The notes under the pieces: model-generated
Told to the model about the DNA's origin: nothing
Database searches by the model: none
What the model saw: only the letters and a program-made list of their open reading frames with translations
Part shown: piece by piece, positions 1-36,220 of the stretch
Layout: every line of letters starts with the position of its first letter
Position numbering within the stretch: the first letter of the stretch is position 1
Source of the DNA: Helicobacter sp. 13S00401-1
GTDB lineage: Bacteria > Campylobacterota > Campylobacteria > Campylobacterales > Helicobacteraceae
Length of the DNA: 36,220 nucleotides
NCBI RefSeq assembly: GCF_002272925.1
Contig: NZ_MLAR01000014.1
Span: 1-36,220 of the forward strand
Direction of reading: 5' to 3'
Position numbers and translations under genes: made by a program

Positions 1-356
1 GCTTATAACACTTAATATTTTTTTAGATTCTTTAATTATTTAATTTTTTTAGTTTTTAATTCTTCTTTCTTTTTTAATACTTTTTAGTATTTTAGTTATT
101 AACAAGCTTTGGGCTTTTTGGTTGTACCGTCTGGCTTTATTATGAAGATGAAAGTTAAAGCACTAAAATAAAAGTCAACACATGGATTGGTAAATATGTG
201 AAAATATGGCGCTACATTCCTTGTATGGATGGTGGTTTTTGTTTTCTTGCATAACAAGATAAAGACCACCACACTGTAAAGCGCTTAAAACTCATACCTT
301 ACATGCAACGAAGCTTAAGATAAGCTAAAATAAAGCAGCCCCTAAAAGGATTTAAC
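1..356. other. Non-coding leader with a multi-layer hairpin
   Basis: I see no gene here. The first 110 bases are a T-rich tract with a small hairpin (AATACT/AGTATT near 85-103). Around 208-289 three inverted-repeat layers are nested: GCGCTAC against GTAaAGCGC on the outside, TGGTGGT (230-236) against ACCACCA (265-271), and TTCTTG against CAAGA inside. This could be an RNA structure or a relic terminator at the prophage edge. A ribosome binding site (AAAAGGA) precedes the gene at 357. Confidence 0.35.
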
Positions 357-1058
357 ATGAAATACATACTAGCCTTTCTTATAAGTCTTTCTCTTGCAAG
401 CTTTACTTTGGGTGTGAGTGAAGAGATAGTCATTAAGCATAGCTATAAAGACATATACACACAAGAAAAAAGTAGCTATGAAGATATAGATAATATAAGA
501 AAAAACATACTCCCACTAAAGAGCCCTACCAAAAAACCTAAGCCTAATGTAGAAAATATAGCCTTTTATAAAGCAAAGATGACACTATTAAATAACTACG
601 ATCAAAAACCTTTAACTAAGCTTTTAAGCCAAAAGATAGCCGCCTACCTAAAAGCTAATAAGATAAAAGATTTGAAAGGCTTTAAAGCCTGTGCTAGATT
701 TAATATATTTAATAAGCTTTATGATGATGACAAAACTCTTACTATAGACTTTTTGCTAGATAACTGTAAGTTTGATGATGAAAGCAATCTCTTAGCTTAT
801 CAAAATATAGATGCCTTTAAAGAGTTTATCGCTCTAAGCAAAGAAAAACTCCCTAGCAGTAAGAATATAACCTTAAGTGGGGTTAATGTAGATAGGCAAG
901 GCGTCCTAACTATAGCTCTATTAAGAAAGGGGGAGTGTTCTAAAAAGTTTCCTAACGCTTGTAAAGATGCCTTTGTAAAAAAGTTTGACAGTGGGAGTAT
1001 GGTGTTTTCGTATAGGGGTAATATCATGGGTGTTGGTGTACCAAATGGGACTTACTAA
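357..1058 (+). CDS. Exported hypothetical protein, prophage-edge cargo
   Basis: This is a 233-residue protein I do not recognise. Residues 1-20 form a signal peptide (Lys at position 3, a hydrophobic core, then a small-residue region before SEE), so it is probably secreted or periplasmic. The mature part is Lys-rich and mostly hydrophilic, with three or four cysteines in the second half (near KACARF, NCKF, GECSK and NACKD) that could form disulfides outside the cytoplasm. The ATG follows an AAAAGGA ribosome site by about 7 nt. The stop is immediately followed by a GTG-started terminase-like fragment, so it sits at the edge of the prophage remnant. It may be phage cargo or a host gene beside the insertion; function unknown. 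Confidence 0.7.
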   Translation: MKYILAFLISLSLASFTLGVSEEIVIKHSYKDIYTQEKSSYEDIDNIRKNILPLKSPTKKPKPNVENIAFYKAKMTLLNNYDQKPLTKLLSQKIAAYLKANKIKDLKGFKACARFNIFNKLYDDDKTLTIDFLLDNCKFDDESNLLAYQNIDAFKEFIALSKEKLPSSKNITLSGVNVDRQGVLTIALLRKGECSKKFPNACKDAFVKKFDSGSMVFSYRGNIMGVGVPNGTY

Positions 1059-1169
1059 GTGTTAGTTAACACAAAAACACTAGCTAACTTGCTAAGTCTT
1101 ACTGATAGGCATGTATATAATCTTGAAAAAGCTGGTGTGTTAGTGATGGTGCTTTTTTACAAAAACTAG
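1059..1169 (+). pseudogene. Nu1-like phage terminase small subunit, N-terminal fragment
   Basis: A GTG start directly after the previous stop opens a 36-codon frame whose first ~27 residues read like the winged-helix N-terminus of Nu1-type small terminases (VNTKTLANLL, then a T/S-D-R-H-V-Y-N-L-E-K-A-G-V turn-helix). Similarity stops at about 1135-1142. Beyond that the frame runs out of phase through a tail-gene fragment and ends at 1167-1169. I read this as a deletion junction that removed the rest of the terminase gene and most of a phage morphogenesis region. Assignment to Nu1 rests on the short motif only. Confidence 0.5.
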
Positions 1170-1642
1170 CTAAAGAGCTAGATGCTAGTTTTTCTATTAA
1201 AAATGACACACTTATATTTTTAGATAGAGATAAAAGTTTTGATAGACCTAGCTTTAAAGCTAAAGCTAGCGAGCTTAGCTCCCTAGCGATAGAGTATGTT
1301 GATAAGGTAGTTTATAAAAGTGCAAAGGCTAGCTTTTTAGACTTACAAACAGGAGAAGATAAAAGCGTAAGCTTAGGAGAGGGAGTACCTACTTTAGTTA
1401 GAAACTATGCTTTAAGTGGTAAGGGACTAAATGCAAGTGATGCTTTAAAGAAACTTACAAGTGAGTTCACTTTGGCTAATGCTAGAAAGATAAAGGGCTC
1501 TCTAACAGGTCTAGGTTTAGTTATGTTTGCTGGGGGATTTTTAGAGCTAGAACTAAGAGGCAAAACTACTCGCCACCTTTTAACTAAAGTAAGCCATACC
1601 TTAGATTCTAACTCTTGGCAAGTAAAAGCAGAGTTTGAATAG
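1142..1642 (+). pseudogene. gpD-like phage tail protein (late control D family), C-terminal fragment
   Basis: An open frame of 166 codons runs to the TAG at 1640-1642 but has no start near its 5' end, so it is a 5'-truncated gene. The sequence fits the C-terminal part of P2 gpD/VgrG-like baseplate hub proteins: S-L-G-E-G-V-P-T-L-V-R, then A-L-K-K-L-T-S-E-F, and a final segment in which a GKTTRHLL helix leads into HTLDSNSWQVKAEFE, the usual gpD ending. It begins exactly where the terminase fragment loses similarity, in a different frame, so the two pieces were joined by deletion. Two more copies of its 3' end lie at 1841-1900 and, inverted, at 5133-5230. Confidence 0.65.
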
Positions 1643-1667
1643 CTTTAACCTTTTTAAGTCTTCATTC

Positions 1668-1831
1668 CTATTTGCCAAGATAGATGTTAGTTAGTTTTGT
1701 AATTTTATCTAGGTCTTTAGTGTTTTGTTTAACTTCTTTTAAAAGCTCTCTAGCTGGCATGGCTTCTAGCTTTTTTATCCTCTCTTCTTTTTCTTGTTTT
1801 TTCTTTTTTTATCTTCAAGAAAAAAAACCAT
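1668..1831 (-). pseudogene. Small Lys/Glu-rich coiled-coil protein, frameshifted remnant
   Basis: On the minus strand a frame from ATG 1829-1831 reads M-V-F-F-L-E-D-K-K and then breaks in an A-rich run. The next frame continues as a charged coiled coil (KKQEKEERIKKLEAMPAREL) ending LTNIYLGK at TAG 1668-1670. The span is 164 nt, one base short of a whole number of codons, as expected for a single lost base in the A-run. It is probably one of the small prophage proteins that flank the tape-measure gene here. Coding status is inferred from residue pattern only. Confidence 0.35.
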
Positions 1832-1840
1832 GAAGCCACT

Positions 1841-1900
1841 CCACTAACCAAAGTAAGCTTAGATTCTAACTCTTTGTAAGTAAAAGCAGAGTTTGAATAA
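1841..1900 (+). repeat. Degraded second copy of the gpD 3' end
   Basis: These 60 bases repeat the last ~65 bases of the gpD fragment (compare 1580-1642) with a deletion after the AAAGTAAGC motif, a TGG-to-TTG change that destroys a Trp codon, and TAA in place of TAG as final stop. Direct orientation relative to the first copy. Confidence 0.75.
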
Positions 1901-1962
1901 AAAAAGATCTTGCTTTTTGTTTTAGTTTTTTATTAGAATGGAAAGAAAAAGGAGATATATAA

Positions 1963-2289
1963 ATGCTTATGTTTTTACTTACTGTTATAGTTGCTATTGC
2001 TATGCTTGTAGTAGCTTTTATTGTTATAGGCTTTTTTATTGGCATAATGTATCTTCCAATAAACCCTTACAAACCTGAAAAGATAACATATCCTAAGCCC
2101 ACTAAGAAGCCAAAAAGAGTAAGAGCTGAACTAACCTTTAAAGGAGAGTTTATACAAATGAAAAAAGAGTGGAAAGAAGCAAATCAAGACTGGAGAGATA
2201 CACCTCTTATAGGAAAAATAATACATGTAATTGCTGTATCTTTTATTTTATTTTGTGTCTTTGGTTTTATCTATTATCTTTTTACATAA
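1963..2289 (+). CDS. Small two-helix membrane protein of the prophage remnant
   Basis: A 108-residue protein with a long hydrophobic segment at residues 2-30, a basic/Pro-rich stretch (PKPTKKPKR, about 45-53), an amphipathic central region containing KKEWKEANQDWRDTPLIGK, and a second membrane helix at about 87-107. The same layout, including the W-x-x-x-x-x-W followed by a short loop and G-K/R-I-I before the last helix, appears in the opposite-strand gene at 4688-4981 and the broken one at 5496-5761, so the three form a local paralogous set. It is preceded by GGAGATATATAA at the ATG and a possible -10 (TAGAAT) near 1934. It may be a phage lysis- or exclusion-type membrane protein; function unknown. 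Confidence 0.6.
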   Translation: MLMFLLTVIVAIAMLVVAFIVIGFFIGIMYLPINPYKPEKITYPKPTKKPKRVRAELTFKGEFIQMKKEWKEANQDWRDTPLIGKIIHVIAVSFILFCVFGFIYYLFT

Positions 2290-2367
2290 GGCTAGCCTTA
2301 TGTAAAACGCAACGAAAATGTTTTAAATACATATAATAAGTCATTATTCCATCTTAAAGGTTACATA

Positions 2368-4695
2368 ATGGCTTATACTCTAAAGATAGATGCTGATATA
2401 AACGCACTTACAAAAACTTTTAAAAGACTTCAAAGACAAGGTGAAACCTTAGGTAGTTCTATCTCTAAGTCTTTAACTTCTAATCTTGAAAAGTCCATGA
2501 GCTCATATACACTTTTAAACCAAAAACTAAAGCCTAAGCTTGATGCTGGACAGTCTTTGCCTTTCTTAAGTAAAAAGCTAGATTCTATGGCAGTAAAAAT
2601 TAAAGATGCAACTCACACCAAACTAAGACTAGACACCCAAGAAGCCTTTAAATCCATCCTAGATATGAAGTATGAAATAGCAGGCGTAGTGGCTGGTTTT
2701 ATAGCTGGAGTAAAAAAGCCTATAAGTGTGGCAATGGACTTTGAAAGTAGCTTTTCTAATATAAAAAAAGTAGTAGATTTTGATAGTAATAAAGAGCTTA
2801 AAGCCTTTCAAGGAAAGATTTGGGAGCTAACTAAAAGTATACCCCTAGCTGCCAAAGATTTAACAGATATAGTAGCAAGTGGTGGACAGTTAGGACTAGA
2901 TAAAAACTTACTTATCCCTTTTACTGAAACTGTAGCTAAGATGTCTACTGCCTTTGATCTAGGTACTAAAGAAGCAGGGGATAATATAGCAAAACTTATG
3001 AATAACTTTAACATAGGTATAACCGAAGTAACTAAGCTAGGAGATGCAATTAACTATCTAGGTAATACTACAGCAGGAGCCCCAAAAGAGATAGTAGATA
3101 CTCTAGGCAGGATAGCAGGGGTTGCTAAAACTATGAGGGTAACAGAGCTTCAAGCTACAGCTCTTGCTGGAGCATTCGCTAATATGAAAGTACCTAGTGA
3201 TCAAGCAGGAACTGCTATAAATAAGATATTTACCACTTTAGGAGGACTAGCAAGTGGTAATGTCACTGGCAGCGTAAAACAAGCACTTAGTGCTATAAAC
3301 TTAAGCGTAGAAGATGTTAATGAAGGTATGAAAACTAATCCTTTTGAAACTATAAGAAATGTTTTAAAATCCATATCAAAACTACCTAAAAGCCAACAAA
3401 TAGGTGTCTTAAAAAACTTTTTTGGCGAAGAAGCAGCTCCTAAAATTGCTCTTATTACTTCTAACGTAGAAACCCTAGATAAGATAGTAAACGACTTAGC
3501 TAATGAAGGAAACTATACAGGTTCTATGCAAAAAGAGTTTGAAGCAGTCTCAGCTACTACTGCTAACTCATTACAGCTAATGCGTAATGCTTTTGCAAGA
3601 GTAGGTAATGCAATAGGTACTACTTTACTACCTATAATAAGTGGTGTATCTAAGCTAATAGCGACTATGGCTAATGGCTTTGGTGCACTTTTAGAATCTA
3701 TCCCTCCAGTAAGATATGCAGTAGTTGGTTTAGGCGCAGCATTCTTAGGGTTTAAAACTTATGCATTAGCCGCAAAACTTTCTAGTTTTGCTTTAGAATC
3801 TGCACTTCACCCCCTAAAGTTTGCACTACTTAAGATACTACCTGCTTCATATGTAGCAAGTGGCGGGCTTAACTTACTAAGTGCACAAACTTATAAAACT
3901 GCGTTAAGAACTTTATTTTTAACTAAGGTGTTAACTCCTTTAAACTTAGGTTTTAAAGTGCTAAAAATCACTCTAAAGAGTATTTTTATAAGCCCTTTAG
4001 TTTTTGGTTTTAAAGCACTAGGTTCTGTATTTTTAATGTTAAGAAATCCCGTAAAACTTTTAAGTGTAGCTTTAAAGGTCCTTAAATTTTCTTTTTTAGG
4101 CCTTTTAGCAGCTACTGGGATAGGTTTAATAATAGCTGGTGTATCTTTAGTAATTTTTAGCGCGTGGGAGCCTTTAAAAAGCTTTTTTGGTGGATTTTGG
4201 GAGGGCTTTAAAGAGGGCTTAGCACCTATAATCCCAGCTATTGACCTATTATGGAGTGCTATCAAGATGCCTTTTACTCTCTTAGGGACCTTGATAGATT
4301 ATATAAGCACAAAACTAGGCTATGCAAACGATGGTTTAGAAGGTATAGCAGGGACTGGCAAAAGAGTAGGTTTTATAATAGGTAAGGCTTTAAATACCTT
4401 TGTAGTAACTCCCATAAACTGGGCTATACAAAAAATAAGTGAACTTCTAGATAGTTTGCAAGCAGTTTATAACTATACAGCCTCCTCTTGGATTGGCAAG
4501 AAACTAGGACTTGAAGCAAACCCAAGTATCTCTAATAACATAGGAGATAAAGCTATGGAATCTACTGCTGGCTTAAAAACTAACGTTGCAAATAACACTA
4601 CCAATATAACTAATGCAAACACTATTAACATCCCTACTACTGCAAGCCCCTTAGAAGTAGTAAGGGTGGCTAGCTCTTATGCTAACCTCATGTAA
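2368..4695 (+). CDS. Phage tail tape measure protein (TP901 type)
   Basis: A 775-residue protein that sets tail length and occupies the tail tube lumen in long-tailed phages. The TP901 core lies at about residues 115-370: an AMDFESSFSNIKKVV opening, the A-S-G-G-Q-L-G-L segment, a Gly/Ala-rich helical stretch with KVPSDQAGTAI, and FGEEAAPKIALI. Several hydrophobic segments follow between about 420 and 640, typical of tape measures. The C-terminus is Asn/Thr-rich and ends with ASPLEVVRVASSYANLM. The frame is intact, though the neighbouring phage genes are broken. Its last 8 bases overlap the convergent gene at 4688. A near-identical copy of its 3' end lies downstream at 5299-5490. I see no tube, sheath or complete baseplate genes, so no functional tail is encoded in this window. 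Confidence 0.88.
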   Translation: MAYTLKIDADINALTKTFKRLQRQGETLGSSISKSLTSNLEKSMSSYTLLNQKLKPKLDAGQSLPFLSKKLDSMAVKIKDATHTKLRLDTQEAFKSILDMKYEIAGVVAGFIAGVKKPISVAMDFESSFSNIKKVVDFDSNKELKAFQGKIWELTKSIPLAAKDLTDIVASGGQLGLDKNLLIPFTETVAKMSTAFDLGTKEAGDNIAKLMNNFNIGITEVTKLGDAINYLGNTTAGAPKEIVDTLGRIAGVAKTMRVTELQATALAGAFANMKVPSDQAGTAINKIFTTLGGLASGNVTGSVKQALSAINLSVEDVNEGMKTNPFETIRNVLKSISKLPKSQQIGVLKNFFGEEAAPKIALITSNVETLDKIVNDLANEGNYTGSMQKEFEAVSATTANSLQLMRNAFARVGNAIGTTLLPIISGVSKLIATMANGFGALLESIPPVRYAVVGLGAAFLGFKTYALAAKLSSFALESALHPLKFALLKILPASYVASGGLNLLSAQTYKTALRTLFLTKVLTPLNLGFKVLKITLKSIFISPLVFGFKALGSVFLMLRNPVKLLSVALKVLKFSFLGLLAATGIGLIIAGVSLVIFSAWEPLKSFFGGFWEGFKEGLAPIIPAIDLLWSAIKMPFTLLGTLIDYISTKLGYANDGLEGIAGTGKRVGFIIGKALNTFVVTPINWAIQKISELLDSLQAVYNYTASSWIGKKLGLEANPSISNNIGDKAMESTAGLKTNVANNTTNITNANTINIPTTASPLEVVRVASSYANLM

Positions 4696-4981
4696 AGATT
4701 CGTATTAGAAAATATATGATGATACCTATTAAACAAAGCTGTATTATAGTGCCTATTATTCTCCCTGTATGTGTTTTTATACCTATACGTTCCCACTCTT
4801 TTATCCACTCTTGCTTTGATTTTGCAAGCTCTTCTCTGGAAGTTAGTTTTACTTGAGCGGTATTAGTATCTTGTTCTAGTGTCTCTTGTGCTTTTTGTGT
4901 TATTTTTAAAAAAATCTTTTTTAAAAGCGATAGTGTTAATCCTATAGTCATGACAAATACAATAAAAACTAGCTCAACCAT
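4688..4981 (-). CDS. Small two-helix membrane protein, paralogue of the gene at 1963
   Basis: A 97-residue protein convergent with the tape-measure gene. There is one hydrophobic helix at residues 1-25 (VELVFIVFVMTIGLTLSLL), a hydrophilic middle with KSKQEWIKEWERIGI (about 54-68) and a second helix at about 76-96. The W-rich middle and the T-G-R-I-I-G entry to the last helix mirror the gene at 1963-2289. Its orientation, opposite to the tape measure, suggests a separately transcribed accessory gene of the prophage. An AGGAGTGAAGTT ribosome site precedes the ATG. Function unknown. Confidence 0.55.
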   Translation of the reverse strand: MVELVFIVFVMTIGLTLSLLKKIFLKITQKAQETLEQDTNTAQVKLTSREELAKSKQEWIKEWERIGIKTHTGRIIGTIIQLCLIGIIIYFLIRIFT

Positions 4982-5132
4982 AACTTCACTCCTTTAAAAA
5001 ATTTTAAAAATATATCAAAACCTAAAGCATCTAGCAAGACTACAAGTATTATACATAAGATAATTTTTGTGTGAGAATAGGATGGAGATGTATTTTGTAG
5101 TCTTTCTCATACTTACATTAAAAGGTTAAAAG

Positions 5133-5230
5133 CTATTCAAACTCTGCTTTTACTTGCCAAGAGTTAGAATCTAAGGTATGGCTTACTTTGGTTAAAAGAT
5201 GGCGTTTTAGATAGTATTTAATGCAATGGT
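5133..5230 (-). pseudogene. Inverted third copy of the gpD 3' end
   Basis: Read on the minus strand, this segment encodes K-R-H-L-L-T-K-V-S followed by the same HTLDSNSWQVKAEFE tail as the fragment at 1142-1642, ending at TAG 5133-5135. The last ~65 bases before the stop match the first copy with only a few substitutions, and similarity runs a few bases past the stop. Upstream the sequence diverges (residues like TPNHCIKYYL), so it may come from a second gpD allele rather than a simple duplication. The 1.6-5.2 kb interval is therefore bracketed by inverted repeats of about 70 bp. Confidence 0.65.
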
Positions 5231-5298
5231 TTGGCGTAATTGTAGTTTTGTAGGAGTTTAGGTTTTTAATCTAGCTTATGTTAAAATGAATGAAATAA

Positions 5299-5490
5299 GA
5301 TAGCTCTAGATGTAAGATAGGACTAGATGAAAGTAAGGATATAGGCAAAGAAGCCTTAAACCAAACTATAAGCTCTAAAACTTCTAATCATGTGAACACT
5401 ACCAATATAACTAATGCAAACACTATTAATATCCCTACTACTGCAAGCCCCTTAGAAGTAGTAAGGGTGGCTAGCTCTATGCTAATTTAA
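5299..5490 (+). pseudogene. Second tape-measure C-terminus fragment
   Basis: An open frame ending at TAA 5488-5490 matches the 3' end of the tape-measure gene. The final ~90 bases (from the N-T-T-N-I-T-N-A-N codons on) are almost identical to 4600-4690. The preceding ~100 bases are clearly diverged (GLDESKDIGKEALNQTISS against the GLEANPSISNNIGDKAMES region). Near the stop one base of the TCTTATGCT sequence is missing, so the last codons read SSMLI rather than SSYANLM. This is what remains of a second tape-measure allele whose tail was homogenised with, or copied from, the first. Confidence 0.7.
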
Positions 5491-5495
5491 TGTAA

Positions 5496-5761
5496 TTAAA
5501 AAGCTATAAGCAATACTAACATTATAATTATGATACCCCAACAGGTAATGCCAAATATAATCTTACCTCTTTTAGTGCGTATGCCTAAGATCTCAAATTG
5601 ATGATCTCTTTTTTCTTTAGGAGACATCTTTTTGTATCTTTGCTTTTCTAAAAGACTTTTACTATACCAATCATTTAGCGCTTCTTCAGAAGGTGGGTTT
5701 TTTCTATAGAGTGAAAAAGTCCTGCAAGTCCACTAGTAAGTAATGGTAATATCCAGCCCAT
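5496..5761 (-). pseudogene. Frameshifted small membrane protein, third member of the local family
   Basis: The ATG at 5759-5761, after an AGGAGAG ribosome site, opens MGWILPLLTSGLAGL, then the frame is lost in the T-rich stretch near 5710. The next frame runs NPPSEEALNDWYSKSL, a basic region with KKMSPKEKRDHQFEILGIRT, and a final membrane helix ending IIIIMLVLLIAF at TAA 5496-5498. The span is 266 nt, one short of a whole number of codons, so a single-base deletion explains it. The G-I-R-T-K-R-G-K-I-I motif before the last helix corresponds to G-I-K-T-H-T-G-R-I-I in the protein at 4688-4981. Confidence 0.6.
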
Positions 5762-6405
5762 TATCTCTCCTTATTGATACTTTTTCTATGATAGCACACA
5801 TTATCTTTAGCTTAGTTTTTTAAGTTTTTATCTTTACTAACGTTTCTAACTTATATCTAAAAACACTGCAAGAAAGTTAGAATATACAAAAGATTGGGAT
5901 ATATTTTTAAATGATTACAGATTAAGTGTAGAACCTTAGAGCATAAGCATATACATAATTTTTAATCAGTCAAACGGACTATATACGGACTATCTCCTTT
6001 TTAAAGCCTTCCAAAGATCCACTAAAAAGTTTTTTCCGGCAATCAAGGAAAGAGAGGTCTACGCCTGATTTGTCTCTAGTAAAAATAGTGCAAGCTTGCA
6101 CTATTGTAAACCTTGTTTTATGAACTTTATCAGCACTAAGCGGGGGTGAGAATGCCTTTGGCTTAAAAATTATAATTATTGAAAACTTCATTGCTTCTAA
6201 ATAAATGTTCATTAAATACCATGTTTTGGCACTTATTGCTTATTTGCTATTTACTGCTGTATCTATTAACTGGCTAGTATTTATTGGCTTAAGCTTTTTT
6301 TGAGCATGTGTGAGTAAAAAATCTTTATAAGAGCAGGAGTTGACTTAGTAAGTGGCATGAGATATGTTTGTAAAATATGTGCAAAGCTAATAACTAAGGA
6401 TAATA
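5762..6405. other. Intergenic region between prophage remnant and SIR2 gene
   Basis: I see no convincing gene in these 640 bases. There is an 11-bp tandem repeat around 5974-5993 (ACGGACTAT twice), a 22-bp perfect palindrome at 6084-6105, and a 77-codon minus-strand frame at 5979-6212 that has no clear coding character. The last 100 bases should contain the promoter of the SIR2 gene, whose ATG follows an AAGGATAAT ribosome site. Confidence 0.5.
6084..6105. promoter_or_regulatory. 22-bp perfect palindrome, candidate operator
   Basis: Each half is AATAGTGCAAG followed directly by its exact reverse complement, with the centre at an AAGCTT. There is no T-tract on either side, so it does not look like a terminator. 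A loopless palindrome of this size suits a dimeric helix-turn-helix repressor. It lies about 300 bp upstream of the SIR2 gene. It might instead be a relic of phage control DNA. Confidence 0.45.
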
Positions 6406-9400
6406 ATGTGCTACGAAATAAAAGATATCCCAGAGTTGCCAGATGTGCTAAAAGAGGCGGCAAATAATAGAAAGCTTGCTGTATTTGTAGGGGCTGGTAT
6501 CTCGAGATTTATTGGCTGTAGTGGTTGGAGGGAACTAGCTGATAATCTTTTGAAGAGATGTTGCAAAGAAGGTTTGATAAACTATTTTGAACAACACATG
6601 CTTGCAAAAGATAGTGATATAAAAAAGATCATCACTATATGCAATGCGTTACTGAGCAAGAAGAAATGTATATTTATGGATGAGATAAAAAGGTCTTTAA
6701 ATGATGATGTTGTTAATCAATATATTTCTAAAACTTTAGATTCTAATAAGCTTGGTGAGTATGAAAGAGACAGGCAAGTTTATAAAGATATATTTAGTCT
6801 TGGTGCAGTTTTTGTTACTACTAATGTAGATAGACATATAGATACTATGTTTGAAAAAAGCAATATATTCTATAAGCAAGAAGACTTTAGACCTATTTTG
6901 AGTGATAAGAATTTCATGAATCAAAATAGACTATATAAGATACATGGAAGCATAGTAGATGAAGATAGTTTAGTGCTTGATGTAATTCAATATAAAGAAA
7001 GATATGCAGATGATGGTGTCATTCAGTTTTTGCAATCTTTATTTCAAAACTATCATGTTTTGTTTTTGGGATATGGGTTAGGAGAGTTTGAGTTATTAAA
7101 CCATATCGTTAAAACTGATAGCGATAACGAAAAACATTTTTATCTTAATGGTTATTTTACTAGTGAAAAAAGATTATGTGGGATTGAGCAAGAATATTTT
7201 TCAAAATTAGGCATAACACTTATTCCATATAGTAAAGATAATATTGGATATGTACAGCAAAAAGCTATTTTAGAAAAATGGGCTAATGATATCAAACTAG
7301 AAACATATACCATAGATAATATTTTTACTGATATAGATGATGCATTAGAGAAGCAAGAGGCTAGTAAGATAGATAGTGTAATCCAAAGAATGCAAAATGA
7401 TGTGGAGTATAAAACATATTTTTTTAAAAAAGCACCCTCATATAAAAATCTAGATTTATGGCTTAAACCTTTGTTTGATAAAGGTTTTTTTGATGCTGCA
7501 AATAACTCTAAACCTATAGAAGATGCAAACTATAAAGGTTCTTTTATCTATCCATATTGGGATATGTTAGATTTTTTAGATGCTTTGTCCTTGCAAAATA
7601 TTAGTAATCCCAAAGATGAAGTTACAGATATGTTGCTATACATAATAGATTCTATTATCGATAAAGATAATGTTAGTCGTGTAAGCAACAATAGAACAGA
7701 TGAGATGATTATTAAGATACTTTTTAATCTACCCCATACAAAAATTACTTTGGCGCATATGGACTTTATACATAGGGTTTTAAAAGATTGTATCTCACTA
7801 AGACGTGAGCTTGGGAGAATTGTACTTTCCGTATTAACTAAGCATAATATGAAAAAACATTTATTAGTGTTTCTAAAAACTCTATTTGATTATAGGATTT
7901 CAAGTGATGCTTCGTCTAAGAAAAAAGCATTCAAAATTGGAGGCAATGACTTAGATCTTATCTTGGAAGGATATTCTAGCTCTATTGCAAAGATAGTTGG
8001 GGTAGATGGAGTAGATGTAATAGCCTCTATTATGGAACAGATGATAAGAGAAGATATGTGGGCGTTTAATGTTTCTCGAGTTGTGGCTGTGGAAATTAAT
8101 TCTGAACATATGATGTGCGATAAGTTTGAGTATAGATTTGTTTTGTTTTTAAGGGACTTGCTTGAGAATCTTTGCACTGATAAGCTTATAAAATCTATTA
8201 AAAAACTATTAAAGAAAAAAGATAGTATTTTTCAACGAGTTGCTATTTATAGCATTGATAAAAAATATGATGAGTTAAAAGATATATTTTGGAGCTGGCT
8301 TGATAGTTATAAAGATTTTGACAACAAAGAAGAGTTAGCTACGTTACTAAAACATGAACTCTATAAACTTTTAGAAAACAATAAAAATAAGTTTAGTAAA
8401 GAAGAGAAAGCAAAAGTTATTGAATGGGTGGAGAGATTAGACTATACGTCTATTTATTTAAGCGGAGAGGAACCAGCAAAGATAAACGCCTACTATAAAA
8501 AAGAATGGCTGCTAAGCCTTAAGTCAGTTAGTGGTGAGGCAGAAAAATTATACAGAAAGTATGATTCTATCAGCCCTGAAAAGATTGAACACCCTGGCTA
8601 TGATGCAATGTTTTATAGTTATGATCAATCAGAAGATTCAGATCTCATATCAGATTATATATTTGATAAGTCAGTAGAAGAAATAGTTTTTGCAATAAGA
8701 GATTTTGACCCCTCACAAATAGAGCAGAGCGATACGATGTTTTTTAAGCACACAACTAAAGAAAGAAATGCTGCTAAGTTATCAAAATATATAGCTAAGA
8801 ATCCAAATAAATACGCGCTATCTATTGATAGTTTTGTAGATATTGATTGGATGTACAAATATTATTTATTGTGTGGTTTGAAAAATGCATGGAGTAAAGG
8901 TAAAGAGTTTGATTGGGGAAAAGTATTTGACTTTTTATTACAAACGTTAGATGACAACTTTTTTAAATTGCAAGATAGGGATGCGTTACGTTTTAGAAAA
9001 CTAGTTGCAGATTTAATAAAAACTGGTATGAAAGATGATGCTAATGCTTTTAATAAGAAGTATTTGTTGGAGGCAAAAGAAGTTTTATTTAGATTGTTGA
9101 AGCATCCAGTAGATGTCGATAAAGAGCTAAGTGTTAGCGCAGGTTTTATGGAAAATATGCTTAATTCTATAAATGGTATGGTCTTATGTGCACTTATAAG
9201 CTATGCGCTGCGATATGGAAAGCTTCATAGTGACCAAGAGGTTAAGTGGGAAGATGATATAGAAGAGTTTTTTACTAAGGAACTTAAAAAAGATACAGAA
9301 TATACAAGATTAGTTATTTGTGTTTTAAGTATACACTTGGAGGATTTAATATTCCTAGATAGAAAGTGGTTGCATGATAACTTTAATAAGATATTTCCAA

Positions 9401-10110
9401 AAGGCAAAAAAGAGCTTTGGGAGATAGCGATGTCTGGATACTTTCCATATGCACGTGTTAATAGAGTTATCTATGAAAGATTAATAAAAGATGGTCATAT
9501 ACAAAAAGCACTTAAACATAACTTTAGCAATGATGTTAAAAGGGCTATAGTTAAACATATATGCGTTGCATCCGCTAACTCAAAATATAGCAAAATGCCA
9601 TTTGATGTAATAGAATCTAAAGATGCAAAATACATCACAAATCTTATCGTTTATATGGCGGGCGTTTATAAAAATATGCCTGCAAATGAAACGCGCAACT
9701 ATATATTAAAGCTATGGGGAAAGCTATATGAAACTTTTAAAGATGATAAAACTAGTGATGCTAGCGACATATCTAAAGAGCTTTTAAAGTGGTTTGTCTT
9801 TATAGATACTGTTGATGATGAAATATTGCCTTATATGAAGTTAGTAGTAAGAAATGCTAAGCTAGATTATGATGGTTACATAATAGTTGAAGAGCTAGAA
9901 AGGATGGCTAAAAAAAGCCCAAAGTTTGTCGGCGAGTTATATATAGAAATGCTTACAAATGGCATATATCTAGTCTATGATGCAAAGCACATTATAAGCA
10001 CTGTGTCATTTTTATTTGAAAGGAAAGAACAAGACATAGCACTTAAGATTTGCAATCTTTACAAGCAGAAAGGATATTACTTTTTAGATGAAGTTAGTAA
10101 AAAGAGATAG
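6406..10110 (+). CDS. Large SIR2-domain protein, probable anti-phage NADase (DSR-like)
   Basis: A 1234-residue protein with a SIR2 domain in its first ~290 residues: GAGIS at 29-33, W41 in the SGWREL segment, TTNVD at 138-142, KIHGS at 178-182 and a LFLGYGLGE motif near 220-228. N140 and H180 match the Asn and His needed for NAD cleavage in defence sirtuins. The remaining ~940 residues are Lys/Glu-rich, helical and without a second motif I recognise, as in DSR1/DSR2-type proteins where a long C-terminal region senses phage components. By analogy, sensing would trigger NAD+ depletion and abortive infection. It is a single gene with no HerA, Argonaute or TIR partner beside it, and it lies next to a prophage remnant. 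The sirtuin fold is clear; the defence role is inference. Confidence 0.82.
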   Translation: MCYEIKDIPELPDVLKEAANNRKLAVFVGAGISRFIGCSGWRELADNLLKRCCKEGLINYFEQHMLAKDSDIKKIITICNALLSKKKCIFMDEIKRSLNDDVVNQYISKTLDSNKLGEYERDRQVYKDIFSLGAVFVTTNVDRHIDTMFEKSNIFYKQEDFRPILSDKNFMNQNRLYKIHGSIVDEDSLVLDVIQYKERYADDGVIQFLQSLFQNYHVLFLGYGLGEFELLNHIVKTDSDNEKHFYLNGYFTSEKRLCGIEQEYFSKLGITLIPYSKDNIGYVQQKAILEKWANDIKLETYTIDNIFTDIDDALEKQEASKIDSVIQRMQNDVEYKTYFFKKAPSYKNLDLWLKPLFDKGFFDAANNSKPIEDANYKGSFIYPYWDMLDFLDALSLQNISNPKDEVTDMLLYIIDSIIDKDNVSRVSNNRTDEMIIKILFNLPHTKITLAHMDFIHRVLKDCISLRRELGRIVLSVLTKHNMKKHLLVFLKTLFDYRISSDASSKKKAFKIGGNDLDLILEGYSSSIAKIVGVDGVDVIASIMEQMIREDMWAFNVSRVVAVEINSEHMMCDKFEYRFVLFLRDLLENLCTDKLIKSIKKLLKKKDSIFQRVAIYSIDKKYDELKDIFWSWLDSYKDFDNKEELATLLKHELYKLLENNKNKFSKEEKAKVIEWVERLDYTSIYLSGEEPAKINAYYKKEWLLSLKSVSGEAEKLYRKYDSISPEKIEHPGYDAMFYSYDQSEDSDLISDYIFDKSVEEIVFAIRDFDPSQIEQSDTMFFKHTTKERNAAKLSKYIAKNPNKYALSIDSFVDIDWMYKYYLLCGLKNAWSKGKEFDWGKVFDFLLQTLDDNFFKLQDRDALRFRKLVADLIKTGMKDDANAFNKKYLLEAKEVLFRLLKHPVDVDKELSVSAGFMENMLNSINGMVLCALISYALRYGKLHSDQEVKWEDDIEEFFTKELKKDTEYTRLVICVLSIHLEDLIFLDRKWLHDNFNKIFPKGKKELWEIAMSGYFPYARVNRVIYERLIKDGHIQKALKHNFSNDVKRAIVKHICVASANSKYSKMPFDVIESKDAKYITNLIVYMAGVYKNMPANETRNYILKLWGKLYETFKDDKTSDASDISKELLKWFVFIDTVDDEILPYMKLVVRNAKLDYDGYIIVEELERMAKKSPKFVGELYIEMLTNGIYLVYDAKHIISTVSFLFERKEQDIALKICNLYKQKGYYFLDEVSKKR

Positions 10111-10214
10111 CATTTATCCTTAGCTAAGCAAGAATAGGTTTTAGTCATGATATTTTATGACACTATAAATTATTGCATATCATTAAATATAAAAAGGCAT
10201 TACAGCCTTTAGGC

Positions 10215-10337
10215 ATGCTAAAGGCTACGTTAAACATACTTGAGATTCCAAAAAAAAAAAAATGGGCTCAAGTAGTTTTAGTAGATAGCTTAAAGCTAGA
10301 TAAAAAGTTAGATAGCCTATATAAAGATAGCAAGTAG
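10215..10337 (+). CDS. 40-residue ORF containing an A13 tract
   Basis: The ATG at 10215 opens a 40-codon frame reading MLKATLNILEIP, four Lys codons from a run of 13 adenines (10250-10262), then WAQVVLVDSLKLDKKLDSLY and a charged end. The composition is protein-like but there is no clear ribosome site. A 13-A run is long enough to slip, so the downstream part may be switched in or out of frame. It may be the remnant of a longer gene. I do not recognise it. Confidence 0.3.
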   Translation: MLKATLNILEIPKKKKWAQVVLVDSLKLDKKLDSLYKDSK

Positions 10338-10375
10338 CCTATGCACGCTTTATAAATCCTCCATTAAGACATAGC

Positions 10376-10408
10376 TTAGATTCTATAATTGCTAGTTATA
10401 GAATCTAA
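10376..10408. terminator. Inverted repeat, possible bidirectional terminator built from TAGAWTCTA
   Basis: TTAGATTCTATAA (10376-10388) pairs perfectly with 10396-10408 around a 7-nt loop. It sits between the ends of two convergent genes. There is no strong T-run on either side, so termination is plausible but not assured. Both arms carry the 9-mer TAGAWTCTA that is over-represented across the window. Confidence 0.45.
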
Positions 10409-10434
10409 ATGGTTTTATATGGTTAGATTTGTAG

Positions 10435-11709
10435 CTATTTTTTATTTTTCTTTTCTAAGACTATAAGAGCTATAGTTAGTAAGACTAGTATGGTGGCTAT
10501 TATCCCAAGCAAGGTAAAAACCCCATTCCACGAGTAGTGCTTTTCGATAAGCGCTATAGGCGCTCCAGCAAGGGCTGCTCCTATGTAAGTTACCCCACCT
10601 TTTAGTCCAGTAGCCGCACCTGCACCATCAGCGTGAGAAGCCTCTATAACACCTAGGGCAAAAAGCATTTGTGGTGCATAAATCCCAGCGCCAACTACAA
10701 AAAAGCAAATGGCCACTAGATAGTAGTGTATATTTATAGTTAGACCAACACCTATCATGCCAAGTATTAAGATGATGCTATAAATTAAGATAGTAGTCCA
10801 CCTATCAGCTTTAAAGAATCTATCTGAGATAAAGCCTGCACTTAGTCCACCTAAGATTCCACCTACTTCAAACCATGAAACTAGCGAGTTAGACTTTATT
10901 AAGTCCCAGCCAAGCTCTTTTACAAAGTACACACTTACCCAGTCATTAGTAACTGTGCGGATGATATAGATGCAAAGATCCCCAAGTATCGCCACCCATA
11001 TGATGGGATTGTTTAAGATGTAAGTTCTAAACATCTTCCACATGCTAAGTCCAGCCTTAGAGTACTTATTAATCTCAAGTTGTTGCTTGTCATTTTTCCA
11101 CACGCCAACATTAGGTAAGCCGTATTTTTCAGGTTTGCCACGTATTAAAGCAAGAGTGATTAGTGCTTGGATGATAGTTATAGCAGCAGGCACAAAAAAA
11201 GCATAACGCCAGTTGCCAGTATAAGCTATAACGCCTGATGCTATAAGTGGTGCTAGTGCCCCTCCTACGTTATGAGATGTGTTCCATAGTGAGTACCAGC
11301 CACCTCTTTCTGACTTTGAGTACCACTGGCTAATAGCCTTAGCAATAGGCGGGAAGCCACAGCCTTGTGCTATAGCAGTTAAGCAGTATAAAGTTAGTAA
11401 AAGCCCTACGCTATTACTAAAGCCTATGCCTACGTTGATGATAGCTACCACTACTAAAACTATTGTTAAAAAAATTCTTGGATTTAGTCTATCTGCTAGG
11501 AAGCCTGAACCAAATTTAGAAAGACCATAAAGTATGTAGTAAATAGAAGAAGCAACACCAAACTGCACTGCAGTCATGCCAATATCTTGCATCAAAAGTG
11601 GGGCTGCTGCTGCAAAAGCCTTCCTTGAGATGTACATAACAGTGTAGGTTAGAAAGGTTGCTATGATGATTTGCCATCTTATTCTTTTATAAAGTGCGTC
11701 TACTTGCAT
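10435..11709 (-). CDS. Organophosphate:phosphate antiporter-family transporter (GlpT/UhpT/UhpC-like)
   Basis: A 424-residue, 12-helix major facilitator protein of the inner membrane. The OPA family is indicated by YISRKAFAAA after the first helix, GLSKFGSGFLADRLNPR in the loop between helices 2 and 3, and a central GFPPIAKAISQWYSKSERGG then WNTSHNVGGALAPL block, all hallmarks of GlpT/UhpT/UhpC/PgtP. Members exchange phosphate for glycerol-3-phosphate, hexose-6-phosphates or phosphoglycerates. I cannot say which substrate is used here, and a UhpC-like sensor role cannot be excluded, though no two-component genes are adjacent. It stands alone, converging with the SIR2 gene. The ATG follows a weak ribosome site (GGAAAGCTAAAG). 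Confidence 0.85.
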   Translation of the reverse strand: MQVDALYKRIRWQIIIATFLTYTVMYISRKAFAAAAPLLMQDIGMTAVQFGVASSIYYILYGLSKFGSGFLADRLNPRIFLTIVLVVVAIINVGIGFSNSVGLLLTLYCLTAIAQGCGFPPIAKAISQWYSKSERGGWYSLWNTSHNVGGALAPLIASGVIAYTGNWRYAFFVPAAITIIQALITLALIRGKPEKYGLPNVGVWKNDKQQLEINKYSKAGLSMWKMFRTYILNNPIIWVAILGDLCIYIIRTVTNDWVSVYFVKELGWDLIKSNSLVSWFEVGGILGGLSAGFISDRFFKADRWTTILIYSIILILGMIGVGLTINIHYYLVAICFFVVGAGIYAPQMLFALGVIEASHADGAGAATGLKGGVTYIGAALAGAPIALIEKHYSWNGVFTLLGIIATILVLLTIALIVLEKKNKK

Positions 11710-11883
11710 CTTTAGCTTTCCTTGATTTATCTTTCTCCAACGTGCACAAATTGTAGCACTTAATTTATAAAATTAAGGACTTATCCCTCATAATATTTTC
11801 TATATTTACTTATTGTTATCTATAAGTAGTTTGAAGTTAAGGTTTTAGAGCTGTTTGACACATAGGGCTATCAAGCTTTAACC

Positions 11884-12890
11884 CTAGCAAGTAGGCTTGC
11901 TTTTATTTATCACACTAAGCAAAAGTTTTTCAGTTATAGCATCTAGGTTGTCACTTAAAGCCTCACGCGCACTTTGCTCGCAAATATTTTCTATATCTGC
12001 ACAAGAGTAGCCTTCACTCATAAACCCTAAAGTTTGATAATAAGCTTGCTTGTAGCACGATCTTTTAGATACATCTCAAATAGCTTCATGCGGGCTTTTA
12101 AGTCAGGTGGCCCTACTTCTATTTTTATATCAAAACGCCCTGAACGCTGCAAGGCCTTATCAAGTTTATCAAGCTCATTAGTAGCGCCTATAACTAGTAT
12201 GTCTTCTTTGCCAATGCCATTTATGTGACTTAAAAGCTCATTTATCTCTTCTTGTTTGTATGAAGAATCTACGCTTAACTTACCTCTTTCTTGACCTAAA
12301 CCATCTATCTCGTCAATAAAAATTACACAAGGTGCATTTTTTCTAGCACTAGCAAAAATCGCTGCTATATTCCCAACACCTCCATGTATATAAGGAGAGG
12401 CAATATCAGAATGTCTTACTTCTATGAAGGCATACCCAAGCTCTTCTGCAAGCTTTCTAGCGATAAAGGTTTTGCCACAACCTGGTGGTCCATAAAGTAA
12501 GATTCCATTAGGCAAGCTTACTTTAAAACGCTCACCATTTTTTTTATTTTTTAGTACATTTATAACGTGCTTTCGTAATTCTTCTTTTAGCTTATCCATA
12601 CCAGCTACACTTGCAAAACCACTATCTTTAAAAGATCTTTTCTTAAGCTCTGCTAAGTTGTTAGCATAATTTGTATCACTGATAAAGGCAAAGTAGCGCT
12701 TAGACCCAACTGTTATATAAAACGTATCTTCAAGCTCTATGTATTCAAATATTTCTTCTAAAAACAAAGTTAGAAATCTACCATCGCTAGTCCCATAAAA
12801 CTCGATCTTTTTTGAAGCACTAGGAACTTTGTGGTTTATTTTTATGCCATTTATTATGTAGCCATTAGGCAAGATTGGTTTTTTTATCAT
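11884..12890 (-). pseudogene. Classical AAA ATPase of the chaperone operon, frameshifted near its C-terminus
   Basis: The intact part (12027-12890, 287 residues) is a one-domain AAA ATPase of the FtsH/Cdc48/spastin clade: Walker A GPPGCGKT at 134-141, pore-loop region HSDIASPYIHGG, Walker B VIFIDE at 189-194, sensor-1 GATN at 235-238 and arginine fingers R249/R252. A ~95-residue N-terminal domain precedes it. The frame ends early at 12027, but another frame continues with the missing helical lid (GFMSEGYSCADIENICEQSA) to TAG 11884-11886. The span is two bases over whole codons, as expected for one lost base near 12037-12045. The ATG overlaps the GrpE-like stop (ATGA), so it is translationally coupled. 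Its likely role is unfolding or disaggregation with the Hsp70 of the same operon. Without the lid the protein is probably inactive. Confidence 0.75.
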
Positions 12891-13354
12891 CTTAGTTTTT
12901 TAGTTTTCATTTTTAACTTTTTAGATAGAGGCTTTTTGAAATACCGCATAGATGTGTTTTTAGATTCTGCATTGTTGGTAGGGAGTATTTTGGAATCTAC
13001 TTTTATATCTTCCTTGCATATTTCTTTGGGTAATGTTTTAATAACTTTTGATTTATTTATAAGCTTACCTTGATAGATGATAGAAGGCTCTAAAACTTCA
13101 CTTATAATCGCATGAGGCAAGGGTGCGTATAATGTATCAAGCACGTCAATATTCATACCTTCATTATACTTACTGCCTGTGTAGTCAAGTATCTCAAAGC
13201 CCATAGTTTGTAAAATAGATTCCATCCTGGCAAAACTGGATTTTAATCCTCTAGATTTAGGATCATCATCTTTTATAAGTTTGTTTGCATGTCTTTTGGC
13301 ATTATGAAAACTTAGGATTAAACTAGTAAGTTTATCAAGCTCGTTTGTATTCAT
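12887..13354 (-). CDS. GrpE-like nucleotide exchange factor of the Hsp70 module
   Basis: A 155-residue protein whose central part resembles the GrpE beta-domain. An N-terminal helix (LILSFHNAKRHANKLI, about 12-27) is followed by a FARMESILQTMGFEILDYTG segment matching the GrpE linker (LxxxGVExID.G). Next comes P-H-A-I-I-S-E-V-L-E-P-S-I-I-Y-Q-G-K-L-I, the counterpart of GrpE's 'T-V-V-x-V-x-x-x-G-Y-x-x-x-G-R-V-L'. The long paired helix of canonical GrpE (~180-200 residues) is shortened, and the tail is basic (KKPLSKKLKMKTKK), as if to bind a charged partner. It lies between the microprotein and the AAA gene, overlapping the latter by 4 bases. Similarity is moderate, but the Hsp70 context supports it. 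Confidence 0.62.
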   Translation of the reverse strand: MNTNELDKLTSLILSFHNAKRHANKLIKDDDPKSRGLKSSFARMESILQTMGFEILDYTGSKYNEGMNIDVLDTLYAPLPHAIISEVLEPSIIYQGKLINKSKVIKTLPKEICKEDIKVDSKILPTNNAESKNTSMRYFKKPLSKKLKMKTKKLR

Positions 13355-13389
13355 TTTTATCCTTTTGCATTAGTCTTTTTAAATTTAGC

Positions 13390-13515
13390 CTAGTAATAAT
13401 TTTTTAATAACCACAAAAGAATAAATACTATTACTATTGTATAGGTTGTGTATTTTAATGCTTTGTTTTCTTTGTTTTGCTTTGATGACTTGGATGACTT
13501 GTTTGTAAATTTCAT
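13390..13515 (-). CDS. 41-residue tail-anchored microprotein
   Basis: The ATG at 13513-13515 lies just after the stop of the J-like gene (TGA 13519-13521) and the frame ends with TAG 13390-13392. The first 20 residues are polar and dominated by Ser, Lys and Asn (KFTNKSSKSSKQNKENKALK). The last 20 form one membrane helix (TIVIVFILLWLL) ending KNYY, so the protein would be a C-tail anchor with its short head in the cytoplasm. Same strand and tight spacing put it inside the chaperone operon. It may recruit the J-like or AAA component to the membrane; that is inference. Confidence 0.55.
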   Translation of the reverse strand: MKFTNKSSKSSKQNKENKALKYTTYTIVIVFILLWLLKNYY

Positions 13516-13518
13516 ATC

Positions 13519-14794
13519 TCATGCATTTTTCTTAAACTCATCTGAAAGTCCTACCATTAAAGTAAGTTCTCCGTGCTCATTAGCAGTGCACAAACGAGCT
13601 GCAAATATCATTTTAGAGCACACCTTTAAAAGTGCACTCTTGTTTTTATTGCTAATATCATCAGCGAAAATATCACTTTTAAGCCTAACCAGCAACTCTA
13701 CAGTTTGCATAAAGTCTTTTTTAGACATATCTTTATGTAGTTTATAAATTGATCCAAAAAGCTCCACTAAATAAGGCATCTGCATTAAAGGATTAATCCA
13801 TTAATCATGCAAAACAGTAAGAGTAGATAAATACTTTAAAGACCCTTTTATTCTAGTTTTTGTATCTTCATCATGCACTATTTCAAAGGCAAGCTCTAAT
13901 GCTAGGTTTCTTATTAAAAGAGAACTGGTTTTGTAATATGTCGCATTCTTTTTAACTTTCATACCATGGAGTTTTAATAATGCCTCTGCCATTAAATCCC
14001 TAATAGCAAAACCATCTTCAAGATCATAAAAACCTGTTGGTTTTAAGTGATCTATAAGGAGGGTTTTTATAATGCGCTAAACACATCCATTGTGCATAAG
14101 CATCTTCAAAACTTTCCAAATCTTTGATTCTTTTTACCATGTTATAGACACATATACCCATAAGCTCTACTACAGAATTATTTAAACTAATATCTTCTTT
14201 GGCATCATGTTTTTGGAGGCTTTGTATATCCTCATCTATAAGATTAATCTCAGAAATAAGATTATCTGTGAGATACTTAAAAACATTTTCATCAACACTA
14301 AAGCCAAGATTTTCTAAATACTTAACTTGAAAGTTTCCTATCCCAGTAAAGATTAAATCCTCGCGCAACGTATCATAAAACTCCATTGCTTCATCATTAG
14401 AGCTAACTTTGTTTGTCATTAAGAAAAGACTTATTAGAATGAAGCTATTTTTAAGTGCATCAAAGCCATTTTCATTTGTATAGTACTGCTTAATATGCTC
14501 AAAAGTGAAATCGCTTTCAACATGTTCAAGCACTTTTCTATTAAGACTATCTACATAGATTCTAAAAAAGTTATGTATCACATCTTCTTGCATATTCATT
14601 ATGCTTTGAAGGGATGCTTTTACATTGTTTTCATCCCTTAGATTTGCAAAGTGATTAAAGTCAAACTTGAAGTCAGGTATCTCATCTATCTTTAGTAGCT
14701 TTTCTATATCTCGCGCTCTTTTTGAGGCTAGATTAATCTCATTAGGCAAAAGACCTAAGATTCCATAAGCGTTATTAAAAATAATATTTTTCAT
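13519..14794 (-). pseudogene. J-like Hsp70 partner, broken by one frameshift and one nonsense codon
   Basis: Three open pieces (14024-14794, 13801-13992, 13519-13785) rejoin into one gene of about 424 codons. The N-terminus (N-A-Y-G-I-L-G-L-L-P-N-E-I-N, then K-R-A-R-D-I-E-K-L-L) has the NPYxVLGLPxxA...RRA pattern of degenerate J-domains that partner non-canonical Hsp70s. I see no HPD. The first break is a five-A run in the coding strand (14064-14068 on the plus strand as T5): removing one A restores H-Y-K-T-L-L-I-D-H-L-K-P-T-G-F-Y-D-L-E-D. The second is an in-frame TAA at 13801-13803, with coding resuming as W-I-N-P-L-M-Q-M-P. The total of 1276 nt is one over whole codons, matching a one-base insertion. 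The ATG is 2 nt after the Hsp70 stop. Confidence 0.65.
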
Positions 14795-14796
14795 AT

Positions 14797-17264
14797 TTAG
14801 CGAGTTATGCCAGCAAGCATGTCTATAGAGCTATCTTCACTATCTACTCGAAGAGCATTAAGACTTGAGACACAAAACTTTAATGTCTCTATATCGTTAT
14901 CTGCTAAAGCCCTTCTGCCCATTACAAAAAACTTTTGTGCTTCTTGATTAGTCTTTAAAACTTCCAACTTTTCAAATGTGAAAAATATCAAACTCCAATT
15001 TAAATCTATAGATAACCATACCTCAGCCCTTAACTGCTCAAGTTGATCTTTTGTTGCAGCAAGCAAGGCGACGTTATTTTCAGAAATCGCCTTAAAACCA
15101 GCCTTTTTAATGCTCTCAAAGCTTGCATATTTTTCTCTTTTAACAGTGCTATCATCTATATCATCTATCATATTTTCAATTTGAGATATGCAGTCATAAA
15201 AGTCTTTTTCTATAAGCTCTTTACTCTTAGCCTTCATTAATCTATCTAATAAAGAGTGCGCCTTTTTTAGCTCAGCACTTGCCTTTCTTTTGGAATCTTC
15301 ATCATTTAAAGCATCTCTTAAAGAAGCATTAATACTCTTTGTATAGATGTTAGCTTCATCTTCTTCTTGTTTTGAAAGAAGGTCGCTTGCCTTGTTTCTT
15401 TTAGACATTAGGTCGTTATAACTAGCATTTAGATTATCTAAATCTATATACTCATCCATAACAGAAGCCCTAACATTGAAAGCTTTATCTATCAGTGGAA
15501 CATAGGCTTCTAAGCTTAAAGTTCGGCTCTCATCAACCCTTATAGTTATTTCTATATCGCTATTTGCAGGCAGGTTAAAGTCTATATCTTTGCCGCTAAG
15601 GGCTATCTCACAAATAAATGTATTATAACTTGGCGTGCTTGCTTCACCTTCATAAACAGTGATAGGCAAGCTATTAGTGAGCTCTCCTTTTATAACGTCT
15701 TTTAAAGTTTTATAGGTGATAGTTTTTTCTAAAGGTAGGAGGGAGTTTTTAGGAAAGAAGACATCAAACTCTTGTAAGGTTTCATTAGTTGTAAAATCTT
15801 TTTTTGATACGCCAACGCCTATGGAGTGAGGTATGGGAGTGCCTACTATTTTAAGTCCATGAGTTATTTTAAAACTATCAGTAGATGTAGTTAGAATCTG
15901 TCCATTTTTATCAAAAAGATAGATAAAGTAGGTATTTATCATTTTTGGTTTTATGCTTACAATGGTTTTAAATTTTCCATTTTTAAGAGGCAAGCGATCT
16001 GAGTTAAAGGTGTTATCTTCACTTTGGATTTGAATAAAATACCCTTCAGTATCTTTCAAACTAGGAAGGTTACCAGTTACTAGCTCTTCTACTTCATTGC
16101 TTAAACTTTCATAGTTTAACTCTAGTAAGTAGGTATCAAGATCCCTATTAACATGTTTATTTGTAGGGGCATCTAAACTTGATGCATAAATGCATGCTCC
16201 ACGTGCTATTGCAGTTAAAGGATCGCTTGAAGTATCCACCTTTATATTAAGTCTAGATTCTAAAGTCTCTTTTATAAAGGGCAAGTTAGTTGGTGCACCT
16301 ACTAGGATGATTTTAGATACTAAACTTACATTTGCTTCTTTGATAACTTTTTGTGTGATATTAAGAGTTCGCTCAAGCAAGTCATGCATTAAGTCCTGTA
16401 AGGATTTTCTACTTAATATGATATTTTCATAAATCTCTTTAGAATCTATTTTTACATCAACTTCTATACTTGTAGATTCCAAGCGAGAAAGCTCAATCTT
16501 GGCCATCTCTGCAGCGTATTTTAGTTTAGCAAACACATCTAGATGGGTTGCTTTTGTAAGATTAGGTAGGTTATATTTCTCTTTTAGGGTTACTAGTATA
16601 AGCTTATCTATGATTAAACTATCTATATCTTTGCCCCTAAGAAGTTATCGCCTCCATGTCCTAAAACCCTTAAAGTTCCTCCACTTGAAGCAATCAAAGC
16701 CACATCAAAAGTGCCTCCTCCTAAATCGTATACTAACCATGTTTCATTTGCATTGCTATCCAAACTAAACCCATAAGATATAGCAGCTGCAAGAGGTTCT
16801 TGCAAGGTTACTACATAATCAAATCCAGCTAGATTCCCAGCACGCTTAGTGGCCTCAGCTTGAAGTGTAGAAAAGTGCACAGGTATGGTGATGACTGCTG
16901 AAGTTGCATTTATATTGGGATTTTTCCTTAGTGCTTCTAGTCTTAATGCACTTAAAATCTTAGAAGAAATCATCTCTGCGTTATAACTTTTATCAATACG
17001 TGGAAAGTAAACTAATTCAGATGTTCCCATTAAACGCTTTATCTCAGGCTTATTATTAGCTAGCTCCTCTATACTGGCATCTTTAAAGTAGCGCTCACTT
17101 GGGCGTTTGCCAACTTCTTCCACCTTACTTTTATTCACACCAAAAACTGAAGGTGTAAACTCATCTCCATAAGTATTTTTAACTATATCTATCTTATTTT
17201 GATTAAATATTGCTATCTCAGAGTTGGTGGTACCTAGATCTATGCCTATTTCAATATTTGCCAT
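14797..17264 (-). pseudogene. Atypical Hsp70 (DnaK-like) with central beta domain, frameshifted in a G-run
   Basis: The first piece (16623-17264, 213 residues) has the ATP-site motifs GIDLGTTNS (7-15), K76 in EIKRLMG and DLGGGTFD (180-187). It stops after HGGDNFLGAKI. One more G in the GGGG run (16634-16637 on the plus strand) gives L-G-G-K-D-I-D-S-L-I-I-D-K-L, the normal Hsp70 continuation, then F-A-K-L-K-Y-A-A-E-M-A-K-I-E-L-S and S-K-I-I-L-V-G-A-P-T-N-L-P. After the nucleotide-binding domain comes a beta-rich stretch unlike DnaK (about 380-560 of the restored protein), then a helical lid. The C-terminus is not the EEV-rich DnaK tail. Restored length is ~822 residues against ~640 for DnaK, so this is a specialised Hsp70. 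An AAAGGTG ribosome site precedes the ATG. Confidence 0.82.
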
Positions 17265-17299
17265 TTTTGCACCTTTATGTTTTTATATTTTTGAAGTTT

Positions 17300-17923
17300 T
17301 TAACTTAGTCTCTTTTTCATTCTGCTTGGTAGATATTTTATGGAATGAAAAGCTTGAATAGTGGGTATAAGGAATATAAGAACAATAAGCAATCTAAACC
17401 AATTCAAATACGAGCTACCTTCAAGTCCCGTGAGTTGAATAATTACTACAAGCAAAGACATTATTGCTAACATAATTGGAAGCTTAAATTTTTTAGATAT
17501 AAAGATTAGAATACCCCATATGATAAGAACACCCCAAGCAATTAGGCTAGTAAGGATATAAGCTAAAGAATTTTTGCCTGTGATTAGTTCATAGATAAGG
17601 GCAAGTGTTACAGGTACTACAAAAATTAAATATAAAGAATATATAATCCGATAACTAGCCCTAAAGCGTCTTTCTGCTAACTCTCCCTTAGTAAAATAAC
17701 CATTAATCCTGCATATCTTATTTAGCCAATCAGCACTCACTTTTACATAATCTAAAGTCTCACTGCTACTTTTGTTGCTAGCTTTTATTTCTTGTCTTAA
17801 TGAGTTTAGTCTATCTTTTATGGTGCTTGCGTTATCCATAGTTTCTATTTTGCTACCACACATAGCACAGTATTTATCATTAGCATCAAGCTTGTGTCCG
17901 CAATTATTACAATATATATACAC
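17300..17923 (-). CDS. Zinc-ribbon membrane protein of the chaperone operon
   Basis: A 207-residue protein with an N-terminal zinc ribbon (C5-x-x-C8 and C19-x-x-C22, the latter as YCAMCGSK), a polar linker of about 60 residues, and four hydrophobic segments at about 94-115, 122-144, 150-168 and 175-192. The start is a GTG at 17921-17923 after an AAGAGTGA ribosome site, 9 nt downstream of the preceding stop, which supports co-transcription with 17933-18541 and the Hsp70 gene. Double-zinc-ribbon heads on polytopic proteins often bind partners or nucleic acid at the membrane face. Here the natural guess is docking of the Hsp70 machinery. I do not recognise the family. Confidence 0.65.
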   Translation of the reverse strand: MYIYCNNCGHKLDANDKYCAMCGSKIETMDNASTIKDRLNSLRQEIKASNKSSSETLDYVKVSADWLNKICRINGYFTKGELAERRFRASYRIIYSLYLIFVVPVTLALIYELITGKNSLAYILTSLIAWGVLIIWGILIFISKKFKLPIMLAIMSLLVVIIQLTGLEGSSYLNWFRLLIVLIFLIPTIQAFHSIKYLPSRMKKRLS

Positions 17924-17932
17924 TCACTCTTA

Positions 17933-18541
17933 TTAGTTGAAGCTATGGCCACGGCTTGGTAGTGGTATAGGCAAAAGCCAAAAACGTCTGTATGCATTTC
18001 TAGCCACTGCGTTATATTCACCTACGCCAGCATTATATGTGTCAATAAGAGAGCTGTAATGGTTGTACTGAGAATTACTTAGTCCATATGAGTTTCCTTG
18101 CTTTTCTAAAGAATCTATCTCGCTTTTTATGCCTTCTAATTGACTTGCCATATTTTTAGCTTTTTTGACATCACCCCAGAAATATATCTCTTGGGCGCCA
18201 TATAAGATTCCATTTAATATGGCAAATAAAAACACTATAGAGGCTATGCTTATTAAAAAGTTATATACTGGGTTAGTTTCCTTGAAGCTTGAATGATCAT
18301 TTTTAGATAGGGCGACTAATTTAGTTAGATAAAGAAAATAATCTTTTGTGATATAGGTAAATTTATCAGTTGGGAATGCCCTTTTTGCCAAGATGTCATC
18401 ATAGTGTTCAGTAATGGCCTTAGTCCATATAAGCTCATATTTTTTAAACACACCCCACATCTTGCCTAAAGTGTCATCTTCAAGCTTCAAGCGCTCTTTT
18501 AATATAGAATCTATTTCTAATCTAGTTTTCCTTGAATGCAT
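17933..18541 (-). CDS. Single-pass or hairpin membrane protein, first gene of the chaperone operon
   Basis: A 202-residue protein. Residues 1-85 are charged and helical (SRKTRLEIDSILKERLKLED..., KMWGVFKKYELIWTKAI). One strong membrane segment lies at about 94-115 (FLISIASIVFLFAILNGILYG), followed by a coiled-coil stretch (AKNMASQLEGIKSEIDSLEK) and an Asn/Tyr-rich region (YNAGVGEYNAVARNAYRRF) close to the end. The Y-N-x-x-V-x-x-Y-N-x pattern resembles LemA-like helical proteins, but only weakly. It heads the operon. The upstream in-frame codons meet a stop about 45 bases before the ATG, so no earlier start is likely. Function unknown. Confidence 0.6.
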   Translation of the reverse strand: MHSRKTRLEIDSILKERLKLEDDTLGKMWGVFKKYELIWTKAITEHYDDILAKRAFPTDKFTYITKDYFLYLTKLVALSKNDHSSFKETNPVYNFLISIASIVFLFAILNGILYGAQEIYFWGDVKKAKNMASQLEGIKSEIDSLEKQGNSYGLSNSQYNHYSSLIDTYNAGVGEYNAVARNAYRRFWLLPIPLPSRGHSFN

Positions 18542-18646
18542 AAATCTTGTATAGTGCCTAATATCGTATCTAATACGTTATTGCTACCACTGCTATTACG
18601 CAACATCCATATTACCCCCCTAATTTCTTATGTGGTTTAATAAATC

Positions 18647-18748
18647 TTAAGAATGCTTGCTAGTACTGCAAACTTCTTTGTCTCTAAGCTCATATCCTTT
18701 TGCATAATAAACTTTTGCTTTGAAAGCGCCTTTATTAACACCACTCAT
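18647..18748 (-). pseudogene. Short coding-like fragment, 33 codons
   Basis: ATG 18746-18748 to TAA 18647-18649 encodes MSGVNKGAFKAKVYYAKGYE then a short charged end with one Cys. The residue pattern (alternating polar and aromatic, with KGYE turns) looks like a piece of a beta-rich protein. There is no clear ribosome site and no longer frame around it. I do not recognise it; it may be a fossil. Confidence 0.2.
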
Positions 18749-18889
18749 TACCTTGAGCTAGTATTGCCATAGTCCTTAAGCATCCTTGTTAAGAAAAATT
18801 ATGCATTGCCATTTAAATTAAGCATGAATGTCGAGAATGCAAAAAAAAACAATAAATCAATAGTAAACTAAACTTAATAGGTTTTATGT

Positions 18890-19117
18890 TATGGAGTAGT
18901 AGCAAATGGTAAACTTTTTTGCTTTGAGATTGCACATAATCTAACTTGTAAGATTGCAAAAAGCTATAAGTGTGTAGATACTTAAGGCTTTTACTTTAAT
19001 AAAAATGCGAAGTATCGTTGTTATAAAAAGTACTTTGTCATTGCTGTTAGCATAAGGTGGCTTCACGATGCAGATAGAAGTGTTACTTCTAATGGAGATA
19101 ATCCAAAGGCCTTATGA
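18890..19117 (+). pseudogene. Cys-rich coding-like stretch with an internal stop
   Basis: In one plus-strand frame the DNA reads a Cys- and Tyr-containing sequence (CFEIAHNLTCKIAKSYKCV), a TAA at 18983-18985, then YFNKNAKYRCYKKYFVIAV and an IRWLHDADRSVTSNGDNP end at TGA 19115-19117. Apart from the single stop it resembles a small secreted Cys-rich protein, but there is no start with a ribosome site. It may be chance. Confidence 0.2.
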
Positions 19118-19215
19118 TTGTGTATAAAAGTTTAGATTTTTATTAAAATCTTACTTCTTAAGTAGGTGTTTCAAAGATAGAATCTAAAACAATATACAAC
19201 ATATAAGGTGGATGC

Positions 19216-20370
19216 TTGAAGGCAGTTTTGATAGCTGGTAATGGAGAGAGCTTAAAAGATATAGACTTTAGTAGGATGCCAGATTCCTTTGATGTCTTCC
19301 GTGTTAATCAGTTTTATTTTGAAGATAAGTACTTTACTGGTAAAAAGATAAAGGCTGTATTTTTTAATCCAGCTATTTTAAAAGAGCAGCTTTTAACACT
19401 AAAGACTTTAGAGCTAAAAGGTGAATATGAGATAGAAACCTACTACTGCAACCTACTTCGCTCACTTTATAAACAGCCTTTAAATCCAGAGATCTTAGAT
19501 ATAGATACAACTCAGCTTAAAAAGATTTTTCCAGAAGTTAAGTGTTACTATGAATATTTAGAAAAGATAGAAGAGTTTAACTACTTTGTAAACTTTAGTA
19601 ATAACTGCTTGGGCGTAAGGCCAACAGGTGGCATGGCTATGATATTTACAGCTTTATCTTTAGGGTACACTGAGATTTATGTAACTGGTATAGATCTTTA
19701 TGGAAAGAGTGGATATGCATTTAATTACACTTCTTCTAACCTTGCTAGTTTGTATCCAGGCTTTCTTGATACTGCTAAGGATAATCCAAACCACTCTAAA
19801 GAAGTGGACTTAAAAGCTCTAAGATTAGCAAGTAGATACTTAGAAAAAAAGAGGCGAGGTAGTGAGGAAGGCTTAGAAAGTATAGATGTTTTTGGCGAGA
19901 CTAGTTTTAATCCTAAAGTTAAAAGAGGCGGTGTTAGGATAGATTCTAAAAGTGCTTATTTTAACCTTGATAGCTTATATATAACAAATGCCCTAGCTAG
20001 CTTTCAGCCTTTAAAAAGTACTCCTAAATTAAAACTTATCTTTAAGCCTAAAGTTTTTGGAATCTATAGTGTTAGTTTAAGTAGTCCAGTAAATGAGTGC
20101 TTACCCCTAGCTCCACGCCGCTTTAAAAGTAGCTTTAAGCCAGAGACTAAGCCAAGTGATCATATAAAAGACTTGATACTTCCAAGTAAGGAGCGTAGTG
20201 CTACTAGAGGCTTTCGTTTAAGTGAGTTTATAAAGTCTAAAAATGCACATAAGGAGTTAAATACCATAAAAGCTAGCCTTTGGTATGAGATCTATATAAG
20301 CACTTATGTTTTTGCAAAAGCACTTTACTCTTTACTAAAAAAGATTCTAAGCACTCCTAAGTCTAAGTAG
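19216..20370 (+). CDS. GT42 sialyltransferase (CstII-like)
   Basis: A 384-residue glycosyltransferase of family GT42, which transfers sialic acid from CMP-Neu5Ac to lipooligosaccharide, giving host-like glycans. The family signature is clear: IAGNGESLKDIDFSRMP at the N-terminus, FRVNQFYFEDKYFTGKK with N31, and N51, the same numbers as the CMP-binding asparagines of CstII. R135 lies in GVRPTGG and Y162 follows TGID; H193 in NPNHSKEVD corresponds to the catalytic His188. It is about 100 residues longer than CstII. An extra ~55-residue segment lies at about 212-268, before the conserved SSPVNECLPLAP and IKDLILPSKE regions. The C-terminus is amphipathic and probably sits on the inner membrane. 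The start is TTG after AAGGTGGA. No neuA/B/C genes are in this window. Confidence 0.87.
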   Translation: MKAVLIAGNGESLKDIDFSRMPDSFDVFRVNQFYFEDKYFTGKKIKAVFFNPAILKEQLLTLKTLELKGEYEIETYYCNLLRSLYKQPLNPEILDIDTTQLKKIFPEVKCYYEYLEKIEEFNYFVNFSNNCLGVRPTGGMAMIFTALSLGYTEIYVTGIDLYGKSGYAFNYTSSNLASLYPGFLDTAKDNPNHSKEVDLKALRLASRYLEKKRRGSEEGLESIDVFGETSFNPKVKRGGVRIDSKSAYFNLDSLYITNALASFQPLKSTPKLKLIFKPKVFGIYSVSLSSPVNECLPLAPRRFKSSFKPETKPSDHIKDLILPSKERSATRGFRLSEFIKSKNAHKELNTIKASLWYEIYISTYVFAKALYSLLKKILSTPKSK

Positions 20371-20617
20371 ATATTTTTTATTTATATTACTTTTTTCTAC
20401 CTTTGCAGAGTATTTTTACTATTACCTTCAATAAATGTGATATTTTTACTCGATTTCTTGTTAGATTTTATATAAAGTTAAGGTTTATTAAGCACTTATT
20501 TACTAAAAGTAACTATCAGAGGAGTTTTCTTTAAAGCTTTTTTGTCATAAAGGAGTAATTTTTACTCTTTTGGATACCCTGAAATTAAATTCGATATTTC
20601 ACATTAAGGGTTATGAC

Positions 20618-21895
20618 ATGGCAGGAAAGTCCATACGTTGGTTTACATTTATCATTTTGATTTTTGGGGGAGGTAGTATCTTTAAACTTAGCTCGCTTAA
20701 AGATGCTTTTTACATCCCTATGCAAAACTTCATGCATCTAAGCAACACGCAAATTGGCCTTGCTTTATCAGTCTATGGCGTAGTGCAAGTTATAGGTAAT
20801 TTTGCTTCCATTTATATATCAGATAGATTTAGCAAACGTATACTCATACCCTTTGCGCTTTGTGGTGTAGGCGCAGTTGGCATTTATATCTCAACCTTCC
20901 CATCATATTATGGAATCTTAGTTGCGTGGGGACTTTTAGCTTTGTTTGGTGAAGTAGTCTACTGGCCTGTGCTTTTAAAAGCTGTTAGATTACTAGGAGA
21001 TTCAAGCCAGCAAGGAAGACTTTTTGGATTCTTAGAAGCTGGGCGAGGCGTGGTAGATACTATAGTTGCTTTTGGGGCACTAGGGATTTTTATCTTAATA
21101 GGTAGTAATGCCCCTGGCTTAAAAGTTGCCATACTTTTTTATAGTGGAATAACCATACTAGCTGGAATCTTGGCTTATTTCTTTTTAGAAGATGACAGGA
21201 TAAAAGATACAGATAGCAAGGGTAATAAGGTCTCACGTAACAAAGTAGCATGGGAAGGCGTAAAGCTAGCTATAAAAACACCTTCAATTTGGGTTGTATC
21301 TATGTGTATATTTACGATTTACTCAGTCTATTGTGGCCTTACTTACTTTATACCATTTTTAAGAGATATCTATGGCATGCCTATAGCTTTAGTAGGTGCT
21401 TATGGAATCATAAATCAATACGCACTCAAAATGGTAGGTGGGCCAATAGGAGGCTACTTAGCTGATAAAAAAACTCACTCAGCTACTAAGTATCTACGTT
21501 ACGCTTTAATAGTTGCTGTAGTTATGATGGTGATTTTTATCTTACTTCCCCATAAAACTTTAAATATCTACTTTGGGATGTGTTTAACTCTAGCTTTTGG
21601 TGCGGTTGTCTTTTCTATGAGGGCTACTTTCTTTGCCCCAGTAGATGAGATAAAGGTGCCTCGCGAGATAAGTGGAGCGGCTATGAGTATAGCTGCCCTT
21701 GTAGGTTACTCGCCCCAGCTTTTCTGTTTTGCCCTCTATGGCTTTATTATAGATCACTATCACAAAGATCTTTTTGGCTATAGAGTAGTTTTTAGTCTAA
21801 TGGCACTTTTTGCCCTCTGCGGAGTAGTGATAACTTCTTTACTCTTAATAATGATAAAGCGTAATAATGCAAGACTTGCCACCCAGCCTGTCTAA
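20618..21895 (+). CDS. MFS transporter, YihN-like
   Basis: A 425-residue, 12-helix major facilitator protein. I start it at ATG 20618 (MAGKSIRWFTFI), which begins directly at the first helix and follows AAGGG. A TTG at 20570 would add 16 residues with no ribosome site. It has the MFS loop ISDRFSKR between helices 2 and 3, a FGEVVYWPVLLKAVRLLGD helix-4 region and the GRLFGFLEAGRGVVDT helix-5 segment, a pattern I associate with E. coli YihN-type carriers. It is 28 nt upstream of the TIM-barrel gene, followed at 8 nt by a porin, which suggests the carrier imports the substrate of that enzyme. Substrate unknown. Confidence 0.78.
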   Translation: MAGKSIRWFTFIILIFGGGSIFKLSSLKDAFYIPMQNFMHLSNTQIGLALSVYGVVQVIGNFASIYISDRFSKRILIPFALCGVGAVGIYISTFPSYYGILVAWGLLALFGEVVYWPVLLKAVRLLGDSSQQGRLFGFLEAGRGVVDTIVAFGALGIFILIGSNAPGLKVAILFYSGITILAGILAYFFLEDDRIKDTDSKGNKVSRNKVAWEGVKLAIKTPSIWVVSMCIFTIYSVYCGLTYFIPFLRDIYGMPIALVGAYGIINQYALKMVGGPIGGYLADKKTHSATKYLRYALIVAVVMMVIFILLPHKTLNIYFGMCLTLAFGAVVFSMRATFFAPVDEIKVPREISGAAMSIAALVGYSPQLFCFALYGFIIDHYHKDLFGYRVVFSLMALFALCGVVITSLLLIMIKRNNARLATQPV

Positions 21896-21923
21896 ACTAA
21901 ACTTTAAACTAAGGAGATAGTAA

Positions 21924-22967
21924 ATGCAAAAGATACAAATAGGACTAGAGACTGAAAGCATGCATCTTTGGCTGCAAAATGGAAGGATGGATATTTTTGG
22001 CTTCATAGACTTTGCTAATGAGCTAGGTTGTGATGGAGTGCTAATAAATATCATAAAAGACTATGGATTAGATCCAGAGTGGGGCACTTTAGGTAGTGAT
22101 GATCCTAGTCATCTAAAAAAGGTAAGAGAAAGACTAGAAAAGTACGGCATGTTTTGTCAGATAGATTCTAAGGGCTTTGAGATAAAGAAGTTTAAAAAGA
22201 TAATCAAAGTCTGTGAGGTCTTAAATGTAGACATAGTTAGAAGCTATGTCCCCCTAACTGATAAGCAAAAAAAAGATGAGTTAGATAGGAGTAAAAGTAC
22301 TCTTGCAAGTGCGGGTGCATATGATGATTCTAAGATACATGCTAACTTTGATGTTGAAGAGTTTTATAAATCAGTTGATGAGATAAAAGCACTTATCCCT
22401 TTACTAGAAAAAGCAAACCTAAGACTAGCTATAGAAAACCATGAGTATCAAACAAGTAAGGAAATAATAAGCCTTTTACAAAGGGTTAATAGCGAGCGCG
22501 TAAAAGCTCTTTTTGACTTTGGTAACTCTATGATGTGTTATGAAGATCCAGTAACTGCTTGTAAAGATATGGCAAGTTTTACTATCACTACTCACTGCAA
22601 AGATCACATAGTGTTTGTAGAAGATGATACTCCTTATGTGTGTGGCGTGCCTTTAGGGGAGGGGCATATAGAAGTAGCAAAGTGCGTAAAGATACTTTTA
22701 GATTCTGGACTTAGACGTATAAATGTAGAACAGTGTTTTCCATACTGTGCGACTTTTAAAAGAGAGCCTGGCACTGGTGGAGTAAACGAGCTTGGCAAGG
22801 GGGCTTTTAAGCTAGAAAAACCACTTTTCCCATTTCTAAAAGCTTTGGAGTACTACTATCCACAAAGTATAAAAGAAGAGTATCTAGAAAGGCTACTTAT
22901 CCTTCAAAAAGAAGGGGCTAAAAAAAGTGTAGAGCATCTTAAAAAGATACTAGAAGAGCTTAAGTAG
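21924..22967 (+). CDS. Xylose-isomerase-like TIM-barrel protein (sugar isomerase/epimerase family)
   Basis: A 347-residue protein of the AP-endonuclease-2/xylose-isomerase superfamily, cytosolic. Barrel strands with the expected metal ligands can be followed: the Glu in LRLAIENHEY (about residue 171), the Asp in ALFDFGNS, the His in ITTHCKDH, and the Glu in RRINVEQCF. An N-terminal E-x-E-S-M-H-L-W strand replaces the more usual opening. Relatives isomerise or epimerise keto-sugars, inosose or hydroxypyruvate, but nothing here identifies the substrate. Its place between an MFS carrier and a porin suggests uptake and first-step metabolism of one compound. The ribosome site is AAGGAGATAGTAA before the ATG. 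Confidence 0.8.
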   Translation: MQKIQIGLETESMHLWLQNGRMDIFGFIDFANELGCDGVLINIIKDYGLDPEWGTLGSDDPSHLKKVRERLEKYGMFCQIDSKGFEIKKFKKIIKVCEVLNVDIVRSYVPLTDKQKKDELDRSKSTLASAGAYDDSKIHANFDVEEFYKSVDEIKALIPLLEKANLRLAIENHEYQTSKEIISLLQRVNSERVKALFDFGNSMMCYEDPVTACKDMASFTITTHCKDHIVFVEDDTPYVCGVPLGEGHIEVAKCVKILLDSGLRRINVEQCFPYCATFKREPGTGGVNELGKGAFKLEKPLFPFLKALEYYYPQSIKEEYLERLLILQKEGAKKSVEHLKKILEELK

Positions 22968-22975
22968 AAGATAAG

Positions 22976-24523
22976 ATGGAGAAGAAACTTTTAGTAAGTG
23001 CACTACTTAGCCTTTTAATAAGCAGTGCTTATGGGGCGCAAGCACAAGGAAGGCAAGATGAAAAAGACTTAGAATCTAGCGCGCAAAGTTTGAAAGTAGA
23101 TGGGGACAAGGCAGATTCTAAAAAAGCAGATTCTAAAGAGATAGATTCTAAAAAAGATACCTTTCAAACTTATGTTGCAAAAAGTACAAAGTTTATAGAA
23201 AGTGTAAAAGGCTTTGCTTTTGGTAGATATACAGCTAACTTTGGTAAAGATGCTAGCGGTTATGCCCAGCAGTGGAGGATGATACTAAATGCTAAAACTA
23301 TAGACTATAAAGGCTTTAGCTTTGGGGCTGGCGTATTTTTTGGTTTAGGTACAAGTATAGCTGATGGCGCAAACTCTTTTGATGATATAGCAGGCTCTAG
23401 GGCAGCAGCCCTTGGAAGAAGGATAGGGGATAGATTTAGCATATCTCAGATTTATGTGCAAAAAGATTTTAAAGATCTAAAGTTTAAAGCAGGCAGGATT
23501 AATATAGTAAGTCCTATGAATGATTCTAGTCTTGATATAGGCAGTGCTTTAAAAGTAAGTGGGGAAAGTGACACTAAGATAGGAAAGCTTCACTATGAGG
23601 CAAGTGTTTATGACTCTTGGAATACTGATTATGGATTCTACATACTTAGTGGACGTGGACAGTTAGGTAGTAATGGCAGCACAGATACATCTTTTGGCTT
23701 TGGTAATACTATGGCTATCTTTGGCTTAAGCTATGAAGATACGCTTAATAAAGGAAGAATTAAAGCTAGGTTTTTTTATAGTTATGCAAATAGGCTTTAT
23801 GACTATATGATCTTTTCTGATGTGACTTATAGCCATCCTTTAAATGAGCATGTTAGTTTTAGTTTAAAAGCACAAACTGCCTTACTTGGACTTAATGCCA
23901 ACCCTAGTATAAAGTCTAGAAATGCTGGGGCTTATGTGTTAAATCAAGAGTTTTTAGGGAGTGATCCTAACTTTCACCATGCAAAAGATAGAGGGATCTA
24001 TAATATAAATGCAAGCCTAGAAGCCTTTAGCTTTGGGGTAAAAGTAGGCTTTTTAGGAAGCTTTGCAGATGGCTATGGGGTTATGCATGATGGAGAGGGC
24101 GATATAGATGTGCCAGGGAAGATATGGCTAAGTGGCATAACTGCCTCCTATGAAGGCTTTTCTTTTTTAGGCTCAGGCTCTAAGCAAGGAAGTAGTTTAT
24201 ATCTGCCTTATATCCAACTAAGCTATAAGATAGATTCTAAGTTTAAAATAGGACTTGATCTAGTAGCACTTAGGGGTAAAAACAACATGCCTCTTTTTAC
24301 TGCCAAAGGCATAGGCCATAATAACTCTAGTCTTCCTAAACTTTGGCCTACTTTGCCAAAGGGTGCTGATGATAATGTTTTTAAAGATATAAAAATCTAT
24401 GAAGCAACATTTACTGCCTCTTATAACTTTACGCCTAATTTTAGACTTAGTGGTTACTATGGTATGTGGTTTGGTGATGTAAGTCTTAGTAGGGCTAGAA
24501 TTGAAGCAAGATATACTTTGTAG
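22976..24523 (+). CDS. Outer-membrane porin, Hof/OprD-like
   Basis: A 515-residue exported beta-barrel protein. Signal peptide at residues 1-20 (KKLLVSALLSLLISSAYGA), then a polar linker of about 45 residues containing three ADSKK/IDSKK-type repeats, then a barrel of alternating strands rich in Gly, Tyr and Phe (GFAFGRYTANFGK, QWRMILNAKTIDYKGFSFGAG). It ends with a RLSGYYGMWFGD strand pair and an ARIEARYTL terminal strand. This layout fits the Helicobacter Hof family and the OprD superfamily, which pass small anions, sugars or peptides. It lies 8 nt behind the TIM-barrel gene in the same probable operon. The linker repeats arise from tandem GATTCTAAA words in the DNA, part of the window-wide TAGAWTCTA excess. 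Confidence 0.78.
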   Translation: MEKKLLVSALLSLLISSAYGAQAQGRQDEKDLESSAQSLKVDGDKADSKKADSKEIDSKKDTFQTYVAKSTKFIESVKGFAFGRYTANFGKDASGYAQQWRMILNAKTIDYKGFSFGAGVFFGLGTSIADGANSFDDIAGSRAAALGRRIGDRFSISQIYVQKDFKDLKFKAGRINIVSPMNDSSLDIGSALKVSGESDTKIGKLHYEASVYDSWNTDYGFYILSGRGQLGSNGSTDTSFGFGNTMAIFGLSYEDTLNKGRIKARFFYSYANRLYDYMIFSDVTYSHPLNEHVSFSLKAQTALLGLNANPSIKSRNAGAYVLNQEFLGSDPNFHHAKDRGIYNINASLEAFSFGVKVGFLGSFADGYGVMHDGEGDIDVPGKIWLSGITASYEGFSFLGSGSKQGSSLYLPYIQLSYKIDSKFKIGLDLVALRGKNNMPLFTAKGIGHNNSSLPKLWPTLPKGADDNVFKDIKIYEATFTASYNFTPNFRLSGYYGMWFGDVSLSRARIEARYTL

Positions 24524-25025
24524 TCTTAAAAAATAGGTGATAATGTTACATATATAAGCGCATAGTTTATACGTATGTATACATTTGTTACTTAATCTAT
24601 TTTAGAGTGGCATTTTTTATAGAAACTTTTTATATTTTAGTATCTCACTAGTAGAATGAAGTCTCAATAACTACAAAACAAAAAAGAAGAAACCACGTCA
24701 CAGATAAAACAAGGCTTTAAAGATAGGTCTTGTTTGACTCTTGTGTATTCATAGGCATGATTAATGCAAACATTAAAACGTTATCTTAAAAAGCATTTAT
24801 AACAGTAGATTCTTTGTAAAGTATCAGATATGGTGAGAGGCTAGGGCTTATCTTCTCTTATATCCTTTATTACAAAATTCTACATATGTATATATAAATG
24901 TAGAGTTTCCCTACTTTTTATCAAGTAAAACACATAAATATCAACTTTTATTCATAAAATCTTTTCTTTTTACTAGCGCACTAAGTTAGAATGTAAAACA
25001 TTACATCAAAAAAGCAAGGAAAGTC
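24524..25025. other. Intergenic region upstream of the first racemase
   Basis: About 500 bases with no gene that I can support. There is a weak hairpin (AAACAAG near 24697 against CTTGTTT near 24726) that could end the porin operon, an AT-rich stretch with TATGTATA repeats near 24890, and the racemase promoter at the right end. Confidence 0.5.
24987..25006 (+). promoter_or_regulatory. Promoter -10 and overlapping inverted repeat of the first racemase
   Basis: TAGAAT at 24987-24992 fits a Helicobacter-type -10 and lies 39 bases before the start codon. The second racemase has the same hexamer 38 bases before its start. Overlapping it is ATGTAA-AACA-TTACAT (24991-25006), a 6-bp inverted repeat placed where an operator or early-transcript hairpin would act; the second racemase lacks it. 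The ribosome site is AAGGA. Confidence 0.4.
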
Positions 25026-26270
25026 ATGAAAAAGTATATAGGCATAAGTGTTGTAACATTTGTTTTGTTAGGTTTTGGAAGTAGTGCTTTTGCCTCGCCA
25101 GTTTTGGGTGATAATAAAACTGTAACAAAGAAAAACACAAACTCCTATATGGAAGTAGATCTAAAAGCCTTTAAGAAAAACTTAGAAGTAACCAAGCAAA
25201 TAGCAGGGAAGGCAAAGATATGTGCTGTTTTAAAGTCTGATGCTTATGGGGCTGGCATAAGTGTAGTTTTACCAACTGTTATAGCTGAAGGCATACCTTG
25301 TGTTGCCATAACTAGTAATGAAGAAGCAAGAGTGGTAAGAGACTTAGGTTTTAAAGGAGAGATACTGCGCATAAGGGCTGCAAATATAGATGAGATAGAA
25401 GATGGACTAAAGTACAACATCATAGAAATATTAGGCAATCTAAAGCAAGGAGAAGAGTTAAATGCCTTAGCTAAAAAGATGCATAAAACTATAGACATAC
25501 ATATAGCGCTAAACTCAGCAGGCATGGATAGAAACGGCATAGATATGAGCACTAAAAAGGGCAAAAGTGATGCCATAAAGCTTGCTAGTCTCTCTTATCT
25601 AAAAGTTACAGGTCTTATGACTCATTTTCCTTATGATGAGGTAGATAAAGTAAAGATGCTTACTAAAAAGTTTGAAGTAGATTCTAAGTATCTTATAAAA
25701 GAAGCTAGACTTGATAGATCTAAACTTACTTTACACACAGCTGCTTCATATGCTGCAGTGCAGGTACCAGAATCTAGATTTGATATGATACGTCCAGGTA
25801 AGCTAATCTATGGCTATGGTGGTGGTGATCCAAAACTGCCTATAGAACAAATAATGAGCTTTAAAACAAAAGTTGCTGTAGTTAATCCTTACCCTAAAGG
25901 TTCTAAGGTAACTTATGATGGTACTTATACTTTAAAAAGAGATTCTATGCTAGCTAATATACCTGTTGGCTACTATGATGGCTACTCACGATCTTTTAGC
26001 AACAAAGGTTTTGTGCTGATACGTGGACACAAAGTCCCAGTTGTTGGAAAGATTACAAAAAATACTTTTATGGTTGATGTGACAGACTATCCAGATATAA
26101 AAGCAGGGGATAAGGTCGTACTTTTTGGAAAGCAGTGTGGGAGTTGGATAACTCAAGCTGAGATAGAAAAAGCCACTCACACTATACTTTCTGATACTCT
26201 TGGAACTATAGGCAACTCTAACCCTAAGTTTGCCAAAGACTATAGCGAGCATGAAGTTTGTGAGAGATAA
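25026..26270 (+). CDS. Exported amino-acid racemase, Bsr-like, with altered active site
   Basis: A 414-residue fold-type III PLP racemase with a signal peptide (residues 1-23, ending SSAFA), so periplasmic, unlike housekeeping Alr. PLP lysine K70 lies in ICAVLKSDAYG; the second catalytic base, Tyr316, lies in VGYYDGYSR. C66 and C92 sit where BsrV-type broad-spectrum racemases carry a disulfide. Such enzymes make D-amino acids such as D-Met and D-Leu for wall editing. Oddities: the G-R-x-x-M-N block conserved in the family (and in the paralogue at 26578) reads G-K-I-T-K-N, putting Lys345 in place of the active-site Met. The C-terminal segment before GNSNP is also shortened. Changed specificity or lost activity is possible. 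Confidence 0.82.
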   Translation: MKKYIGISVVTFVLLGFGSSAFASPVLGDNKTVTKKNTNSYMEVDLKAFKKNLEVTKQIAGKAKICAVLKSDAYGAGISVVLPTVIAEGIPCVAITSNEEARVVRDLGFKGEILRIRAANIDEIEDGLKYNIIEILGNLKQGEELNALAKKMHKTIDIHIALNSAGMDRNGIDMSTKKGKSDAIKLASLSYLKVTGLMTHFPYDEVDKVKMLTKKFEVDSKYLIKEARLDRSKLTLHTAASYAAVQVPESRFDMIRPGKLIYGYGGGDPKLPIEQIMSFKTKVAVVNPYPKGSKVTYDGTYTLKRDSMLANIPVGYYDGYSRSFSNKGFVLIRGHKVPVVGKITKNTFMVDVTDYPDIKAGDKVVLFGKQCGSWITQAEIEKATHTILSDTLGTIGNSNPKFAKDYSEHEVCER

Positions 26271-26319
26271 AAGTTTAGTTTTATCTAGTAAGTTTGCATT
26301 TTAGAGCCTTATCTTTTTT

Positions 26320-26344
26320 AGATTCTATAAAGTTTATAGAATCT
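26320..26344. terminator. 12-bp-arm inverted repeat with TAGAWTCTA core, possible terminator
   Basis: AGATTCTATAAA (26320-26331), one G, then its exact reverse complement (26333-26344). It lies 50 bases after the first racemase stop. A T7 run precedes rather than follows it, so canonical Rho-independent termination is doubtful. The left arm, with the T before it, completes TAGATTCTA. Confidence 0.4.
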
Positions 26345-26539
26345 TAGTAAGGTAGGGCTTAAGCTTACTTTTTACAAAAATACTCATAATATTTACTGTA
26401 TCCATATATTAAGCAGAAATGATGCTTAAGTTATTATTTTATTAGCATAAATGTTACTTTTTATCTATGATAAATAATCATAATGTATAAAAAATATACA
26501 TTTATACAGAATCTAACTCGCCTTATGCAAGCTATCAGC

Positions 26540-26545
26540 TAGAAT
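26540..26545 (+). promoter_or_regulatory. Promoter -10 of the second racemase
   Basis: TAGAAT, 38 bases before the start codon, mirrors the element of the first racemase at almost the same spacing. The AAGGAG ribosome site follows at about 26567. Confidence 0.4.
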
Positions 26546-26577
26546 GACTACTTATCAATAAAAGTTAAGGAGTAGTT

Positions 26578-27828
26578 ATGAAAAAATATATGAGGCTAAG
26601 TATCATCACGCTTGGGCTACTAGGAATGTTAGGCGGAGGGAATGTAGCCTTGGCTGCTCCAGCTTTAGAAAGTAGCACTCACATCACTAAAGAAAACACC
26701 AATGCTTATATGGAAGTTGATTTGCAAGCTTTAAAAAATAATATAGAAGTTGCTAAAAAGATAGCAGGACACTCTAAGATCTGTGCAGTTTTAAAAGCTA
26801 ATGCTTATGGAGCAGGTATAGCTAATATCTTGCCAACTATTATAAAAGAAGGAGTGCCCTGCGTTGGGATTGCTAGTGATGAAGAAGCTAGGGTGTTAAG
26901 AGAGGGTAGATTTAAAGGAGAGATATTACGTATAAGGGCTGCTACTATAGGTGAGATAAAAGATGGGCTAAAGTATCACATCACAGAGCTTATAGGCAAC
27001 TTATCCCAGGCTAAAGAACTTGATATCCTAGCCAAAAAGATGCACACAAAACTACCTGTGCATATAGCACTAAACTCAGCAGGTATGGATAGAAATGGCA
27101 TAGACTTAAGCTTAAAAGTTAATAAAGCTGATGCTATAAAAATCGCTAGTTTGCCAAATCTAGAAGTGACTGGTCTTATGACTCACTTCCCTTTTGATGA
27201 TAAGGCTAAGATAGAAGAGGGCATAAGTAGATTTAAAAAAGATACAGACTATATCATCAAACATGCCAAGCTTGATAGAAGTAAGATAACTCTTCACGCC
27301 GCTGCGAGTAATGCCATTATAAATGTTCCAGAATCTCATTTTGATATGGTTCGTCCAGGCGATTTGATCTATGGTTATGGGGGATATGATGTGCCTATAA
27401 AGCCTATAACTAGCTTTAAGTCTTACGTAACTGTTATAAACTCTTACCCTAAAGGCTCTACAGTAACTTATGATGGTACTTATACTCTAACAAGAGATTC
27501 TAAGCTTGCTAATATCCCAGTTGGCTACTCAGATGGCTATTCACGTGCTTTTAGTAATAAGGGCTTTGTGCTGATACGTGGACATAAAGTTCCAGTAGTT
27601 GGGCGCATAACTATGAATACTTTTATGGTTGATGTAACTAACTACCCTGATATAAAAGCAGGAGATAGTGTAGTGCTTTATGGCAAGCAGTGTGGGCAAG
27701 AGATAAAAGAGTCTGACTTAGAAAAAACTAGCGGGCTTAGTTTTTATGAAGTCCTAACTGATATGGGTAATGCAAATCCAGCTTTTATAAAAAGTCCTAG
27801 AGAAAAAGATGTGTGTGATGTTAAGTAA
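26578..27828 (+). CDS. Exported broad-specificity amino-acid racemase, Bsr-like
   Basis: A 416-residue paralogue of the preceding gene, also with a signal peptide (residues 1-27, ending ALAA). It keeps the expected active site: PLP Lys73 in ICAVLKANAYG, Tyr317 in VGYSDGYSR, the G-R-I-T-M-N block (R343, M346) and the MVRPG strand. Cysteines 69 and 95 match the disulfide pair of Vibrio Bsr enzymes. It would interconvert L- and D-amino acids in the periplasm with PLP. Extensive residue identity with the upstream copy, and matching promoters, indicate a tandem duplication followed by divergence in which this copy stayed conventional. Each gene has its own promoter. Confidence 0.85.
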   Translation: MKKYMRLSIITLGLLGMLGGGNVALAAPALESSTHITKENTNAYMEVDLQALKNNIEVAKKIAGHSKICAVLKANAYGAGIANILPTIIKEGVPCVGIASDEEARVLREGRFKGEILRIRAATIGEIKDGLKYHITELIGNLSQAKELDILAKKMHTKLPVHIALNSAGMDRNGIDLSLKVNKADAIKIASLPNLEVTGLMTHFPFDDKAKIEEGISRFKKDTDYIIKHAKLDRSKITLHAAASNAIINVPESHFDMVRPGDLIYGYGGYDVPIKPITSFKSYVTVINSYPKGSTVTYDGTYTLTRDSKLANIPVGYSDGYSRAFSNKGFVLIRGHKVPVVGRITMNTFMVDVTNYPDIKAGDSVVLYGKQCGQEIKESDLEKTSGLSFYEVLTDMGNANPAFIKSPREKDVCDVK

Positions 27829-27846
27829 GGCTAGAATCTAAAAAAG

Positions 27847-27883
27847 CTTCACAAAGCTTAAGATTTACTCTAGCTTTGTGAAG
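27847..27883 (-). terminator. Rho-independent terminator of the ankyrin gene
   Basis: CTTCACAAAGCT (27847-27858) pairs perfectly with 27872-27883 around a 13-nt loop. On the minus strand the stem is followed at once by CTTTTTTAG, a proper T-run, so it ends the ankyrin transcript. It may also slow readthrough from the racemase. Confidence 0.75.
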
Positions 27884-27888
27884 TAAGC

Positions 27889-28557
27889 CTACTTAACCCC
27901 TGCTTTTTCTAGAATCTTAATCATGCCAGTATAGTTTTTATTACGTGCATGTTGCAAAGCACTTATGCCATCTTTATCTTTTATATTAACATCTACTCCA
28001 CCATCAACTAGGGCTTGCACTATATCGGTGTGAACCTTATCGCCATCACTCAAGATAACAGCTTCTAAAAGTGCAGTCCATCCTAGTTTGTTTATATGAT
28101 CTTTTGGAAAGTTAGGAGTGTTTACTAAAAGCTTTACTATATCAAGGTGACCTTTTTCTGCAGCAGGTATTAAGGCAGTGCCACCAAAACGGTTATAGAT
28201 GTCAAATCTAGCCCCATGTTTTAAAGCTTTTTTAACAAAGTCTAAATTGCCCTCAGCACCAGCGTAAAGAAAAGGGCTATTTAGTATGTCATCTTGAGTG
28301 TTAACTGAAGCGCCTGCATCTACTAGCAAAAAGGCTATCTCATTATCTTTTTCATAAACTGCTTGCATTAAAGGAGTTTGACCTTTATTATTTTTAATCT
28401 CTAAGTTTGGCTTAGTTTTTAGTATGCCTTTAACCATGTTTACATCACGTTTTTTTATGGCTTCAAAGATATTGCTACCACTATAGCCTTCACTTTGGGC
28501 AGCAAAGAGTAGGTTGCTTATAAAAAATGTAGTTAGTGTAAGTAGAGTTTTTATCAT
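27889..28557 (-). CDS. Exported ankyrin-repeat protein
   Basis: A 222-residue protein with a signal peptide (residues 1-20, ending LLFAAQ) and then about five ankyrin repeats of ~33 residues. The marks are N-x-x-G-Q-T-P-L-M-Q-A-V (about 58-69), then VNTQDDILNSPFLYAG, YNRFGGTALIPAAEKGHLDI, LGWTALLEAV and VNIKDKDGISALQHA. It probably acts in the periplasm as a binding or inhibitory protein. In other proteobacteria small periplasmic ankyrin proteins are linked to catalase and oxidative stress, but no catalase is here. It is a single-gene unit with its own terminator. The partner is unknown. Confidence 0.82.
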   Translation of the reverse strand: MIKTLLTLTTFFISNLLFAAQSEGYSGSNIFEAIKKRDVNMVKGILKTKPNLEIKNNKGQTPLMQAVYEKDNEIAFLLVDAGASVNTQDDILNSPFLYAGAEGNLDFVKKALKHGARFDIYNRFGGTALIPAAEKGHLDIVKLLVNTPNFPKDHINKLGWTALLEAVILSDGDKVHTDIVQALVDGGVDVNIKDKDGISALQHARNKNYTGMIKILEKAGVK

Positions 28558-28637
28558 GGCTTACTTCCTTAATATGATTTAAATGATAATACATCTTAAA
28601 AAGTATATTAAATGATGGTGTTTAGGGGGATAACTAT

Positions 28638-28666
28638 AAAAAAAGTAGGGCTTGCTTTAAGCAAGC
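28638..28666 (-). terminator. Rho-independent terminator of the doxDA gene
   Basis: GCTTGCTT (28650-28657) and AAGCAAGC (28659-28666) form a tight stem around one unpaired base, probably a 3-nt loop in practice. On the minus strand it is followed by CCTAC and a run of seven T (28638-28644). It lies about 90 bases past the doxDA stop. Confidence 0.65.
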
Positions 28667-28754
28667 TCTTTTAGCGTTTAAAGGCTTAGCCTAGAGTTAG
28701 GTTAAGACCTTTTTTAACTTTTTAACTTAAAACTGCGCTTAGTTTAAGTTGTGC

Positions 28755-29762
28755 CTAGTGTAAGTCGTATTTGGCCTTCCAGCTAGCGCCACTTATATCA
28801 GTTATAACTAAAGTGTATTCACCTTTTGGCAAGCTAGCAAAGACATCTGATTTCAAGCTTAAAGCAGCTCTAGCAGCAAGTGGTGCTACTAGAGAGTGTT
28901 TGCCAGGATGTACTTTTACTAAAAGCTCATTTTTTATATCTTCTTTAGGAAGCTTACTTAAAGCCTCTTGATTAAGCTCATAAACTTTAGTGCCACTTGC
29001 ATTATAAAGGCTTATATTAACTATGAAAGCACCATAAGTATCAGGACCTTCATCGCGGAAGATTGTGAAGTTTAGGGCATTACTATTCATATTAATCTTA
29101 CTTATCATGATGTGAGGATGCACAGTTTTGTTATGAAGTTTTCCTACTACACCACCTGAGAAGTATTGATTAGTGCCTAGAGTTAGAACTACCATGATTA
29201 TGGCTAGGATGATACTAAAGCCTTTTATGCCACCTACGCTAAGTGGAAGTTCACCTGAAGCTATCCAAGCAAAGGCTTTAGATTTTGCTAGGGCTTTAGA
29301 TTTAAGTAGCAAACTATCAAGTGCGATAGTCCCACCCCCAGCAAAAAATATAACTATTGCCCCTACCATACCTAAGATTCCTATCTGCCACTCATCAAGA
29401 CAAGTACTACCCATCCATCCTGCGCCTAGCAAGATAACAAAGGCTAGGATGAAGGCTGCTATGCTCATTATCCTAGTGAAAAGTCCAAGGATTAAAAGTA
29501 GTCCAACTACGCCTTCAACTATGGTAAAAAACACAACACCTACAAAAAGTAAGCTAGCGTGTGTTACAAAGTACTCTATCATGCCTTGTATCCAAAGTGC
29601 GTGAGGTAAGAAGTGGTTTATCTTTTCTCCTATATAGCCTGCAGCCTCAGGGTTTAGCTTATCTGCTAAAACAGTTCGCCTCCAAAAGGCTGAAAAGTAA
29701 GTCCAGCCAACTACAAGTCTTAGGGCTAAAGAGAAATAGCCTGCCATGTTATATGGTTTCAT
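28755..29762 (-). CDS. Fused DoxD-DoxA protein, putative thiosulfate:quinone oxidoreductase
   Basis: A 335-residue inner-membrane protein. I start it at ATG 29760-29762 because a strong GGAGGT ribosome site lies 7 bases upstream; a longer frame to 29849 has no such site. Residues ~1-190 are a DoxX/DoxD-type four-helix domain (ALRLVVGWTYFSAFWRR, PHALWIQGMIEY, VEGVVGLLLILGLFTR). After another helix (about 185-200) comes a periplasmic beta domain like DoxA: T-V-H-P-H-I-M-I-S-K, the NFTIFRDEGPDTYGAFIVN strand pair, and a final DISGASWKAKYDL. In Acidianus, DoxD and DoxA are separate subunits of an enzyme that oxidises thiosulfate to tetrathionate and reduces quinone. Fused forms occur in other bacteria. 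It diverges from the molybdoenzyme at 30160. Confidence 0.75.
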   Translation of the reverse strand: MKPYNMAGYFSLALRLVVGWTYFSAFWRRTVLADKLNPEAAGYIGEKINHFLPHALWIQGMIEYFVTHASLLFVGVVFFTIVEGVVGLLLILGLFTRIMSIAAFILAFVILLGAGWMGSTCLDEWQIGILGMVGAIVIFFAGGGTIALDSLLLKSKALAKSKAFAWIASGELPLSVGGIKGFSIILAIIMVVLTLGTNQYFSGGVVGKLHNKTVHPHIMISKINMNSNALNFTIFRDEGPDTYGAFIVNISLYNASGTKVYELNQEALSKLPKEDIKNELLVKVHPGKHSLVAPLAARAALSLKSDVFASLPKGEYTLVITDISGASWKAKYDLH

Positions 29763-30159
29763 AAGATACCTCCGTAATATCAAAATTGTATTGTTTTTGG
29801 GAATATTGATATGTGGGTATTTTAGTACTTGTGATGCAAAATGAAGCAAGTGGAGATTAAAATTTTTATTAATTTTATACTTTTTAGTTTAGGTGAGTCT
29901 TGAAATGTTCCATTAAGTAAAAAGATTTTATCTTTTAGATTCTATAAATATTTTTATTGAGATAGATATATATGGCATTAGCTAAAAACTGCTTTAAGGC
30001 TAATCGTATTTAATGCTGCCTGTTAAAAACGATAGCAAGTCTTATGCATCAAGATCTCCACACTTATAGATATAAAATCTCTCAAATGCTTTTTAGTCTC
30101 TAATGGTAGTAGAATCTAGGGCTAAATAATCTTCATAATTCATAAAAGGAAGTGTCATC
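29763..30159. other. Divergent promoter region, doxDA / molybdoenzyme
   Basis: About 400 bases between two divergent genes. It is AT-rich, with two TAGAWTCTA words (near 29937 and 30110). I see no clear operator. The ribosome sites are GGAGGT (minus) and AGGAAG (plus). Shared control of the two genes is possible. Confidence 0.4.
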
Positions 30160-32652
30160 ATGAGTATCTCAAGAAGAAGTATCTTAAAAGCAAGTGCACT
30201 ATTTGCACTAGTACCACTAGCACCAAAATTACTAAGTGCTAGCGAGTCTAGTATGGAAGAGCATGTAAATAAGATGGGCGAGTATATGAGTAAGGCTAGT
30301 GAGATGAAGTATGTAACTAAGCTAGTAGAAAATGGTGAAGTTATAACAGGGGCACACTGGGGAATCTTAAAAGCTAGGATAAGACATGGCAAGGTTGTCT
30401 CTTCAAATGGTGCTTTTAAAAGCACTTTTCATAATCCACTTCAAAACGTCACAGCTGATCTAATCTATGCTAAGTCACGTATCAAGTATCCTATGATAAG
30501 AAAGTCTTACTTCCTAGACCCACATAATAACAAGCCTGAACTTAGAGGCAAAGACACTTGGATACGTGTGCCTTATAGAAAGGCCTTAGAACTTATAACC
30601 ATAGCTTTAAAAGAAACTAGAGAACAAAAAGGAAGTGATGCTATCTATGTTGGAGGTAATGGCTGGAAATCTAGTGGCAATATGCATAATGCCATAGTGC
30701 TTTTACAACGTTTTATGAATCTAAGTGGAGGTTTTAGCCATAAGATAGGCACTTTTTCAACTGGAGCAGCTGAAGTTATCATGCCTCATGTACTAGGAAG
30801 TGCTGAAGTTAGTAGCCAACAAAGTGCTTATCCAGTTATCTTAGAGCACTCTAAAGTTGTAGTTATATGGGGCGCTAACCCTATGGTAACTTTAAGGATA
30901 GGAGACACTATTATAGATGGCGATTATGGTATGAAGTTTTTTGATGAGATAAAAAAACGTAGAAAAAAAGTCATCCTTATAGACCCAGTAGGTAGTGAGA
31001 CAGTGCAGTTTTTTAAAGATGATACAAACTCTATGTGGATAGCACCAAGACCTAATACAGACGTAGCCTTAATGCTTGGAATCATGCACACGATGTATAT
31101 AACTAAAAAGTACGATAAAAAGTTTTTAGATACTTATACAGTTGGATTTTCTAAGTTCTTAGACTATATGTTAGGCAAAAGTGATGGTGTAGTTAAAGAT
31201 GCCACTTGGGCTAGTTCTATAAGCAGCGTAGATGTTAAAACTATAAAGTATCTTGCAAAAGAGATGTTTGAAAATAGAACTATGATAATGGCAGGCTGGG
31301 CTATGCAGAGGGCCCATCATGGAGAACAACCTCACTGGATGCTTGTAACTCTAGCTTCTATGATAGGGCAAATCGGCCTTCCAGGTGGAGGTTTTGGTTT
31401 TAGCTATCACTATGCTAATGGTGGGAATCCTAGCGCAAAAGCTGCAATCATAGGTGGTATGAATCTAGGTCAAGAAAAACAAAAAGTGACTAACTTTATC
31501 CCAACAGCTAGAATCGCTGATGCGTTATTAAACGTAGGAGAAAGTATAGAATCTAATGGAGGGAAAGCTACTTATCCAGAGATAGATTTAATGTACTGGG
31601 CTGGGGAAAATCCTATAAGCCATCAACAAGATATTAATAAGTTTTTGAAAGCGTGGCAAAAACCAAGAACTATCATAGTTCATGACCCTTACTGGAGTGC
31701 AACTGCAAGGCATGCAGATATAGTTATGCCAACTACTACTGAGTATGAAAGAGATGATATATCCATGAGTGGGGACTACTCTAACCTAAACATAGTTCCT
31801 ATGAAAGCTTTAGTAGAAAGACAGTTTGAAGCTAAAGATGACTATGAAGTCTTTAGTGACTTAGCTAGAGAGTTTAACATCTATGAAGAATACACCGAAG
31901 GTAAAACTCCAGCACAGTGGATAGAAGAGTTTTATAACAACGCTTTAAAACAAGCTAGGGCTGAACATATAAAGATGCCAGATTTTAAACGTTTTTGGAG
32001 GGAAAATAAGCCCATAACTTTTGAAGTAACTAATGAAGCAAAGCACTATGTAAGATATGCTGACTTTAGAAGTGATCCTATCTTAAACGCCCTAGGAACT
32101 CCTAGTGGTAAGATAGAAATCTATTCTCAAGTGATAGAAAAGATGGGCTATGATGACTGCAGGGCCTATCCTTCGTGGTTTGAACCTGCAGAGTGGCTAG
32201 GTATGAAAGATAAACCAGCTGAGTTTCACTTGCTTAGTCCTCACCCAGAGTATAGACTTCACTCCCAACTTGATAACACCTCTTTAAAAGAAAAGTACAA
32301 CATAGCAGGCCGCGAGCCTATATGGATAAATGAAAAAGATGCTAAGGCTAAGGGTATAAAAACTGGTGATGTAGTAAGGGTCTTTAACGCAAGGGGAGAA
32401 GTACTAGCAGGCGCAAAAGTTACTAAAGATATAAGAGAAGGTGTGGTTAAGTTAAGTGAGGGTGCTTGGTATAACCCAGATTCTAAAGGACTATGTAAAA
32501 ATGGCTGTGCTAATGTCTTAACACTTGATATACCTACTTCAAAACTTGCTAATGCAACTAGTGCTAATACTATGTTAGTTAATATAGAAAAGTATGAAAA
32601 AAAGACCCCAAAAGTAGATATTTTTGAAGAGCCAAAAAATATGGAAGTATAA
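30160..32652 (+). CDS. Tat-exported molybdopterin S-/N-oxide reductase (TorA/BisC family)
   Basis: An 830-residue periplasmic bis-MGD enzyme. The twin-arginine signal is SRRSILK (4-10) with cleavage probably near SASES. There is no Cys cluster, so no N-terminal FeS centre, as in TorA/DorA/BisC. The probable Mo ligand is Ser200 in GTFSTGAAEVIMPH. Cofactor motifs include GGNGWKSSG (165-173), WGANPMVTLR, LIDPVGSET, IGQIGLPGGGFGF and YWAGENPISH. In the GGNGWKSSG motif the Tyr that distinguishes DMSO reductase is absent, which favours TMAO or methionine/biotin sulfoxide as substrate. It would serve as an anaerobic electron acceptor or repair oxidised compounds. No cytochrome c or quinol partner (TorC-like) is adjacent, so electrons must come from elsewhere. 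The terminator is at 32668. Confidence 0.88.
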   Translation: MSISRRSILKASALFALVPLAPKLLSASESSMEEHVNKMGEYMSKASEMKYVTKLVENGEVITGAHWGILKARIRHGKVVSSNGAFKSTFHNPLQNVTADLIYAKSRIKYPMIRKSYFLDPHNNKPELRGKDTWIRVPYRKALELITIALKETREQKGSDAIYVGGNGWKSSGNMHNAIVLLQRFMNLSGGFSHKIGTFSTGAAEVIMPHVLGSAEVSSQQSAYPVILEHSKVVVIWGANPMVTLRIGDTIIDGDYGMKFFDEIKKRRKKVILIDPVGSETVQFFKDDTNSMWIAPRPNTDVALMLGIMHTMYITKKYDKKFLDTYTVGFSKFLDYMLGKSDGVVKDATWASSISSVDVKTIKYLAKEMFENRTMIMAGWAMQRAHHGEQPHWMLVTLASMIGQIGLPGGGFGFSYHYANGGNPSAKAAIIGGMNLGQEKQKVTNFIPTARIADALLNVGESIESNGGKATYPEIDLMYWAGENPISHQQDINKFLKAWQKPRTIIVHDPYWSATARHADIVMPTTTEYERDDISMSGDYSNLNIVPMKALVERQFEAKDDYEVFSDLAREFNIYEEYTEGKTPAQWIEEFYNNALKQARAEHIKMPDFKRFWRENKPITFEVTNEAKHYVRYADFRSDPILNALGTPSGKIEIYSQVIEKMGYDDCRAYPSWFEPAEWLGMKDKPAEFHLLSPHPEYRLHSQLDNTSLKEKYNIAGREPIWINEKDAKAKGIKTGDVVRVFNARGEVLAGAKVTKDIREGVVKLSEGAWYNPDSKGLCKNGCANVLTLDIPTSKLANATSANTMLVNIEKYEKKTPKVDIFEEPKNMEV

Positions 32653-32667
32653 GACTTGAACATTAAA

Positions 32668-32694
32668 AAAGGCTATAAAGGATTTATAGCCTTT
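32668..32694 (+). terminator. Terminator of the molybdoenzyme gene
   Basis: AAAGGCTATAAA (32668-32679), loop GGA, then the exact reverse complement (32683-32694), 16 bases after the stop. The T-run is short (TTT, then CAAACTCCTTTT), so efficiency is uncertain. It could also work for minus-strand transcription, since an A6 run precedes it. Confidence 0.6.
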
Positions 32695-32828
32695 CAAACT
32701 CCTTTTATATAAAAAGAAAAACTTAAAGCACTCTTTTTTTCTTAAAAAATCTAGTTTGTTTGGTAGTTTAAAAGATAAAATACACACTTGTTTTTATCTT
32801 TTAAGAATAAGTTGTAGCAGGAGTTAGT

Positions 32829-33539
32829 ATGGAGATGCTATATAGCTTTGTTCAGTTAGTAGTATTTGCCTTTTTAGCACTTTTTCCAGTGATAAACCCT
32901 ATAGGTATATCTATCATCTTAGAGCCTTTCTTTTCTACTCTTTCTGAAAAAGATAGAAAGTATGCTGCAAAGAGGATAGCGCTAAACTGCTTTTTTATCT
33001 GTATAGTGGCTCTTTTTATAGGCTCTTGGATTTTAAAACTTTTTGGACTTAGCATACCTGTTATACAGATAGCTGGTGGAATCTTGATTATTCAAACTGG
33101 CTTAAAACTTATGAATAGTAAAGATTCAGCCTCTACTAAAAAGATAGAGCCAAATGAGCAAGCACAAGTTGATGCTACTGATGAAAAAGAAGCAAGAGAG
33201 CAACTAAACAAAAAACTTTTTTACCCCTACTCTTTTCCTATCATGATAGATGCTGGGACTATATCAGTGCTTTTTACTCTTGCTGCACAAGGAGATTCTA
33301 AGCTTAGTTGGCACTATGTGGTTAATATGGGGGCTATTATTATAGGTGTTATAGCTATGATGCTTTTAGCTTATGTCTTTCTTTCTAAAACTCATACTAT
33401 AGTTAGTAGGCTTGGTGGAGCAGGGGTGCTTGCTATAAGCAAAGTAGCGGCATTTTTGATACTTGGTGTTGGAGTTGAGATATTTGCCTCTGGGGTTATG
33501 AGCTTTATTAAGCCTTTTTTCCCTACCTTGATGCACTAA
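32829..33539 (+). CDS. MarC family (UPF0056) inner-membrane protein, copy 1
   Basis: A 236-residue protein with six predicted membrane helices. Family marks are FPVINPIG (about residues 20-27) in helix 1, the G-S-W-I-L-K-L-F-G-L-S-I-P segment, the A-G-G-I-L-I-I-Q-T-G helix and YPYSFPIMIDAGTISVLF, the second half of the NP...P repeat. In most members that second motif is P-x-x-x-G-P-G; here both copies have A-G-T-I. The role is unknown; MarC was once linked to antibiotic resistance, but that was withdrawn. A polar insert (residues ~98-125) lies between the halves. It has its own ribosome site (GCAGGAG) and is separated by 225 bases from a close paralogue. Confidence 0.82.
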   Translation: MEMLYSFVQLVVFAFLALFPVINPIGISIILEPFFSTLSEKDRKYAAKRIALNCFFICIVALFIGSWILKLFGLSIPVIQIAGGILIIQTGLKLMNSKDSASTKKIEPNEQAQVDATDEKEAREQLNKKLFYPYSFPIMIDAGTISVLFTLAAQGDSKLSWHYVVNMGAIIIGVIAMMLLAYVFLSKTHTIVSRLGGAGVLAISKVAAFLILGVGVEIFASGVMSFIKPFFPTLMH

Positions 33540-33764
33540 GTGATTGGTTTAATAAGTGCTTATAGTTTTGTTTAGTTGCTTAGGACTTAGGAGTAATTTT
33601 TCATTTTTCATGTTTAAAAGTGCTTAAATAAAAAGTATTTTCAATATCATATGGAATTACTAAAGTGCAAAAAGGAATCCCCTTTTTGAAGCGAGCTTTT
33701 TTAAGTTTGTTTAAAAAAGTGCTGTAAGTTTTTAATATTTTAGCTTTTTAGTTGGGAGCTCTTT

Positions 33765-34466
33765 ATGGACATAGTATATAGCTTTGCACAGCTAGTTGTG
33801 TTTGCTTTTTTGGCACTTTTACCAGTTGTAAATCCCTTTGGAACAGCACTTATTATAGAGCCTTTGATACTATCTTTAAATCAAAAAGAAAGACAGTATG
33901 CAGCTAAAAAGATAGCTCTAAACTGTCTCATAGTGTGCATAGTAGCCCTTTTTATAGGCTCTTGGATACTAAAACTTTTTGGACTTAGCATACCTATCAT
34001 CCAACTAGCAGGTGGAATCTTAATAGCAAAAACTGGCATGGACTTACTTAATGGCGATTCTTCTCCATCAAAAGATAGCGATAAGGCAGTAGAGACCAAG
34101 AAAGAAAACTTAGATATAGACTTAGATAAGCTTAATGAAAAGCTTTTTTACCCTTACTCTTTTCCTATCATGACAGGGGCTGGGACTATATCAGTGCTTT
34201 TTACTCTTGCTGCGCAAGGAGATTCTAAGATCGGTGTTCACTACTTTGTAAATATGGCCGCCATAATAGTTGGCGTTTTGATTATGATGTTTTTAGTTTA
34301 TATTTGTGTTGCAAAAACCCATGTTTTAGTAACCAAGCTAGGCACTAGAGGCACTCTTGTGATAGGTAAGGTTTCAGCATTTTTGATACTTGGTGTAGGA
34401 CTTCAGATCTTTGTTTCAGGAGTAGCAGCCTTAGTTAAGCTTTATCTTCCAGGCCTTACACATTAA
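33765..34466 (+). CDS. MarC family (UPF0056) inner-membrane protein, copy 2
   Basis: A 233-residue paralogue of the gene at 32829. The two share long identical stretches (for example VALFIGSWILKLFGLSIP and KLFYPYSFPIM) and differ mainly in the polar loop at about 95-122, which here is Asp/Lys-rich (DSSPSKDSDKAVETKKENLD). Here the second motif reads IMTGAGTISVLF, closer to the family norm than copy 1's IMIDAGTI. The order and similarity indicate tandem duplication. A GGGAGCTCTTT ribosome region precedes the ATG. The substrate is not known. Confidence 0.82.
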   Translation: MDIVYSFAQLVVFAFLALLPVVNPFGTALIIEPLILSLNQKERQYAAKKIALNCLIVCIVALFIGSWILKLFGLSIPIIQLAGGILIAKTGMDLLNGDSSPSKDSDKAVETKKENLDIDLDKLNEKLFYPYSFPIMTGAGTISVLFTLAAQGDSKIGVHYFVNMAAIIVGVLIMMFLVYICVAKTHVLVTKLGTRGTLVIGKVSAFLILGVGLQIFVSGVAALVKLYLPGLTH

Positions 34467-34585
34467 GTGTGATTAAAAGTTAGGATATAGCGCTTTGAAG
34501 CTAAAAAAGTTTTTTTTATCTATATAATGCTTACTTTTTCTAGATTCTAAGATTTATTTTTTAAGCAAGTAGAGTATAAAAGATC

Positions 34586-34675
34586 GTTTTATATAGGTAA
34601 TTCTAATCTCTTTACACTATTAACTAAATCTTTATTCCAATACTTTCTTTTTCTTACTGTTTATTCTTTGTGTGT
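34586..34675 (+). repeat. 90-bp inverted repeat, left arm
   Basis: This arm is the exact reverse complement of 35040-35129; I compared base by base and found no mismatch over 90 bases. It begins GTTTTATATAGG and ends CTTTGTGTGT. The arms enclose 364 bases. I see no target-site duplication outside them and no transposase inside. Confidence 0.85.
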
Positions 34676-34755
34676 TTTTTCTAACATAAAAACAAAAGGC
34701 AAAATACTAGATTACTAAGTCATGGATTCTCTATTCCCAGCACATTACAAAGCGT

Positions 34756-34937
34756 TAGCTTCCTTGAAAACGTAAATTTCCTTAAAAATAAAAAAACATA
34801 TATATGCAACGGTTCCATTAAAATGTGCCCATTAGCTCGCTTTGTTTCGTGGTGCAAAAAAATGGAATTAAGTAAGCAGTAGTGCTTACGCCATTTTTTT
34901 CAAGGAAACTTCGTTTTCAAGGAAGCTTCGCTTTGCT
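34756..34937. repeat. Internal repeats of the structured element
   Basis: AGCTTCCTTGAAAACG (34757-34772) is exactly inverted at 34912-34927; similarity extends through CAAAGCG on the outer side with a one-base gap. Within the right part, CAAGGAAACTTCGTTTT is followed directly by CAAGGAAGCTTCGCTTT (34901-34934), an imperfect 17-bp tandem repeat. These suggest local duplication inside the larger palindrome. Confidence 0.6.
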
Positions 34938-35006
34938 AGAAACGGAATTGAGCCAAGGCCCTCCCCTTGTTTGCCGAAAAAAACTTTTTTTCGGGGCTAA
35001 GGGGAG
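34856..35006 (+). ncRNA. Candidate structured RNA: nested hairpins
   Basis: Two nested stem-loops follow each other. The first has outer arms AAAAAAATGG (34856-34865) and CCATTTTTTT (34891-34900), and inner arms GTAAGCA (34872-34878) and TGCTTAC (34883-34889) with loop GTAG. The second has outer arms CTCCCCTT (34961-34968) and AAGGGGAG (34999-35006), and inner arms CCGAAAAAAA (34974-34983) and TTTTTTTCGG (34985-34994). A strong terminator follows at 35012. A transcript from the plus strand would be highly folded and cleanly ended. No known RNA family is recognised; it may instead be a repeat element. Confidence 0.35.
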
Positions 35007-35011
35007 TGAGG

Positions 35012-35031
35012 AGGGGTTAAACCCCTTTTTT
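35012..35031 (+). terminator. Strong Rho-independent terminator
   Basis: AGGGGTT (35012-35018), A, AACCCCT (35020-35026) and then TTTTTT. This is a GC-rich stem with a good T-run on the plus strand. It is more than 500 bases after the second marC gene, so it seems to end a transcript that begins within the 34.5-35.0 kb element or a long 3' UTR. Confidence 0.75.
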
Positions 35032-35039
35032 ATTAAAAC

Positions 35040-35129
35040 ACACACAAAGAATAAACAGTAAGAAAAAGAAAGTATTGGAATAAAGATTTAGTTAATAGTG
35101 TAAAGAGATTAGAATTACCTATATAAAAC
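35040..35129 (-). repeat. 90-bp inverted repeat, right arm
   Basis: Perfect inverted copy of 34586-34675. The outer ends lie next to unrelated DNA: AAAAGATC on the left and TATAATTCACC on the right. Confidence 0.85.
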
Positions 35130-35687
35130 TATAATTCACCAACCCAACAAATCAATAAACCTATCTATTAGTATAAAAGCCTAGCCATCTATCTAATTAA
35201 CCTACTAACCTACCAACTTATCATAGGGGCATAGAAGCATTAAACCTATCAATTTATAAATCGAATAATAGTCTTATATGTTAGTCTACTAATCCTAACT
35301 AACCTAATAAACCTAACCCCATCCTACTAGTCTAATAAGTCTATCTATTCATAACTCTTAGTCTAACACTATAAGTTATTAGTCTAATAAATCACCAACC
35401 TAACAAATCCAATAAACTAATAAACTAATAAACTAATAAATAAATCTATCTAATAACTCCACCTATCCATCAATCTATAAGTCTTACCTCCCCTCACACC
35501 TTAGTATGCATGTATAAAAACCTTATTAATCTATCTACCTACATTCTTTCCCTTCTCTCTTAGTCAAGCAAGGCCTTAAACCTATCTTCCCTTTCTCTCT
35601 CTCCTATCTCTCTCTTCTTATCCCTTTCTCTTATCTTCCCTTCCTTTACCCTAAAAAGAACAAGTTTCACACCTTATTTATCACTTC
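35130..35687. other. G-poor tract downstream of the chemoreceptor gene
   Basis: About 560 bases without a gene. The plus strand is nearly free of G, rich in CTA/CCTA/TCTAT motifs and, from about 35540, in CT-rich pyrimidine runs. It is the 3' side of the minus-strand chemoreceptor gene, whose transcript here would be purine-rich. It contains a short microsatellite at 35411-35440. No hairpin terminator is obvious. Confidence 0.6.
35411..35440 (+). repeat. AATAAACT microsatellite, 3.5 units
   Basis: Three exact copies of the 8-mer AATAAACT followed by a partial AATAAA. It lies in the G-poor non-coding tract, outside any gene. Confidence 0.8.
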
Positions 35688-36220
35688 TCACACCTTCTTC
35701 CTATTAGCATCACTCATTATCTCATCTGCTATATGAGTTACATTACTAGATATCTTAGTAGCATCATCAGCTATATTTACATTACCTTGAGTAGATTGTT
35801 CTAATAAAGATATAGCATCATTTATTTGAGTTATACCATTAGCTTGTTCTTTTATAGATTCAGCCATATCATTAATTGATTGAACTAAGATATTAGTATT
35901 AGATTCTATTTCTCCTAAAGACTTTTGAGTTCTTTCTGCTAGTTTTCTTACTTCATCTGCTACTACTGCAAAGCCTCTTCCATGTTCTCCTGCACGTGCA
36001 GCTTCTATAGCTGCATTAAGAGCTAAGAGATTTATTTGATCTGCTATGTCTTTAATAATAACAGTAACACTTTTAATATCTTCAGATTGAGAGATTACTT
36101 CATTAGTCTTATTAGATACATTTTGCATAGACTGAGTTATTTCTTCTATAGCAGTAGCAGATTGTTCTAAAGAGCTAGCTTGTGCATTAGAACTTTGAGA
36201 TAAGTTAGTAATAGAAGTAT
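35688..36220 (-). CDS. Methyl-accepting chemotaxis protein, C-terminal part
   Basis: The frame is open to the window edge, so the sensor domain and membrane helices lie outside; 177 residues are visible. It carries the MCP hairpin tip, [30 protein letters not shown], where CheA and CheW bind, followed by [18 protein letters not shown] and a returning coiled coil. Methylation-type Glu/Gln/Ser/Ala stretches are seen ([13 protein letters not shown] before the tip). It ends shortly after the coiled coil (SDANRKKV) with no CheR/CheB pentapeptide. An ATG inside the frame at 36128 is not the true start. Confidence 0.93.

Follow-up and report, generated by a model that had tools for sequence, protein, structure and literature searches.

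A palindromic repeat family, probably a non-autonomous mobile element of the Helicobacteraceae, underlies a 90-bp perfect inverted repeat in Helicobacter sp. 13S00401-1

The long inverted repeat at positions 34583-35132 of the analysed stretch of Helicobacter sp. 13S00401-1 (hereafter the window; 36,220 nt of contig NZ_MLAR01000014.1) belongs to a family of repeats dispersed in the same genome, an assignment that is secure. We consider it probable that the window carries one copy of a non-coding, non-autonomous palindromic mobile element family that is specific to the Helicobacteraceae. Because its copies are dispersed and some of them lie within open genes, its behaviour is that of a MITE-type palindromic repeat with in-frame insertion resembling that of the Rickettsia palindromes.

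The perfect inverted repeat announced in a preliminary description of this DNA was confirmed: positions 34586-34675 pair with 35040-35129 over 90 nt, and the full arms (34583-34680 and 35035-35132, 98 nt each) are 98% complementary, with two mismatches, found only at 34585 and 34676. The 550-nt segment has a folding energy of -252 kcal/mol (z = -24), and since no shuffled sequence was equally stable, a chance origin of the fold is excluded. The copy reads inverted R end, G remnant, linker, H module, T module and R end. Its features, together with a second relic of the family in the window, are as follows:

34583..35132, + strand: whole element copy of the R-R type, 550 bp, between a convergent marC-family gene and methyl-accepting-protein-like gene
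34583..34680, - strand: left arm, an inverted R end (98% identity to 35035-35132; minus-strand match to the R-arm profile)
34583..34599, + strand: terminal inverted repeat (TIR) ATCGTTTTATATAGGTA, family form ATCGTTTTATATAGGCA (pattern search)
34673..34702, + strand: G-module remnant, final 30 nt, meeting the inverted R arm at the common motif TGTTTTT.CTAA (profile match; junction by eye)
34800..34839, + strand: L2 linker module (profile match)
34842..34946, + strand: H module, covarying hairpin GTTTCGTGGTGCAAAAAAATGG...CCATTTTTTT...GCTAGAAAC with conserved apical GCAGTAGTGC (profile, covariation)
34897..34930, + strand: two 17-nt repeats TTTTCAAGGAAACTTCG / TTTTCAAGGAAGCTTCG within the H module (imperfect tandem repeat)
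34956..35030, + strand: T module, C-rich/G-rich hairpin followed by GGGGTTAAACCCC and T6, end at 35031 (profile match)
35035..35132, + strand: right arm, R end in its usual position (R-arm profile match)
35116..35132, - strand: TIR at the opposite end, ATAGTTTTATATAGGTA (pattern search)
30003..30033, + strand: second, minimal relic, two family ends back to back, ATCGTATTTAATGC-TGCCTGTTAAAAACGAT (pattern match at 30017-30033)

The arms reach 90 nt because two R ends face each other in this copy, whereas most copies carry a single R end. The nested hairpins (apical GTAAGCAGTAGTGCTTAC at 34872-34889) and the imperfect tandem repeat were likewise found as described. The claim of a strong terminator stood in part: a short GGGG/CCCC hairpin followed by GGGGTTAAACCCC and T6 was recognised by eye before 35031, but its grade as strong is unconfirmed, since a consensus terminator scan did not list this site and gave 34872-34889 instead. 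No transposase ORF was found within the copy. The marC-family neighbour shares 89% identity with a protein of Helicobacter sp. 11S02629-2, a tortoise isolate (PMC5566214), and the element is absent from the same two-gene gap of this strain (L070, about 260 bp), where the intergenic sequence is too diverged to define a precise empty site. Between the element and the receptor gene lie about 550 nt of low-complexity, AT-rich sequence (35133-35687; CTATCTATTAGT / AATAAACTAATAAAC), and a similar stretch flanks another copy, L030. The relic at 30003-30033 is a 31-bp palindrome with nothing between its ends, either a minimal relic or a solo-end copy, located between divergent genes.

A DNA search of the strain's own genome (1.84 Mb, 59 contigs) yielded 178 matches at about 40 loci, and a second query based on another copy revealed more, bringing the total to about 50 dispersed copies; the counts rest on these searches and on fetched stretches. 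The possibility that the palindrome has no other copy, which the preliminary description had left open, is thus removed. In the fetched stretches, profiles of the individual parts matched 58 R arms, 46 H modules, 24 A ends and 23 B ends, with 50 T-module matches. Ends of three interchangeable types (A, B and R) surround a common hairpin core, in the arrangements A-G-linker-H-T-R, B-H-T-R and R-H-T-R, with a few A-G-inverted B or tandem composites, and elements measure 300-1150 bp. Full copies terminate in ATCGTTTTATATAGGCA / TGCCTATATAAAACGAT, and a search with the 17-bp TIR pattern returned 50 matches (26+24), compared with 12 (4+8) for the reversed control. Simple ORF calling on the same fetched DNA showed that convergent genes flank 25 of 46 element gaps vs 11 of 127 other gaps (p 8e-10), and divergent genes 1 of 46 vs 18 of 127 (p 0.03). 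Some copies sit at contig ends.

The absence of mismatches over 90 nt had been taken to mean that the arms are either very young or kept identical by conversion, and comparison of the R arms upholds this alternative. The window arms are 98% identical to each other, while the best other R arm reaches 86.6%. Similarly, the arms of L027, another R-R copy, are 95% alike over 60 nt and at most 87% identical to other R arms. By contrast, those of the R-R copy L039 are 81% alike vs 84-90% to other copies, and conversion is therefore not general. Within-copy and between-copy identities thus point to a recent local event rather than to general concerted evolution. At the inner junction, between the inverted R arm and the G-module hairpin, the shared TGTTTTT.CTAA motif suggests a template switch. 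We infer that the double-R form arose by local inverted duplication, through template switching at this short motif, and that in the window copy the duplication took the place of the original A end together with most of the G module; such an event would explain why the window arms are nearly identical when those of other copies are at least 13% different.

A covariance model of the H module gave matches in 27 of 121 Helicobacteraceae genomes, distributed over 8 of 13 genera; this genome has 38 copies and others have up to 16. Outside the family, a second model detected no core in a 399-genome sample of the order, with 11 candidates scored per genome, a depth at which weak cases could be missed. 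The G-rich module also precedes the core in G100 (L128-L131, by eye); there, the flanks contain many CTCGAG..ATCGAG inverted repeats. In five multi-copy genomes (G000, which is the genome of this strain, G090, G043, G108 and G100), the best match of every core was found in the same genome (81/81), as it was for 6 of 9 cores in G063. Identity over 168 nt is 100% between one core of G063 (L149 2454) and a copy from another genus (L103 in G076), suggesting recent horizontal transfer. As judged from sequence similarity, this clustering is the pattern of within-genome amplification accompanied by occasional horizontal transfer.

Copies inside genes were not found in Helicobacter sp. 13S00401-1. Outside this genome, long open frames contain 23 of 70 copies; beyond the core, 22 of these frames extend over at least 300 aa and the remaining one over 230. 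Pfam domains of the host ORFs include type I specificity subunits (HsdS), Eco57I-type and N6_N4 methylases, MBOAT and GDP-mannose dehydratase. In-gene copies occur in both orientations relative to the host gene, and an open sense frame is seen in 74% of the intragenic copies, vs 32% of the remaining foreign copies and 18% of those in this genome. The in-frame copies would yield peptides of the form SRPLRGAEK..GGSSASA..LEADKRGSP, and a predicted peptide of the insert in the Mod protein of L118 is GGSSASADLELEADK. Intact Mod homologues exist without the element segment, and the L118 insertion is flanked by a 12-nt imperfect direct repeat, CTGTTTGCCACA / CTTTTTGCCACA. In type III Mod proteins, several Helicobacter genomes have unrelated insertions between IKALF and FATPKPEALL, which makes this site an insertion hot spot (L118 1120-2309, G099). 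By BLAST, the core was also located in two H. cinaedi prophage records (BK070063.1 and BK070092.1), in each case within an annotated CDS. The encoded protein has 661 residues vs 515-518 in its homologues from H. himalayensis, H. canis and H. pylori phage; the shorter terminase homologues lack the segment immediately ahead of the MPPSYGKTE motif, and those of H. pylori phages are annotated as terminase. In G043 (L154-L162), nearly all copies lie within long ORFs, with extra segments rich in AGAATCT/AGATTCT repeats.

The stems of the core covary strongly. Among 37 diverse copies, changes on both sides were observed at 25 of 31 stem pairs, with 189 double-change cells vs a shuffled mean of 51 and a covariation score of 0.458 vs at most 0.117 in slid controls, and a larger copy set agrees. 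About half of the double changes (100/187) are of the transversion type. G-T pairs represent about 2.4% of the cells in the unfitted alignment of the 37-copy set, and the strand test is conflicting, with 25 G-T vs 32 A-C in the unfitted alignment and 40 vs 18 in a model-fitted alignment of other species. The double-change pattern fits wholesale stem replacement or DNA-level structure, and the low G-U counts suggest that the structure is kept at the DNA level, with the strand test inconsistent between alignments.

Strong covariation would also be expected of a dispersed structured RNA or of a cis-acting 3' element (terminator or mRNA stabiliser) selected at gene ends, whose hairpins act in RNA. 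The preference for the 3' side of genes, the T-run behind the T-module hairpin and the G-U over A-C excess in the model-fitted alignment all speak for this reading, but G-U pairs are few and not in excess in the unfitted alignment, in-gene copies occur in both orientations, there is no corresponding Rfam family, and in most multi-copy genomes the copies are most alike within the genome. We regard it as unlikely. For the regulatory RNA proposed in the preliminary description, the stems covary, but G-U pairs are rare and the strand bias conflicts between alignments. A search of the window and of relatives against Rfam returned no relevant match to a known structured RNA.

A classical MITE, that is, a deletion derivative of an insertion sequence (IS) mobilised in trans by an IS transposase acting on the 17-bp TIRs, is improbable. 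The earlier term MITE-like is apt for the behaviour of the element, which is short, non-coding, devoid of any ORF, bounded by short TIRs and dispersed over about 50 loci, in intergenic DNA. A slight within-copy matching of TIRs also favours an IS derivative (permutation p 0.03 at 17 nt; not significant at 24 nt). Against it, target-site duplications showed no excess over mismatched flank pairs for cores in other species, and none was seen by eye at full copies in this genome, in line with the preliminary description. Among the matches inspected, no long TIR-bounded copy with an ORF was present, and a parent IS with matching TIRs or a transposase was absent from searches with four Pfam families (Y1, DDE_Tnp_1, IS256-type and rve), none of which has a match in this genome (G000). 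In nine genomes tested, DDE_Tnp_1 and Transposase_mut (IS256-type) were absent from all and rve was detected in only two, which rules these three families out as the common mobiliser. In addition, mobile cores in other species lack these TIRs, as seen by eye. A plasmid origin was ruled out, with no match.

Mobilisation of a REP/REPIN-type element by a RAYT or an IS200/IS605 Y1 transposase is highly improbable. The element is palindromic, prefers gene ends as REPs do (PMC3733652) and often has GTAG in its apical loop, but this motif lies in the loop rather than at the stem foot and is replaced by GAAG in many copies. Moreover, Y1 matched 29 other genomes of the family and none of the element-bearing genomes listed for the H module, a presence/absence pattern that disfavours REP/RAYT. 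Finally, an inversion relic or an assembly palindrome, suggested by the long, near-perfect arms, is hardly credible, and is refuted as the only explanation, because both arms are copies of a single end module, the R end, of which the fetched stretches contain 58, rather than inversion breakpoints, and because the two-R-end layout recurs at L039 and L027 with different arm sequences.

We thus favour a family of non-autonomous palindromic mobile elements. Copying would bring its hairpin core (H and T, often preceded by the G-rich module) to further positions, for the most part downstream of genes, and in some species the core would land in frame within genes; in Helicobacter sp. 13S00401-1, the core would travel between 17-bp TIRs of the three end types. 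The family may spread as DNA hairpins, and its effect on neighbouring genes is probably passive, at most that of a weak terminator in the + direction. As a speculative extension, to which we give little weight, palindromic DNA would spread throughout the family without a transposase, by replication-linked template switching at hairpins. Such switching would rewrite both stem arms at once and would yield inverted end duplications like that of the window, as well as repeated peptide insertion into Helicobacter proteins and a phage terminase. The element family accounts for a set of dispersed intergenic repeats, which may break assemblies, and for additional stretches found in methylases and HsdS proteins of Helicobacter.

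No published description of the family was found in the open-licence literature. The label of a new type, given in the preliminary description, is supported in part, by the lack of an Rfam family and of a describing paper; as far as could be checked in these sources, the family is first described here. Most known in-frame mobile palindromes come from Rickettsia and Wolbachia, and others have been described, for example from an archaeon (PMC2996958). An independent Helicobacter family, whose inserts are hosted by restriction-modification genes as well as by a prophage terminase and by both sugar and acyl enzymes, would constitute a second system, and a more tractable one, in which to study the movement of these elements and to learn if the peptides they insert are tolerated or put to use by the host proteins.

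Compared with known systems, the behaviour of the element is closest to that of the Rickettsia palindromic elements (RPEs), for in-frame insertion, and of pneumococcal BOX, for modular ends and convergent sites. RPEs and Wolbachia palindromes (reviewed in PMC10969869, which cites Ogata et al. 2000) share with it a conserved palindromic core of about 150-180 nt, dispersal between and within genes, in-frame reading in unrelated proteins and the lack of a known transposase. This is a likeness of behaviour, with no sequence relation claimed, between different bacterial classes, and the Helicobacter element differs from RPEs in its larger size and modular build, in the exchangeable ends and the TIRs that it has in this genome, in inserting in both orientations and in one prophage terminase case. 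The BOX repeats of Streptococcus pneumoniae (PMC3049150) are also modular and MITE-like, with distinct end modules, a variable interior, secondary structure and over-representation between convergent genes. However, their modules and sequence are different, and BOX has tandem boxB units, whereas the interior modules are mostly single here and the ends recombinable (A-R, B-R, R-R, A-B). REP/REPINs with RAYT (PMC3733652) resemble the element as palindromes located mainly at gene ends, some of them intragenic, with GTAG in many copies; yet REPs are 20-40 bp long, have GTAG at one of their ends and are usually accompanied by a RAYT, unlike an element of 300-1150 bp whose listed bearers lack Y1. 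PARCELs (PMC2996958), also reported from Helicobacter hepaticus, are likewise palindromic coding sequences, but their products are amphipathic repeats in tandem (WDTSNVxxM...), which do not resemble the peptides of the Helicobacter element.
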